Positions 1 through 51,080 of a stretch of 51,080 bases of DNA are shown piece after piece. The notes under the pieces were generated by a model that saw only the letters and a program-made list of their open reading frames with translations, did not search any database and was not told the origin of the DNA. Within the stretch, counting starts at the first letter, position 1. The number at the start of each line of letters is the position of its first letter. Origin of the DNA: Lachnospiraceae bacterium (GTDB lineage: Bacteria; Bacillota; Clostridia; Lachnospirales; Lachnospiraceae); the NCBI GenBank assembly GCA_022788065.1, contig JALEWG010000173.1:1-51080 (forward strand), written 5' to 3'. The position numbers and the translations under genes were made by a program.

Positions 1-37
1 TGTTCTGATGCGGAAGATGGAGGGGAGAGCTCTGTGA
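1..37 (+). CDS. 3' end of an upstream gene (partial)
   Basis: Frame 2 is open from the window edge and ends at TGA 35-37, reading VLMRKMEGRAL then stop. The stop overlaps the GTG start of the next gene as GTGA, the usual sign of translational coupling in an operon. Only about 11 codons are visible, so no function can be given; because the next gene is a prepilin, a pilus-assembly or other prepilin gene is a reasonable guess. Frame 1 is open through this stretch but runs into the pilin region without a start. Confidence 0.4.
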   Translation, partial: VLMRKMEGRAL

Positions 38-474
38 TTCAAAGAATAAAGAAAAACAAAGGTTTTACTCTTGCGGAAATGCTGATCGCGCTGGCGATTC
101 TGGCGGTCATCTCGGCTGCAGCGGTGACTTCCTGCCTGGGATATGCAGAAAAGGTAAGGAAAGCAAAAGTATACCAGACGGCGTCGCAGGTCAAAGACGC
201 GTTAATGGTATGTGAGGCAGAATACCGCGCAAAGGGCGAACTTGATGCATCTGTGTTCTGGAGTGACGCGTTCTTAAAACAGCCAAACCATCCGGACAGC
301 ATCCTGTATCCTTATGTCGGCGATATCACAGAGGACTGTACAGGTTATACACTGAAGATGAAAAAGGAACCGGATGGTACATACAGAATTTACGGCTTTA
401 TCTATGAGACAGACCGGTACAAGGTAAAATGGGTTCGTGATGGTGAGATAACGGTCACAAAAAAACAGAACTGA
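34..474 (+). CDS. Type IV prepilin / pseudopilin with N-terminal methylation motif
   Basis: A 146-residue protein with a short basic leader ending in KNKG, followed by FTLAEMLIALAILAVISAAA. This is the class-III signal cleaved by prepilin peptidase between Gly10 and Phe11, with the expected Glu at +5 and a hydrophobic helix to about residue 33. The C-terminal ~110 residues form a small soluble head that I cannot assign to a named pilin class; it could be a major or minor pilin or a type II secretion pseudopilin. The start is GTG at 34, with a purine-rich RBS (GGAGGGGAG) at 19-27, and it overlaps the upstream stop. It is the last gene of its operon: the next gene is convergent, three bases away. 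Confidence 0.85.
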   Translation: MIQRIKKNKGFTLAEMLIALAILAVISAAAVTSCLGYAEKVRKAKVYQTASQVKDALMVCEAEYRAKGELDASVFWSDAFLKQPNHPDSILYPYVGDITEDCTGYTLKMKKEPDGTYRIYGFIYETDRYKVKWVRDGEITVTKKQN

Positions 475-476
475 GG

Positions 477-1529
477 CTATACAGGCAGCGGTTCCTTTTT
501 CTCAATATATACGAGAAGTTCGCTTAACTCCTCTTCCTTCGAATGTGCGCGGCTCTTGTACCTGCGGTATGGGATCCGGCGCATTTCAAAGGTTTCCGGA
601 TCTCCGTAGGCTTTCATAATGGCCTCGACAGTATCCGGGGGCATGAGCCCGTCGGTACTGTAGCTTAAAACAATATGCCGGAAATGGGCGCTTTCCAGAA
701 GCGAGGCGAAAGCTGCCTCAACTTTGCCTTTCTGACAGAAGTCGGATTTTTCGCTGTCGCCGGACCGCTGGGCGGTAACGCCGTGTACGTCGGGGTAATC
801 ATACCTGGCAGCCGTTTCCAGCACATGATAGTTGGGCAGATACTGGCGCTCGTTGTAGGGCGGATCGATATAGAGAATATCTCCGCTCACTTCCTTTAAG
901 AGCTCCACACCGTCCCGGTTGAAACAGCGGTTGCGCCTGCCGTTGTGACACACATCCAACCGGAACAGTTCATATTTTTTGTAGGAACGGCGGTCCCAGG
1001 TTTTGTGGTAGGCTCCGTATGTACCAGAAATATTGGAGACAAAGGGAATACCCTCAACGATGCAGGCAACCAGATAGTAGTACTCATTGTCCGTGATGCA
1101 GAAGCTGTCTTTCCAGTCCTCCACGGTATTCCGCGCAAAATCGATCCGGAGCGCGTTCTCATCGGTAAGATACATGCGGCCTCCGGACGGAGCGTACGTG
1201 TTCTGGAAAAAACGTTTTTCCCGGGGAAGAAGAGCCTCCATATGCCGGGTCTCCAGATTGTTGAAAAAAGTAATGGGATCGGCAATGCCGGTTCTGGCTT
1301 TCAAAAGCTCAAACGTGGGAACCTCATCATTTTCAATGGTTGCTTTCTGGAGCACGTAGGAAAAATAGAGAAGGTCGTTGGACGTAACCTCATACCACTG
1401 CTTAAAATACCGGGCCACAGCGGTTGTCCCTGAGAAAATATCGCAGAAGGTATCGGAACCGGGCGCTTTTTCATCGATCATCTCTTTGATATGATTCAAT
1501 AATAATACTTTACTGCCAATAAAACGCAT
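477..1529 (-). CDS. D12-class N6-adenine DNA methyltransferase (orphan)
   Basis: About 350 residues with the layout of the D12 (Dam-like) family: an N-terminal MRFIGSK segment, SAM-binding motif I (DIFSGTTAVARYFK), and catalytic motif IV DPPY inside LYIDPPYNERQYLPNY. It should methylate adenine N6 in a specific duplex site. No restriction endonuclease is next to it, so it is either a solitary methyltransferase or part of a split system outside the window. I prefer ATG 1529 over ATG 1538: the AGGAG box would sit one base from the first ATG but ten from the second. The target site cannot be read from the sequence. Confidence 0.85.
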   Translation of the reverse strand: MRFIGSKVLLLNHIKEMIDEKAPGSDTFCDIFSGTTAVARYFKQWYEVTSNDLLYFSYVLQKATIENDEVPTFELLKARTGIADPITFFNNLETRHMEALLPREKRFFQNTYAPSGGRMYLTDENALRIDFARNTVEDWKDSFCITDNEYYYLVACIVEGIPFVSNISGTYGAYHKTWDRRSYKKYELFRLDVCHNGRRNRCFNRDGVELLKEVSGDILYIDPPYNERQYLPNYHVLETAARYDYPDVHGVTAQRSGDSEKSDFCQKGKVEAAFASLLESAHFRHIVLSYSTDGLMPPDTVEAIMKAYGDPETFEMRRIPYRRYKSRAHSKEEELSELLVYIEKKEPLPV

Positions 1530-1568
1530 GAATTGCATTCTCCTTTAAACGCGTTTCGCTACTGCTTT

Positions 1569-1597
1569 ATTTTACACGGTTGTCCCGCTGAAATCAA
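1569..1597 (-). promoter_or_regulatory. Sigma-A-type promoter for the D12 methyltransferase
   Basis: Read on the minus strand: TTGATT (1597-1592), 17-bp spacer, TAAAAT (1574-1569), about 40 bp ahead of the chosen start. The spacing is ideal. Confidence 0.55.
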
Positions 1598-1671
1598 CCG
1601 GGAAAGAAAAAAACAGCAGCAATCCTTTGACATTGGGGGCCGTATAACAGAAGAAAGGAGGGAGAAGAGGA

Positions 1672-2223
1672 ATGATTGAGACAGGAATTGTGTTCGGGAG
1701 ATTTCAGATGCTGCATATGGGGCATATGGAATATCTTCTGGAGGCAAAGAAAATGTGCCGTCATCTGTTGATCGGAGTCAGCAATCCGGATCCGGGCGCG
1801 ATCCGGTACGACAGCGTGTGTCCTCACCGGTCGGCAGACGCTGCGAACCCGCTCACGTTCTATGAACGGCTGACTATGATCGACGGAGCCATGACGGAGA
1901 GCGGAGTGGACCGCAGCGAGTTTACCATCGTGCCGATGCCAATCAACTATCCGGATCGTATCAGGTATTATGTTCCCGGCGACGGGACATTTCTGCTCAC
2001 GATCTACGATGACTGGGGTTGGGAACGGAAAAAAATTATCGAGGACCTGGGGTACCGGACGGAAATTCTCTGGATCCGGACGGATGAGACCAGGATCACT
2101 TCCGGAACCGAGATCCGTGAGAAGATGCTTAGAGGAGAAGACTGGTCCGAGCTGGTTCCGCCATTTGTTTTCCGATACGCAGAGGAACACAGGCTGGCGG
2201 AACGGATCCGAAACCTCGTGTAA
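1672..2223 (+). CDS. NMNAT-like nucleotidyltransferase (cytidylyltransferase fold)
   Basis: A 183-residue single-domain protein of the HxGH nucleotidyltransferase superfamily. The ATP-binding GRFQMLHMGH lies at residues 9-18 and the second signature, TSGTEIREKM, near residue 140. Length and motifs match nicotinamide-mononucleotide adenylyltransferases of the NadM/NadR-N type, which join ATP and NMN into NAD+; a related adenylyl- or cytidylyltransferase substrate is possible. The start ATG has a strong GAAAGGAGGG box upstream. The gene is divergent from the methyltransferase and is followed directly by the promoter of the next gene. Confidence 0.75.
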   Translation: MIETGIVFGRFQMLHMGHMEYLLEAKKMCRHLLIGVSNPDPGAIRYDSVCPHRSADAANPLTFYERLTMIDGAMTESGVDRSEFTIVPMPINYPDRIRYYVPGDGTFLLTIYDDWGWERKKIIEDLGYRTEILWIRTDETRITSGTEIREKMLRGEDWSELVPPFVFRYAEEHRLAERIRNLV

Positions 2224-2240
2224 ATTCGCAAAAAAAATAC

Positions 2241-2269
2241 TTGAACATTTTTGCGGTCCGCTGTATAAT
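2241..2269 (+). promoter_or_regulatory. Sigma-A promoter for the symporter gene
   Basis: TTGAAC (2241-2246), 17-bp spacer and a perfect TATAAT (2264-2269), just after the preceding stop codon. The start codon is 84 bp downstream of the -10 box, leaving a short leader in which I see no known riboswitch. Confidence 0.75.
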
Positions 2270-2352
2270 ATCGAAGATTTAGGCATTTTTCAGGGGGATT
2301 AAGAAAAATTCCGGCAAAAACCATAATTTCAATGATCTATAGGAGGAGAGAC

Positions 2353-3699
2353 ATGGAAAAGCAGAAGACAAAAGGCAATTCACTTGCCAAAAAAATGGGA
2401 ATTTCTCTTGTATGCGGTCTTGTAGCAGGTATCGCCATGATGATGCTGAGAGAGTCCTTAAACGGTTCCGGAAACGAAAGCGTATGGGCAATGATCAACA
2501 GCATCCTGTTCCAGGATATCACTGCAAAGGGAGCGGAGAAGGCGCTCGGTATTTTCTATATTATCGGCCAGCTGTTTATCCGTTCTTTACAGCTTGTAAT
2601 CGTTCCGATGGTATTCACGTCCATCACACTTGCAATCGGCCAGATTTCCGACACGAGAACGCTGGGAAGAATTTCCTTTAAGACGATTGCGGGATTCCTG
2701 ATCTGTTCGTTCTTTGCACTTGTATTTGCATGTGTATGCGGTATCGTGGCATTCAATGCAGGAATCTTCCAGATTCAGGTGGAAGGTCTTGAGGGTGCGG
2801 CAGGTTCCACAGGCTCCAACCCGTTAAACGTGATCCTGAACGTTGTTCCGTCCAACATTACGGCAGTGTTCTCCAGCAACACATCGGTCCTTGCCATCGT
2901 ATTCCTGGCAGTTGCCCTCGGCCTCTGCATGAATGTTCTCGGCGAGGAGAAGACTTCCGTATTGAAGAAGCTGATCCAGGAAGTCAATGACATCGTTGTG
3001 GTATTCCTGAACTATGTGGTTACCAAGTTCGGTCCGGTCGCAATTTTTGTTCTTCTTACAAGAACCTTTGCAACTTACGGTATCAACCATCTGAAACCGG
3101 CAATGGCTTATGTGGCACTCACAACCGTGCTTCTTCTGCTGTTCCTCTTTGTGGGATATCCGCTGTTCGTGGCAGCATTTGCGAAGGTAAATCCGGTGAA
3201 GTTTGCGAAGAAGATCACAAAGGTTGCAATCTTCGGATTCTCCACTTCCTCCAGTGCGGCGACACTTCCGTTAAACGTAAAGACCACAACCGAAGAGCTT
3301 GGTGTTGACGATAAGATCGCTTCTTTCGTTCTTCCGCTTGGTATGACCATCAACATGAACGGTACCGCGATCATGCAGGTGGTTGCAACTCTGTTTATCG
3401 CAGGATGTGCGGGATACAATGTAACTCTGTTCCAGCTGATCGTAATCGCTCTGCTTGCCCTGATCGCATCTGCTGGAACTCCGGCTGCACCGGGCGCGGG
3501 CGCAATCATTCTGTTTACGATCCTGTCCGGTATGGGTTATGTCAATGACGGTGCGCTTCTGGCATACAGCCTGATCCTTGCAATCAACCGTCCGATCGAG
3601 ATGCTCGTAACCTCCCTGAATGTTGTGGGTGACTCCGCATGCAGCATCTACGTTGCCAAGTCCGAGGGAATGTTAGACGAGACAAAATACAACGCGTAA
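2353..3699 (+). CDS. Dicarboxylate/amino acid:cation symporter (DAACS family)
   Basis: A 448-residue polytopic membrane protein of the GltP/DctA/SstT type, using Na+ or H+ to import dicarboxylates or amino acids such as glutamate, aspartate or serine. Diagnostic motifs are the serine-rich re-entrant loop STSSSAATLPLN, the MNMNGTAIM stretch corresponding to the family's NMDGT ion site, and the last transmembrane block with NVVGDSACSIYVAK. The Asp of NMDGT is Asn here, which may affect cation coupling. I place the start at ATG 2353, 7 bases after AGGAGGAG; an in-frame ATG at 2332 lies upstream of that RBS. Substrate is not determinable. Confidence 0.88.
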   Translation: MEKQKTKGNSLAKKMGISLVCGLVAGIAMMMLRESLNGSGNESVWAMINSILFQDITAKGAEKALGIFYIIGQLFIRSLQLVIVPMVFTSITLAIGQISDTRTLGRISFKTIAGFLICSFFALVFACVCGIVAFNAGIFQIQVEGLEGAAGSTGSNPLNVILNVVPSNITAVFSSNTSVLAIVFLAVALGLCMNVLGEEKTSVLKKLIQEVNDIVVVFLNYVVTKFGPVAIFVLLTRTFATYGINHLKPAMAYVALTTVLLLLFLFVGYPLFVAAFAKVNPVKFAKKITKVAIFGFSTSSSAATLPLNVKTTTEELGVDDKIASFVLPLGMTINMNGTAIMQVVATLFIAGCAGYNVTLFQLIVIALLALIASAGTPAAPGAGAIILFTILSGMGYVNDGALLAYSLILAINRPIEMLVTSLNVVGDSACSIYVAKSEGMLDETKYNA

Positions 3700-3746
3700 G
3701 ACAAAATCTGTGCGCGGCACAAAAGCGAATAATTCAGAACGGCCGG

Positions 3747-3794
3747 AGGCCGGAGACCATGTCATGGGAATGCATGGTTTCCGGCCTCTTTTGA
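3747..3794 (+). terminator. Rho-independent terminator after the symporter
   Basis: Fifteen-bp inverted repeat (3747-3761 with 3773-3787, one G-T wobble) followed by CTTTT. The minus strand lacks a T tract, so it serves the plus-strand gene. Confidence 0.85.
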
Positions 3795-3801
3795 TAACAG
3801 C

Positions 3802-4683
3802 TTATGCCCAAAAGACATCCAGATCATGTCCATTGACCACGTGTCCCGCATATCCGGCGCTCCGGATCTCCTGCAGGATCTTTGCTTCTCTGCGCGCCAT
3901 TTCCGCCGCCAGATTTTTTGTGTTGTCCTGAATATTCATATGGTAGATCCGGTGATAGGTTACCAGGAGCCTGGGAGCGGCTTTTGCGGCGATACGGGCC
4001 AGGTCCGTGCTCAGAGTATGGACTTCCCTGTGATATTTCTGCCATTTGGGCTCCCGCGAGGAGAGTCCTCCCGCGTATTCTGCCTCGTGAAGAAGAATGT
4101 CGCAGCCTGCGGCTTTTTCCGCCACCAGATCCAGAGGAGCCGTGTCACCGCTGATGACAATGGTCTTATCTTCCGTGGTGAATTTATAGCCGTAGCTTTC
4201 CAGTGTTCCGTGGCTGACCGTGAACGCCTCGACGGTGACCCGGTCATCTTTGTAGATGATGCCGGGAGTGATCTCAGAGACTTCGGTCAGGTAACCGACC
4301 TCGTTGGCTTTCTCAAAGCCGTGGATGCGGAAATCAATGTCCACAGAATAGGCGGCGCGGATATGTTCTGTCATCGCAGCCAGTCCTTTCGGGCCGAAGA
4401 CCTTCAATGGTTCAGAGCGTTCCAGAACCCAGGGAGTAAAGATCAGATCCGGGTAACCGGTGGTGTGGTCCGTGTGAAGGTGGGTACAGAATGCGGTTGT
4501 GAGAAGATCCGGCCGCAGTGCGTCGATCCCCATATGGTATGCTTTGGCGGCCTGCCTTACGATGCCGGCGCCAAAGTCCACCAGATAGGCGCGATCTCCG
4601 ACGACGACCGCAGACGCAGGACCGCTTGCGTTGGGGCAGGCGTTCGGCGTGCCGGTGCCCAGCAGTACAAGTTTTGTTTCCAT
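3802..4683 (-). CDS. MBL-fold metallo-hydrolase (RNase Z-like architecture)
   Basis: A 293-residue metallo-beta-lactamase-fold hydrolase. The zinc site THLHTDH (His68, His70, Asp72, His73) is intact; further ligands are seen in VSHGT, ISGDT and the late VTYHR. The layout resembles the RNase Z/arylsulfatase-like branch of the family, but a function in tRNA 3' processing cannot be claimed without the family's exosite. I chose ATG 4683 because GGAGG lies 8 bases before it; ATG 4704 is upstream of that RBS. Single gene, convergent with the symporter. Confidence 0.8.
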   Translation of the reverse strand: METKLVLLGTGTPNACPNASGPASAVVVGDRAYLVDFGAGIVRQAAKAYHMGIDALRPDLLTTAFCTHLHTDHTTGYPDLIFTPWVLERSEPLKVFGPKGLAAMTEHIRAAYSVDIDFRIHGFEKANEVGYLTEVSEITPGIIYKDDRVTVEAFTVSHGTLESYGYKFTTEDKTIVISGDTAPLDLVAEKAAGCDILLHEAEYAGGLSSREPKWQKYHREVHTLSTDLARIAAKAAPRLLVTYHRIYHMNIQDNTKNLAAEMARREAKILQEIRSAGYAGHVVNGHDLDVFWA

Positions 4684-4818
4684 GAGAGATTCCTCCGTTT
4701 TCATACTTCTTTCATTATAGAGGATTGCGGCCGGACAGGCAAGGGAAAGAACGGCTGACGGAGGGAACCCTCTTTCGGGAATTTACAGAGAATACAGATT
4801 GTGTTTACCTGTTCCTGC

Positions 4819-4847
4819 TTGACTTTGCCCTCGGGTTTGTGTAATGT
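4819..4847 (+). promoter_or_regulatory. Possible promoter for the HD-domain gene
   Basis: TTGACT (4819-4824), 17-bp spacer, TAATGT (4842-4847). The -10 box is weak. It lies about 50 bp upstream of the TTG start, which agrees with the shorter gene model. Confidence 0.4.
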
Positions 4848-4893
4848 TAGGCTTGTACAGGAGAAAAAGAGAGAAAAGAAGAGGAGCAACAAT

Positions 4894-5550
4894 TTGACGT
4901 ATAAGGAAATAAGAAAGAACAGCGAGGTTCTCGCGTATTTAAAAAAAGGAAATGACAATCTGGGTACCATGGGATTTACGGACCATTCGGAAGCACACTG
5001 CGCGGTCGTTGCGGAGCGGGCGGCCCAGATCCTTTTGAAATTCGGGTACCCGGATCACGATGTGGAGATCGTAAAAATCGCGGGATTCATGCATGATATG
5101 GGAAATGCCATCAACCGTCATCGCCATGCGGAGTACGGCGCGCTTCTGGCGGATCACATTCTGGCGAAGACTGATCTGCCTCTGGAGGACCGGGTGACGA
5201 TCGTGTCGGCCATCGGAAACCACGACGAGTCCACGGGCGGAGCCGTCGACGCGGTCTCTGCGGCGCTTATCATTGCGGATAAGACCGACGTGCGGAGAAA
5301 TCGTGTGCGGGAAAAGGAAATGTCGGCGTTTGACATCCATGACCGGGTAAACTATGCGGTTACGGCGGCGAAGTTAAAGATTAATCCGGAAAAGAAGATC
5401 GTCACTCTGAATCTGCAGATCGACGAGAGCATCTGCTCCATGCTGGAGTATTTTGAGATCTTTCTGGAGCGCATGCTCATGTGCCGGAGAGCGGCGGAAA
5501 TGCTGGGAGCCAGGTTCAAACTGACTGCGAACGGAAGCAAGATCGTATAA
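4894..5550 (+). CDS. HD-domain phosphohydrolase
   Basis: A 218-residue protein with an HD metal site: DHSEAH near residue 30-35, FMHDMGN with His67-Asp68, and IADKTD near residue 130. HD proteins hydrolyse phosphoester bonds, often of nucleotides; the substrate here is unknown. The open frame extends upstream to an ATG at 4801, but GAGGAG at 4881-4886 sits 7 bases before TTG 4894, and the likely promoter falls inside the extension, so the TTG start is preferred. A C-terminal extension of about 60 residues follows the HD core. Confidence 0.75.
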   Translation: MTYKEIRKNSEVLAYLKKGNDNLGTMGFTDHSEAHCAVVAERAAQILLKFGYPDHDVEIVKIAGFMHDMGNAINRHRHAEYGALLADHILAKTDLPLEDRVTIVSAIGNHDESTGGAVDAVSAALIIADKTDVRRNRVREKEMSAFDIHDRVNYAVTAAKLKINPEKKIVTLNLQIDESICSMLEYFEIFLERMLMCRRAAEMLGARFKLTANGSKIV

Positions 5551-5636
5551 TATGCGCATTTGTCCGTACCACACGGAAAGGGATGGATTTTTTTGTACAT
5601 TTTATTAAAATTTGCACGGATTTTTCAGGATAGATA

Positions 5637-5665
5637 TTGCAAATACACAATAAATGTGGTAAAAT
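5637..5665 (+). promoter_or_regulatory. Promoter for tdh-kbl
   Basis: TTGCAA (5637-5642), 17-bp spacer, TAAAAT (5660-5665), 54 bp before the tdh start. No T-box or other leader structure fits in the space. Confidence 0.65.
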
Positions 5666-5719
5666 GTCCTTGTAACACGAACACAAAATGAACCAGTGTA
5701 TTTGGTGGAGGGACATTGT

Positions 5720-6763
5720 ATGCGAATGATGGACGCGATTGTTAAACCGACGAAGGCTCCGGGGTTAGAGCTGCGTCAGGTACCGGTACCGGTTCCGGGC
5801 CCGGGAGAGGTATTGATCAAAATTCACAAAACAGCAATTTGTGGAACAGATGTACATATTTATGACTGGAATGACTGGTCGAAAGAGCATATTAAAAATA
5901 CGCCGATGGTAATCGGACATGAGTACGTCGGTGAGATTGCGGAACTGGGCGCCGGTGTTACCGGACTGGAGATCGGTCAGCGTGTATCCGGCGAAGGCCA
6001 TATTACATGCGGACACTGCCGCAACTGCCACAACGGAAATATCCAGTGGTGTAAGGATACACAGAGTGTCGGCGTTGACCGGGACGGAGCATTTGCCGAG
6101 TATGTATGCATTCCGGCTACCAATGTGATCCGGATCGACCCGAGCCTCGATGAGGATGTGGTTGCCATGTTCGATGCAGTCGGCAACGCAACACACACAG
6201 CGCTTATGTTCAATCTGGTCGGCGAGGATGTTCTTATTACAGGAGCAGGCCCGATCGGTATTATTGCGGTTGCAATCTGCAAATATGCGGGAGCACGCCG
6301 TGTTATTATCACTGACATCCAGGATGCCCGTCTGGAACTGGCTATGAAGATGGGCGCCGACGCCGCTGTGAACACAGCAAAAGAAGATCTGATGACCGTG
6401 ATGCATTCACAGGGGCTTGTTGAGGGCTTCGATGTGGGCCTTGAGATGTCCGGAAGCGGCGCAGCACTGAATCAGATGATGAGCGTTATGAGAAACGGAG
6501 GCAAGATCAGCCTGCTTGGTCTCGGAAATGCTCCGATTAAGATGGATATGAACCTTGTGATCTGCAAAGGTCTGACCTTACAGGGAATTTACGGACGGAA
6601 ACTGGACAACTGGCATCAGATGGCTTATATGGTACAGGGAGGTCTGGACCTGAAGCCGGCGATCACCCACAGATTCCACTATACAGAATTCGAAAAAGGA
6701 TTTGAGGCGATGCACAGCGGAAAATCCGGTAAAGTTATCTTAGACTGGACAACCAAAAAATAG
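5720..6763 (+). CDS. tdh: L-threonine 3-dehydrogenase
   Basis: A 347-residue zinc-dependent medium-chain dehydrogenase that oxidises L-threonine to 2-amino-3-ketobutyrate with NAD+. Catalytic zinc residues are Cys41 and His67-Glu68 (in GHEYVG); the structural zinc lobe has Cys97, Cys100, Cys103 and Cys111. The dinucleotide-binding loop is GAGPIG. The stretch [16 protein letters not shown] is characteristic of Tdh among alcohol dehydrogenases. GGTGGAGGG precedes ATG 5720 by 7 bases; the in-frame ATG at 5696 lies upstream of that RBS. kbl follows after 11 bases, so the two form an operon for threonine-to-glycine conversion. Confidence 0.93.
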
Positions 6764-6774
6764 GAGGAAGAATG

Positions 6775-7962
6775 ATGAAAACAGCATTTGAATCCTACCG
6801 CGCGGAGTTGGAAGAGATCCGCGAGGCAGGTACCTATAAGAGCGAGCGTATTATTACAACTCCGCAGCGTTCCCGCATTGACACGACTGCAGCAAGCGGC
6901 GTAGTCAATATGTGTGCAAACAACTACCTTGGCCTTTCCAATAACCCGCGTCTGATCGCGGCTGCAAAGGCAAGCTATGACAAGTGGGGCTTCGGCCTTT
7001 CTTCCGTGCGTTTCATCTGCGGAACCCAGCAGATCCATAAAGAGCTGGAGCAGAGAATTGCCAACTTTGTCGGAATGGAAGATGCGATCCTGTATTCCTC
7101 CTGCTTCGATGCAAACGGCGGATTATTCGAGGTTCTTCTGAACGCGGATGACGCGATCATTTCTGATGAGTTAAACCACGCTTCCATTATCGACGGCGTG
7201 AGATTATGTAAGGCAAAAAGATACCGCTACCACAACAATGACATGGATGACCTCCGCAAACAGCTGGAGGATGCGCGCGCAGCAGGCTGCAGGCGCATCA
7301 TGATCGCCACCGACGGCGTATTCTCCATGGACGGTTATATCGCAAACCTGAAAGGAATCTGCGATCTGGCTGATGAGTATGACGCTCTTGTTATGGTGGA
7401 TGACAGCCATGCAGTCGGCTTCATGGGTGAGCACGGACGCGGAACCGCAGAGTACTGCGGCGTTATGGGCCGTGTTGATATTATCACCGGCACCTTCGGC
7501 AAGGCAATGGGTGGAGCTTCCGGCGGATACACCGCATCCAAAAAGGAAGTAGTAGATCTCCTTCGTCAGCGCAGCCGTCCGTACCTGTTCTCCAACACAC
7601 TGGCTCCGGCAATCTGCGCAGCGACCATTGAGACCATCAATATGCTCGAGGAGTCCACAGCGCTCCGTGACAAAGTTCATGAGAATGCTGCTTACTTCCG
7701 TGCCGAGATGGAAAAGGTTGGATTTGATCTTCTTCCGGGCGAGCATCCGATCGTTCCGGTTATGCTCTATGATCCGAAGGTTGCAAACGAATTTGCCCGC
7801 CGTATGCTGGATAAGGGCGTGTATGTGGTTGGATTCTGCTATCCGGTAGTTCCGAAGGGCCGTGACCGTGTACGGACTCAGATCTCCGCAGGTCATACGA
7901 AAGAGGATCTGGATTTCGCAGTGAAGTGCTTCGCTGAAGTAAAAGCTGAAATGGGAATCTAA
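6775..7962 (+). CDS. kbl: Glycine C-acetyltransferase (2-amino-3-ketobutyrate CoA ligase)
   Basis: A 395-residue alpha-oxoamine synthase family PLP enzyme that splits 2-amino-3-ketobutyrate with CoA into glycine and acetyl-CoA, completing the pathway begun by tdh. The PLP lysine is Lys243 in [25 protein letters not shown] supplies the cofactor Asp and His. Length is normal for Kbl. Two ATGs (6772 and 6775) follow AGGAGG; spacing (4 versus 7 bases) favours 6775. A terminator follows. With tdh it lets the cell use threonine as a glycine and acetyl-CoA source. Confidence 0.93.
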
Positions 7963-7977
7963 AATAATAAAATATTC

Positions 7978-8019
7978 AGCCATGGTCCAAAGCCATCACT
8001 TCTGGACCATGGCTTTTTT
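7978..8019 (+). terminator. Rho-independent terminator after kbl
   Basis: Perfect 12-bp inverted repeat (7978-7989 with 8003-8014) followed by six T. Very strong. Confidence 0.92.
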
Positions 8020-8068
8020 GCAAAGCGCACGAACATCAGACAGGCACCGCCTGCGAAAAGAATAAAAT

Positions 8069-9028
8069 ATGAAAATCTACTTTGCGCCCATGGAGGGCAT
8101 TACGACATATATATATCGGAATCTGCACCGCAGGCTGTATTCCGGGGTGGAAAAATACTTTGCGCCGTTCATATCACCGGGACCGGATCAGGGACTCAGC
8201 GTCAAAGAGGTCCGGGATGTGCTGCCGGAAAACAACGAAGGAACGCCGTTAATTCCCCAGCTGATGACGAACCGGTCAGGAGATTTCATCGAGGCATGCC
8301 GCGTCATGAGCGGGATGGGATACCGGGAGATCAATCTGAATCTGGGCTGTCCGTCCGGGACTGTGGTATCCAAGAGAAAAGGCTCCGGATTTCTGGCGTA
8401 TCCGGAGGAGCTGGACCGATTTTTTGATGAGGTGTTTTCGGATTCGTTTATTGGAAACGGGGAAGTAGAGATCTCTGTGAAGACGAGGACAGGGAAAGAG
8501 AGCCATGAAGAATGGCCGCGTCTCATGGAAATCTATAACCGGTATCCGTTTAAAGAGCTGATCATCCATCCGCGCGTCAGAAATGATTATTATAAAAACA
8601 CACCGAATCTGGATGTGTTTGAGGAAGCGGTAAAAAACAGCGTCAATCCCGTTGTGTTCAACGGGGATCTTTTTCGCATCCCGGAATTCCTCCGCTTTGC
8701 GGAGCGTTTCCCGGGTGCGGAGGCTGTCATGATCGGCCGCGGACTGATCCGGAATCCGGAGCTGGCGGAGCGGATCCTGAGTCTTTCCCGGACGGAGAAA
8801 GCGGAAGCCGACGGTTTTGACCTTGCCCGGTTCCGGGAGTTTCATGATCTGCTGCTATCCGAATACCGGGAAAGGATGTCCGGGGAGATTCCGGTCCTTT
8901 ATAAGATGAAGGAACTCTGGTTTTACATGATGTCCATGTTCCCGGACAGCGGCAAGATCGAAAAAAAGATTAAAAAATCAAAACGCCTGGCAGAATATCG
9001 GGCGGCGGTGGATGAACTGTTTCAATAG
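8069..9028 (+). CDS. tRNA-dihydrouridine synthase family protein
   Basis: A 319-residue flavin TIM-barrel enzyme of the Dus family (COG0042), reducing specific uridines in the tRNA D-loop. The N-terminal IYFAPMEGIT is the FMN-binding start of the barrel; NLGCPSGTVVSKRKGSGFL holds the catalytic Cys and binding loop; VKTRTG and GRGLIRNPEL are further FMN-phosphate signatures. The C-terminal helical region is present. Which uridine position is modified is not clear. The RBS is weak (only AAAAG ahead of the ATG). It stands alone between two terminator-separated units. Confidence 0.85.
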   Translation: MKIYFAPMEGITTYIYRNLHRRLYSGVEKYFAPFISPGPDQGLSVKEVRDVLPENNEGTPLIPQLMTNRSGDFIEACRVMSGMGYREINLNLGCPSGTVVSKRKGSGFLAYPEELDRFFDEVFSDSFIGNGEVEISVKTRTGKESHEEWPRLMEIYNRYPFKELIIHPRVRNDYYKNTPNLDVFEEAVKNSVNPVVFNGDLFRIPEFLRFAERFPGAEAVMIGRGLIRNPELAERILSLSRTEKAEADGFDLARFREFHDLLLSEYRERMSGEIPVLYKMKELWFYMMSMFPDSGKIEKKIKKSKRLAEYRAAVDELFQ

Positions 9029-9171
9029 GACAGTTGAGGAAACAGGCAGATTTACTGTGGAATTTCCGTGTGTGGGACCATGCATGATCACGCAGAAGAT
9101 CAACAAATAGCGGTTGTAAAAACGACACGGACAGCATATATTCCTGTGAGAATCAAGTGCCGGAGGCAGCG

Positions 9172-9864
9172 GTGGGATTGCGCAGACAGGTTCTTTTGCT
9201 TGCCGGAATCGGATTGATGGATCTGTTTCTCGGAATCGTCCTGGCCGGATTTCTGTATTTCGGCTGCGAGGAGGCGCAGGCGGCGGACGCTGGACAGGGG
9301 TACGTGGAGCCGAAGACGGTGGCCCTCACCTTTGATGACGGACCGAACGGGAAATATACGGAGAAACTTCTGGACGGATTGAAAAAACGCGAAGTCAAGG
9401 CATCTTTTTTTCTTGTGGGACAGTGTATTGAGGGAAATGAAGCGATCGTCCGACGCATGGCGGAGGAGGGGCATCTGATCGGAGTCCACTGCATGGAGCA
9501 CACGGATCTCACGAAGGAGTCTGAGGAGGCTGCAGTCAGCCAGCTGGAGGAAACCAGGGAGATGATCCGGTCCATTACAGGGAAAAAACCGGAATATGTC
9601 CGGCCTCCCTACGGCAGCTGGAATGAGTCGTTAGGCGAAAAGACTGACATGGAGCCGGTGTTCTGGAGTGTGGATTCTATCGACTGGAAACTGAAGAACA
9701 CTTCAGGAATCGTACGGAAGGTAATCCATGACACGAAGAACGGGGATATTATCCTGATGCACGATGAGTTTTCCACGTCGGTGGAAGCGGCGTTCCAGAT
9801 TATTGACAACATGACGGCAAACGGTTATACTTTTGTTACGGTCGACGAACTTACGATCGATTAG
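9172..9864 (+). CDS. Membrane-anchored polysaccharide deacetylase (NodB domain)
   Basis: About 230 residues: a hydrophobic segment near the N terminus (residues ~7-30, signal peptide or anchor) and a NodB homology domain. Motifs in order are TFDDG (Asp55, Asp56), HCMEH (His106, His110), RPPYGSW, a W-S-VDSIDW segment and ILMHD. It is expected to deacetylate N-acetylated wall or capsule glycans outside the cell. Start choice is uncertain: GTG 9172 follows CGGAGG by 5 bases, TTG 9178 by 11, and GTG 9157 is the longest frame but precedes the RBS. Confidence 0.8.
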   Translation: MGLRRQVLLLAGIGLMDLFLGIVLAGFLYFGCEEAQAADAGQGYVEPKTVALTFDDGPNGKYTEKLLDGLKKREVKASFFLVGQCIEGNEAIVRRMAEEGHLIGVHCMEHTDLTKESEEAAVSQLEETREMIRSITGKKPEYVRPPYGSWNESLGEKTDMEPVFWSVDSIDWKLKNTSGIVRKVIHDTKNGDIILMHDEFSTSVEAAFQIIDNMTANGYTFVTVDELTID

Positions 9865-9919
9865 AGATCTCACGGTCGATCCGAGTGCTTTTGACCGGTT
9901 GGAGGGTCTGGAGTGAACA

Positions 9920-11251
9920 ATGGATTTATTTGATTACATGCGAAGCAATACCATGGAGAAGGAATCTCCGCTGGCCTCCCGGATGCGTCCGGTGACACTG
10001 GACGAGGTGGTCGGCCAGAAACATATTATCGGAAAAGACAAGCTGCTTTACCGGGCAATCAGGGCGGATAAGCTCGGTTCTGTTATTTTCTACGGTCCGC
10101 CCGGAACGGGAAAAACCACGCTTGCAAAGGTGATTGCCAATACAACCAGCGCCAGATTTGAACAGATCAATGCGACTGTGGCCGGAAAAAAGGATATGGA
10201 GGATATCGTAAAGGGCGCGAAGGACGCGCTCGGGATGTACGGGAAGAAGACGATCCTGTTCATTGATGAGATCCACCGGTTCAACAAGAGCCAGCAGGAC
10301 TACCTGCTCCCGTTTGTGGAGGACGGTACGATCACACTGATTGGCGCTACAACAGAGAATCCGTATTTTGAAGTCAATAACGCGCTTCTGTCAAGGTCCA
10401 GAATCTTCGAACTGAAACCGTTAGAAAAGCAGGATATCAGGGAACTGATCCTGCGTGCGGTTACCGATGAAAAGAGAGGGATGGGCGCGTACGGGGCTGT
10501 CATCGATGACGATGCGGCGGATTTTCTGGCGGATGTGGCCAACGGAGATGCGAGAGCTGCCCTGAATGCGGTGGAGCTGGGAGTTCTGACTACAGAAAAA
10601 AGCCCTGACGGAAAAATCCATATTACGCTCCCGGTGGCGGCCGAGTGTATCCAGAAACGGATGGTGCGGTATGACCGGGACGGAGATAACCATTACGACA
10701 CCGTGTCCGCGTTTATCAAGAGCATGCGGGGCTCTGATCCCGATGCGGCGCTCTATTACCTGGCCCGTATGCTGTATGCGGGAGAGGATGTGAAATTTAT
10801 CGCCAGAAGGATCATGATCTGCGCCGCGGAAGATGTGGGAACCGCGGATCCGAACGCCCTGACCGTGGCGGTCAGTGCCGCGCAGGCCGTGGAGCGGATC
10901 GGAATTCCGGAGGGACAGATCGTTCTCGCCGAGGCCGTGACGTATGTGGCGACAGCGCCCAAGAGCAACGCCGCGTGTCTGGGAATCTTTAAGGCCATGG
11001 AAGCCGTCCGGTCCCGGAAGACTCCGCCGGTGCCGGTGCATCTGCAGGATAAGCACTATAAGGGAGCAGAGAAACTGGGACACGGACTGGGCTACAAGTA
11101 TGCCCATGACTATCCGAATCATTATGTCAGACAACAGTATCTCCCGGACGGTATGGAGAACGAGCAGTTTTACCTTCCGACCGAGATCGGATATGAGAGA
11201 AAAATCAGAGAGCATATGGACATGCTCAGAAGGGAAGCGGAAGATTTATAA
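9920..11251 (+). CDS. rarA: Replication-associated recombination protein A (AAA+ ATPase)
   Basis: A 443-residue protein of the RarA/MgsA/WRNIP1 family, a clamp-loader-like ATPase acting at stalled replication forks. Visible are Walker [11 protein letters not shown], Walker B ILFIDEIHRFNKSQQD, sensor TTENPYFEVN, arginine-finger region LLSRSRIF, and the C-terminal tetramerisation part containing YKYAHDYPNHYVRQQYLP, typical of the family. Length is normal. The start has TGGAGTG nearby. It is followed by rho with its own upstream signals. Confidence 0.92.
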   Translation: MDLFDYMRSNTMEKESPLASRMRPVTLDEVVGQKHIIGKDKLLYRAIRADKLGSVIFYGPPGTGKTTLAKVIANTTSARFEQINATVAGKKDMEDIVKGAKDALGMYGKKTILFIDEIHRFNKSQQDYLLPFVEDGTITLIGATTENPYFEVNNALLSRSRIFELKPLEKQDIRELILRAVTDEKRGMGAYGAVIDDDAADFLADVANGDARAALNAVELGVLTTEKSPDGKIHITLPVAAECIQKRMVRYDRDGDNHYDTVSAFIKSMRGSDPDAALYYLARMLYAGEDVKFIARRIMICAAEDVGTADPNALTVAVSAAQAVERIGIPEGQIVLAEAVTYVATAPKSNAACLGIFKAMEAVRSRKTPPVPVHLQDKHYKGAEKLGHGLGYKYAHDYPNHYVRQQYLPDGMENEQFYLPTEIGYERKIREHMDMLRREAEDL

Positions 11252-11318
11252 AATTTCGCTTCCCAAAATTCACTTTTCGAGGTATAATAACATATATCTA
11301 TTCTTTTTTCTATCAAGA

Positions 11319-11347
11319 TCTTGAAGTTTTCCCAATGATGATATAAT
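11319..11347 (+). promoter_or_regulatory. Likely promoter region for rho
   Basis: A perfect TATAAT (11342-11347) with TCTTGA 17 bp upstream (or TTGAAG at 15 bp). A second TATAAT lies at 11283-11288 with TTCCCA 17 bp upstream. Either could be used; the start codon is 25 bp past the nearer box. Confidence 0.45.
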
Positions 11348-11372
11348 TCAGATTTAATAAAGGAGTGTATAT

Positions 11373-12866
11373 ATGCGTGAAAAATTAGAAACATTACCGC
11401 TTGCCCAGCTGAGAGAGCTTGCGAAAAGCCAGGGAATCAAAAATGTCAGCGGGATCAGAAAAGCGGAACTGATCGACAGACTCTGCGAGACAGCTGCAGG
11501 GGAAACTGTGCCGGAAGAGAAACCGCAGAATGAACGGATGCAGAATGAGCGTCCGCAGGGAGAGCGGGTACAGAATGAGCGTCCGCAGGGTGAACGGGCA
11601 CAGAATGAGCGTCTGCAGGGTGAACGGGCACAGAATGAACGTCCGCAGGGCGGGAGACCGCAGAATGAGCGGATTCAGAGACCGGGAACGAACCAGACCT
11701 CCTCGGACCCGAAGAGCGAACTGCAGGATCTGGACAGCGGGATTGAAGCCAACGGAATTCTTGAAATCATGCCGGACGGGTTTGGATTCATCCGGTGTGA
11801 GAACTTCCTGCCGGGAGAAAATGACGTCTATGTGGCGCCTTCACAGATCCGACGCTTCAATATGAAAACAGGAGATATCATCCGCGGAAGCCGCAGGGTA
11901 AAGACGGCCACGGAAAAATTTGCCGCGCTTCTCTATGTTACGACTATCAACGGCTATCCGGTCAATATGGCGGAGCGGCGTCCGAATTTCGAGGACCTGA
12001 CCCCGATTTTCCCGGATAAGAGGCTGAATCTGGAAGTGCGCGGAGGCCGGAATACCACGGCCATGAGGGTGATGGATCTTCTGGCCCCGATCGGAAAGGG
12101 ACAGCGAGGCATGATCGTTTCCCCGCCGAAGGCAGGTAAGACGACGCTGTTAAAGCAGGTTGCCAAGGCGGTAACGACCAATTATCCGGACATGCATCTG
12201 ATTATTCTCCTCATCGACGAGCGTCCGGAGGAAGTTACGGACATGAAGGAATCGGTGGTGGGACCGAATGTGGAGGTCATCTATTCGACCTTCGATGAAC
12301 TGCCGGAGCGCCATAAGCGTGTGTCGGAAATGGTGATCGAGCGCGCGAAGCGTCTGGTTGAGCACGGACGCGATGTTATGATCCTTTTAGACAGTATCAC
12401 GCGTCTGGCGAGAGCTTATAACCTGGTGGTTCCGCCCAGCGGACGTACCTTATCAGGCGGTCTCGATCCGGCGGCTCTGCATATGCCGAAGCGCTTTTTC
12501 GGTGCTGCGAGAAATATGAGAGAGGGCGGAAGCCTGACGATCCTCGCAACAGCTCTTGTGGACACGGGAAGCCGCATGGACGATGTGATCTATGAAGAAT
12601 TTAAGGGAACCGGAAACATGGAGCTTGTGCTTGACAGAAAGCTTTCAGAGAAGAGGATATTCCCGGCTATCGATATCCTCAAATCCGGAACGAGAAGAGA
12701 CGATCTGCTTTTAACGAAAGAGGAAGCCGAAGCTGTAGATTCCATGAGAAAGGCGACCAATTCCATGAAAGCGGATGAGGCGGTGGAAAAGATTCTCGAT
12801 CTGTTCTCCAGAACCAGAACCAACCGCGAATTTGTGGAAATGGCAAAGAAAATGAGATTCAATTAA
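11373..12866 (+). CDS. rho: Transcription termination factor Rho
   Basis: A 497-residue hexameric RNA helicase. Order: N-terminal SAP-like Rho_N helices (residues 1-50), a low-complexity hydrophilic insert (about 50-115) rich in Q, N, E, R, P and G, the RNA-binding cold-shock fold ([12 protein letters not shown]), then the ATPase core with P-loop [20 protein letters not shown], the Q-loop region [12 protein letters not shown] and R-loop/bicyclomycin region [11 protein letters not shown]. Inserts in this place are common in Gram-positive Rho, but here it is built from near-identical decapeptides. RBS AGGAG is 7 bases before ATG. Single-gene unit. Confidence 0.95.
11541..11660 (+). repeat. Four 30-bp direct repeats inside rho
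   Basis: Units begin at 11541, 11571, 11601 and 11631, with partial copies at about 11526 and 11661. Each unit starts CAGAATGA and contains GCAGGG, encoding [30 protein letters not shown] and [10 protein letters not shown]. The period is a multiple of three, so copy-number change keeps rho in frame. Confidence 0.95.
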
Positions 12867-12921
12867 TGAGAAACGGATAGCCTCCTGATTGTTCGAAAAC
12901 TGTGAATGCAGGAACCATACC

Positions 12922-12950
12922 TTGATTTTACCTGGATTTGGAAATATAAT
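12922..12950 (+). promoter_or_regulatory. Promoter for the first MATE gene
   Basis: TTGATT (12922-12927), 17-bp spacer, perfect TATAAT (12945-12950), 31 bp before the start codon. Confidence 0.7.
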
Positions 12951-12981
12951 AGATACAGATTACAGGAGAGGAAGGTTGGAA

Positions 12982-14364
12982 ATGGAAACACATCAGGAAG
13001 GAATGACGGGGTCAAAATTCTGGGGCGGCGATAAAAAAGGATACATAACTGCTTTTCATATGGCATGGCCGGCGGTTATGGAATCCTTTTTTGTTTCGTT
13101 TGCGGGTATGGTGGACTCGTGGATGGTGAGTGCGCTCGGCGCATCTGCCGTAGCTGCGGTCGGTCTGACCACCCAGCCCAAATTTATCGGGCTCTGTATT
13201 TTCATTGCGGCAAATGTGGCAGTATCTGCGCTGGTTGCAAGACGAAGGGGAGAAGAGGAACGGTACGGGGCAAATCAGGTGCTGATGATCGCTGTGCTTT
13301 TTGCACTGATCGTCGGTACGCTTATCAGCATTGCGTGCGTCACGTTCGCGGATCCGATTATCGCATTCTGCGGCGCCAATGAGGACACGCAGGCGGACGC
13401 TGCACTGTATTTCAGGATCATCATGGGAGGCATGATGTTTAATATTATCTCCATGGCGATCAATGCGGCACAGCGCGGAGCGGGAAACACCAAAATTGCC
13501 ATGCGGACCAATGTGACATCCAATGTGGTCAACATGATCGGAAACTATCTGCTGATTCAGGGACACTTTGGATTTCCGGCGCTCGGAATTACAGGCGCCG
13601 CGCTGGCGACCGTGTTCGGAACGGTTGTGGCATGCGGAATGAGCATCTGGTCTCTGGTCCCGAAGGACAATTTTGTCAGCATTCCTTTCATAATAAAAGA
13701 GCGGGTCAAAATCACGATGGAACCCATGAAAAATATGGTGAAGATCGCCTCCAGCGTATTTGTGGAACAGATTTTCATGAGAATCGGTTTTCTCACTGTG
13801 TCCATGATGACGGCAAGACTGGGAACAGCCGCCTTTGCGGCTCATCAGGTCGGAATGAATGTCATGAGTCTGTCCTTCTCCTTCGGAGACGGCATGCAGG
13901 TTGCCGCTGTGGCGCTCTGCGGAAGAAGTCTTGGGGAAAAACGGCCGGATCTGGCCAAAATGTACGGGACGATCTGTCAGAGAATGGGAAATATCATATC
14001 GATCGTACTTGCGTTCATCTATCTGACCTGCGGGGAGTGGTATTACCACATGTTCTTTCAGGAGCCGGAGATTATCGCCATGGGTGTGGAGATCACGAGA
14101 GTTCTGACGGTGATCGTGCTGCTGCAGGTCGCACAGGTCATCTACATGGGCTGCCTCAGGGGCGCGGGCGATGTAGTCTTTACGACGATTGCCTCCACGC
14201 TCAGTATCACGATCGCGCGTCCGGTTTTCTCGTATCTGTTCTGTTATGCCATGGGAATCGGTCTGATCGGTATCTGGTACGGAGTGCTCTGTGACCAGAT
14301 CGTACGCCTTTCCCTCACAAGCTGGCGGTTTAAGAGTGAGAAGTGGCTGAAGATCAAAATATAA
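12982..14364 (+). CDS. MATE family multidrug/Na+ (H+) antiporter
   Basis: A 460-residue membrane protein with the 12-helix, two-half MATE pattern. The first half begins AWPAVMESFFVSFAGMVDSWMV and the second half shows SSVFVEQIFMRIGFLTVSMM with AAHQVGMN, the repeated MATE signatures. It should export cationic drugs or metabolites in exchange for cations. ATG 12982 follows AGGAAGG by 6 bases; the longer open frame upstream contains the promoter and is not used. It converges on trpZ with only 15 bp between the stops and no visible terminator. Confidence 0.88.
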   Translation: METHQEGMTGSKFWGGDKKGYITAFHMAWPAVMESFFVSFAGMVDSWMVSALGASAVAAVGLTTQPKFIGLCIFIAANVAVSALVARRRGEEERYGANQVLMIAVLFALIVGTLISIACVTFADPIIAFCGANEDTQADAALYFRIIMGGMMFNIISMAINAAQRGAGNTKIAMRTNVTSNVVNMIGNYLLIQGHFGFPALGITGAALATVFGTVVACGMSIWSLVPKDNFVSIPFIIKERVKITMEPMKNMVKIASSVFVEQIFMRIGFLTVSMMTARLGTAAFAAHQVGMNVMSLSFSFGDGMQVAAVALCGRSLGEKRPDLAKMYGTICQRMGNIISIVLAFIYLTCGEWYYHMFFQEPEIIAMGVEITRVLTVIVLLQVAQVIYMGCLRGAGDVVFTTIASTLSITIARPVFSYLFCYAMGIGLIGIWYGVLCDQIVRLSLTSWRFKSEKWLKIKI

Positions 14365-14379
14365 ACAATCGCCGGTTCG

Positions 14380-15153
14380 CTAGTTTCCGCACTCAATACT
14401 GATCTGGTTGAACATGTCGAGGATATCCTCGATCTTCGTGGAAGCTTTCTCTGCGGCTCTCCGATCCATGACCGCTTCGCCCTGGTGCATCATCAGGAGA
14501 CGGTTTCCGTATTCCACAGCAAAGCGGAGGTTGTGTGTGACCATGATCGTCGTGAGATGCTTTTCCCGGACGATCTTGTCGGTCAGCTCCATGATCGTAT
14601 CGGCGGTTTTAGGATCAAGGGCTGCGGTATGTTCATCGAGAATCAGGAACTCGATGGGGGGCATGGTGGACATGAGAAGCGCCATGGCCTGACGCTGTCC
14701 CCCGGAGAGGACGCCGACTTTCACCTGCATTTTATCTTCCAGTCCAAGTCCGAGAGTCTTCAGCTGGTCACGGTAGAAATCAATTCTGGATTTATTGGTT
14801 CCCGGGAGCAGATTGAAGGCTTTTCCTTTGTTGTCGGCGAGTGCCATATTTTCAAGGATCGTCATGTTGGGGCAGGTTCCCATAGCCGGATTCTGGTATA
14901 CGCGGCCGATGCGGCGCTGACGCTTGTATTCCGGCATTCTGGTGATGTTTTCCCCGTTGATCAGGATAGAGCCGGAATCCAGCGGGATACTGCCGCAGAT
15001 CAGATTCAGCAGGGTAGTCTTTCCGGAACCGTTGCTGCCGACGACGGAGACGAACTCTCCTTCGTCGACCTTCAGATTAAAATCCTGAAACAGGCACATT
15101 TCATTGACGGTGCCCGCGTTATAGTATTTGTTGATGTTTTTAAGCTCCAACAT
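14380..15153 (-). CDS. trpZ: ABC transporter ATP-binding protein (tryptophan uptake)
   Basis: A 257-residue ABC ATPase energising the uptake system with the next two genes. Walker A is GSNGSGKTT, the Q-loop region is YQNPAMGTCPNMTILENM, the signature is LSGGQRQAM, Walker B is FLILDEHTAALD, and the switch His is in VTHNLRFA. It overlaps the permease gene by 14 bp. Its substrate, tryptophan, is inferred from the T-box that controls the operon (specifier UGG) and from the known TrpXYZ family. AAAGGGG lies 11 bases before the ATG. Confidence 0.88.
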   Translation of the reverse strand: MLELKNINKYYNAGTVNEMCLFQDFNLKVDEGEFVSVVGSNGSGKTTLLNLICGSIPLDSGSILINGENITRMPEYKRQRRIGRVYQNPAMGTCPNMTILENMALADNKGKAFNLLPGTNKSRIDFYRDQLKTLGLGLEDKMQVKVGVLSGGQRQAMALLMSTMPPIEFLILDEHTAALDPKTADTIMELTDKIVREKHLTTIMVTHNLRFAVEYGNRLLMMHQGEAVMDRRAAEKASTKIEDILDMFNQISIECGN

Positions 15154-16039
15154 GATGGTGTGTCCCCTTTCTCTTCATGGAATCGCTGATCACAAGAATC
15201 AGGAGCAGGATCGCGGCGGTGATCAGCTTCAGGTCGGTTGCCTTGACGATGCGCATGGAAATGACCAGAGCGACGCATGCCTTGTAGAGGATCGCGCCTG
15301 CGATCACAGCTGTTGTGGACCGGACTTTGCCAAATCTCCGGAACAACTGAGTTCCGAGGATCACGCTGGCAAGGCCGAACACCATGGTGCCGGTGCCTAT
15401 GGAAATATCAAAAAAGGCCTGCTTCTGCGCCAGAACTCCGCCTGCCAGAGCGGCAAAGCCGTTGGCGATGGAGAGACCGATGATCTTTACAAGTCCCTTG
15501 TCTTTGGCGAGGGAAGTCACCAGTGTGTCATTGTCGCCGGCCGCGCGGAGCAGATAGCCGGACCGGGTATTCAGATACCAGTCCAAGAGCAGCTTGCAGA
15601 CAAGGACGATGAGAGCCAGGATGATCACGACTATGTACGGGCGGAAGGAGGCCGGGAGGCTGTTTCTGGTCCATTCATTGTCAAAGATGGTGTCCTGGGA
15701 TAAAAACGGCAGATTTGCCTTCATGCCGGCGATCCGCAGATTGACGGAATAAAGGGCAGTCATGACAATGATACCGGAAAACAGGTCACGGACTCTGCAT
15801 TTTACATGGATAAGACCTGTGATGCATCCGGCAGCCACGCCGGCCAGAAAGGAAGCCGGCAGCGCGAGGGCAGGCGAAACTCCTTTTACGATCAGACAGG
15901 CGGTCAGCGCCGCGCCGAGAGGAAAGGTTCCATCAACGGAAAGATCCGGAAAATCCAGGATCTTGTAGGTGATGTAAACGCCCAGAGCCATGATCGCGTA
16001 GATGAGCCCCTCTTCAAAGATACCTAAAATGATTGTCAT
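15140..16039 (-). CDS. trpY: ABC transporter permease (tryptophan uptake)
   Basis: A 299-residue integral membrane permease of the branched-chain-amino-acid/sugar-type inner-membrane family, with about eight to nine hydrophobic segments and the family stretch GLSIANGFAALAGGVLAQKQ. It forms the channel for the TrpX-delivered substrate. GGAGGG is 5 bases before the ATG. A GC-rich hairpin separates it from trpX, which may set different expression of the binding protein and the membrane parts. Confidence 0.88.
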   Translation of the reverse strand: MTIILGIFEEGLIYAIMALGVYITYKILDFPDLSVDGTFPLGAALTACLIVKGVSPALALPASFLAGVAAGCITGLIHVKCRVRDLFSGIIVMTALYSVNLRIAGMKANLPFLSQDTIFDNEWTRNSLPASFRPYIVVIILALIVLVCKLLLDWYLNTRSGYLLRAAGDNDTLVTSLAKDKGLVKIIGLSIANGFAALAGGVLAQKQAFFDISIGTGTMVFGLASVILGTQLFRRFGKVRSTTAVIAGAILYKACVALVISMRIVKATDLKLITAAILLLILVISDSMKRKGTHHHVGA

Positions 16040-16055
16040 GATAACCCTCCAAAAT

Positions 16056-16085
16056 GCGGGACGGCCGGAAAATCCGGCGCCCCGC
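16056..16085 (-). promoter_or_regulatory. Intercistronic hairpin between trpX and trpY
   Basis: GCGGG...CCCGC (16056-16060 with 16081-16085) enclosing GCCGG...CCGGC (16064-16068 with 16074-16078) with an A/T-rich loop. There is no T tract on the minus strand, so it is more likely an mRNA-stabilising or partial attenuating hairpin than a full terminator. Confidence 0.6.
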
Positions 16086-16123
16086 AGTCAATTTGCTATT
16101 CTTTTCTTATTCTGTAAATTCTG

Positions 16124-17206
16124 TTATTCAGTGATTTCTGTGAACAGTTCCTTTGCACCGGATTTCAGATCCTCCGGGAATGCGATTCCGAGATTTTCCG
16201 CAACTGCGGAGTTTCCGTAAAAAGCGGCTTCCTCAATCACTTCAAAATTCAGCTCGCTGGCCTTTGCCTCACCTTTTAATACTTTTGCAGCCATGCGGCC
16301 GGTCTGCTTTCCGAGATCCACATAATCGAGTCCCATTGCGGAGAGGCATCCGATTTTGACCTGCTCGATCTCACTTCCGAATACCGGGATCTTCTTCGCG
16401 TTGGCCTTGGAGAGGATCAGCGGGAGGGAGGAAACAACGGTATTGTCGGTCAGATTGTTTAAGCAGTCTACCTGTTCCAGAATGCTGTCAGCGGCAAGCG
16501 GGATATCCGCGGAAGAGGAAACACCGGACTCCACGATCTCAAAGCCGTATTCCGGAGCTTTTTCCTTGTACTCGGCAAGGGTGGAAGCAGAGTTTACTTC
16601 GCTTGTTGTGTACATGATGCCGATCTTTTTTGCATCCGGGAGGATCTTGCGGATCATTTCCAGCTGCTGCTCCACCGGAAGCTTATCGCTGGTTCCTGTG
16701 ACTTCACCTGCCGGAGTTCCGTCCTCGTTTGCAAGCTCTGCGGCAATGGGATCGGTAACAGCTGTGAAGATGACCGGGATGCTGTATTTTCGTCCCGCAC
16801 TGTAGGCGCTCTGGGCTGACGGTGTGGCGATCGCGCAGATCATGTCAACGCTCTGTCCTGCGAAGTTAGAGGAGATCTGGGCGGCCAGTCCCGGATCGGC
16901 CTGGGCGTTTTCAGAGAGGATCGTCAGGTTCTTTCCTTCCACAAAGCCTTCTTCCGCAAGTCCCTCGATAAAGCCCTCCCGGCAGTTGTCGAGAGAACCG
17001 TGTACGGCAAACTGGTTGATGCCGATGGTGAAATCTCCGTCAGTCGGAGAAGCTTCGGCAGTTTTCGTTTCGGCTGCCGCCGTAGTTGTTTCCGCCGCAG
17101 TCGTGGTTTCGGGAGCCGCAGTCGTCTGGGCGGTCTGGGAAGAGCAGCCTGCCATAAGAACGGCTGCGAGTGCTGTCAGTGCGATGGCTTTCATTGTTTT
17201 CTTCAT
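16124..17206 (-). CDS. trpX: ABC transporter substrate-binding lipoprotein (tryptophan uptake)
   Basis: A 360-residue secreted lipoprotein: hydrophobic signal ending LMAGC (lipid-modified Cys21), a Thr/Ala/Glu-rich tether to about residue 55, then a two-lobed periplasmic-binding fold of the ABC_sub_bind (PF04392) type, with ICAIATPSAQSAY and IPVIFTAVTDPI. It would capture tryptophan at the membrane surface and deliver it to TrpY. ATG 17206 has AGGAGG 8 bases upstream; the TTG at 17212 lies too close to it. It is the first gene after the T-box leader. Confidence 0.9.
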   Translation of the reverse strand: MKKTMKAIALTALAAVLMAGCSSQTAQTTAAPETTTAAETTTAAAETKTAEASPTDGDFTIGINQFAVHGSLDNCREGFIEGLAEEGFVEGKNLTILSENAQADPGLAAQISSNFAGQSVDMICAIATPSAQSAYSAGRKYSIPVIFTAVTDPIAAELANEDGTPAGEVTGTSDKLPVEQQLEMIRKILPDAKKIGIMYTTSEVNSASTLAEYKEKAPEYGFEIVESGVSSSADIPLAADSILEQVDCLNNLTDNTVVSSLPLILSKANAKKIPVFGSEIEQVKIGCLSAMGLDYVDLGKQTGRMAAKVLKGEAKASELNFEVIEEAAFYGNSAVAENLGIAFPEDLKSGAKELFTEITE

Positions 17207-17293
17207 AATCAATTCCTCCTGAATAATAATGATGATAAAAGTTCATGTCGGAGGAAGAGGATTGTATTTGAGACCGCGGAGAATTTCGGAAAT

Positions 17294-17330
17294 AAAAAAG
17301 TCCCAAGCATAATATCCTTATGCTTGAGAC
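17294..17330 (-). terminator. T-box regulated terminator
   Basis: On the minus strand, GTCTCAAGCATAA (17330-17318) pairs with TTATGCTTGGGAC (17312-17300, one wobble), followed by six T (17299-17294). It lies between the T-box sequence and the trpX RBS. Confidence 0.92.
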
Positions 17331-17560
17331 GAATATTGCATCCGCGGTGCCACTCAATTTGATCGATCGATCCTCTTTCCGTATACCAACATATACGCCG
17401 CGCTGTAACGACCGCGGTGGCCGTCAGTCCATACTGGAAATTCGTTCCGGACTGCCCTCGAAAGTCCATTCCATTTCCAACGCCATACCGCAATCCCACC
17501 GCCTGCGGTTCTCTGTGCTGCCGTTCCCGGAAATGTACTCCTCTTTCTCAACGGTTTGCT
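17294..17560 (-). ncRNA. T-box riboswitch, specifier UGG (tRNA-Trp)
   Basis: The T-box sequence GAGTGGCACCGCGG is at 17355-17342. Upstream, Stem I can be read: GAAAG pairs with CTTTC below, and CATTTCC with GGAAATG above, an internal loop. The loop's 5' strand is AGGAGTA and its 3' strand GAATGGA, so the specifier triplet is TGG at 17468-17466 followed by A, as in known T-boxes. The antiterminator bulge TGGC would pair with a GCCA tRNA end, fitting the G discriminator of tRNA-Trp. Uncharged tRNA-Trp should therefore prevent termination and switch on trpXYZ. Confidence 0.95.
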
Positions 17561-17575
17561 TTTTAAGTTATTCGT

Positions 17576-17604
17576 ATCTTAATACAGCGAGTTGGATTTG
17601 TCAA
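17576..17604 (-). promoter_or_regulatory. Promoter for the T-box-trpXYZ transcript
   Basis: Minus strand: perfect TTGACA (17604-17599), 17-bp spacer, TAAGAT (17581-17576). Predicted start near 17569, just upstream of T-box Stem I. Confidence 0.75.
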
Positions 17605-17700
17605 GATATTTTATCCTGATATTTTTTTTAACCGGAAGTTTCAGCCGGAAAGCCGTTTTATAAAAAGAATATAATATTTGTGAAAGTTCTGCGAAGTTTA

Positions 17701-17729
17701 TTGACGTTACATGTGTAACGTGATAGGAT
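17701..17729 (+). promoter_or_regulatory. Promoter with palindromic operator for the second MATE gene
   Basis: TTGACG (17701-17706), 17-bp spacer, TAGGAT (17724-17729). A perfect 8+8 bp inverted repeat, ACGTTACA-TG-TGTAACGT (17704-17721), fills the spacer and touches the -35 box. Its position suggests a dimeric repressor of TetR-like type or a spacer-binding activator; no regulator gene is adjacent. Confidence 0.65.
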
Positions 17730-17795
17730 AATCGGGTGTTGGGTGACAGGTTGTCATCTTTTGAAATATGACTGATGAGAGCAGGTGGAACAAAA

Positions 17796-19205
17796 ATGGA
17801 GGATACAAAAAAGAAGGAAACGGACGGACGGCAGCGAGCAGATGCGGACAGAATGGCAACGGCGCCGTTGGGAAAACTGATGTTTGAACTGGCGGTTCCG
17901 ACTGTGTTTGCGCAACTTGTGAATCTGCTGTATAATATGGTGGACCGCATCTATGTGGGACGGATTCCCGAAGTGGGGCATCTGGCTCTGGCGGGACTCG
18001 GAGTCACATTTCCGATCATTATTCTGATCTCGGCGTTTGCGGCGTTGATCGGCGCGGGCGGTGCACCGAGAGCGGCAATTCTGATGGGAAGAAAGGATAT
18101 GGACGGTGCGGAAAAAATACTGGGGACCTGTATTTCGGCACTCTGTGTGATGTCCGTGATCCTCGGAGCCATATTCTATGTGATCCGTGAGCCTGTACTG
18201 ATGTGGTTCGGCGCCAGTGAGCAGACGATCGGCTATGCCAGCAGTTACCTTGGTATTTATCTGATCGGAACGATCTCGGTTCAGATCGCATTGGGCTTAA
18301 ATACATTTATTACATCGCAGGGATTTGCGAAGATCAGCATGATGACGGTTCTGATCGGAGCTGTGCTGAACATTATCCTGGATCCGATATTTATCTTCCG
18401 GATGAATATGGGCGTCCGCGGCGCGGCGCTTGCGACGATCATCAGCCAGACGGTATCGGCTGTGTGGGTGATCCGGTTCCTGTGCGGAAAGAGGACGATA
18501 CTCAGGGTGAAACGGGAAAACCTGCGGATCAGGAAGGAGATCCTTCTCCCGGTCGCGGCACTTGGGGCGGCGCCGTTTATCATGCAGTCCACCGAGTGTC
18601 TGGTGCAGCTGACGTACAATTCCGGAATGCAGACGTACGGAAATGACTATTATGTGGGAGCCATGACGATTCTGTTTTCCATTATGCAGATGCTGTTCCT
18701 CCCGATGACGGGACTGACACAGGGCGCTCAGCCGATTTTAAGCTACAACTTCGGCGCAGGAAACAGAGAACGGGTAAAGAAGGCATTCCGGCTGCTGTTT
18801 ATGATCTGTATTGCATTTTCCCTGACAGCGACGGGAATGATCCTGCTCTTTCCGGCATTCTTTATCGGTCTGTTTTCCGCGAATGAGGAGATCATTGCCA
18901 TCGGCTCCCGCGCGATCCGGATCTACATGTCCGGTTTTCTGATCATGGGAGCGCAGCTGGCCTGCCAGCAGACGTTCCTGGCACTGGGACAGGCGAAATA
19001 CTCCATGTTTCTGGCGCTGCTCAGAAAGATCATCCTGTTGATCCCGTTAGCGGTGATTCTGCCGAAGGCAGGCATGGGAGTGGATGGACTGTTCTACGCG
19101 GAACCGATTTCGGACATCCTGGCAGTGATCACGACCGTGACGCTGTTTGCATGTAATTTTAACAAACTGCTGACCGGAAAACCGGCGGCAGACGCAAAGG
19201 CATAA
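17796..19205 (+). CDS. MATE family efflux transporter (second copy)
   Basis: A 469-residue, 12-helix MATE protein. The N-terminal motif MFELAVPTVFAQLVNLLYNMVD and GLGVTFP, with mid-protein GMTQ-like GLTQGAQPILSYNFGAG, place it near the DinF/NorM-like subfamily that includes clostridial MepA-type pumps, and not close to the first MATE of the window. ATG 17796 has AGGTGG 7 bases upstream; the ATG at 17775 has none. The FtsH-type gene starts 15 bp later, so both probably share a transcript. Confidence 0.87.
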   Translation: MEDTKKKETDGRQRADADRMATAPLGKLMFELAVPTVFAQLVNLLYNMVDRIYVGRIPEVGHLALAGLGVTFPIIILISAFAALIGAGGAPRAAILMGRKDMDGAEKILGTCISALCVMSVILGAIFYVIREPVLMWFGASEQTIGYASSYLGIYLIGTISVQIALGLNTFITSQGFAKISMMTVLIGAVLNIILDPIFIFRMNMGVRGAALATIISQTVSAVWVIRFLCGKRTILRVKRENLRIRKEILLPVAALGAAPFIMQSTECLVQLTYNSGMQTYGNDYYVGAMTILFSIMQMLFLPMTGLTQGAQPILSYNFGAGNRERVKKAFRLLFMICIAFSLTATGMILLFPAFFIGLFSANEEIIAIGSRAIRIYMSGFLIMGAQLACQQTFLALGQAKYSMFLALLRKIILLIPLAVILPKAGMGVDGLFYAEPISDILAVITTVTLFACNFNKLLTGKPAADAKA

Positions 19206-19220
19206 AACAAGGAGGAAACA

Positions 19221-21071
19221 ATGGGTGTAAAAGATGGCGGCAAAGTGCCGCAGCAGGACAATTCTAACGGGTACAAAGGCCTGATCTATTACATGATGAC
19301 GATTATGATCATCACGATCCTTTTAAACGGGCTGATTTTTCCGTCCGTGGTAAAGCAGAAGGTGGTTGAGGTCGGCTATAATGATTTTCTGACTATGGTG
19401 GATCAGGGAAAAGTACAGAAGCTGGAGCGCGGTGAAGACTCCATCATGTTCATCGCGGAGGACGCAAGCGGCAGGCAGCAGGTCTATAAGACCGGTCGAT
19501 GGGATGACCCGAACCTGACAGAACGGCTTTACAGAGCCGGAGTTGAGTTCGGCGAAGTGATTCCGCAGAAAGAATCCGTGATCATGTCATTCTTTACCAA
19601 CTGGATTCTGCCGATCGGAATCATGATCGCTCTCGGACAGATCATGTCACGGATGATGGCGAAAAAGATGGGCGGAAACGCCATGACCTTCGGAAAATCC
19701 AACGCAAAGATCTACGCGGAAAACGAGACAGGAAAGACCTTCGCGGATGTAGCGGGCCAGGAGGAAGCGAAGGAGGCGCTGAAGGAGATCGTGGATTTCC
19801 TTCATGATCCGAAGAAATATTCCGATATCGGCGCGACGCTCCCCAAAGGCGCACTGCTCGTGGGCCCTCCCGGAACAGGTAAAACGCTGCTTGCCAAGGC
19901 TGTGGCAGGCGAGGCGCATGTGCCGTTCTTCTCCATCTCCGGTTCGGAATTTGTGGAGATGTTTGTGGGCATGGGCGCTGCGAAAGTCCGTGACCTCTTT
20001 AAGCAGGCCAACGAGAAGGCACCATGTATCGTCTTCATCGATGAGATCGATACCATCGGTAAAAAGCGTGACGGCAGCGGCATGGGCGGAAACGATGAGA
20101 GAGAGCAGACATTAAACCAGCTGCTGACTGAGATGGATGGCTTCGACGGAAAGAAGGGCGTTGTGATCCTGGCGGCAACCAACCGTCCCGAGACTCTGGA
20201 TCAGGCGCTGCTCCGGCCGGGCCGTTTCGACAGAAGGATCCCTGTGGAGCTTCCGGATCTGAAAGGCCGTGAGGCGATCCTCCGGGTACATGCGAGAAAT
20301 GTAAAGATGGACGATACGGTGGACTTCAATGCCGTTGCACGCGCTACTTCCGGTGCAAGCGGCGCGGAGCTTGCCAATATTGTCAATGAGGCCGCACTCC
20401 GTGCTGTCCGTATGGGACGCAAGGTGGTCTGCCAGGCAGATCTGGAGGAGAGTGTGGAAACCGTTATCGCGGGATACCAGAGAAAGGATGCCGCCGTTTC
20501 CGAAAATGAGAAGCGGATCGTGGCCTATCATGAGATCGGACACGCCCTCGTGGCTGCATGTCAGAGCAATTCCGCTCCGGTCCACAAGATCACGATCGTT
20601 CCGAGAACATCCGGAGCGCTTGGCTATACCATGCAGGTGGAGTCCGGTGAACGATTCCTGATGAGCAAGGAGGAGGCACTCAACAAGATCGCCACACTGA
20701 CAGGCGGACGCGCAGCCGAGGAATTTATGTTCGGCTCCATCACCACCGGCGCCTCCAACGATATCGAGCAGGCCACAAAGTTAGCGAGAGCCATGGTCAC
20801 AAGATACGGTATGAGCGATCAGTTCGGTATGGTTGCGTTGGAGACAGTGACCAACCAGTATCTTGGAGGGGATACCTCCCTGGCATGTGCCCCTGAGACT
20901 GCCAAAGCAGTCGACGATGAAGTCATCCGGACTGTAAAGGCACAGTATGACAAGGCGATGCAGATCCTGAGGGACCATGCCGGAAAGCTGAATGAACTGT
21001 CAGAATATCTTCTGGAAAAGGAAACAATTACCGGGGAAGAATTCATGGAAATTCTGAACAGACAGCAGTAA
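19221..21071 (+). CDS. ftsH: FtsH-type membrane ATP-dependent zinc metalloprotease
   Basis: A 616-residue AAA+ protease: transmembrane helix 1 (about residues 23-43), a small extracytoplasmic domain, transmembrane helix 2 (about 118-136), then the ATPase with Walker A GPPGTGKT (215-222), Walker [12 protein letters not shown], the SRH region [21 protein letters not shown], and protease zinc site HEIGH (437-441). The pore aromatic is in [11 protein letters not shown]. The usual FtsH sequence is HEAGH; Ile for Ala keeps the HExxH ligands. It degrades misfolded or regulatory membrane and cytosolic proteins. It may be a second FtsH paralogue in this genome. Confidence 0.93.
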
Positions 21072-21100
21072 TCTTTTTTAATTACAGAAAAAATGAAAGG

Positions 21101-21143
21101 ACAGCGGAGCTTTTTGACAAAATCAGGAAGCCCGCTGTTTTCG
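21101..21143 (+). terminator. Terminator after the FtsH gene
   Basis: ACAGCGG and GCTT (21101-21112) pair with AAGC and CCGCTGT (21128-21138) with one bulged A, followed by TTTTCG. Confidence 0.75.
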
Positions 21144-21193
21144 TCATTTATCGACATTGGAGGATCGGAAACGGAAAAAGTGATTTTATTCGG

Positions 21194-21222
21194 TTGACAA
21201 TGGAAAAATAAAGAAATATAAT
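21194..21222 (+). promoter_or_regulatory. Perfect sigma-A promoter for the BTAD regulator
   Basis: TTGACA (21194-21199), 17-bp spacer, TATAAT (21217-21222). Both boxes match consensus exactly. The transcript would have about 120 bases before the chosen start codon. Confidence 0.85.
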
Positions 21223-21350
21223 TAAAATTAATAGGCTGGTTTGATATAGTGTCTGCTATAGTATTTACCATATTTTAGCGGAAAAGACCGGCACAGAGAA
21301 GTAGAGAAATGGACCGGGCCGAGAAAACGAGGCCTGATGGGAGAGACTCT

Positions 21351-22577
21351 ATGGAGAAGACTTGTGCAAAACTGGTTTTGAATATGCTGGGGGGCTACAC
21401 CCTTACATATGATGATAAACCCATTACACTGGGACGTGGCAATCTGACCAAATCCGTCCAGCTGCTTCAGCTCCTTTTGCTCCACATACAAAATGGAATC
21501 GCGAAAGAGGAGTTGGTGCAGGCGCTGTACGACTGGGAAGATGTAACGGATACGAACAACAGCCTGAACAGTATGATCTACCGGCTGAAAAATCAGCTGG
21601 CAGCTGCCGGCATGCCGAAAGAGGATTATATTTCGATCAAAAACGGAATCTGCCGGTGGAGCGGAAGCATGCCGGTGGAGATCGATGTGGTTTCCTTTGA
21701 AAACTATGTGAATCAGGCGGCGGAGGCGAAGGCGGATGAGAAGCGTGAGCTTCTTAAGAATGCCGTCGCTCTGTACAGAGGCGAATTCCTTCCTCAGCTC
21801 TCCAATGAGCTGTGGGTTACTGTGGAGAGCGTTCGTTTGAAAAAAATGTACGTATCCAGTGTACAACAGTTGGGTGAGATTCTGGAGAAGGATCAGGAAT
21901 ATCAGCAAATGTACGATATGTACAAACATGCTTCGACATTGTATCCTTTTGATGAATGGCAGGAAAAGGAGATCGATACGCTCCAGAAAATGGAGCGCTA
22001 TGACGAGGCATTCCGGATCTATCAGGAGACAGTCCGTCTGTATTCGGAAGAGCTGGGTGCTCCGCCCTCCGCAAGAATGAGGGAACTGCTCCGTAAAATG
22101 AACGGGAAGCTCCTGAACAGCGAAAATGATTTCCTGAAGATTCAGTCCCGCCTGAAAGAAGAAGGGAATAAGTCGGGAGCGTATTTCTGCGCGTATCCGA
22201 GTTTTGTCGATACATACCGGCTGATGTGCCGGACGATTGAGAGAAGCGGCCAGTCGGTTTATCTGATGGCATGCAGTGTCTTTTACGAAAATCCGTCAGC
22301 CAAGACAGATAAAAAGGCGGAGGAGATCCTCGGAAAGTGCATCGAGAAGGTACTTCGGCGCGGAGACGTCTATACGCGTTACAGCGGAAGTCAGTATCTG
22401 ATCCTGCTTCCAACGGCGCAGAGAGAAAACTGCGATATGATTTTTGAACGAATCGAGAGGCAGTTTGAGAAGGAAAACAAGAACAGGGACTGCTGGGTGG
22501 AGTATGAGGTGACGGAGATCATCGACTTTCCGGAAGATTCGGATCGGGGGATCCAGTTTAAGAAATCGAGTGCCTGG
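21351..22577 (+). CDS. BTAD-domain (SARP-like) regulator with degenerate GGDEF-like tail
   Basis: About 408 residues. The first ~100 form a winged-helix DNA-binding domain of the SARP/OmpR type (AKLVLNMLGGYTLTYDDKPI at the start), followed by a TPR-like bacterial transcriptional activation domain (about 100-245) ending in ELGAPPSARMRELL. The C-terminal ~150 residues resemble a diguanylate cyclase fold, but where GGDEF is expected the chain reads YSGSQY (SGSQY at 345-349) before LILLP, so it is probably catalytically dead and may sense a ligand or partner. ATG 21351 follows GGGAGAG; the ATG at 21309 has a weaker RBS. The frame's TAG stop follows directly. Confidence 0.78.
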
Positions 22578-22624
22578 TAGTGTGCGAATGCACAAAAAAG
22601 TGTCTTAAAAACTGAAAATTTTAG

Positions 22625-22664
22625 AAAAAAGCTGTTGCGTGCAAGGTTGCGTGACAGCTTTTTT
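22625..22664 (+). terminator. Bidirectional-type terminator after the BTAD gene
   Basis: Perfect 11-bp inverted repeat, AAAAAAGCTGT (22625-22635) with ACAGCTTTTTT (22654-22664), T-rich on both strands. Confidence 0.8.
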
Positions 22665-22696
22665 GGTACAGTATAAGCATCAGACGAAAGGATGTG

Positions 22697-23185
22697 ATGA
22701 TTCAGGTGTACAGGGTAAATGTTTCTGCACCAAATCTGGTGAGTGTCTGTGTAGATCGTGTGACGAACGGATGCCCATGCGGCCGCTTCTACAATAAATA
22801 CAAGGTCGACGGAGCCCGATTCGGAAATGTATATGAACTTTTGAAGGAACTGGAAAACACCTGTGACCTGAGCAATTATCCTCAAAGCTCTACCCAGGAA
22901 CGGACATTCGGGATAAAAAGAGGGACCATGAAAGAGAAGAAGAAGGCTGAGCAGATGGTAAATGCGAATGAAATATTAGAAAAATCGGGTGAACTGGCCA
23001 CATTCGTCATTCACGTAAAATACCGCCAGAATTCGACCTGGCAGGGAGATATTTTCTGGGCAGAAAAACAGGAGAAGTGCAATTTCCGAAGCGCGTTGGA
23101 GCTTCTGAAGCTGATTGACAGTGCGCTGGATACAGCAGAGCCAGAAGATAAATCTGACTGCCCGGAAGCGGATGAGAACGTATAG
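22697..23185 (+). CDS. Uncharacterised protein built of two repeated modules
   Basis: A 162-residue protein with no named family I can give. Residues 15-57 and 103-145 align without gaps: both have a V-x-x-x-V strand region, an Asn, then Gly, a second strand, an aromatic Phe (F42/F130) and the helix ELLK...D. The modules are GRFYNKYKVDGARFGNVYELLK and the equivalent starting GDIFWAEKQ. The linker (about 60-100) is hydrophilic and Lys-rich. No signal peptide, so it is probably cytoplasmic. ATG 22697 is preferred over GTG 22694 because of RBS spacing. It lies between the BTAD regulator and the sortase. Confidence 0.7.
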   Translation: MIQVYRVNVSAPNLVSVCVDRVTNGCPCGRFYNKYKVDGARFGNVYELLKELENTCDLSNYPQSSTQERTFGIKRGTMKEKKKAEQMVNANEILEKSGELATFVIHVKYRQNSTWQGDIFWAEKQEKCNFRSALELLKLIDSALDTAEPEDKSDCPEADENV

Positions 23186-23239
23186 GCTGCGGGATCTGTT
23201 AACAGTACGAGATTGTATTAAAATCTGCGAAAACTGTGT

Positions 23240-23270
23240 AAGCTGGCGTATTTGCATGCGGCAGCTTTTA
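23240..23270 (+). terminator. Possible terminator after the two-module gene
   Basis: AAGCTG...CAGCTT with further pairing inside after one G-G mismatch (23240-23267), followed by TTTTA. Similar in stem sequence to the terminator before this gene. Confidence 0.55.
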
Positions 23271-23332
23271 TGAATTGCGGAAAAACCGGAGTGAGCGGGA
23301 AAAATCTGCGGTATTTGCAGAAGATTATCATA

Positions 23333-23361
23333 TTGACAGTTCCGTGAATCATGGATATGAT
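23333..23361 (+). promoter_or_regulatory. Promoter for the sortase gene
   Basis: Perfect TTGACA (23333-23338), 17-bp spacer, TATGAT (23356-23361), about 41 bp before the ATG. Confidence 0.75.
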
Positions 23362-23402
23362 GATTACAGGGAACCGGAATTAAGAAAGCACAGGTGTGAT
23401 GA

Positions 23403-24068
23403 ATGAAGAAAAAAGGTTCTGTTCTCATAACAGTCGGTGTATTGTTTCTTGCAGCTGCGTTTGCGCTGGCTGCCTATAATATCTGGGATGACAAAAGAGC
23501 CGCTGAGGAGTCGGAGACTGTTCTGGAACAGGTGGAGGTGCAGATTCCGGAAGCAGTGACGCGCGAGGAAAACGAGAAGATCGCGGATCCGTCAGAGCGG
23601 GTGATTCCGGATTATGTTCTGGATCCGACGCGGGAGATGCCTGTGATCCGGATCGACGGATATGAGTATATTGGCGTGCTGGATGTGCCGTCGCTGTCTC
23701 TCTCGCTGCCGATCATGAGCGACTGGGACGAAACGAGACTGAAAATTTCGCCGTGCCGTTATAAAGGCTCGGCGTATCAGGGAAATCTGATTATCGCAGG
23801 ACATAACTACAAATCCCATTTCCGCTCGTTAAAGACGTTTACGGGCGGAGAAACCGTTATTTTTACGGATGTGGACGGCAACCGGTTTACGTATGAGGTC
23901 GTTGAGGCGGAGATCCTGAACGGCAGTGACGTGGAGCGGATGGAGAGCGGAGAGTGGGATCTGACTCTGTTTACATGTACGTACGGAGGAAAAACCAGAT
24001 ATACGCTGAGGTGCGAACTGGTGGACTCCTATGCGGAGCCGGCATTGCCTGCGGGAAGCGGATCCTAA
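23403..24068 (+). CDS. Sortase
   Basis: A 221-residue membrane-anchored cysteine transpeptidase. A single N-terminal transmembrane helix (residues ~7-27) is followed by a ~50-residue stalk and the sortase barrel. Catalytic residues are His134 in AGHNYKSHF, Cys192 in FTCTYGG and Arg199. Sortases attach LPxTG-like surface proteins to the wall or polymerise pili. No protein with a sorting signal is in the window, so its substrate is elsewhere. The compact barrel suggests a class D-like or small class B-like enzyme; I cannot settle which. ATG is preceded by a weak GTGATGA region. Confidence 0.85.
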   Translation: MKKKGSVLITVGVLFLAAAFALAAYNIWDDKRAAEESETVLEQVEVQIPEAVTREENEKIADPSERVIPDYVLDPTREMPVIRIDGYEYIGVLDVPSLSLSLPIMSDWDETRLKISPCRYKGSAYQGNLIIAGHNYKSHFRSLKTFTGGETVIFTDVDGNRFTYEVVEAEILNGSDVERMESGEWDLTLFTCTYGGKTRYTLRCELVDSYAEPALPAGSGS

Positions 24069-24111
24069 GGACGGGGGTGCATGTGCATTCCCGCAGCAGA
24101 GGGGAATTGCC

Positions 24112-25086
24112 ATGGAGAAAAAAATCTGCCCGTATTGCGACCAGCCGATATCGGGTATGTACTGCAAAGGATGCAGGCGGTTCGTGAAAAAGCCGGTTAC
24201 GGTCAATGTGACGTATTATTTGAATGAGAGGCATTCCGAGTCGGAGGAATCCTGCCAGTATCATGGGGACCTTTTGACCGGAAAGATGGAAGAAGTAAAT
24301 AAGAAAAACAGCCGTCAACCCCCGCAGCGAAAGCGGCCGAAGGCTGTGACGGAGAAAAATCACCGGAAACAGTCGGATAAAGGCAGTAAGATCATGCGGC
24401 GGCTTTTTATCGCTATCCTTATCTATATCGGCGTCTGCCTTGTTGTGCCGTTGGCGGGACTGGTCCTGTATCTGGCAAAAGGGGCAAAGCAGGCGATCCC
24501 GGAATACCTTGCACCGGGAGAACACACGGCCGCTGTAGAAGCTGATGATTGGGAGCGGAGCGATGAGGAAGTGAAGGCGGCGGGAGTTGCCTGCAACGGA
24601 TCCGGCCATTTTAATGTGACTGAGAGTGAGTTTTCTTTCGCATTTCAGGCGTGTCTTGCGGAAAACGGATTTCATGAGTGGGCGCTGGAGCAGTCCAGCT
24701 ATAATCAGGCGTTCGGTTCATTCAGCTGGTATGAGACAAGGTCCGAATATATCCTGAGCGAAGGAGACGCCTATCTGGGAACCATTTCCGTGGAATCGGA
24801 TACGGCGACCGGAGAACTTCACGGCGTGACAATGTACACGGAAGATGAGGAGACCTTTTATCGAATGGCAGATGCGGTCCTCATGGCTTTTGAAGTGTCA
24901 GGACTTGCGGACGGTCTTCCGGCTGGCCGGGCCTTTTATGAGGAAGCGTGCGAAAGCAGCGAGCAGAAGACCCAGGGGCAGCGGCTGCAGTACGGTATGG
25001 AAGTGAGCTGCTATATCCGGGAACCGGAGGATCCGGAATTCTATCACATGTCCATTTTGGCTCCCGTACAGGATAACGAGATTTAA
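24112..25086 (+). CDS. Zinc-ribbon single-pass membrane protein, unknown function
   Basis: A 324-residue protein I do not recognise beyond its parts. It starts with a rubredoxin-like zinc ribbon (Cys6, Cys9, Cys18, Cys21), then a basic Lys/Arg/Gln-rich region to residue ~95, one transmembrane helix (about 97-121) and a ~200-residue C-terminal domain that should lie outside the cell. The pattern is that of zinc-ribbon membrane sensors or envelope proteins common in clostridia. The start ATG 24112 follows AGAGGGGA; the open frame upstream overlaps the sortase gene and is not used. It probably shares the sortase transcript. Confidence 0.7.
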   Translation: MEKKICPYCDQPISGMYCKGCRRFVKKPVTVNVTYYLNERHSESEESCQYHGDLLTGKMEEVNKKNSRQPPQRKRPKAVTEKNHRKQSDKGSKIMRRLFIAILIYIGVCLVVPLAGLVLYLAKGAKQAIPEYLAPGEHTAAVEADDWERSDEEVKAAGVACNGSGHFNVTESEFSFAFQACLAENGFHEWALEQSSYNQAFGSFSWYETRSEYILSEGDAYLGTISVESDTATGELHGVTMYTEDEETFYRMADAVLMAFEVSGLADGLPAGRAFYEEACESSEQKTQGQRLQYGMEVSCYIREPEDPEFYHMSILAPVQDNEI

Positions 25087-25091
25087 AATAA

Positions 25092-25147
25092 AACCTGCAT
25101 GAGTGCGGAAACGGATCAGATCCGTAATTCCGCGTCATGCAGGTTTT
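25092..25147. terminator. Convergent terminator
   Basis: AACCTGCAT (25092-25100) pairs with ATGCAGGTT (25137-25145), enclosing a second stem GCGGAA/TTCCGC and an inner ACGGAT/ATCCGT. TTTTT follows on the plus strand and TTTTATTTT on the minus, so it serves both converging genes. Confidence 0.85.
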
Positions 25148-25157
25148 TCTCCGGCGT

Positions 25158-25829
25158 CTATTCACTTCTGCCGCTTCGTGCTTCTTCCAGGTAGTTATAG
25201 AGCGTATACTTGGAAACCTGAAATGTTTCGCATAACAGCACACTTGTCTTTGAGATTTTGAATACACCTTTCTGGTCCAGATAGTCCAGCGCGCGGATCT
25301 TTTCCTCTTTATTCATAAGCGCCATGGGCTTTCCGACAAGGAGCTCTGCCTGCTGCATATAATACTGGAGAATATCATCAACGTTTTTTGTGGAAAGAGC
25401 GTCGATATCACTGGCGGGCGGAGCCGGTTTGGTGACCGGGTGTTGGATGAAACCGGACAGCGCCTTCTGCGCCATCAGAAGATCGGAAATATCCATGTTC
25501 ACGCAGACGGAACCGATGATTTTTCCGTTTTCATCCGGAATCAATGTGGTGAAGGACTTAAAAAAGCTGTCCTTGGGACCGTTGGAAAAAGTCTGGAGGC
25601 TTTCCTTCATCGGTTCGATATCTTTTCCGAACAGAGTGATCATACCGCCTTTGGGGGAACCGCCGATACTGCGTCCGCTGACCTGAGAGTTCAGCGCGTA
25701 CACGATCGTGTGGTCATAGCCTTTTCTGTAGTCGTGAATGACAATTTCACTGTTTTCGCCTAGAAATTTCTGAAGACCCTCCAGGAAACGGATGAGAAAG
25801 TCGAAATCCAGATATTGAGAAATTTCCAT
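25158..25829 (-). CDS. YheO/DauR-like PAS-HTH transcriptional regulator
   Basis: A 223-residue cytoplasmic regulator. Residues ~10-125 match the YheO-like PAS domain (begins FLEGLQKFLGENSEIVIHD; later GKIIGSVCVNMDIS), and the C terminus (about 165-220) is an HTH_22-type helix-turn-helix with VLLCETFQVSKYTLYNYLEEAR. Known relatives include DauR, the D-arginine-utilisation repressor. ATG 25829 has AAAGGAG 6-7 bases upstream; the longer frame reaching 25982 covers the promoter. It is divergent from a strong promoter making the RNA at 25985-26236, which it may control. Confidence 0.85.
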   Translation of the reverse strand: MEISQYLDFDFLIRFLEGLQKFLGENSEIVIHDYRKGYDHTIVYALNSQVSGRSIGGSPKGGMITLFGKDIEPMKESLQTFSNGPKDSFFKSFTTLIPDENGKIIGSVCVNMDISDLLMAQKALSGFIQHPVTKPAPPASDIDALSTKNVDDILQYYMQQAELLVGKPMALMNKEEKIRALDYLDQKGVFKISKTSVLLCETFQVSKYTLYNYLEEARSGRSE

Positions 25830-25880
25830 GATGTCTCCTTTCGCTTGAGTCGAATTGTATGATGATGAAACTCTGATACC

Positions 25881-25909
25881 AGTATACCTGCGAACAGACT
25901 GTTTGTCAA
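25881..25909 (-). promoter_or_regulatory. Promoter of the YheO/DauR-like regulator
   Basis: Minus strand: TTGACA (25909-25904), 17-bp spacer, TATACT (25886-25881). The -35 box is part of a palindrome, GTTTGT-CAATTA-ACAAAC (25901-25918), so a bound regulator would block it. Confidence 0.75.
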
Positions 25910-26023
25910 TTAACAAACTAAAAAACAAACAAAAAGTTTGAAATGCCGCTTGACAAATTGGGACGCAGGATATATAATTCAATTAAATCAGACAAAAAGG
26001 CAGGTTGACAAACTATTTGTTTA
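25901..26023. promoter_or_regulatory. Cluster of TTGACAAAC / GTTTGT inverted repeats between divergent promoters
   Basis: Three related palindromic sites: 25901-25918 (GTTTGT...ACAAAC), about 25926-25940 (CAAAC-AAAAA-GTTTG) and 26008-26020 (ACAAA-CTA-TTTGT). Two overlap TTGACA boxes. Their arrangement suggests autoregulation plus control of the rightward promoter by the adjacent PAS-HTH protein. This is inferred from position only. Confidence 0.5.
25950..25978 (+). promoter_or_regulatory. Perfect sigma-A promoter for the structured RNA
   Basis: TTGACA (25950-25955), 17-bp spacer, TATAAT (25973-25978). Predicted transcript start about 25985. A second TTGACA at 26005-26010 lacks a good -10 box. 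Confidence 0.85.
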
Positions 26024-26236
26024 CAATAAAGAGACCAAGGTCTCTCCCCGGAGTGGATGCCCGGGAAGAGATGAGTGAACCGGTTCTGCTGATTTGAAAC
26101 CGGGGCGCGGGTATCTCCCGGAGGAGGGGAGATTGGGTCGGCCGGACAGGGCAATATGTCCGGATGTAAAATCTTAAGTGTTATTGGTTCAGGAAACAGG
26201 CATGATACAGGGGAAGGTATCATGCCTGTTTTCCGA
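25985..26236 (+). ncRNA. Candidate structured RNA (sRNA or leader), class unknown
   Basis: About 250 bases between a consensus promoter and a strong terminator, with no convincing open reading frame. Hairpins visible: GAGAC/GTCTC (26031-26044), CCCGG/CCGGG (26047-26065), CCGGTT/AACCGG (about 26080-26103), ATCTCCC/GGGAGAT (26113-26133) and CCGGACA/TGTCCGG (26143-26164). AGAGAT at 26068 could instead pair with ATCT at 26113, giving two exclusive folds. I compared it with the riboswitch, 6S, SRP, RNase P and tmRNA signatures I know and found no match. It may be an independent RNA or the leader of the gene at 26322. Confidence 0.6.
26195..26234 (+). terminator. Terminator of the structured RNA
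   Basis: Perfect 14-bp inverted repeat, AACAGGCATGATAC (26195-26208) with GTATCATGCCTGTT (26217-26230), followed by TT; the tail is TTTT in all. Confidence 0.88.
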
Positions 26237-26321
26237 TATCATCGATCACTGCTGTATAATTTCCTTTCGTCGGCACATACTGAGAGAAAACAGTCTGTCA
26301 GACAGAAAGTGAGGTACGCGG

Positions 26322-26753
26322 ATGGAAGATCATACCATAAAACTGTTGGAGGAATGCAGTCAGGGCTGCAAGATGGGGATCAGGAGTATGGATCAGGTGG
26401 AGGAGTACGTATCCGATGCAAAGCTCAGAAAGGCCATTGACAGGTGCCGGGAGGAGCACAGAAAGCTGGAAGCGGAGGCGGACCGTCTGCTCATGCAGCA
26501 TGGAAAAGAGGGACGTCCGCCGGAAATCATGGCGTCGGCCATGTCCTGGCTCAGCACGGAAATGAAAATGATGATGAAGGACGATGATAAGCAGGCGGCG
26601 AAGATCATGACGGACGGCTGCAGCATGGGTATCAGGACGATCAGCAGCTATCTCAATCAATATACGGGCGCTTCCGGCTCCAGCCGGGAGGTGGCGGAAA
26701 AACTCGTGAAAGCCGAGGAGAAATTCCGGGACGAGATGAAGGCGTTTTTGTAA
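26322..26753 (+). CDS. Small all-helical, ferritin-like protein
   Basis: A 143-residue cytoplasmic protein predicted to be almost entirely alpha-helical, with four amphipathic helices and several Glu/His positions (KLLEECSQGCKMGIRSM at the start, CREEHRKLEAEADRLL, ending EEKFRDEMKAFL). The pattern is that of DUF2383-like or ferritin-like four-helix bundles, but I see no complete pair of ExxH iron ligands, so metal binding is uncertain. GTGAGG lies 7 bases before the ATG. It begins 88 bp after the terminator of the structured RNA; a TATAAT at 26253-26258 could give it its own start. Confidence 0.65.
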   Translation: MEDHTIKLLEECSQGCKMGIRSMDQVEEYVSDAKLRKAIDRCREEHRKLEAEADRLLMQHGKEGRPPEIMASAMSWLSTEMKMMMKDDDKQAAKIMTDGCSMGIRTISSYLNQYTGASGSSREVAEKLVKAEEKFRDEMKAFL

Positions 26754-26764
26754 AATGGAATAGA

Positions 26765-26801
26765 AAACAGCCGCCATTACTGCGAATAATGACGGCTGTT
26801 T
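26765..26801 (-). terminator. Convergent terminator
   Basis: 15-bp inverted repeat (26765-26779 with 26787-26801). On the minus strand the one irregular pair becomes a G-T wobble and TTTT follows, so it mainly serves the methyltransferase gene. Confidence 0.8.
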
Positions 26802-26827
26802 AAAATAACGGTTAGATGAAAATCACG

Positions 26828-28036
26828 TTATTTCTCATCACACACCTGGAAGATAAGAAATTTTAAGTAAGAGGATTCGTCGTCGCCCCAGAGGATCGGA
26901 TGATCTGCGGCCTGGGTACGGTATTCTACCTGGCGGAGCCGTTTGTGAACGTTGGAGGCCGCTTCCCGGATGGTCTTGATGAAGAGATCCGGTGTCATGA
27001 AGTGGGAGCAGGAGCAGGTGCAGAGGTAGCCGCCGTCACGAACCAGCTTCATTCCGCGCAGGTTGATCTCGCGGTAGCCCTTGACTGCATTTTTGACTGA
27101 GTTTCTGGATTTTGTAAAAGCGGGCGGATCCAGAATGACCACATCATATTTTTCGCCTTTTTTCTCAAGCTCCGGCAGAAGGTCAAACACATCGGCGGTG
27201 ATGAATTTTACCCGGTCGGAAAGCCCGTTTAATGCGGCGTTTTCCGTGGCCTGCGCCACACCCAGTTCCGACGCGTCCACGCCGAGCACCTCCGCCGCAC
27301 CTGCGATTCCGGCGTTTAGGGCAAAGGAGCCGGTATGGGTAAAGCAGTCCAGTACACGTTTCCCCTTACAAAGTTTCTGAACCGCAAGCCGGTTGTATTT
27401 CTGATCCAGGAAGAAGCCGGTTTTCTGTCCATCCTGCACGTCTACCATGTATTTGACCCCGTTCTCTTCAATCTGAACTTTCGTATCGAACGGTTCTCCG
27501 ATAAATCCCTTGACCCGCTCCATACCTTCCTGAAGGCGGACCTTCGCATCACTGCGCTCGTAGACGCCGCGGATCACAATATCGTCCTCCGCCAGCACCT
27601 TTTTGAGGGCGTCGAGGATCACCGGCTTCCAGCGGTCAATTCCGAGAGCCAGAGACTCTACGACCAGCACATCGGAAAATTTGTCGATGACAATGCCCGG
27701 AAGGAAATCCGCCTCACCGAAAATCAGCCGGCAGCTTCCTGTATCCACCGTAGCTTTCCTGTATTCCCAGGCGTTTCGTACGCGCATGGTGATGAAAGCC
27801 TCATCCACAACGGTATCCTTTTTTCTGGACATCATGCGGATCGTGATTTTGGAACGGGTGTTGATAAAACCGGAACCCAGCGGGTAGCCGTCAAAGTCGA
27901 AGACACGGACCATGTCGCCGTTTTCAAAGGCTCCGTCGATCCGGTCGATTTCATTGTCATAGATCCAGAGGCCTCCGGCTTTTAACGCGCGGGCCTCTCC
28001 TTTTTTTATATATACGGACGCAAGTGCTTTTTCCAT
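26828..28036 (-). CDS. RlmI-like 23S rRNA (cytosine-C5) methyltransferase
   Basis: A 402-residue class I SAM methyltransferase with an N-terminal PUA RNA-binding domain (about 1-80), a linker domain with GVYERSD, and a Rossmann domain: motif I VLDCFTHTGSFALNA, acidic loop VLGVDASE, catalytic LDPPAFTKS, and CTCSCSHFM, whose Cys positions are typical of the m5C family. RlmI in E. coli makes m5C1962 in 23S rRNA; the same target is likely but not proven. ATG 28036 follows AAAGGA at a slightly long distance. The longer frame to 28135 has no RBS. Confidence 0.85.
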   Translation of the reverse strand: MEKALASVYIKKGEARALKAGGLWIYDNEIDRIDGAFENGDMVRVFDFDGYPLGSGFINTRSKITIRMMSRKKDTVVDEAFITMRVRNAWEYRKATVDTGSCRLIFGEADFLPGIVIDKFSDVLVVESLALGIDRWKPVILDALKKVLAEDDIVIRGVYERSDAKVRLQEGMERVKGFIGEPFDTKVQIEENGVKYMVDVQDGQKTGFFLDQKYNRLAVQKLCKGKRVLDCFTHTGSFALNAGIAGAAEVLGVDASELGVAQATENAALNGLSDRVKFITADVFDLLPELEKKGEKYDVVILDPPAFTKSRNSVKNAVKGYREINLRGMKLVRDGGYLCTCSCSHFMTPDLFIKTIREAASNVHKRLRQVEYRTQAADHPILWGDDESSYLKFLIFQVCDEK

Positions 28037-28158
28037 AGATAAGAGATCCTTTCCTGATGCAGAATATGGGGATATTAAAGTCCTGTTGATGCTGACTATG
28101 GTATCAAGTATAGCGAAAAACGCTGCAAAATGCAAGTAGAGCCGCCGGCCCGTGTCAG

Positions 28159-28187
28159 TTGATTCCGGATGGGTTTTATGGTAAAAT
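28159..28187 (+). promoter_or_regulatory. Promoter for the sirtuin-like gene
   Basis: TTGATT (28159-28164), 17-bp spacer, TAAAAT (28182-28187). Confidence 0.6.
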
Positions 28188-28245
28188 ACCGGAAGATATC
28201 TTCTGTGAAATATAGAAGAATGAAGAAGAAAAGGTGGACAGAACG

Positions 28246-28758
28246 ATGAATACAGAAGAAACCCGAAAAGAACTGAATGAAAAACTTGCGGATGCAGAAA
28301 AAGTACTGGTGGGGATCGGATCCGAGTGGAAAACGGGCGACGAAGCCAGAGAAATGATGATAAAAAGGGCGGGGGAAAACCTGGGAAAACTGCTGGAAGG
28401 AAAGGACCATTATGTGATCTCTACGCTTTCCGGAGAGGAATTTGAGCGCCTGGGCCTGAAAAATGTGCATGCAGTCATGCCTCTGGACGTATCCTTAACC
28501 GAGGAGCAGTGGAACGATTACACCGGTTGGCTTTCCAGAACGCTGAACAGGAAACTGGTGATCCTGGAACTCGGTGAAAATTTTCTCCGGCCTTCAGTGA
28601 TCCGGTGGCCGTTTGAAAAGACAGCGGAGCTGAATCTCAAGGCCTGCCTGTTCCGCGTACATAAGACCTTCAGCCAGATTCCGGATGAGCTGAAAGGAAA
28701 GGCGTTTCCTGTGAAGGGGGATTCTGTGGAATTTATGGCTTCCCGGGGCGGAATCTGA
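28246..28758 (+). CDS. Shortened SIR2-like (sirtuin-fold) protein
   Basis: A 170-residue protein. The N-terminal VLVGIGSEWK resembles the first NAD-binding loop of sirtuins, and the C-terminal part (VILELGENFLRPSVIRWPFE, then CLFRVH) resembles the last Rossmann strand and loop in Firmicute SIR2-like proteins. The middle is much shorter than in a true deacetylase: no catalytic HG motif and no zinc Cys pairs are seen. It is probably a non-catalytic or NAD-binding relic, or a different Rossmann protein. ATG 28246 has AAGGTGG 8 bases upstream; the GTG at 28234 overlaps the RBS. Confidence 0.5.
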   Translation: MNTEETRKELNEKLADAEKVLVGIGSEWKTGDEAREMMIKRAGENLGKLLEGKDHYVISTLSGEEFERLGLKNVHAVMPLDVSLTEEQWNDYTGWLSRTLNRKLVILELGENFLRPSVIRWPFEKTAELNLKACLFRVHKTFSQIPDELKGKAFPVKGDSVEFMASRGGI

Positions 28759-28798
28759 TGACAGCCTGAAATTAAGAAAAATGCAATGGAAAATTGCG

Positions 28799-28827
28799 TT
28801 GTGTGCCTGTAGGCGCTGTGATAGAAT
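28799..28827 (+). promoter_or_regulatory. Promoter for ung
   Basis: TTGTGT (28799-28804), 17-bp spacer, TAGAAT (28822-28827), 26 bp before the start codon. Confidence 0.55.
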
Positions 28828-28853
28828 AGTGAATAGTACGATGGAGGAAAAAT

Positions 28854-29534
28854 ATGGCAGCAATCAGCAATGACTGGCTGGCTCCCATGAGCGGCGAGTT
28901 TAAGAAACCCTATTACAGAAAACTGTACGAAACGGTAAAATCAGAGTATGCGACAACGGAAGTATACCCGGATCCCGATGATATCTTCAATGCGTTTGCG
29001 TTTACACCGCTGTCGAAGGTCAAGGTCGTGATCCTTGGACAGGATCCCTACCACGAGCCGGGGCAGGCACACGGGCTCTGCTTTTCCGTGAAGCCGGATG
29101 TGGCGATCCCGCCGACTCTTGTGAATATTTATCAGGAATTGAAAGAAGACTGTGGCTGCTATATTCCGAATAATGGCTACCTGAAGAAATGGGCGGATCA
29201 GGGGGTTCTGCTTCTCAACACGGTACTCACCGTTCGCGCCCATGCGGCAAATTCCCATAAAAATATCGGATGGGAGGAATTTACCGATGCTGCGATCCGT
29301 ATTCTGAATGAACAGGACCGACCGATGGTCTTTATCCTCTGGGGAAGACCGGCACAGATGAAGGAGGCAATGTTAAACAATCCGGAACATCTGATCCTGG
29401 AGTCTCCGCACCCGAGCCCGCTGTCCGCGTATCGGGGCTTTTTCGGGAGCAGACCGTTCAGCAAGACCAATAAATTCCTGATTGCGCACGGGTTAGCCCC
29501 CATTGACTGGCAGATTGAAAATGTAGGAGAGTAA
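28854..29534 (+). CDS. ung: Uracil-DNA glycosylase, family 1
   Basis: A 226-residue base-excision repair enzyme that removes uracil from DNA. The catalytic water-activating loop is GQDPYHEPGQAH (Asp64, with the usual PYH), the uracil-binding region is GLCFSV, and the minor-groove loop HPSPLSAYRGF is near the C terminus. LLLNTVLTVRAHAANSH is the family 1 core strand. Length is normal. GGAGG lies 6-7 bases before ATG. The UppP gene begins 6 bp after the stop, so they are likely co-transcribed. Confidence 0.95.
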   Translation: MAAISNDWLAPMSGEFKKPYYRKLYETVKSEYATTEVYPDPDDIFNAFAFTPLSKVKVVILGQDPYHEPGQAHGLCFSVKPDVAIPPTLVNIYQELKEDCGCYIPNNGYLKKWADQGVLLLNTVLTVRAHAANSHKNIGWEEFTDAAIRILNEQDRPMVFILWGRPAQMKEAMLNNPEHLILESPHPSPLSAYRGFFGSRPFSKTNKFLIAHGLAPIDWQIENVGE

Positions 29535-29540
29535 AAGTAT

Positions 29541-30380
29541 ATGAGTGGATTTCTTGAGTTCCTGAAAATCGTCGTATTTGGCCTGGTGGAGGGTTTTACC
29601 GAATGGCTTCCGATCAGCAGCACCGGCCATCTGATCCTGGTGGAGAACATTGTGCATCTCAATGCTTCTGAGAACTTTATGAATGTATTCCGGGTCGTGA
29701 TCCAGCTCGGCGCCATTCTGGCGGTCGTGGTGTTATATTTCCGACGTTTAAATCCCTTTGATCCGGGGAAAAAGGAGCCGCAGAGGCGGGCTACCTGGCA
29801 TCTCTGGATCAAAATTATCATCGCCTGTTTACCGGCAGCCGTAGTGGGGATCCTGCTGGATGAAATTCTGGACAAATATCTGTATAAGCCGTATGTGGTT
29901 GCGGCCATGCTGATCATTTACGGTGTGTTGTTCATTGTTCTGGAAAAACACAATGAATTTGTGGATTTCCCGGTGAAAAAGGTATCGCAGATCAGCTATC
30001 TGAACGCATTTTATATCGGACTGTTCCAGCTTTTATCCCTGATTCCGGGAACCTCCCGGTCGGGCGCCACGATCCTGGGCGCCATGCTTCTCGGCTGTTC
30101 CAGAACGGCTGCTTCCGAGTTTACATTTTTCCTTGGAATCCCGGTTATGTTCGGAGCCAGTCTCCTGAAGATCATTCATTACGGGCTGGCATTCTCCGCT
30201 GTCGAGTTTTTCTACCTGTTTGCAGGTATGGTGATCGCGTTTGTGGTTTCCCTGTATTCCATCCGCTTCCTGTTAAACTATGTTAAGAACCACGATTTCC
30301 GGTTCTTCGGTTATTATCGTATCATTCTGGGTGTGATCGTGCTGATCTATTTCGGATTGACAGCACTTTTAAATCTGTAG
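29541..30380 (+). CDS. uppP: Undecaprenyl-diphosphate phosphatase
   Basis: A 279-residue polytopic membrane enzyme that dephosphorylates undecaprenyl pyrophosphate, recycling the lipid carrier of peptidoglycan and polysaccharide synthesis and giving bacitracin tolerance. Signature 1 is EGFTEWLPISSTGHL with catalytic Glu, and signature 2 is PGTSRSGATILGAML with catalytic Arg/Ser. About eight transmembrane helices. It is the fitting partner for the large polysaccharide operon at the right end. RBS GTAGGAGAG is close before the ATG. Confidence 0.94.
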   Translation: MSGFLEFLKIVVFGLVEGFTEWLPISSTGHLILVENIVHLNASENFMNVFRVVIQLGAILAVVVLYFRRLNPFDPGKKEPQRRATWHLWIKIIIACLPAAVVGILLDEILDKYLYKPYVVAAMLIIYGVLFIVLEKHNEFVDFPVKKVSQISYLNAFYIGLFQLLSLIPGTSRSGATILGAMLLGCSRTAASEFTFFLGIPVMFGASLLKIIHYGLAFSAVEFFYLFAGMVIAFVVSLYSIRFLLNYVKNHDFRFFGYYRIILGVIVLIYFGLTALLNL

Positions 30381-30400
30381 CCTGTAATTTCACAGATGGA

Positions 30401-30414
30401 TGATAAATTTATCA
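30401..30414. promoter_or_regulatory. 14-bp palindrome upstream of the HtrA gene
   Basis: TGATAAATTTATCA is a perfect palindrome 79 bp before the start codon. Immediately right of it are TTATCACAC and TCATCACAA, two similar boxes 11 bases apart, as response regulators often use. No good -35 box was found. Regulatory role inferred only. Confidence 0.4.
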
Positions 30415-30492
30415 CACTTTCATCACAAATAGGTGGTAAACTGTGTTCCATAAAAAAGGAAAAGATCATTCATACGAAAGGAGATTGTTACT

Positions 30493-32157
30493 ATGTATGA
30501 TGAAGATAATAATATGGATCAGAGAAACAACAGCTCTGAGGCACGGAACACGGATGACCATACGGACAACAGTGTGATGACATATAAGGCAGCGGAAGAC
30601 CAGACCGCACAGGACGGACAGGAGGAGACACAGAAGGCCGGAAGCTGGCAGAGCCAGCCGGATCCGTCCGCATACAGCCAGCCGCAGAACGGGTACGGCC
30701 AGCCGAATACAAGTCAACAGCAGAACGGTTACAGCCAGCCGAATCAGCAGGGGCGTCCCTACGTCTATAATCCGTACGCTCAGAACCCGAAACAGCCGTA
30801 CGGCCAGTATTCCTACAGCCAGAACGGAGGCCAGAATCCGTACGGCTATTATCAGAATCAGGGAGCGAACCGGGGATCACAGCAGACTCCGAATCACAAT
30901 ACTCCGAAAAAGAAGCGCTCGATCCTGAAGACAACTGCCATGGTGACAGCAGCAGCTCTGCTTTTCGGTACGGTTTCCGGAGCCACCATGTTCGGTGTCA
31001 ACCGGGCAGCAAACCTTCTGTTCCCGGCCGGGACCGAGACGGCTCAGACACAGGCCTCTCTGGAGAGCACTCCGGTGTTACCGGCTAAACCTCAGTCCTC
31101 CACCCAGAGCGCGGACGGGGTTGTGATCGAGGACGTGTCCGCAATCGTGGACGCCGCGATGCCTTCTGTGGTTGCGATCACCAACACGATGCTTTATAAG
31201 AGTAACTCCTGGTTCGGACCGTCACAGACATATGAGGTTCCCAGCAGCGGCTCAGGAATTATCGTCGGACAGAATGATTCAGAGCTTCTTATTGTGACCA
31301 ATAACCATGTGATTGAGGATTCCAACAGCTTATCTGTTACCTTTATTGATGAGAGCACCGTGGATGCGGCCATCAAGGGAACCGATTCCGCTTCCGATCT
31401 GGCAGTGATCGCGGTTCCGCTGGAAAATATTTCTGCAGATACCAAGACAAAGATCAAGGCGGCCACACTCGGTGATTCTTCGGAAATGAAGATGGGACAG
31501 GGTGTTATCGCTATCGGCAATGCACTGGGGCTTGGCCAGAGTGTTACAGTCGGACATGTAAGCGCTCTGGACCGCGAGATCACAGTGGACGGAAATGTGA
31601 AAAAAGTAATCCAGACAGATGCGGCGATCAATCCGGGCAACAGCGGCGGCGCACTGTTAAACTCCAAAGGAGAACTGATCGGCATTAATGAAGCAAAGTA
31701 TGCCGATGAAAAGGTAGAGGGAATCGGTTACGCGATCCCGATCAACTTCGCGAAGGACATCATTGACGACCTGAAACTGCGCACCACCAAAGTGGAAGTT
31801 GATGAGAGTGAACAGGGGTATCTGGGAATTACCGTACAGAATATCGATTCTGCCACAGCCCAGATGTACGGAATGCCGGAAGGCGTTTATGTATACAAGA
31901 TCACGGAAAACTCTGCGGCTTCGGAATCCGATCTGCGGGAAAAAGATATCATTACAAAGTTTGACGGCGAAACGGTAAGAACAAACGCTGATCTTACGAA
32001 GCTTCTCGCTTATTATAAGGCAGGGACTGAAGTGACGTTGACCGTCCAGTCTCTGGAGAACGGTACCTATGTGGAGCGTCAGGTCACGTTGACGTTAAAG
32101 CATCGTCCGAAGGAGGATGAAACACAGGCGTCCCGGGAAGGCAAACAGAATCCGTAA
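30493..32157 (+). CDS. HtrA/DegP-like S1C serine protease with disordered cytoplasmic N terminus
   Basis: A 554-residue membrane-anchored quality-control protease. Residues 1-135 are low-complexity, rich in Gln, Asn, Tyr, Pro and Gly (repeats such as NGYGQPN, NGYSQPN) and lie before one transmembrane helix at about 145-165. The trypsin-like domain has its triad in TNNHVIED (His), SDLAVIAV (Asp) and NPGNSGGALLN (Ser), followed by one PDZ domain (about residues 430-530, beginning GYLGITVQNID). It should act outside the membrane on misfolded proteins. AAAGGAG precedes ATG. Confidence 0.92.
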   Translation: MYDEDNNMDQRNNSSEARNTDDHTDNSVMTYKAAEDQTAQDGQEETQKAGSWQSQPDPSAYSQPQNGYGQPNTSQQQNGYSQPNQQGRPYVYNPYAQNPKQPYGQYSYSQNGGQNPYGYYQNQGANRGSQQTPNHNTPKKKRSILKTTAMVTAAALLFGTVSGATMFGVNRAANLLFPAGTETAQTQASLESTPVLPAKPQSSTQSADGVVIEDVSAIVDAAMPSVVAITNTMLYKSNSWFGPSQTYEVPSSGSGIIVGQNDSELLIVTNNHVIEDSNSLSVTFIDESTVDAAIKGTDSASDLAVIAVPLENISADTKTKIKAATLGDSSEMKMGQGVIAIGNALGLGQSVTVGHVSALDREITVDGNVKKVIQTDAAINPGNSGGALLNSKGELIGINEAKYADEKVEGIGYAIPINFAKDIIDDLKLRTTKVEVDESEQGYLGITVQNIDSATAQMYGMPEGVYVYKITENSAASESDLREKDIITKFDGETVRTNADLTKLLAYYKAGTEVTLTVQSLENGTYVERQVTLTLKHRPKEDETQASREGKQNP

Positions 32158-32192
32158 TAATCAGATAACTGAATAATAAGGAAGCCGAACGG

Positions 32193-32241
32193 GGCAGCCG
32201 CATTTATGATAGAGAGGTCATAGGTGCGGCTGCCTTTTTTT
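32193..32241 (+). terminator. Terminator after the HtrA gene
   Basis: GGCAGCCGCA (32193-32202) pairs with TGCGGCTGCC (32225-32234), with further pairing in TATGA/TCATA, then seven T. Confidence 0.93.
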
Positions 32242-32243
32242 GC

Positions 32244-32272
32244 TTGCAGGACCGGTCAAAATGCAGTATAAT
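32244..32272 (+). promoter_or_regulatory. Promoter for the ClpX-like gene
   Basis: TTGCAG (32244-32249), 17-bp spacer, perfect TATAAT (32267-32272), starting three bases past the previous terminator. Confidence 0.75.
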
Positions 32273-32373
32273 CAATATTTGTATCATTCGTTAAAAGGAA
32301 CTTGAGCGGATTCGGGCGCGCGTTTTGAAAAGATGCGGACAGGCGCCGGGAATCCCGATGAAGGAGAATCCAT

Positions 32374-34023
32374 TTGGAAGACAAAGAGAGAAGAGAAAAC
32401 AGCTCCGGCGAAGACGAGTATGAAAAAGTATGTTATGTGTGCCGGAGAACAGAGAGTAAGGCGGGGAAGATGATCACCATGCCGCCTGGAATCGATATCT
32501 GTCATGACTGCATGCAGAAAATGTTCGACACGGTCACCCAGAGCGGGTTTGATATGAGTAAGATATCCGGAATCACTCCGGAGAAACTCTGGAATGCGGG
32601 AATGCCGCCGGGAATGTGGCAGGCGCCTCCGAAGAGCGGAGAGAAGCCCGCGGAGGAGAAAAAAACCGAAGAGAAAAAAACTGAGTTCGGGGAAACTCCG
32701 GAGGTCATGGAAGGATCGGTGGAAGATACGGAAGATGATCCCGAGGAAGGTGAAGAGGATGCGGACGGCGGAGAGAATCCGTTTGCCGGCGGAATCCCGC
32801 TCGGAAATATGGGGTGGGGAATTCCCATCGGTCAGATCGATCTCAGTGCGCTGACCGGGAAAAAGCGTGTGAAGAAGAAAAAGGCAAAGAAAACAGAGCT
32901 GTTTAAGCTTAGTGAGATCCCGGCGCCCCACACCATCAAGGCACAGCTGGACGAGTATGTGATCGGCCAGGAAAAGGCGAAAAAAGTGATCTCCGTTGCC
33001 GTTTACAACCACTACAAGAGAGTGTTCGAGCGCACGTCTCCCGATGCGGCGAAGTATGGCGCAGATGTGGAGATCGAGAAATCCAATATCCTGATGATCG
33101 GACCGACAGGAAGCGGAAAAACCTACCTGGTAAAGACGCTGGCGAAGCTCTTAAATGTGCCGTTAGCGATCGCTGACGCCACCTCGCTCACGGAGGCCGG
33201 TTATATCGGAGACGATATCGAGAGCGTGATCTCCAAGCTTCTGGCGGCAGCCGGAAATGACGTAGAGAAGGCAGAGATGGGAATCGTCTTTATCGATGAG
33301 ATCGACAAGATCGCGAAGAAAAAGAACACCAATACCCGTGACGTCAGCGGAGAATCCGTGCAGCAGGAACTTTTAAAGCTTCTGGAGGGCGCGTCCATTG
33401 AGGTGCCTGTGGGAACAAGCCAGAAAAATGCCATGACTCCTATGGAGACGATCAACACCGACAATATTCTTTTTATCTGCGGCGGAGCGTTCCCGGATCT
33501 GGAGAATATTATCAAAGAGCGCCTCACGGAGCAGGCGTCCATCGGTTTCGGCGCGGACCTGAAGGACAAATATGACAATGATCCGAAGCTCCTTGCAAAA
33601 GTGACCAATCAGGACCTGAGAAATTTCGGTATGATCCCGGAATTCCTGGGACGTCTTCCCGTCACGGTCACGCTGGAAGGTCTCACAAAGGAATTCCTTG
33701 TGCGAATATTGAAGGAGCCGAAGAACGCGATCCTCAAGCAGTATAAGAAGCTGCTGGAAATGGATGAAGTGGAACTGCGGTTTGACGAGGATGCGCTGGA
33801 ATGGATCGCCGGGGAGGCTATGAAAAAAGAAACCGGCGCCAGGGCACTCCGCGCGATCATTGAGGAATTCATGATGGATATCATGTATGAGATCCCCAAG
33901 GATCCCAATATCGGAGCAGTGACCATAACGAGAGCCTATCTGGAAAAGAGGGGCGGCCCGCGCATCGAAATGCGCGGAGCCATGCTGTTGGAAGACAGCG
34001 AAAGGAAGAATACAGCTGAATAG
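32374..34023 (+). CDS. clpX: Divergent ClpX AAA+ unfoldase
   Basis: A 549-residue ClpX-type protein, longer than usual (about 420). The zinc-binding domain has Cys20, Cys23, Cys43 and Cys46; an acidic Glu/Asp/Pro-rich linker of ~90 residues follows (about 85-155). The AAA+ core has Walker A GPTGSGKT (243-250), pore loop 1 GYIG (276-279), Walker B IVFIDEID and the ClpP-docking IGF loop (390-392). The ClpX-specific RKH loop is replaced by QKN (350-352). No clpP is adjacent. Start is TTG with AAGGAG 7 bases upstream. It ends 4 bp from the convergent protease gene. Confidence 0.85.
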   Translation: MEDKERRENSSGEDEYEKVCYVCRRTESKAGKMITMPPGIDICHDCMQKMFDTVTQSGFDMSKISGITPEKLWNAGMPPGMWQAPPKSGEKPAEEKKTEEKKTEFGETPEVMEGSVEDTEDDPEEGEEDADGGENPFAGGIPLGNMGWGIPIGQIDLSALTGKKRVKKKKAKKTELFKLSEIPAPHTIKAQLDEYVIGQEKAKKVISVAVYNHYKRVFERTSPDAAKYGADVEIEKSNILMIGPTGSGKTYLVKTLAKLLNVPLAIADATSLTEAGYIGDDIESVISKLLAAAGNDVEKAEMGIVFIDEIDKIAKKKNTNTRDVSGESVQQELLKLLEGASIEVPVGTSQKNAMTPMETINTDNILFICGGAFPDLENIIKERLTEQASIGFGADLKDKYDNDPKLLAKVTNQDLRNFGMIPEFLGRLPVTVTLEGLTKEFLVRILKEPKNAILKQYKKLLEMDEVELRFDEDALEWIAGEAMKKETGARALRAIIEEFMMDIMYEIPKDPNIGAVTITRAYLEKRGGPRIEMRGAMLLEDSERKNTAE

Positions 34024-34027
34024 CTGT

Positions 34028-35734
34028 CTATATGCGCAGGCGCAGAAACGCCTGATAGAGATCCAGGGTTCCGTATCCGAACTGCCGGTTTGGATAGGTG
34101 AGTGCTGGATTTCTTTCTGCACCCCGGATCAGATAAGTCTTGATGGAAGCGGAATTCATAAAAAAGTCATTCCGTCCCAGAATCCCCCAACTAAGGAGCA
34201 GAGCGGCAGCGCCTGCCGTGTGGGCGGCCGCCACAGAGGTTCCCGTCATGCGGATGTAAGAGCCGGGGCGGAGGGAAGCTCCGAGGATATCGACGCCCGG
34301 CGCCGCAAGCTCCGGCTTGATCTGGCCGGACCGGCTGTAACCGCGGCTGGAGTGGATATAGATGCCTCCGGTGTTATGGTTGTAGGCGGCGACTGTGATG
34401 GGAAACTGCGTGTTTCCGGGCCCGGTGATCAGTGTGTCCGGATCAGGCTGGAGAAATCTTGTGTCGTCGGGGATAAAGTTACGGCACGGGAGCCAGATAT
34501 GGAAGGTCTCGCGGATATCAATGACGCTGGTGACGACAATGGTCCAGATACCCGGGAGAGGATCCTGAACGCGGATAAAGACCATCTGACTGCCCGAGGC
34601 TCTGGCAGCGATCCGGGAGTAGACGGTGATCCGCGTGTTTTCCACAAGAAAGTTGAGGGTTGCCGCCCGCTCGCTCCCGGCGGGAAGCCCCTGAACGATC
34701 TGGCCGGTGGGGGAGATAAAACCGATGGAGTATGCGCCGATATCCTCTGCCCAGAGTTCCATGGAAAACCCGCGGGTCTGTTCCCCGATGCGCAGTTCTA
34801 CGTTCCGTACAGTCTCGTCGGGCTCCATAATGCCGCGGTAATGGTGTCCAAAGCCCGTTTCGTTGCCGGCGGCCACCACGAACGCGGTTCCGCTGTAGCT
34901 GCTTAAGCTGTCCATATAGATTCCGAGGCTGGACCGCCCTGTGTGGCTTCCCATGTTGGTGCCGAGGCCGATGCAGATGGCGATCGGGGCGGAATATTGT
35001 TCGGCGAGGGAAAGCAGATAGGCGATTCCCATCATAATATCGTTTTCCTGAAACGCGTCGGCAGAGTCCTGAATCAGATAAAAGTCGCGCAGGTACTGTT
35101 TGGCAGGTTTGAGCTTTACCATACCGATCCATGCCCCCGGCGCCGCGCCCGAAAAGCCGGCCGTCTGGTCTTCACCTCCGGCAGCGACCGACGCGAGAAA
35201 GGTCCCGTGGCCGTTGGAATCTGTGGACGGGACCACGGAGAGCGGGTCATCGGACCGGAGTGCCTCATCGATCTGTTTTTTTGTGTATTGAGTTCCGTAG
35301 CTGACAGAAAAACGGCTGCCGGGGACCTCGTTTCCATTCCCCTCCGTCTGATCCCAGATTCCCAGAATCCTGGTCGTCCCGCCCGGATTCTGAAAGACAG
35401 GATTCCGGTAGTCGATTCCCGTGTCAATAAAACCGATGATCACTCCGGCGCCGCGGCCGGAAAATGCCGGGAGCGAGGAGACTTTGGTAATTCCGGAGGC
35501 CTCCATGCTGGTAAGGTCCAGAAGTGAATAGAGTTTGGGGATGGCACTGTAGGTATAAGTCGTGTATTCCAACTCCCGGACGGAAGAGCGCGGCACATGA
35601 AGAATGGCAAACTGGCGGTTGATAAAATCAATGCAGCCGTTTTCGGTGACGGCGGAAAGCTCTTCGGCGGAGCTGTAATCCTGAATAATAAAATCAGCAT
35701 AGTCCTCGGACGAGGAAGATTCCGTACATGACAT
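34028..35734 (-). CDS. CspB-like subtilisin-family (S8) serine protease
   Basis: A 568-residue subtilase with an intact triad: Asp104 in GFIDTGIDY, His176 in NGHGTFLAS, Ser500 in GTSVAAAHT. The first ~90 residues look like a prodomain, and a ~140-residue insertion between the oxyanion-Asn region (VVAAGNE) and the Ser block matches the jelly-roll domain of clostridial Csp proteases. No signal peptide is seen. Csp relatives process the cortex hydrolase SleC in germination, but Lachnospiraceae carry many paralogues of unknown role. GGAG lies 7 bases before ATG. Confidence 0.87.
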   Translation of the reverse strand: MSCTESSSSEDYADFIIQDYSSAEELSAVTENGCIDFINRQFAILHVPRSSVRELEYTTYTYSAIPKLYSLLDLTSMEASGITKVSSLPAFSGRGAGVIIGFIDTGIDYRNPVFQNPGGTTRILGIWDQTEGNGNEVPGSRFSVSYGTQYTKKQIDEALRSDDPLSVVPSTDSNGHGTFLASVAAGGEDQTAGFSGAAPGAWIGMVKLKPAKQYLRDFYLIQDSADAFQENDIMMGIAYLLSLAEQYSAPIAICIGLGTNMGSHTGRSSLGIYMDSLSSYSGTAFVVAAGNETGFGHHYRGIMEPDETVRNVELRIGEQTRGFSMELWAEDIGAYSIGFISPTGQIVQGLPAGSERAATLNFLVENTRITVYSRIAARASGSQMVFIRVQDPLPGIWTIVVTSVIDIRETFHIWLPCRNFIPDDTRFLQPDPDTLITGPGNTQFPITVAAYNHNTGGIYIHSSRGYSRSGQIKPELAAPGVDILGASLRPGSYIRMTGTSVAAAHTAGAAALLLSWGILGRNDFFMNSASIKTYLIRGAERNPALTYPNRQFGYGTLDLYQAFLRLRI

Positions 35735-35801
35735 TCTGATACTCCGGAAGAAAGTTGTTAATAATATATGTCGGAAGGCAGCGCGGATTCACAGGAAAAT
35801 G

Positions 35802-35830
35802 TGGACGGAGCAGAAAAAATGGTGTAAGAT
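35802..35830 (+). promoter_or_regulatory. Possible promoter of the polysaccharide operon
   Basis: TGGACG (35802-35807), 17-bp spacer, TAAGAT (35825-35830), 22 bp before the first start codon. The -35 box is poor. Confidence 0.4.
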
Positions 35831-35852
35831 AAGGAAAGAAAGGGGATTTGCC

Positions 35853-36335
35853 ATGTTTGGATTTCTGACAGTTGGAACGACACTGACCATGCTCGATCTG
35901 GCACTTAAAAACGAGATCGAGTCACAGAAGGATGAGACATTCCCGCGGGACCTGGAGGGGACCAAAGGCATGATCCGGCTTCACAAAAACCATAATCAGG
36001 GATTTTCCTTCGGAGTTCTTGAGGGAAGCCGGGCGGTGGAACTGATTCCGCTCTGTATGACTTCGGGCCTCGCCGGTGCATGGGTCTTCCTGATGGGGAC
36101 AAAGGGAAGAATTCTGGAAAAACTTGCGGTGACGCTTTCGCTTGCGGGCGGACTCAGCAATCTGATCGACCGGATGAAGCGCGGATATGTGGTGGACTAT
36201 TTCAGCGTTCAATGGAAGACGCTGAAAAAAGTCGTGTTTAATCTGGGCGACATTTTTATTTTCTGCGGTTCGGCATTGCTTCTTGCCGCCGGGCTGATCG
36301 ATACTTTGAAAGATAACTGGAGGAACACAAAATGA
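35853..36335 (+). CDS. lspA: Signal peptidase II (LspA) family protein
   Basis: A 160-residue membrane protein with the LspA boxes: HNQGFSFG (NxGxxFG-like), GGLSNLIDRMKRGYVVDYF and VFNLGDIFIF. The two likely catalytic aspartates are Asp115 and Asp133. It would cleave lipoprotein signal peptides. The N-terminal region is less hydrophobic than usual and contains a charged segment at residues 20-45, so this may be a diverged paralogue. ATG 35853 follows AAAGGGG; the frame upstream has no RBS. Its stop overlaps the glf start (ATGA), tying it to the sugar operon. Confidence 0.75.
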   Translation: MFGFLTVGTTLTMLDLALKNEIESQKDETFPRDLEGTKGMIRLHKNHNQGFSFGVLEGSRAVELIPLCMTSGLAGAWVFLMGTKGRILEKLAVTLSLAGGLSNLIDRMKRGYVVDYFSVQWKTLKKVVFNLGDIFIFCGSALLLAAGLIDTLKDNWRNTK

Positions 36336-37438
36336 AGCAATACGATTATCTGCTCGCAGGCAGCGGCCTGTTTGCCGGCGTCTTCGCATATTATGCGAAA
36401 AAAGCCGGAAAAACATGTCTGGTCCTTGAGAAGAGAAACCATGCGGGCGGCAATGTTTACTGCGAGGAGATCGAAGGGATCAATGTGCATAAATACGGAG
36501 CCCATATATTTCATACCAGCAACCGCGAGGTCTGGGACTTCGTCAACAGCCTGGTGGAGTTCAACCGCTTTACCAACAGCCCGATTGCGAACTTTAAGGG
36601 CGAGATGTACAATATGCCCTTCAATATGAATACATTCAGCCGTATGTGGGGGATCTCGACTCCCGATGAGGCAAAGCAGATCATCAATGAGCAGCGGAAG
36701 GTGATCCGCGGAGAGCCGAAAAATCTGGAAGAGCAGGCAATCAGCCTGGTGGGAACGCATATTTACCAGAAATTAGTCAAGGGTTATACGGAAAAGCAGT
36801 GGGGAAGAGAATGTAAGGACCTTCCCGCATTTATTATCAAGCGGCTTCCCGTGCGCTATACGTACGACAACAATTATTTTAATGACCTCTATCAGGGAAT
36901 TCCCATCGGAGGCTACAATAAGATCGTGGAGAGGCTGTTCGAGGGCTGCGAGATCCGCCTGAACACGGATTACCTGGAACATAAGGACGAATACGACGCA
37001 ATGGCTGAAAAAGTGGTCTACACGGGAACCATCGACAGTTATTTCGGCTACCGGTTCGGAAAACTTGAGTACAGAAGCCTGAGATTCGAAAACGAAGTCC
37101 TTGATACGGACAATTATCAGGGCAACGCGGTCGTCAACTACACCGACCGGGAAACCCCGTATACGAGGATCATTGAACATAAGCATTTTGAGTTTGGGAC
37201 ACAGGAAAAAACGGTCATCACCAGGGAGTATCCGGCAGAATGGACCGAGGGGATGGAGCCCTACTATCCGGTCAATGATGAGAAGAATCAGGAACTGTAC
37301 CGGAAGTACGCAAAGCTTGCGGCAGAGGAGACGAATGTGATCTTCGGAGGTCGTCTGGCCGAGTACAGGTATTATGATATGGATAAAGTGATCGAGTCCG
37401 CGTTCCAGTGTGTGAAGAGGGAGTTTGGCAATGCATGA
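36332..37438 (+). CDS. glf: UDP-galactopyranose mutase
   Basis: A 368-residue flavoenzyme that converts UDP-galactopyranose to UDP-galactofuranose. The FAD-binding Rossmann start reads YLLAGSGLFAGVFAYYAKK with VLEKRNHAGGN; GAHIFHT and the later EQAISLVGTHIYQKL...YTEKQWG are UGM signatures; the end has GGRLAEYRYYDMD. It implies that the polymer made by this operon contains galactofuranose. Starts in an ATGA overlap with lspA and overlaps licD by 8 bp. Confidence 0.94.
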   Translation: MKQYDYLLAGSGLFAGVFAYYAKKAGKTCLVLEKRNHAGGNVYCEEIEGINVHKYGAHIFHTSNREVWDFVNSLVEFNRFTNSPIANFKGEMYNMPFNMNTFSRMWGISTPDEAKQIINEQRKVIRGEPKNLEEQAISLVGTHIYQKLVKGYTEKQWGRECKDLPAFIIKRLPVRYTYDNNYFNDLYQGIPIGGYNKIVERLFEGCEIRLNTDYLEHKDEYDAMAEKVVYTGTIDSYFGYRFGKLEYRSLRFENEVLDTDNYQGNAVVNYTDRETPYTRIIEHKHFEFGTQEKTVITREYPAEWTEGMEPYYPVNDEKNQELYRKYAKLAAEETNVIFGGRLAEYRYYDMDKVIESAFQCVKREFGNA

Positions 37439-38294
37439 TTTTTACGAGCCCGATGTGCTGAAAGAGCTGCAGGCCACGGAACTCTCCATGCTGAAGGATT
37501 TTATGGAGCTGTGTGACCGGCACGGGCTGATCTATTTCGGCATCGGAGGCACGGGGATCGGAGCGCTGCGTCATCAGGGATTCATCCCGTGGGACGATGA
37601 TATCGATATCGCTATGCCGAGAAAGGACTTTGAAGCTTTTCTGCGGCTGGCCGGACGGGAATGGAAGGGAAAATACTATATTCTGAACAATAAGACAAAC
37701 GAAAATTATCCGATGATGACAACGCGCCTCTGTAAATGCGGCACCGTGTTCCAGGAGGCGGTCATGAAGGATGTGGATTGTCCGTTCGGAATCTTTCTGG
37801 ATCTCTATGTGATGGACAATATTGCGGACGGAAAGATCGCGGTCCGGATCCAGGCGTGGTCCGCCTGGTTCTGGAGCAAGCTTTTAGTGTTATCCTGCAT
37901 GGAAAAGCCGTATCTGGCGCAGACCGGCTGGAAAGCAAAGGTGATCTGGGCTGTCTGCAGCGCGGTCCACAAAACGATCCGCGCGCTCCATATCCGCCCG
38001 GCTATCTTCCGCGCCCACTGCGAGGCGGCGTGCCGGAAATATGAGCGGGTCGAGACTAAGCGGATGGCATTCCTGCCGGACACCAATCCGTTCTGGAATG
38101 TGGTGAATAAGGAAAAAATGTTCCCGATTCGGAAGCTTCCCTATGAGGACACGTTTATGGCCTTCACCAGTGATATCGATGAGATTATGAGAAGCCAGTA
38201 CGGCGACTATATGGTGATGCCGCCGGAGGACAAACGAAAGACCCACTACCCGTACCGCCTGCAGTTTAGGGAGGGCGAGGACGCCCAGGTATAG
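37431..38294 (+). CDS. LicD-family phosphotransferase
   Basis: A 287-residue LicD/fukutin-type enzyme, with GTGIGALRHQGFIPWDDDID and MPRKDFEAF holding the metal-binding aspartates. LicD enzymes move phosphocholine or a similar phospho-alcohol from CDP to glycans. The aminotransferase and LicC-like gene just downstream would make the activated donor. ATG 37431 has GGGAG 7 bases upstream and overlaps the end of glf; TTG 37425 is a less likely start. The acceptor glycan and the head group are unknown. Confidence 0.85.
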   Translation: MHDFYEPDVLKELQATELSMLKDFMELCDRHGLIYFGIGGTGIGALRHQGFIPWDDDIDIAMPRKDFEAFLRLAGREWKGKYYILNNKTNENYPMMTTRLCKCGTVFQEAVMKDVDCPFGIFLDLYVMDNIADGKIAVRIQAWSAWFWSKLLVLSCMEKPYLAQTGWKAKVIWAVCSAVHKTIRALHIRPAIFRAHCEAACRKYERVETKRMAFLPDTNPFWNVVNKEKMFPIRKLPYEDTFMAFTSDIDEIMRSQYGDYMVMPPEDKRKTHYPYRLQFREGEDAQV

Positions 38295-38323
38295 CGGGCA
38301 GCGGGAAAAGAGGAGAATGAAAC

Positions 38324-39379
38324 ATGTGCTATGTGAAAGAATGCGTCAGGGACATCGTGCGGATCGGCGGACGCCAGGGACGCGCGGATTTCCTGCGCCT
38401 TGATATGAATGAGAATCCGGAGGGACTTCCGGAGGAGTTCGTGGAGAAGGTGAAGGCGGAACTTACGCCGGCATTTTTCGCCACTTATCCGGAACCGGAA
38501 AAATTCCTCGGGATTCTGGCCGATTACCTCGGGGTGAACCGGGAAAATGTGTGTGTCACAAACGGGTCGGACATGGCGATCCGGTATCTGTTTGAGGTGT
38601 TCGGCCGCCCAGGCTCCTCAGTCGTGACCGTATCGCCGACTTTTGAGATGTACCGGATCAACTGCCTGATCTTCGGACTGAATCACAAGCCGGTGCTCTA
38701 CAATCCGGATTTCTCGCTGGATTTTGACCGGGTTCTCGATGCGATCACAGAGGAGGTCAGCATCGTATCGGTCCTGAATCCGAATAATCCCATCGGAACC
38801 GTGTATACGGAAGAACAGTTTGACGCCATCGCAAAAAAAGCGGCTGATGTGGGCGCGCTTGTGATCGTGGACGAGGCGTATCATTATTTTTACGATAAGA
38901 CTTTTTTAAATAAGATTTCCGAGTATGATAACGTGGTGCTGATCCGGACGTTCTCCAAGCTGTTTTCTGTGGCGGCGGTCCGTCTGGGCTTCATCGTCGG
39001 AAATGCGAAGCTCATCCGGTACGTCTGGAATGTGCGTCCCACCTTTGACACCAATGCCGTTGCCCTGAAATTCGGGGAAAAGCTGCTCACGGAGCCGGGA
39101 CTCTGCGAAAAGCTGGTGGCTATCGAAAAAGAGGGAAGAGCGTACCTGACGGAAAGCCTCAGGGAACACGGATACGAGTATTTGGCTGAGAACGGTAACT
39201 ATGCGTTTATTAAGACGAAGACGCCGGTTTTGCAGGTGAAGGAGCGTCTGGAAGAAAAGAAGATCCTGATCAAAACCTATGGGCAGGAGATGTTAAAGGA
39301 TTATATCCGGATCTCCACGGGAAGCATAAAGGTAATGAAGCAGTTTACGGACGCGCTCTATGAAGTCGATGTGAGGTAA
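38324..39379 (+). CDS. HisC/CobD-like PLP aminotransferase or decarboxylase
   Basis: A 351-residue fold-type I PLP enzyme. Cofactor motifs: LDMNENPEGLP at the N terminus, VTNGSDMAIRYLF, LNPNNPIGT, VDEAYHYF and RTFSKLFSVAAVRLGF, whose Lys forms the Schiff base. The nearest well-known types are histidinol-phosphate aminotransferase and the threonine-phosphate decarboxylase CobD. No other histidine genes are near; lying between licD and a LicC-like gene, it more likely makes or modifies an amino-alcohol or amino-phosphonate head group. The start is preceded by AAAGAGGAG. Confidence 0.8.
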   Translation: MCYVKECVRDIVRIGGRQGRADFLRLDMNENPEGLPEEFVEKVKAELTPAFFATYPEPEKFLGILADYLGVNRENVCVTNGSDMAIRYLFEVFGRPGSSVVTVSPTFEMYRINCLIFGLNHKPVLYNPDFSLDFDRVLDAITEEVSIVSVLNPNNPIGTVYTEEQFDAIAKKAADVGALVIVDEAYHYFYDKTFLNKISEYDNVVLIRTFSKLFSVAAVRLGFIVGNAKLIRYVWNVRPTFDTNAVALKFGEKLLTEPGLCEKLVAIEKEGRAYLTESLREHGYEYLAENGNYAFIKTKTPVLQVKERLEEKKILIKTYGQEMLKDYIRISTGSIKVMKQFTDALYEVDVR

Positions 39380-39383
39380 AAGG

Positions 39384-40136
39384 ATGAAAGCATTTATTCT
39401 GGCAGCCGGAAAAGGCAGCCGAATCAGCAAATATCTCCCGAATATCCCGAAATGTACTGTGGATGTGGGCGGACAGCCGTTGATCCGGCAGACTGTGGAG
39501 ATGCTGCTCAATAACGGAATTGATCCGACGGTCATTGTCGGCTATCGCCATGCGGAGATCGAACGGGTTCTTCTGGGACTTCCGGTCCACATCGTATATA
39601 ACCCGTTCTATGATGTGACCAACAGCATCGGTTCCCTCTGGATGGCGGAAAACGCCGGGCTTTTTACGGAGGAGGACTGTATCGTCGCCAACGGCGACGT
39701 GTACTGGAGCCAGGGGATCCTGGATTTTGTGCTGGCACAGAAGGAGGAGATCATTCTTCTGGCGGATTCCGCCAGAGTGCTTGATGGGGACTATTTCTTC
39801 GGCACGGAAAACGGAATGCTGCGCCGGTACGGAAAAGAACTCACTCTGGAAGAGCGGGACTGTGAATACACGGGGATCGCGGCCATGAAGGCTTCCTTCG
39901 TGCCGCGGTTTCTGGCACGTCTCAACAGCCTGATCGACTCCCAGTGCCACGGAAAGTGGTGGGAGGATGCGATCTACAGTCTGAGCAGTGAGGAAGATAT
40001 CCCTGTGAAAGACATCAGGGGACAGTTCTGGGCAGAGGTGGACTTTATCGAAGATTACCGCCGGATCCTGGACTATGTATCGGAAAAGACAGGAATTAAG
40101 ACAAATGGAAGCATTATTACACCTGATCATCGGTAA
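39384..40136 (+). CDS. LicC-like nucleotidyltransferase
   Basis: A 250-residue sugar-nucleotidyltransferase-fold protein: LAAGKGSRISKYLPNIPKC binds the nucleotide, ANGDVYWS gives the metal Asp, and WWEDAIYSL and WAEVDFIEDY match LicC/choline-phosphate cytidylyltransferases. It should activate a phospho-alcohol with CTP, giving the CDP donor for the LicD two genes upstream. Same arrangement (aminotransferase next to LicC-like enzyme) is seen where phosphonates are activated. Starts 4 bp after the aminotransferase stop; the flippase gene overlaps its end by 32 bp. Confidence 0.85.
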   Translation: MKAFILAAGKGSRISKYLPNIPKCTVDVGGQPLIRQTVEMLLNNGIDPTVIVGYRHAEIERVLLGLPVHIVYNPFYDVTNSIGSLWMAENAGLFTEEDCIVANGDVYWSQGILDFVLAQKEEIILLADSARVLDGDYFFGTENGMLRRYGKELTLEERDCEYTGIAAMKASFVPRFLARLNSLIDSQCHGKWWEDAIYSLSSEEDIPVKDIRGQFWAEVDFIEDYRRILDYVSEKTGIKTNGSIITPDHR

Positions 40137-41385
40137 CGGTGAGAAAAACCAGGAAAAGCGCAATTTTATCTGGAATATTATCGGAAGCTTCCTGTACGCG
40201 TTTGCCTCCATGGTTCTGTCCATCGCGGTGGTTCAGATCGCCGGGGAGGACGCGGGGGGAATCTTCACGTTCGCGTTCACGACCTTCGGCCAGCATATGT
40301 TTATGGTGGCCTATTTCGGGATTCGTCCGTTCCAGATCACCGATACGGGAAATCAGTATTCCTTCGGCGATTATCTGGGCCTTCGGCATATCACGTGCGC
40401 GGCGGCGATGGCGACCGGCTTTGGCTATGTGATGATCAACGGGTATACGTTCGAGAAAACGGCAGTCGTACTTCTGATGGTGGCTTATAAAGTCATCGAC
40501 GCGCTGGCGGACACCTACGAGGCGGAATTTCAGAGAAGCGGAAGGCTTTACCTGACGGGAAAATCCAACGCGTTCCGGACGCTCCTCTCCGTGTCGGTAT
40601 TCCTCACGGTGCTGGCTTCCACAAAAGTGCTGGTGACGGCCAGTGTGGCGGCAGTGGCGGCCCAGATCGCAGGCTTTCTTATTTTTGACGTGCTGGTGAT
40701 CCGGAAACTGCCGGAGATCGACTGGATCTCGCAGGCGGGAAAAAAATTCCGGTTGTTTAAGGACAATGCACTGCTGTTTCTCTCGGCAGTGCTGGATTTT
40801 TATATTTTTTCTGCCTCCAAATACGCCATCGAGCGGTGCATGGCGGACCGGGACATGGCCGTATACGGAGCGATCTTTATGCCCACGAGTGTCATCAATC
40901 TGGTGGCGGGCTTTGTGATCCGGCCCTATCTCACAAAGCTGGCGTTAAGCTGGGAGCTTGGAGAGGTAAAACGGTACGTCCGGACGATCGGACAGCTGGC
41001 CGGAATCATCGCGGCACTTTCCGTACTGGCAGTGGGCGGAGCCTGGTTCCTGGGGATCCCCGTACTGAGCCTCCTCTACTCTAATATTGGATACGCGCTG
41101 CGGGAATGCCGCCCGGCACTTGTGATGATCATCATCGGAGGAGCGTTAAACGCTTACATGAATCTGTTTTATTACGCACTTGTCATTATGAAACTTCAGC
41201 CGTTTATTTTTACCATCTATGGGATCGTCGGCGCCCTGGCGGTGCTGATCTCCACACCGTTTGTGATAAGCGGAGGCATTTTCGGCGGAGCGCTGGCCTA
41301 TACCATTCTGACCGGTACACTTGCCGCGATGTTCGGACTGGTTGTCCTTTTCGGAGTTATTAAGAAAGTGAGGTCGAAACATTGA
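40105..41385 (+). CDS. Wzx-like polysaccharide flippase
   Basis: A 426-residue membrane protein with 12 or more hydrophobic segments in the MVF/PST pattern, starting NFIWNIIGSFLYAFASMVLS. It should flip a lipid-linked oligosaccharide unit across the membrane. Such proteins normally work with Wzy polymerases; no Wzy is recognised unless it is the DUF2142 protein. ATG 40105 follows an AGGA box; the open frame begins at ATG 40075, inside the upstream gene. Its TGA overlaps the TTG start of the next gene. Confidence 0.82.
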   Translation: MEALLHLIIGNGEKNQEKRNFIWNIIGSFLYAFASMVLSIAVVQIAGEDAGGIFTFAFTTFGQHMFMVAYFGIRPFQITDTGNQYSFGDYLGLRHITCAAAMATGFGYVMINGYTFEKTAVVLLMVAYKVIDALADTYEAEFQRSGRLYLTGKSNAFRTLLSVSVFLTVLASTKVLVTASVAAVAAQIAGFLIFDVLVIRKLPEIDWISQAGKKFRLFKDNALLFLSAVLDFYIFSASKYAIERCMADRDMAVYGAIFMPTSVINLVAGFVIRPYLTKLALSWELGEVKRYVRTIGQLAGIIAALSVLAVGGAWFLGIPVLSLLYSNIGYALRECRPALVMIIIGGALNAYMNLFYYALVIMKLQPFIFTIYGIVGALAVLISTPFVISGGIFGGALAYTILTGTLAAMFGLVVLFGVIKKVRSKH

Positions 41386-42224
41386 GTCATATCCATGCGT
41401 TTGTGATCTGTGCCTATAAAAAAAGTCCCTATCTGGAAAGCTGTATCCGCTCTCTGGTAAGGCAGACGGTGAAATCGGACATTTTTATCGCGACCTCCAC
41501 ACCGTCAGAATACATTGACCGTCTGGCGGCGAAGTACCGGATCCCGGTACTCGTGCGGGATGGGGAGAGCAGTATCGGCGGGGACTGGCTGTTCGCTTGG
41601 AAAGCCATGGGAAAAGAACACGCGCTTGTGACCATCGCCCATCAGGATGACAGATACCATAAGGATTACACGGCAGAGCTTTTAAAAGCATACCGCAAAT
41701 ATCCGGATATGACTGTGTTCTGCTCAGACTACGTGGTGTTAAAAACGAAGGAGGAGCGGCTTTCGGACGGTACGCTTTATCCGGCCGGAACGGAACTTGT
41801 GTGCGGCGACCGGGTGCGTTTTGTGAAGAAGATCCTGCGTATTCCGCTGCGTCTTCGGGCTCTTGCAGACCGGACATGGCTGAAGCGGAGCGTTCTGATG
41901 TTCGGAAATTCCATCTGCTGTCCCTCCTGCACTTACAACTATGAGTGGATCGGCGATGACATGTTCCAATCCGGGTATCCGTTTGCGTTGGACTGGGATA
42001 ACCTTTACGATCTGGCGGGAAAACCGGGACGCTTTATCTGCTCGGAACGCCCGTTACTTGCTTACCGGATCCATGACGGAGCCACCACGAAACAGTGTAT
42101 GGAGGATGAGAGCCGGAGCCGGGATGAGATCGCCATGTTCCGGAAAATGTGGCCGGAATGGGCAGTCCGGATCCTCATGCATTTTTACAGAAAAGCCTAT
42201 ACGGCATACGGAGAACAGAAATGA
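41382..42224 (+). CDS. Glycosyltransferase family 2
   Basis: A 280-residue cytoplasmic GT-A fold transferase. It opens with HAFVICAYKKSPYLESCI, has the nucleotide/metal region TIAHQDDRYHKDYT, and a late WIGDDMFQSG. The sugar transferred is not apparent. Start is TTG 41382 in a TTGA overlap with the flippase stop, with GTGAGG 8 bases upstream. The stop overlaps the next GT start (ATGA). It is the first of three consecutive GT2 genes that would build the repeat unit on the undecaprenyl carrier. Confidence 0.85.
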   Translation: MSHIHAFVICAYKKSPYLESCIRSLVRQTVKSDIFIATSTPSEYIDRLAAKYRIPVLVRDGESSIGGDWLFAWKAMGKEHALVTIAHQDDRYHKDYTAELLKAYRKYPDMTVFCSDYVVLKTKEERLSDGTLYPAGTELVCGDRVRFVKKILRIPLRLRALADRTWLKRSVLMFGNSICCPSCTYNYEWIGDDMFQSGYPFALDWDNLYDLAGKPGRFICSERPLLAYRIHDGATTKQCMEDESRSRDEIAMFRKMWPEWAVRILMHFYRKAYTAYGEQK

Positions 42225-43150
42225 AAGTCGATGTGATTATCCCTGTTTACCGGCCGGGAACCAGATTCCTGGATCTTCTTTCGCGTCTTGAGAAGCAGAC
42301 GGTGCCGGTAAACCGTTTTATTATCATGAACACAGAGCGGGAATTCTGGGAAGACTGGGTAAAAACACTGCCGGAGGGAAGTCTTCCGGAGAATCTTTCC
42401 GTGTTCCATGTCTCAAAGGAGGACTTTGACCACGGGGCCACCCGGGACGCCGGGATCATGCAGTCGGATGCGGATATCTGCATTCTCATGACCCATGACG
42501 CGCTGCCGGCCGGGAAAAAGCTGGTGGAACGGCTGTGCAATGCCCTCCTGCAGGATGACAGGATCGGGGCGGCCTACGCAAGGCAGCTCCCGGAGGAGGA
42601 CTGCGGGGTCATTGAGCGCTACACGAGAAGCTTCAACTATCCGGAGGAGAGCCGCGTAAAGACAAAGGCGGATCTTCCGGAACTGGGGATCAAGACGTAT
42701 TTCTGCTCCAATGTCTGCGCGGCGTACAAGAGAGAACTCTACGTCTCGCTCGGAGGTTTTACGAAGAAAACGATTTTTAATGAAGATATGATCTTTGCCG
42801 CAAAATTGATCGAAAACGGGTACGGCGTGTGTTATGAGGCCTCAGCCCGGGTGATCCATTCCCACAATTATTCGGGTGGACAGCAGTTTTGCAGAAACTT
42901 TGACCTGGCCGTGTCTCAGGCGGACCATCCGGAGGTGTTTGCCGGACTCCGGTCGGAGGGAGAGGGGATCCGTCTTGTAAAGAAGACAGCGGGATATCTG
43001 ATCCGCCGCGGAAAGCTCTTTATGATTCCGGAACTCATCTATATCAGCGGCTGCAAGTACCTGGGATACCGGCTCGGAAAAAGCTACCGGAAGCTGCCGC
43101 GTTTTGTGATCCTGCGATGTACGATGAACAAGAATTACTGGAAAGGATAA
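42221..43150 (+). CDS. Rhamnosyltransferase-like GT2
   Basis: A 309-residue GT2 enzyme. KVDVIIPVYRPG opens the GT-A domain, and FDHGATRDAGIMQSDADI followed by ILMTHDALP matches rhamnosyltransferases of the RfbF/WsaF type. rfbC nearby (dTDP-rhamnose synthesis) supports L-rhamnose as the donor sugar. The start ATG 42221 is in an ATGA overlap and has GGAG upstream; the in-frame ATG at 42149 lies inside the previous gene. Seven bases separate it from the next GT. Confidence 0.82.
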   Translation: MKVDVIIPVYRPGTRFLDLLSRLEKQTVPVNRFIIMNTEREFWEDWVKTLPEGSLPENLSVFHVSKEDFDHGATRDAGIMQSDADICILMTHDALPAGKKLVERLCNALLQDDRIGAAYARQLPEEDCGVIERYTRSFNYPEESRVKTKADLPELGIKTYFCSNVCAAYKRELYVSLGGFTKKTIFNEDMIFAAKLIENGYGVCYEASARVIHSHNYSGGQQFCRNFDLAVSQADHPEVFAGLRSEGEGIRLVKKTAGYLIRRGKLFMIPELIYISGCKYLGYRLGKSYRKLPRFVILRCTMNKNYWKG

Positions 43151-43157
43151 ACAGGAT

Positions 43158-43841
43158 ATGTCGGACTTGCTGATTATTATTCCTGCATATAACGAGGAAG
43201 ACAATATCGAACGGGTGGTGGACCGCCTGACTGCGTCATTTCCGCAGTACGACTATGTGGTGGTCAATGACGGGTCACGGGATTCAACCGGCGAGATCTG
43301 CAGAAGACGCGGATATAATTTCCTGGATCTGCCGGTGAACCTGGGTCTCGCCGGAGGGTTTCAGGCCGGGATCCGCTACGCGTACGCGAAAGGCTATGCC
43401 TGCGCCATACAGATCGACGGGGACGGGCAGCACCGGCCGGAATTCATTGCCGACATGAAGAAAAAGATGGAAGAGGGATACGATATTGTGATCGGATCCC
43501 GGTTTGTCCATGAGAAGAAACCAAAGTCCATGCGGATGCTTGGGAGCAATCTGATCGAGTTCGCGATCCGGCTGACCACGGGGAAGGTGATCAAGGACCC
43601 GACCTCCGGGATGCGGCTTTTCAACCGGAAGATGATCCGGGAATTCGCGAAAGGACTGAACTTTGGGCCTGAGCCTGACACGATCTCCTACCTGTTAAAA
43701 CAGGGAGCCAGTGTGGCGGAGGTTCCGGTCGTCATGGATGAGAGAACGAAGGGAGTCAGCTATCTGACGCCGGTCAATGCGGCCAGATATATGATCCAGA
43801 TGCTGGTCTCCATTCTGTTTATCCAGAATTTCAGAAAGTGA
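43158..43841 (+). CDS. DPM1/polyprenyl-phosphate-type GT2
   Basis: A 227-residue single-domain GT2, with LLIIIPAYNEEDNIERVV at the start, VVNDGSRDST, IDGDGQHRPEFI (metal DxD) and DPTSGMRLFN. These are the features of dolichol-/polyprenyl-phosphate glycosyltransferases, which make lipid-phosphate sugars for use outside the membrane. It has no membrane helices of its own. The next two genes, DUF2304 and DUF2142, are membrane proteins and probably its partners. Confidence 0.87.
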   Translation: MSDLLIIIPAYNEEDNIERVVDRLTASFPQYDYVVVNDGSRDSTGEICRRRGYNFLDLPVNLGLAGGFQAGIRYAYAKGYACAIQIDGDGQHRPEFIADMKKKMEEGYDIVIGSRFVHEKKPKSMRMLGSNLIEFAIRLTTGKVIKDPTSGMRLFNRKMIREFAKGLNFGPEPDTISYLLKQGASVAEVPVVMDERTKGVSYLTPVNAARYMIQMLVSILFIQNFRK

Positions 43842-43854
43842 GGACAGAGGTCAT

Positions 43855-44232
43855 ATGACAATGCAGCTTCGAATGGTTTTGATCGTGGTTTCGGTGGTCA
43901 CCACCTGGCTGATTCTCAGGAAGATCCGGATGTCGAAAATGCGGATCGAGGATTCCATTTTCTGGATCGGATTTTCGCTGATGCTGATCGTGTTCAGCGT
44001 ATTTCCGGAGATCGTGTACTGGATGTCCGATCTGTCGGGAACCCAGACGCCGGTCAACTTTATTTTCCTGTTCATGATCTTTGTGCTGATCCTGCGCATG
44101 TTCCGCCTCACCGTTAAGATCTCCCAGCTGGAGACGAAGGTGCGGGATCTGACGCAGCGGATCGCCATCGATGAAAACCTGAAAAACGGAGACAGGGAAA
44201 ATAAGAGACCGAAGGAAGTGACAGAAGAATGA
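43855..44232 (+). CDS. DUF2304 small membrane protein
   Basis: A 125-residue protein with three hydrophobic segments (about residues 5-22, 38-58, 65-83) and a charged C-terminal helix starting VKISQLETKVRDLTQR. This is the DUF2304 family, commonly next to polyprenyl-phosphate GT2 genes and presumed to help them at the membrane or flip the lipid-linked sugar. AGAGG lies 4 bases before ATG. Its stop overlaps the next start as ATGA (44229-44232). Confidence 0.85.
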   Translation: MTMQLRMVLIVVSVVTTWLILRKIRMSKMRIEDSIFWIGFSLMLIVFSVFPEIVYWMSDLSGTQTPVNFIFLFMIFVLILRMFRLTVKISQLETKVRDLTQRIAIDENLKNGDRENKRPKEVTEE

Positions 44233-45821
44233 AACGACTGATATCATACATGGGACCGGGAATCATGGTCCTTTTTGTAATCCTGGGAGGAGGCTGGCAC
44301 TTCCTTCAGACGAGAGCGGGAGCGCTCGGAGCCGGTGAACTCTGGCTCTGCGACCTCTATCTTGTGCTGGCAGCGCTTGCGGCAGGTCTGCTCCTGTTTC
44401 TGACCTTTTCTCTTTTTATAAAGAAGCTTAAGACGGAGCTCTGCGCAGGCATAACGGTTCTGGTCCTGGGGATCCTTTATATGACCGCTCTGCCGCCCGT
44501 TTCCGCGCCGGACGAGATCTCCCATTTTGTGAGCGCGTACGCCGTCTCCAACCGGATCCTCGGGGAAATGCCGGTGGACGCGGAGGGAAATGTGCGGATG
44601 CGAAAGGAGGACGAATACCTCCAGAATATATACGGCGCGTCGGGGGATGAAGCGAGGGAATCTCTGGGACGGGTGCTCACCGAGGAGACCTGGAAGCAGA
44701 TCGCGGAGCATATATCGCCTGTTTTTGTTCCGGCAGAGCAGAGGATCATGGTATCTTCCGTACAGAAGCCGGTGAACACGACGCCTGCGGCATATCTGGC
44801 GCCGGCTCTCGGGATCACGCTCGGGAGGCTCCTTCATGTAAATTGTGTGATCGTCGCTTTCCTGGCACGACTCTTTAACCTTCTGTTTTTTGCGGCGATG
44901 GTGTGTTTCAGTATCCGGGTCCTGCCCTTTGGAAAACAGATCCTCTGGGGCGTGTCGCTGCTTCCCATGACGCTCCATCTTGCGGCATCCTGCTCCTACG
45001 ATACTTTTTTGATGGGGACCTGCTTCCTTTTCGGAAGCTACGCGCTGTATCTGGCTTACGCAAAGCCCATGGTGCAGAAGCGGGATATCGCGGTGCTTGT
45101 GGTACTCGCCGCGGCATTCGGGCCGTGCAAGATGGTCTACGCGGTCGTGCTGGGCATGGCGCTCCTCATTCCCGTAAAAAAATTCGGGGACTGGAAAAAC
45201 TGGGCGCTGTCCGCGGGAACCGTTCTTCTGGCGTTCGCGCTTGCGATGATCGCAGTGAACAGCGGGACGATCGCAACCTACGCCTCCGGTTCCGACACGT
45301 ACGTGGCCTGGGCCGGTGAAGAGGGCTTCAGCATTCCGCTGCTCCTCCACAATCCGGTGCTCTGCTTCCGTATGCTCTATGAGTCACTGGCAAATCTCGG
45401 AGATGAATGGACGCTGCAGATGTTCGGAAGTGTTCTCGGAAATCTGGATCCGGTCCTCTCGGTTCCGTTCGTTGTACTTTTATTTATGGCGGGGTGCCTG
45501 ACAGCGCTGGGGATCCGGAAGGCCGGGGAGGCACTGTATCTCGGCGGGAAACAAAAAGCGTGGATCGTCTTTCTGGCGGCGGTCTGTCTGATCGGTCTGA
45601 TGACAGCCATGCTGGTGGCCTGGACTCCCATGAGTTCGCCCGTCATCGAGGGCGTACAGGGAAGGTATCTGCTCCCGGTGCTCCCGTTTGTCTTCATGAC
45701 GTTAAAGAGCGACCGGCTGGTGCGGGTCGCAGGGAGCGATGAAACGCTGATCTTTTACATGTGCGCGCTGGACTGTTACACGGTTTTCAGGTTATTTAGT
45801 ATTGTCAGCATGAGATTGTAG
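44229..45821 (+). CDS. DUF2142 polytopic membrane protein (GT-C-like)
   Basis: A 530-residue membrane protein with about 12 hydrophobic segments. After two N-terminal helices it has the family signature PPVSAPDEISHFVSAYA in an external loop, where the Asp-Glu pair corresponds to the catalytic acid of GT-C enzymes. DUF2142 proteins are thought to transfer sugars from polyprenyl-phosphate donors to glycans outside the cell. With the GT2 and DUF2304 genes just upstream it forms a complete three-gene side-branch glycosylation set. Its product may decorate the operon's polymer. Confidence 0.83.
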   Translation: MKRLISYMGPGIMVLFVILGGGWHFLQTRAGALGAGELWLCDLYLVLAALAAGLLLFLTFSLFIKKLKTELCAGITVLVLGILYMTALPPVSAPDEISHFVSAYAVSNRILGEMPVDAEGNVRMRKEDEYLQNIYGASGDEARESLGRVLTEETWKQIAEHISPVFVPAEQRIMVSSVQKPVNTTPAAYLAPALGITLGRLLHVNCVIVAFLARLFNLLFFAAMVCFSIRVLPFGKQILWGVSLLPMTLHLAASCSYDTFLMGTCFLFGSYALYLAYAKPMVQKRDIAVLVVLAAAFGPCKMVYAVVLGMALLIPVKKFGDWKNWALSAGTVLLAFALAMIAVNSGTIATYASGSDTYVAWAGEEGFSIPLLLHNPVLCFRMLYESLANLGDEWTLQMFGSVLGNLDPVLSVPFVVLLFMAGCLTALGIRKAGEALYLGGKQKAWIVFLAAVCLIGLMTAMLVAWTPMSSPVIEGVQGRYLLPVLPFVFMTLKSDRLVRVAGSDETLIFYMCALDCYTVFRLFSIVSMRL

Positions 45822-45911
45822 TGGTATGATTTATCGCGAGGCAGAGGCGGGTTTAACAGGCCCGTGATACAGTGTCTGCCTGCGTTACAGGAAAAAAGTG
45901 AGGGAATCATT

Positions 45912-46490
45912 ATGGGTAAAATTAAAGTAACTCCCTGCGAGACAGAGGGAAAAGTAATCGAAGGACTTTATGTGATCGAACCGACCGTGTTTAAGGATGA
46001 GCGCGGCTATTTTATGGAAACCTACAACCAGAACGATTTTAAGGAAGCCGGACTCGATATGGTATTCGTGCAGGACAATCAGTCCATGTCCGTAAAGGGC
46101 GTACTGCGTGGCCTGCATTTCCAGAAGCAGTATCCGCAGGGCAAGCTGGTGCGCGCCGTGCGCGGTACCGTATTTGACGTGGCTGTGGATCTGAGGACCC
46201 ATTCCGCAACCTACGGAAAGTGGTACGGTGTGGAGCTCTCCGCTGAGAATAAGAAGCAGTTCTACATTCCGGAGGGCTTTGCCCACGGTTTCCTGGTGCT
46301 GTCCGACGAGGCCGAATTTGCGTACAAGTGCACGGACTTCTATCATCCGGGCGACGAGGGCGGCCTGTTATGGTCCGATGAGACCATCGGCGTAAAGTGG
46401 CCGATCGAGGAGGGAATGGAACTGATCATTTCCGAGAAAGATAAAAAATGGGGCGGCTTTCACGACACCTTTAAATTTGAGAACAAGTAA
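45912..46490 (+). CDS. rfbC: dTDP-4-dehydrorhamnose 3,5-epimerase
   Basis: A 192-residue RmlC cupin epimerase of the dTDP-L-rhamnose pathway. Signatures are FKDERGYFMETYN, VKGVLRGLHFQKQYPQGKLV (catalytic His in LRGLHFQ) and FYIPEGFAHGFLVL. rfbA, rfbB and rfbD are not in the window and must lie elsewhere or downstream. ATG 45912 follows GAGGGA; the ATG at 45864 is in the 90-bp intergenic region, which holds a GGCAGA/TCTGCC hairpin. Confidence 0.94.
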   Translation: MGKIKVTPCETEGKVIEGLYVIEPTVFKDERGYFMETYNQNDFKEAGLDMVFVQDNQSMSVKGVLRGLHFQKQYPQGKLVRAVRGTVFDVAVDLRTHSATYGKWYGVELSAENKKQFYIPEGFAHGFLVLSDEAEFAYKCTDFYHPGDEGGLLWSDETIGVKWPIEEGMELIISEKDKKWGGFHDTFKFENK

Positions 46491-46512
46491 GACAGAGAGG
46501 TTTTGATATAGC

Positions 46513-47331
46513 GTGAATTATGTAGTTTCTCTTATCAAAGAACTGGTGACGAAACGCAGGCTCGTGTGGGATCTGGCCAAAGCCGATTTTAAAAAGCGGT
46601 TTGTGGGATCCTATTTCGGCATTGTCTGGATGTTTGTCCAACCGATCGTGACGGTTCTGATCTACTGGCTGATCTTCGGACCCATCGGCTTTAAGAGCGC
46701 GCCGCCGGTTCCGAACGCATCCTACGTCCAGTGGCTGATTCCCGGCATTGCGCCGTGGTTCTTCTTTTCCGAAGCGTTGAACTGCGGGACCGGCTGTCTT
46801 CAGGAATACAATTATCTCGTGAAAAAAGTGGTGTTCCGGGTGGAAATTCTGCCGGTGATCAAGCTGATCTCCTGCCTGTTTGTCCACGGATTCTTTGTGC
46901 TGATCATGTTCGCGGTATTCCTGATCAGCGGAAAGACGCCGCAGATCTCCTGGCTCCAGGTAATCTACTATGCGTTTGCGGCTTCCATGCTGGCGCTGGC
47001 GATCACGTATCTGACAAGTGCGATCCAGGTGTTTTTTAAGGATATGGCACAGATCGTGAGCATCTGCCTGCAGTTCGGCATGTGGCTGACTCCGATCATG
47101 TACAGCGAGCAGCTTTTTGTGGACAAGGGGCTCACGATGGCTCCCACCATCCTCAAGCTGAACCCGTTTTACTATATTGCGGCCGGTTACCGCGACAGCA
47201 TGCTGACAGGGGACTGGTTCTTTATGCGTCCGACGCTGACCGTTTATTTCTGGGCGGTGACGATCGTGATCATGCTTGTGGGCCTTAAGGTATTCAAGCG
47301 GCTGCGTCCGCATTTTTCTGATGTTTTGTAA
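46513..47331 (+). CDS. Wzm-type ABC-2 polysaccharide export permease
   Basis: A 272-residue membrane protein of the ABC-2 polysaccharide exporter family: an amphipathic N-terminal helix with RRLVWDLAKADFKKRFVGSY, six membrane helices, and QFGMWLTPIMYS plus LKLNPFYYIAAGYRD near the end, characteristic of TagG/Wzm. With the following ATPase it would export a completed lipid-linked polymer. Start is GTG 46513 with AGAGAGG about 12 bases upstream, a long spacing; the next in-frame Met comes much later. Confidence 0.9.
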   Translation: MNYVVSLIKELVTKRRLVWDLAKADFKKRFVGSYFGIVWMFVQPIVTVLIYWLIFGPIGFKSAPPVPNASYVQWLIPGIAPWFFFSEALNCGTGCLQEYNYLVKKVVFRVEILPVIKLISCLFVHGFFVLIMFAVFLISGKTPQISWLQVIYYAFAASMLALAITYLTSAIQVFFKDMAQIVSICLQFGMWLTPIMYSEQLFVDKGLTMAPTILKLNPFYYIAAGYRDSMLTGDWFFMRPTLTVYFWAVTIVIMLVGLKVFKRLRPHFSDVL

Positions 47332-47344
47332 ACAGGAGGGACAG

Positions 47345-48676
47345 ATGGCCGTAAATGCGATTGAAGTAAAAGACGTGACAAAGGTGTACAGGCTGTACGA
47401 CAAGCCCATTGACAGGCTAAAGGAGTCACTCAGCCTGACCCATAAAAATTATCACCGGGATTTTTATGCGTTAAAAGGACTGTCCTTCCATGTGGAAAAA
47501 GGGCAGACCGTGGGCATTATCGGAACCAACGGATCCGGAAAATCCACGATCTTAAAGATCATCACCGGTGTTCTGACTCCCACCTCCGGAGAAGTGAAGG
47601 TGGAGGGAAAGATCTCCGCGCTTCTGGAGCTGGGTGCCGGATTTAACATGGATTACACGGGAATAGAAAATATCTATATGAACGGTACCATGATGGGGTT
47701 CACAAAGAAGGAGATGGACGAGAAACTCCAGGATATCCTGGATTTCGCGGAGATCGGAGACTTTGTGTACCAGCCGGTGAAGACGTACTCCAGCGGTATG
47801 TTCGTCCGCCTGGCATTCGCCCTCGCAATCAACGTGGAGCCGGAGATCCTGATCGTCGATGAGGCGCTGTCCGTGGGTGACGTGTTCTTCCAGTCCAAAT
47901 GCTACCGCAGGATGGAGGAGATCCGCAAGAGCGGAACGACGATTCTCATGGTGACCCACGATATGGGAAGCATTATCAAGTACTGCGACAAGGTGGTCCT
48001 GCTCAATAAAGGCGAGTTTATCGCCGAGGGTGAGGCTGGAAGAATGGTGGATCTTTATAAGAAGATTCTGGCCAACCAGATGGATTCTCTGAAGGAGGAG
48101 CTGGAAAACGATTTCTCAGGCGGGATGGATCTGGACGGAACAGACGACGCTTCAAAGAAACCGAAGGAAAACGGCGCGGATCCCGGTCATGGCCTCATGA
48201 AGGACAAGATCACGATCAATGCCAACCGGACCGAGTACGGGGACGGACGGGCCGAGATCTTCGATCTGGGCCTTTATGATGCCAGAGGAAACCTGACCAA
48301 CCTGCTGTTAAAGGGCGAGATGTTCACAATCAAAGAGCGGATCCGCTTCCATGCGCCGCTCCAGTGCCCGATCTTTACGTATACGATCAAGGACAAAAAG
48401 GGAACGGACCTTTCCGGAACCAATACCATGTACGAGGGTGCGGATATCAAACCGGTGAAGGCGGGGGACGTCTATGACGTTTCCTTCACCCAGAAAATGA
48501 CACTGCAGGGCGGTGAGTACCTGCTCTCCATGAGCTGCACCGGCTTTGAGGAGGGAGAGCATGTGGTGTACCACAGACTGTACGATGTGGCCAACATTAC
48601 GGTGATCTCCAACAAAAATACCGTCGGCGTTTATGACATGGAATCGGAAGTGGAGACGACGCTGACAAGAGCATAG
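47345..48676 (+). CDS. Wzt-type ABC ATPase with C-terminal substrate-recognition domain
   Basis: A 443-residue ATPase. The first ~250 residues form the nucleotide-binding domain: Walker A GTNGSGKST, the Q-loop region ELGAGFNMDYTGIENIY, signature YSSGM, Walker B ILIVDEALSVGD. A linker rich in charged residues leads to a ~150-residue beta-sandwich-like C-terminal domain of the Wzt_C type, beginning about DKITINANRTEYG. In E. coli O8/O9a and Raoultella O12, such domains bind the modified chain end as a signal for export. ATG 47345 directly follows AGGAGGGAC; the longer frame lies in wzm. Confidence 0.9.
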   Translation: MAVNAIEVKDVTKVYRLYDKPIDRLKESLSLTHKNYHRDFYALKGLSFHVEKGQTVGIIGTNGSGKSTILKIITGVLTPTSGEVKVEGKISALLELGAGFNMDYTGIENIYMNGTMMGFTKKEMDEKLQDILDFAEIGDFVYQPVKTYSSGMFVRLAFALAINVEPEILIVDEALSVGDVFFQSKCYRRMEEIRKSGTTILMVTHDMGSIIKYCDKVVLLNKGEFIAEGEAGRMVDLYKKILANQMDSLKEELENDFSGGMDLDGTDDASKKPKENGADPGHGLMKDKITINANRTEYGDGRAEIFDLGLYDARGNLTNLLLKGEMFTIKERIRFHAPLQCPIFTYTIKDKKGTDLSGTNTMYEGADIKPVKAGDVYDVSFTQKMTLQGGEYLLSMSCTGFEEGEHVVYHRLYDVANITVISNKNTVGVYDMESEVETTLTRA

Positions 48677-48691
48677 ACCGGGAGATGTAAA

Positions 48692-49558
48692 ATGAACGAT
48701 TTTAGTTATGAGATTCTGGATCTGCTGAAAAAGTACGAGAATGATACGAATGCGGCACTGGCGGGCGAAACATGCCCGCAGTGCCTTTATGCGTTTTCCC
48801 CTCTCCGGGAAAACCTGTTTGAATGGGTGGAATTTGAGCCGGATTCCAGAGTGCTGGAGATCGGATCCGACTACGGCGCGGTTACGGGTATTCTGGCAAA
48901 GCGGGCCGGTCAGGTGGTCGTTCTGGATCCGCGTGATGAGAATCTGGAGGTCAACCGGATCCGCCACGGCTCGATCGGCAATATCCGGTATGTGAGCGGA
49001 GACCTTCTTCACACCGCAAATCCGCTGGCGGGAACAGGTTTTAAGGAGTATCGGCCGAAAATGGATACCGGGGAGACGGCGGAGGATCTGATGAAAACGC
49101 CGTTTGACTATGTGGTGATCGGGAGCTTTCTGGAACTTCAGTCAAAGGAGGAGGCCGTGAGACTTCTCCGTATGGCTGCGGATCTTGTAAAACCGGGCGG
49201 TACACTGTTTGCTGCCGCCGAGAACGAGCTGGGCGTCCGCTACTGGATGGGGGCGGAGCGTCTGACTCCGTCTTTCCTGGAGGTCGAATTCCGGGAACTG
49301 TTTGAAGCGCTCAGGGCGGAACATGGAGGATCCTTTACCATGTACTATCCGGTTCCGGACTATCGGTATCCGGTAACGGTCTACTCCGATCATTACCTTC
49401 CTCAGACCGGCGATGTGACAAACATTTCCGCCCGGTTAGACGGGCCCGGGTTCTGGTTCGGCAGCGAGGAGGAGGCCATGGCAAAGGCGTGCCGGAACGG
49501 ATCCTTTACAAAATTTGCAAATTCATTCCTCGGGGTCTGGGAGAAAGGAACGCTATGA
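48692..49558 (+). CDS. SAM-dependent methyltransferase
   Basis: A 288-residue class I methyltransferase: motif I VLEIGSDYGAVTGILAKRAGQ, acidic strand VVVLDPRDEN, and a motif IV-like FDYVVIGSFLE, then the post-core ELGVRYWMG. The preceding ~35 residues form a helical cap. Its position between Wzt and the kinase-like/GT protein suggests it methylates the glycan or its terminal phosphate. GGGAG lies upstream of the ATG. Stop and next start overlap as ATGA. Confidence 0.82.
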   Translation: MNDFSYEILDLLKKYENDTNAALAGETCPQCLYAFSPLRENLFEWVEFEPDSRVLEIGSDYGAVTGILAKRAGQVVVLDPRDENLEVNRIRHGSIGNIRYVSGDLLHTANPLAGTGFKEYRPKMDTGETAEDLMKTPFDYVVIGSFLELQSKEEAVRLLRMAADLVKPGGTLFAAAENELGVRYWMGAERLTPSFLEVEFRELFEALRAEHGGSFTMYYPVPDYRYPVTVYSDHYLPQTGDVTNISARLDGPGFWFGSEEEAMAKACRNGSFTKFANSFLGVWEKGTL

Positions 49559-51080
49559 GACAGATCGAGTATGTAAAATATAACCGAACAAGAGCGGAAA
49601 AGTTTCAGCTTAAGACGGTGATCGTCCGCGAAAACGGCGTGCTTTCCGTGGAGAAGACGGCTCTCTCGGAGGCAGGAGAGGCACATATCCGCTCTTTTGA
49701 AACAAAATATGAAAAAATAAGCGGGTCAAATCCGCAGATCCGGTTTTTAAAACCGGAATTTCTCCCCGGCGGGAAGGCGGTCCGGTTTGAATACCTGACC
49801 GGTGAGACCATCGGCGATGTGCTGGGGGAAAAGATCCGGCTGGGCGAGGTTCCATACAAAGAACTGACAGAGGCTATGACGCTTGTGTTCCCGGAGGACT
49901 TTTCGGATGCGGGATCTTCGCGGAAAGAAGAGCGGTTTGTGCCGGGAGAAGAGTTTCGGGACGTGTTCGGCGACGTGCCGGAGATGACAGACCGGATCGT
50001 ACAGGTCTCCAACGTGGATGGCCTGTTTGAAAACCTGATGATCTCGGATGGGACCGTTTACGGCATCGATTACGAGTGGGTGTTCGATTTCCCGATTCCG
50101 GCGAAGTTCCTCCACTTCCGGAACCTGCTCTATTTTTACCGCAGATATGAAAATATCTTAAACTGCAGGCAGGAGGAAATCTTTGCGTATTACGGCATTG
50201 ACGGAGAACTTCAGAAGATATTTTTCTCCATGGAGGAGGCGTTCCAGTCCTACGTCCACGGGGAGGGCCATTTCCAGTACATGAAGCAGTATGAGCAGCC
50301 GGCGAAGACGCTGGAGTTTCTGCTGGACAGAGAGAGTGAACTTTACAAGGTGAAAGACTGGTGCGAGGCCTTAAAGCAGGAGATCGCCGAGAAGGATGTG
50401 ACGATCGTCAAGCAGCAGGAGGTACAGCGCCTGACGAACAACCATGTGGCAAACCTGGACGTGATCATCGCGGACCTGCGCCGGGAAAATGCGGAGATCG
50501 CGAAGACACTGCAGTATCTGTCGAAACATGAGGCCATGATCTGGAAGGTGCTCAGAAAGTGCCACCAGGCGGTCAACAAGGTTCTCCCGAAGGGGACCAG
50601 AAAGAGAAAAGTACTTACTTACTTTAAGAATACGATGTTCCATCCGGGAAAATACGGAAAACTCTACCTTACGGCTGAGGGCCGCAACCGGATCCGCGGC
50701 GATTTTAAGATCGGTGAGGGGTATCTGGAGCACGGCAAAGTGAAGCTTCCGTATTTTGAAAATCCCACCGTCTCTATTGTGATTCCGGTCTACAACCAGA
50801 TTCACTACACGTACGCCTGCCTCCTGTCCATTCTGGAGAACACGCAGGACGTGTCCTATGAGGTGATCATTGCCGACGATGTGTCCACGGACGCCACGAA
50901 GGAGCTGGACCGCTACGCGGAGAATGTGGTGATCTGCCGGAATCATACGAATCAGGGCTTCTTAAGAAACTGCAACAACGCGGCGAAGGCGGCCCGCGGT
51001 AAATACGTCATGTTCTTAAACAACGACACCCAGGTGACGCCGGGCTGGCTTTCCGCTCTCGTGAACCTGATCGAGTCCGA
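49555..51080 (+). CDS. Kinase-like / coiled-coil / GT2 protein (3' end beyond window)
   Basis: The frame stays open to the window edge, giving 508 residues of a longer protein. Residues ~1-190 resemble the aminoglycoside-phosphotransferase/LPS-kinase fold: NVDGLFENLMI (153-163) fits the catalytic HxDxxxxN with His changed to Asn, and IDYEW (171-175) fits the metal-binding Asp. Residues ~255-345 look like a coiled coil. A GT2 domain starts at about 403 with TVSIVIPVYNQ, then IADDVSTDAT and MFLNNDTQV. The start overlaps the methyltransferase stop (ATGA). The end and any further GT domains are outside the window. Confidence 0.8.
   Translation, partial: MRQIEYVKYNRTRAEKFQLKTVIVRENGVLSVEKTALSEAGEAHIRSFETKYEKISGSNPQIRFLKPEFLPGGKAVRFEYLTGETIGDVLGEKIRLGEVPYKELTEAMTLVFPEDFSDAGSSRKEERFVPGEEFRDVFGDVPEMTDRIVQVSNVDGLFENLMISDGTVYGIDYEWVFDFPIPAKFLHFRNLLYFYRRYENILNCRQEEIFAYYGIDGELQKIFFSMEEAFQSYVHGEGHFQYMKQYEQPAKTLEFLLDRESELYKVKDWCEALKQEIAEKDVTIVKQQEVQRLTNNHVANLDVIIADLRRENAEIAKTLQYLSKHEAMIWKVLRKCHQAVNKVLPKGTRKRKVLTYFKNTMFHPGKYGKLYLTAEGRNRIRGDFKIGEGYLEHGKVKLPYFENPTVSIVIPVYNQIHYTYACLLSILENTQDVSYEVIIADDVSTDATKELDRYAENVVICRNHTNQGFLRNCNNAAKAARGKYVMFLNNDTQVTPGWLSALVNLIES

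What the first reader, a model, noticed from the sequence alone, without database searches (positions are those of the whole stretch)
46513..51080. WbdD-like chain-cap module split over separate genes in a Firmicute export operon
Wzm, Wzt with a C-terminal recognition domain, a methyltransferase and a protein with a kinase-like domain plus coiled coil are consecutive. In E. coli O8/O9a, WbdD joins a methyltransferase, a kinase and a coiled-coil length ruler to cap the O-antigen end, and Wzt_C reads the cap. Here the same parts seem present, but the methyltransferase is separate and the kinase-like domain is fused to a GT2. The kinase motif (NVDGLFENLM, IDYEW) is read from sequence; the comparison is inference.
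Basis: partly seen in the sequence, partly recalled or inferred. Interest (0 to 1): 0.72.

Follow-up and report, generated by a model that had tools for sequence, protein, structure and literature searches.

The report
Clostridial glycan-capping kinase and methyltransferase
Beside the genes of a sugar-polymer exporter, a Lachnospiraceae-type bacterium carries a methyltransferase gene and a gene for an unannotated protein with a predicted kinase fold, a likely coiled coil and a sugar-transferase domain, which together would likely stop the growing polymer with a methyl-phosphate cap that the exporter is predicted to recognise.

The parts
46513..47331 (+). Wzm, permease of the polysaccharide exporter (GTG start)
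   Evidence: Pfam ABC2_membrane E 4.2e-10; a Wzm match lies in 20 of 26 loci and 39 of 80 (my ORF caller often prefers a longer antisense ORF there)
47345..48676 (+). Wzt: ATPase plus C-terminal recognition domain (Wzt_C, about 48227-48640)
   Evidence: Pfam Wzt_C E 1.5e-41; C-terminal domain matches E. coli O9a Wzt-C 2r5o E 5.8e-6
48575..48577 (+). Arg411 codon of Wzt: column of A. aeolicus Trp362; predicted cap-phosphate contact
   Evidence: Arg in 34 of 34 kinase-linked Wzt, 0 of 17 others
48692..49558 (+). class I SAM-dependent methyltransferase, separate gene
49555..49558 (+). ATGA overlap of MTase stop and kinase start
   Evidence: sequence; 14 of 51 split relatives have the same 4-nt overlap, 41 of 51 overlap by 4, 8 or 14 nt
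49555..50290 (+). kinase domain (K34 49654-49656, D155 50017-50019, N160 50032-50034, D172 50068-50070)
   Evidence: AF2 and fold search; conserved residues; hhalign to O7-type kinase
50302..50586 (+). long helix, predicted coiled coil (residues 250-344)
   Evidence: AF2 helix at model positions 254-299; no Pro or Gly in 250-344; heptad test 19 of 500
50773..51080 (+). start of GT2 domain, cut by the contig end; the relative L032 continues with the rest of GT2 and a group 1 glycosyltransferase domain
   Evidence: Pfam Glycos_transf_2 E 9e-25; L032

Best explanation
The four genes would likely form one termination-and-export unit of the type described for the Klebsiella pneumoniae O7 antigen: the kinase domain is predicted to phosphorylate the non-reducing end of a lipid-linked polymer, the methyltransferase would then methylate that phosphate, and the Wzt C-terminal domain is predicted to read the cap so that only finished chains are exported. 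The coiled coil would hold the capping site at a set distance from the transferase domains of the same protein, so chain length would be set by a ruler. The ATGA overlap likely keeps the split MTase and kinase in balanced supply. Shown here: the genes, the predicted folds, the homologies, the linkage and the Arg signature. Inferred: substrate, order of reactions, methyl-phosphate as the cap, cap recognition by Arg411, and the ruler.
For: Predicted kinase fold nearest to APH, with AmiN among the rows; AmiN is the closest fold reported for the O7 kinase (PMC11231755). Kinase profile against the proteobacterial O7-type domain: probability 97.7 to 98.1; MTase against MTase 100; four crossed controls at most 0.2. 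The Pseudomonas stand-in has Y28, Y66, G91, G93, E112 and Y158 at exactly the numbers reported for O7 ORF6, with its motif Asp at 443 against O7 D441. MTase and kinase are one protein in 29 of 80 related loci. A segment after the kinase in 18 clostridial members matches the corresponding segment of the stand-ins (probability 95.5), where the paper describes an Ig-like domain; the window lacks it. All 27 genomes with the high-scoring Wzt_C subtype have the kinase (24, 3 more), 26 of 27 in the fetched neighbourhood; 0 of 17 examined lower-scoring Wzt_C loci do. That subtype's profile fits E. coli O9a Wzt (63 bits) better than A. aeolicus (49), the other subtype the reverse (41 against 83). Arg at the Trp362 column: 34 of 34 against 0 of 17; E. 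coli O9 Arg, O8 Trp; in the partly overlapping 80-locus set 75 of 76 readable Wzt (the 76th is a gap), and the unlinked Wzt of G034 too. The two family members without the catalytic Asp, L050 and L051, come from the two kinase genomes in which no Wzt_C was found. In Clostridia a phosphate cap has been seen chemically: 2,3-cyclophosphoryl-rhamnose ends a C. difficile Ox247 S-layer glycan whose locus holds an ABC transporter (PMC6254364).
Against: The O7 ORF6 sequence itself was never in hand; the tie runs through stand-ins. The polymer is unknown. The HxD histidine is Asn in the window and Asn or Asp in relatives (14 and 13 of 27); the stand-ins lack it too. K34 is Arg in the Pseudomonas stand-in, and D172 is Glu in the Citrobacter one (sequences). 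Motif I acid of the MTase is Gln in 61 of 76 (Glu in the window), and two fused relatives have no Pfam MTase match (L043, L047), so the cap need not be methylated everywhere. The C. difficile cap is a cyclic phosphate, not methyl-phosphate, and no kinase gene was shown there. The coiled coil test is weak (19 of 500). The 120-bit line between Wzt_C subtypes was drawn after seeing the table (121.0 above, 114.7 below). Arg-type domains are related by descent, so 34 of 34 is not 34 independent events; kinase-linked and O7-type domains are not one clade in the free tree, though this is not rejected. In G034 the kinase is not near the Wzt; L047, L050, L051 and L194 show no complete exporter beside the kinase.
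Confidence: 0.74

Rival explanations
1. It is a split WbdD: the MTase and the kinase belong to the E. coli O9a WbdD family.
For: Same order of parts and same neighbour Wzt; the WbdD MTase half gives a moderate hhalign probability of 82.5 to the clostridial MTase profile; the Wzt C-terminal domain is nearest to O9a in the PDB.
Against: WbdD kinase (single sequence) against the clostridial kinase profile: probability 2.9; against the proteobacterial O7-type profile 18.6, over 19 columns; no hmmsearch match worth the name. WbdD has HDDVRPWN and DFG, the window NVDGLFEN and DYEW. WbdD is not among the 50 fold rows shown, which is inconclusive.
Confidence: 0.07
2. Kinase and MTase act separately: the cap is a bare or cyclic phosphate (as in the C. 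difficile S-layer glycan), and the MTase methylates a sugar hydroxyl or is dying.
For: C. difficile Ox247 ends in 2,3-cyclophosphoryl-rhamnose (PMC6254364); motif I acid is Gln in 61 of 76 MTases; no Pfam MTase match in L043 and L047.
Against: An MTase match lies in 76 of 80 kinase loci and 9 of 10, and its glycines are kept (73 and 75 of 76). In O7 the pair makes methyl-phosphate in vitro (PMC11231755).
Confidence: 0.14
3. The kinase-like domain is a catalytically dead structural part that only binds the glycan, and only methylation caps the chain.
For: The HxD histidine is absent; no annotated kinase matches by sequence; two of 27 members lack the catalytic Asp.
Against: K34 and D172 are kept in 27 of 27, N160 in 26 and D155 in 25 of 27 aligned members; the corresponding Asp (D441) is essential in O7 (PMC11231755).
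Confidence: 0.05

Closest known systems
K. pneumoniae O7 terminator ORF6-N (PMC11231755; part 1 of section 11 and search passages, which include parts of the abstract, read)
   Same: MTase, unannotated kinase of APH/AmiN-like fold, coiled coil, C-terminal GT2; ABC-transporter-dependent pathway; conserved Asp and MTase residues (through stand-ins)
   Different: Window MTase is a separate gene; no Ig-like domain after the kinase; second transferase is of group 1 in the relative L032 instead of a second GT2; Clostridia host
E. coli O9a WbdD (PMC3482155, passages read; sequence from E. coli HS, L207)
   Same: Works alike: kinase plus MTase cap read by Wzt, with a coiled-coil spacer
   Different: Kinase of another sequence family; WbdD is one protein and has no glycosyltransferase domain
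Geobacillus S-layer WsaE (PMC2943079, passages read)
   Same: Firmicute terminator with an MTase in front of two transferase domains; cluster with wzm and wzt
   Different: No kinase described in the passages; cap is 2-O-methyl
C. difficile Ox247 S-layer glycan locus (PMC6254364; sections 5, 12, 14 and search passages read)
   Same: Clostridia; ABC transporter genes in the locus; phosphate on the terminal rhamnose
   Different: Capping gene not identified in what I read (the words kinase and methyltransferase do not occur in its main text); locus sequence not available here

Membership tests
O7-type MTase-kinase terminator | MTase domain homologous to O7 ORF6-N | tested here: met
   hhalign probability 100, E 4.5e-39, to a Pseudomonas/Citrobacter profile; stand-ins identified by residue numbers, O7 itself not held
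O7-type MTase-kinase terminator | unannotated APH/AmiN-like kinase homologous to O7 ORF6-N | tested here: met
O7-type MTase-kinase terminator | coiled coil between catalytic and transferase domains | tested here: inconclusive
   helix at model positions 254-299, Pro/Gly-free 250-344, heptad test 19 of 500
O7-type MTase-kinase terminator | phosphorylates, then methylates, the chain end | not testable with these tools
   needs enzyme assay or NMR
WbdD (E. coli O9a) | kinase of the WbdD sequence family | tested here: not met
   hhalign probability 2.9 with a single WbdD sequence; no usable hmmsearch match; different motifs
WbdD (E. coli O9a) | WbdD kinase fold | tested here: inconclusive
   not among the 50 rows shown
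Wzt with recognition domain (PF14524) | Wzt_C domain over the curated cut-off | tested here: met
   142.2 bits against cut-off 30.4
WsaE-type terminator | MTase in front of transferases, without a kinase | tested here: not met
   the window has a predicted kinase domain and a separate MTase gene; the no-kinase feature of WsaE is taken from passages of PMC2943079, its sequence was not examined

The most novel reading that the evidence does not exclude
Many Clostridia finish their ABC-exported surface glycans with a phosphate-based cap made by an overlooked kinase family, and a single residue of Wzt (Arg for phosphoryl caps, an aromatic residue for methyl caps, Gln for Kdo) tells from sequence which cap an exporter reads.
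Probability: 0.45. Interest if true: 0.8.

Novelty: new variant of a known kind. Interest (0 to 1): 0.62.

Why it matters
Length control and quality control of Gram-positive surface glycans exported by Wzm-Wzt are little understood. This would give Clostridia, including gut Lachnospiraceae and solvent-producing Clostridium, a defined cap, a kinase family to name and a readable recognition code, and it offers a candidate enzyme class for the unexplained phosphate cap of the C. difficile S-layer glycan.

Tried and rejected
Sequence searches for the kinase in PDB, Pfam and NCBIfam found nothing usable; the xylanase and JAK1 rows (E about 1) I take as noise. WbdD is absent from the 50 structure rows; this proves nothing. 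The MTase fold search lists generic class I MTases in its 50 rows and does not separate O7, CgnL or WbdD; the profile search likewise. The last protein search (56 hits) was aimed partly at C. difficile; no row named it, so that link stays open. E. coli had no DNA match to the Citrobacter terminator. Searches for a Clostridium bolteae polysaccharide showed nothing on its cap in the listings (listings only). The ten paper searches listed no paper that I recognise as describing this terminator in Firmicutes; some listings were cut (15 of 36), the library lacks most subscription journals, and the Glycobiology paper cited as reference 23 of PMC11231755 is not held.

The idea that the Wzt_C domain follows the kinase more closely than the ATPase domain does rests on one locus (L153 beside L039 in the ATPase tree). 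A tree with the 34 kinase-linked ATPase domains as one clade is not rejected (AU p 0.183), so I do not claim it. A phosphonate route for the LicD, nucleotidyltransferase and aminotransferase genes upstream is not supported: no PEP mutase match in the held 89%-complete genome.

Rows dropped: A1 uses 23 of 27 kinase sequences (L037 partly masked; L050, L051, L053 left out as divergent; L050 and L051 differ at the catalytic Asp); A2 uses 63 of 77 and A3 62 of 75 relatives (mostly close copies thinned by hand); 17 of 20 lower-scoring Wzt_C rows were examined, and L147, L148 and L156 end near the Wzt, so a kinase beyond the contig end could be missed. L126 is counted as split only because its locus starts inside the gene, and L061 and L113 run off their contigs; these add noise to 51 against 29. 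L047, L194, L050 and L051 hold the kinase without a complete neighbouring Wzt, and the Wzt ORF of L197 is short (244 residues). Labels recalled and from no call: GT-B, the Kdo product of GT99 enzymes, the serotypes and accession numbers of E. coli HS and IAI1 (their Wzt are annotated as O9 and O8 family).

Full report
WHAT IS THERE. The nearest kinase genes come from a Lachnospiraceae MAG and a Clostridium sp. MAG (L058, L059), whose contigs have the lengths of those of two genomes listed as of the same family (G048, G019). Four genes run in one direction to the contig end: Wzm, Wzt with a Wzt_C domain, a class I MTase, and a protein whose only Pfam domain over its cut-off is a GT2 at residue 407 onward. 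The MTase stop and the next start overlap as ATGA at 49555-49558. References that begin at 49552 in my calls carry one extra leading Ala; residue numbers here count Met at 49555 as 1, model positions are one higher.

RELATIVES. The kinase occurs in 26 of 98 held genomes, the window's own included; three more were found later with the family profile. It occurs in 25 of 391 genomes drawn across the class, in seven family codes, 14 of the 25 in the window's own family. Of the 80 loci kept, 51 are split as in the window and 29 carry MTase and kinase in one protein, usually about 1,300 residues with the transferase domains behind. The trait needs six changes on the kinase tree, at least four forced by well-supported branches. 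In 41 of the 51 split loci the two genes overlap by 4, 8 or 14 nt. The distance from kinase to GT2 is nearly constant: 159-165 residues in 45 of 49 measured split proteins and 159-180 in 27 of 27 measured fused ones. This fits a ruler, but the region is also conserved in sequence, so it is weak evidence. Standalone copies are called hypothetical protein in C. beijerinckii, C. butyricum, C. neonatale and C. weizhouense.

WHICH KNOWN KIND. A protein search of plasmids with a fused relative hit one record, a Citrobacter braakii cluster with rhamnose genes, where a 649-residue MTase protein follows Wzt (22% identity, E 3e-6). A Pseudomonas plasmid protein of 1,457 residues is its relative (42.7% over 85%). 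The Pseudomonas protein has Y28, Y66, G91, G93, E112 and Y158, the very residue numbers given for the SAM site of K. pneumoniae O7 ORF6, and its motif Asp is at 443 against the essential D441. I take these as O7-type stand-ins. Profile comparison joins the clostridial MTase (100) and kinase (97.7 to 98.1) to them, with four crossed controls at 0.2 or less. A segment after the kinase in 18 clostridial members also matches theirs (95.5), where the paper describes an Ig-like fold; the window and the Citrobacter protein lack it. The WbdD of E. coli HS (708 residues, L207) does not match the clostridial kinase profile (probability 2.9; 18.6 to the proteobacterial profile over 19 columns; its MTase half reaches 82.5), with the caveat that it is a single sequence. 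The published O7 work shows phosphate and methyl-phosphate products at O-3 of the terminal rhamnose in vitro, no product with D441A, and non-exported polymer in cells with D441A (PMC11231755). It names orthologues in alpha- and gammaproteobacteria and cyanobacteria; the words Gram-positive and Firmicutes do not occur in its main text.

THE EXPORTER READS THE CAP. Of 47 Wzt_C rows in the 98 genomes, 27 score 120 bits or more; I drew that line after seeing the table. All 27 genomes have the kinase: 24 and three more (G022, G031, G037) when the family profile was used on the neighbourhood. In 26 of 27 it lies in the fetched neighbourhood of that Wzt; in G034 it lies on another contig, yet that Wzt too has the Arg. 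Of the 20 lower rows I examined 17, and 0 of 17 have the kinase in the fetched stretch. On a tree the 34 kinase-linked recognition domains form one clade (89/95); together with the two O7-type ones they do not, but that is not rejected (AU p 0.567). Against the PDB their profile prefers E. coli O9a Wzt (63 bits) to A. aeolicus Wzt (49 bits), and the other subtype does the reverse (41 against 83 bits). A. aeolicus Trp362 stacks on the 3-O-methyl cap (PMC9445017, passages). At that column the kinase-linked domains have Arg in 34 of 34; the unlinked ones are Tyr 11, Trp 3, Phe 2 and one other in 17. In the 80-locus set, which overlaps a few of the 34, 76 complete Wzt could be read: 75 have Arg and one a gap. 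E. coli O9 and three O7-type proteobacterial loci have Arg; O8, A. aeolicus and two further E. coli loci (L204, L206) have Trp; two GT99 loci have Gln; one E. coli plasmid locus with a sulfotransferase-headed protein has Arg, on a long branch. On the domain tree O9 falls with the O7 type (89/76) and O8 with A. aeolicus (97/80), with the column itself left out. These sequences are related by descent, so the signature is a strong hypothesis and not a proof of contact.

HOW IT LIKELY WORKS. The polymer would grow on a lipid carrier in the cytoplasm. When the end reaches past the helix, the kinase would phosphorylate it, the MTase would add a methyl group to the phosphate, growth would stop, and the Arg-type Wzt domain would accept the chain for export. 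The neighbours fit a rhamnose-containing polymer (RmlC at 45912-46490) with a UDP-galactopyranose mutase gene nearby (36332-37438). Whether the glycan ends on the cell wall or on a protein is unknown; the held genome has one LytR-CpsA-Psr match elsewhere.

CHEMICAL PRECEDENT. The C. difficile Ox247 S-layer glycan ends in 2,3-cyclophosphoryl-rhamnose; its authors compared this with O9 and named no capping gene in the sections I read (PMC6254364). This shows that phosphate caps exist in Clostridia. It also warns that the cap need not be methyl-phosphate.

LIMITS. The last gene is cut by the contig end, the O7 sequence was not in hand, no polymer from this organism is known, and all enzyme steps are inferred.

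Noticed in passing
window 37425-40136: LicD, a class I/II aminotransferase and a MobA-like nucleotidyltransferase in a row, a likely phosphocholine-type decoration module; no PEP mutase match in the held genome argues against a phosphonate.
   Followed up: partly
window 43158-45821: A polyprenyl-phosphate-type GT2, a DUF2304 protein and a DUF2142 membrane protein in a row, which looks like a multi-part system that adds a sugar outside the membrane.
   Followed up: no
L201 9220-14583 (E. coli plasmid pKTa005_1): The protein after Wzt starts with a sulfotransferase domain and ends in glycosyltransferases, a candidate sulfate-capping terminator; its Wzt has Arg at the cap column.
   Followed up: partly
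L204 8455-10572 (E. coli ECCRA-119; most of the 40 listed rows match the same way): A 705-residue protein without a Pfam match at E 1e-4 sits right after Wzt in a rhamnosyltransferase cluster, possibly another kind of terminator; its Wzt has Trp.
   Followed up: no
L203 8199-12038 (E. coli YZ22PE244 chromosome): An E. coli chromosome carries an O7-type MTase-kinase protein with two GT2 stretches beside Wzt.
   Followed up: partly
L043 9841-11238 and L047 8761-10686: Fused relatives whose MTase part has no Pfam MTase match while the kinase motif is kept, so the cap there may be phosphate alone.
   Followed up: no
L050 14429-17959 and L051 460-3702: Family members without the catalytic Asp, from the two kinase genomes in which no Wzt_C was found; perhaps a dead or repurposed branch.
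   Followed up: partly
L194 9366-10553: A kinase-domain protein with no Wzm, Wzt or MTase match nearby, perhaps with another role.
   Followed up: no
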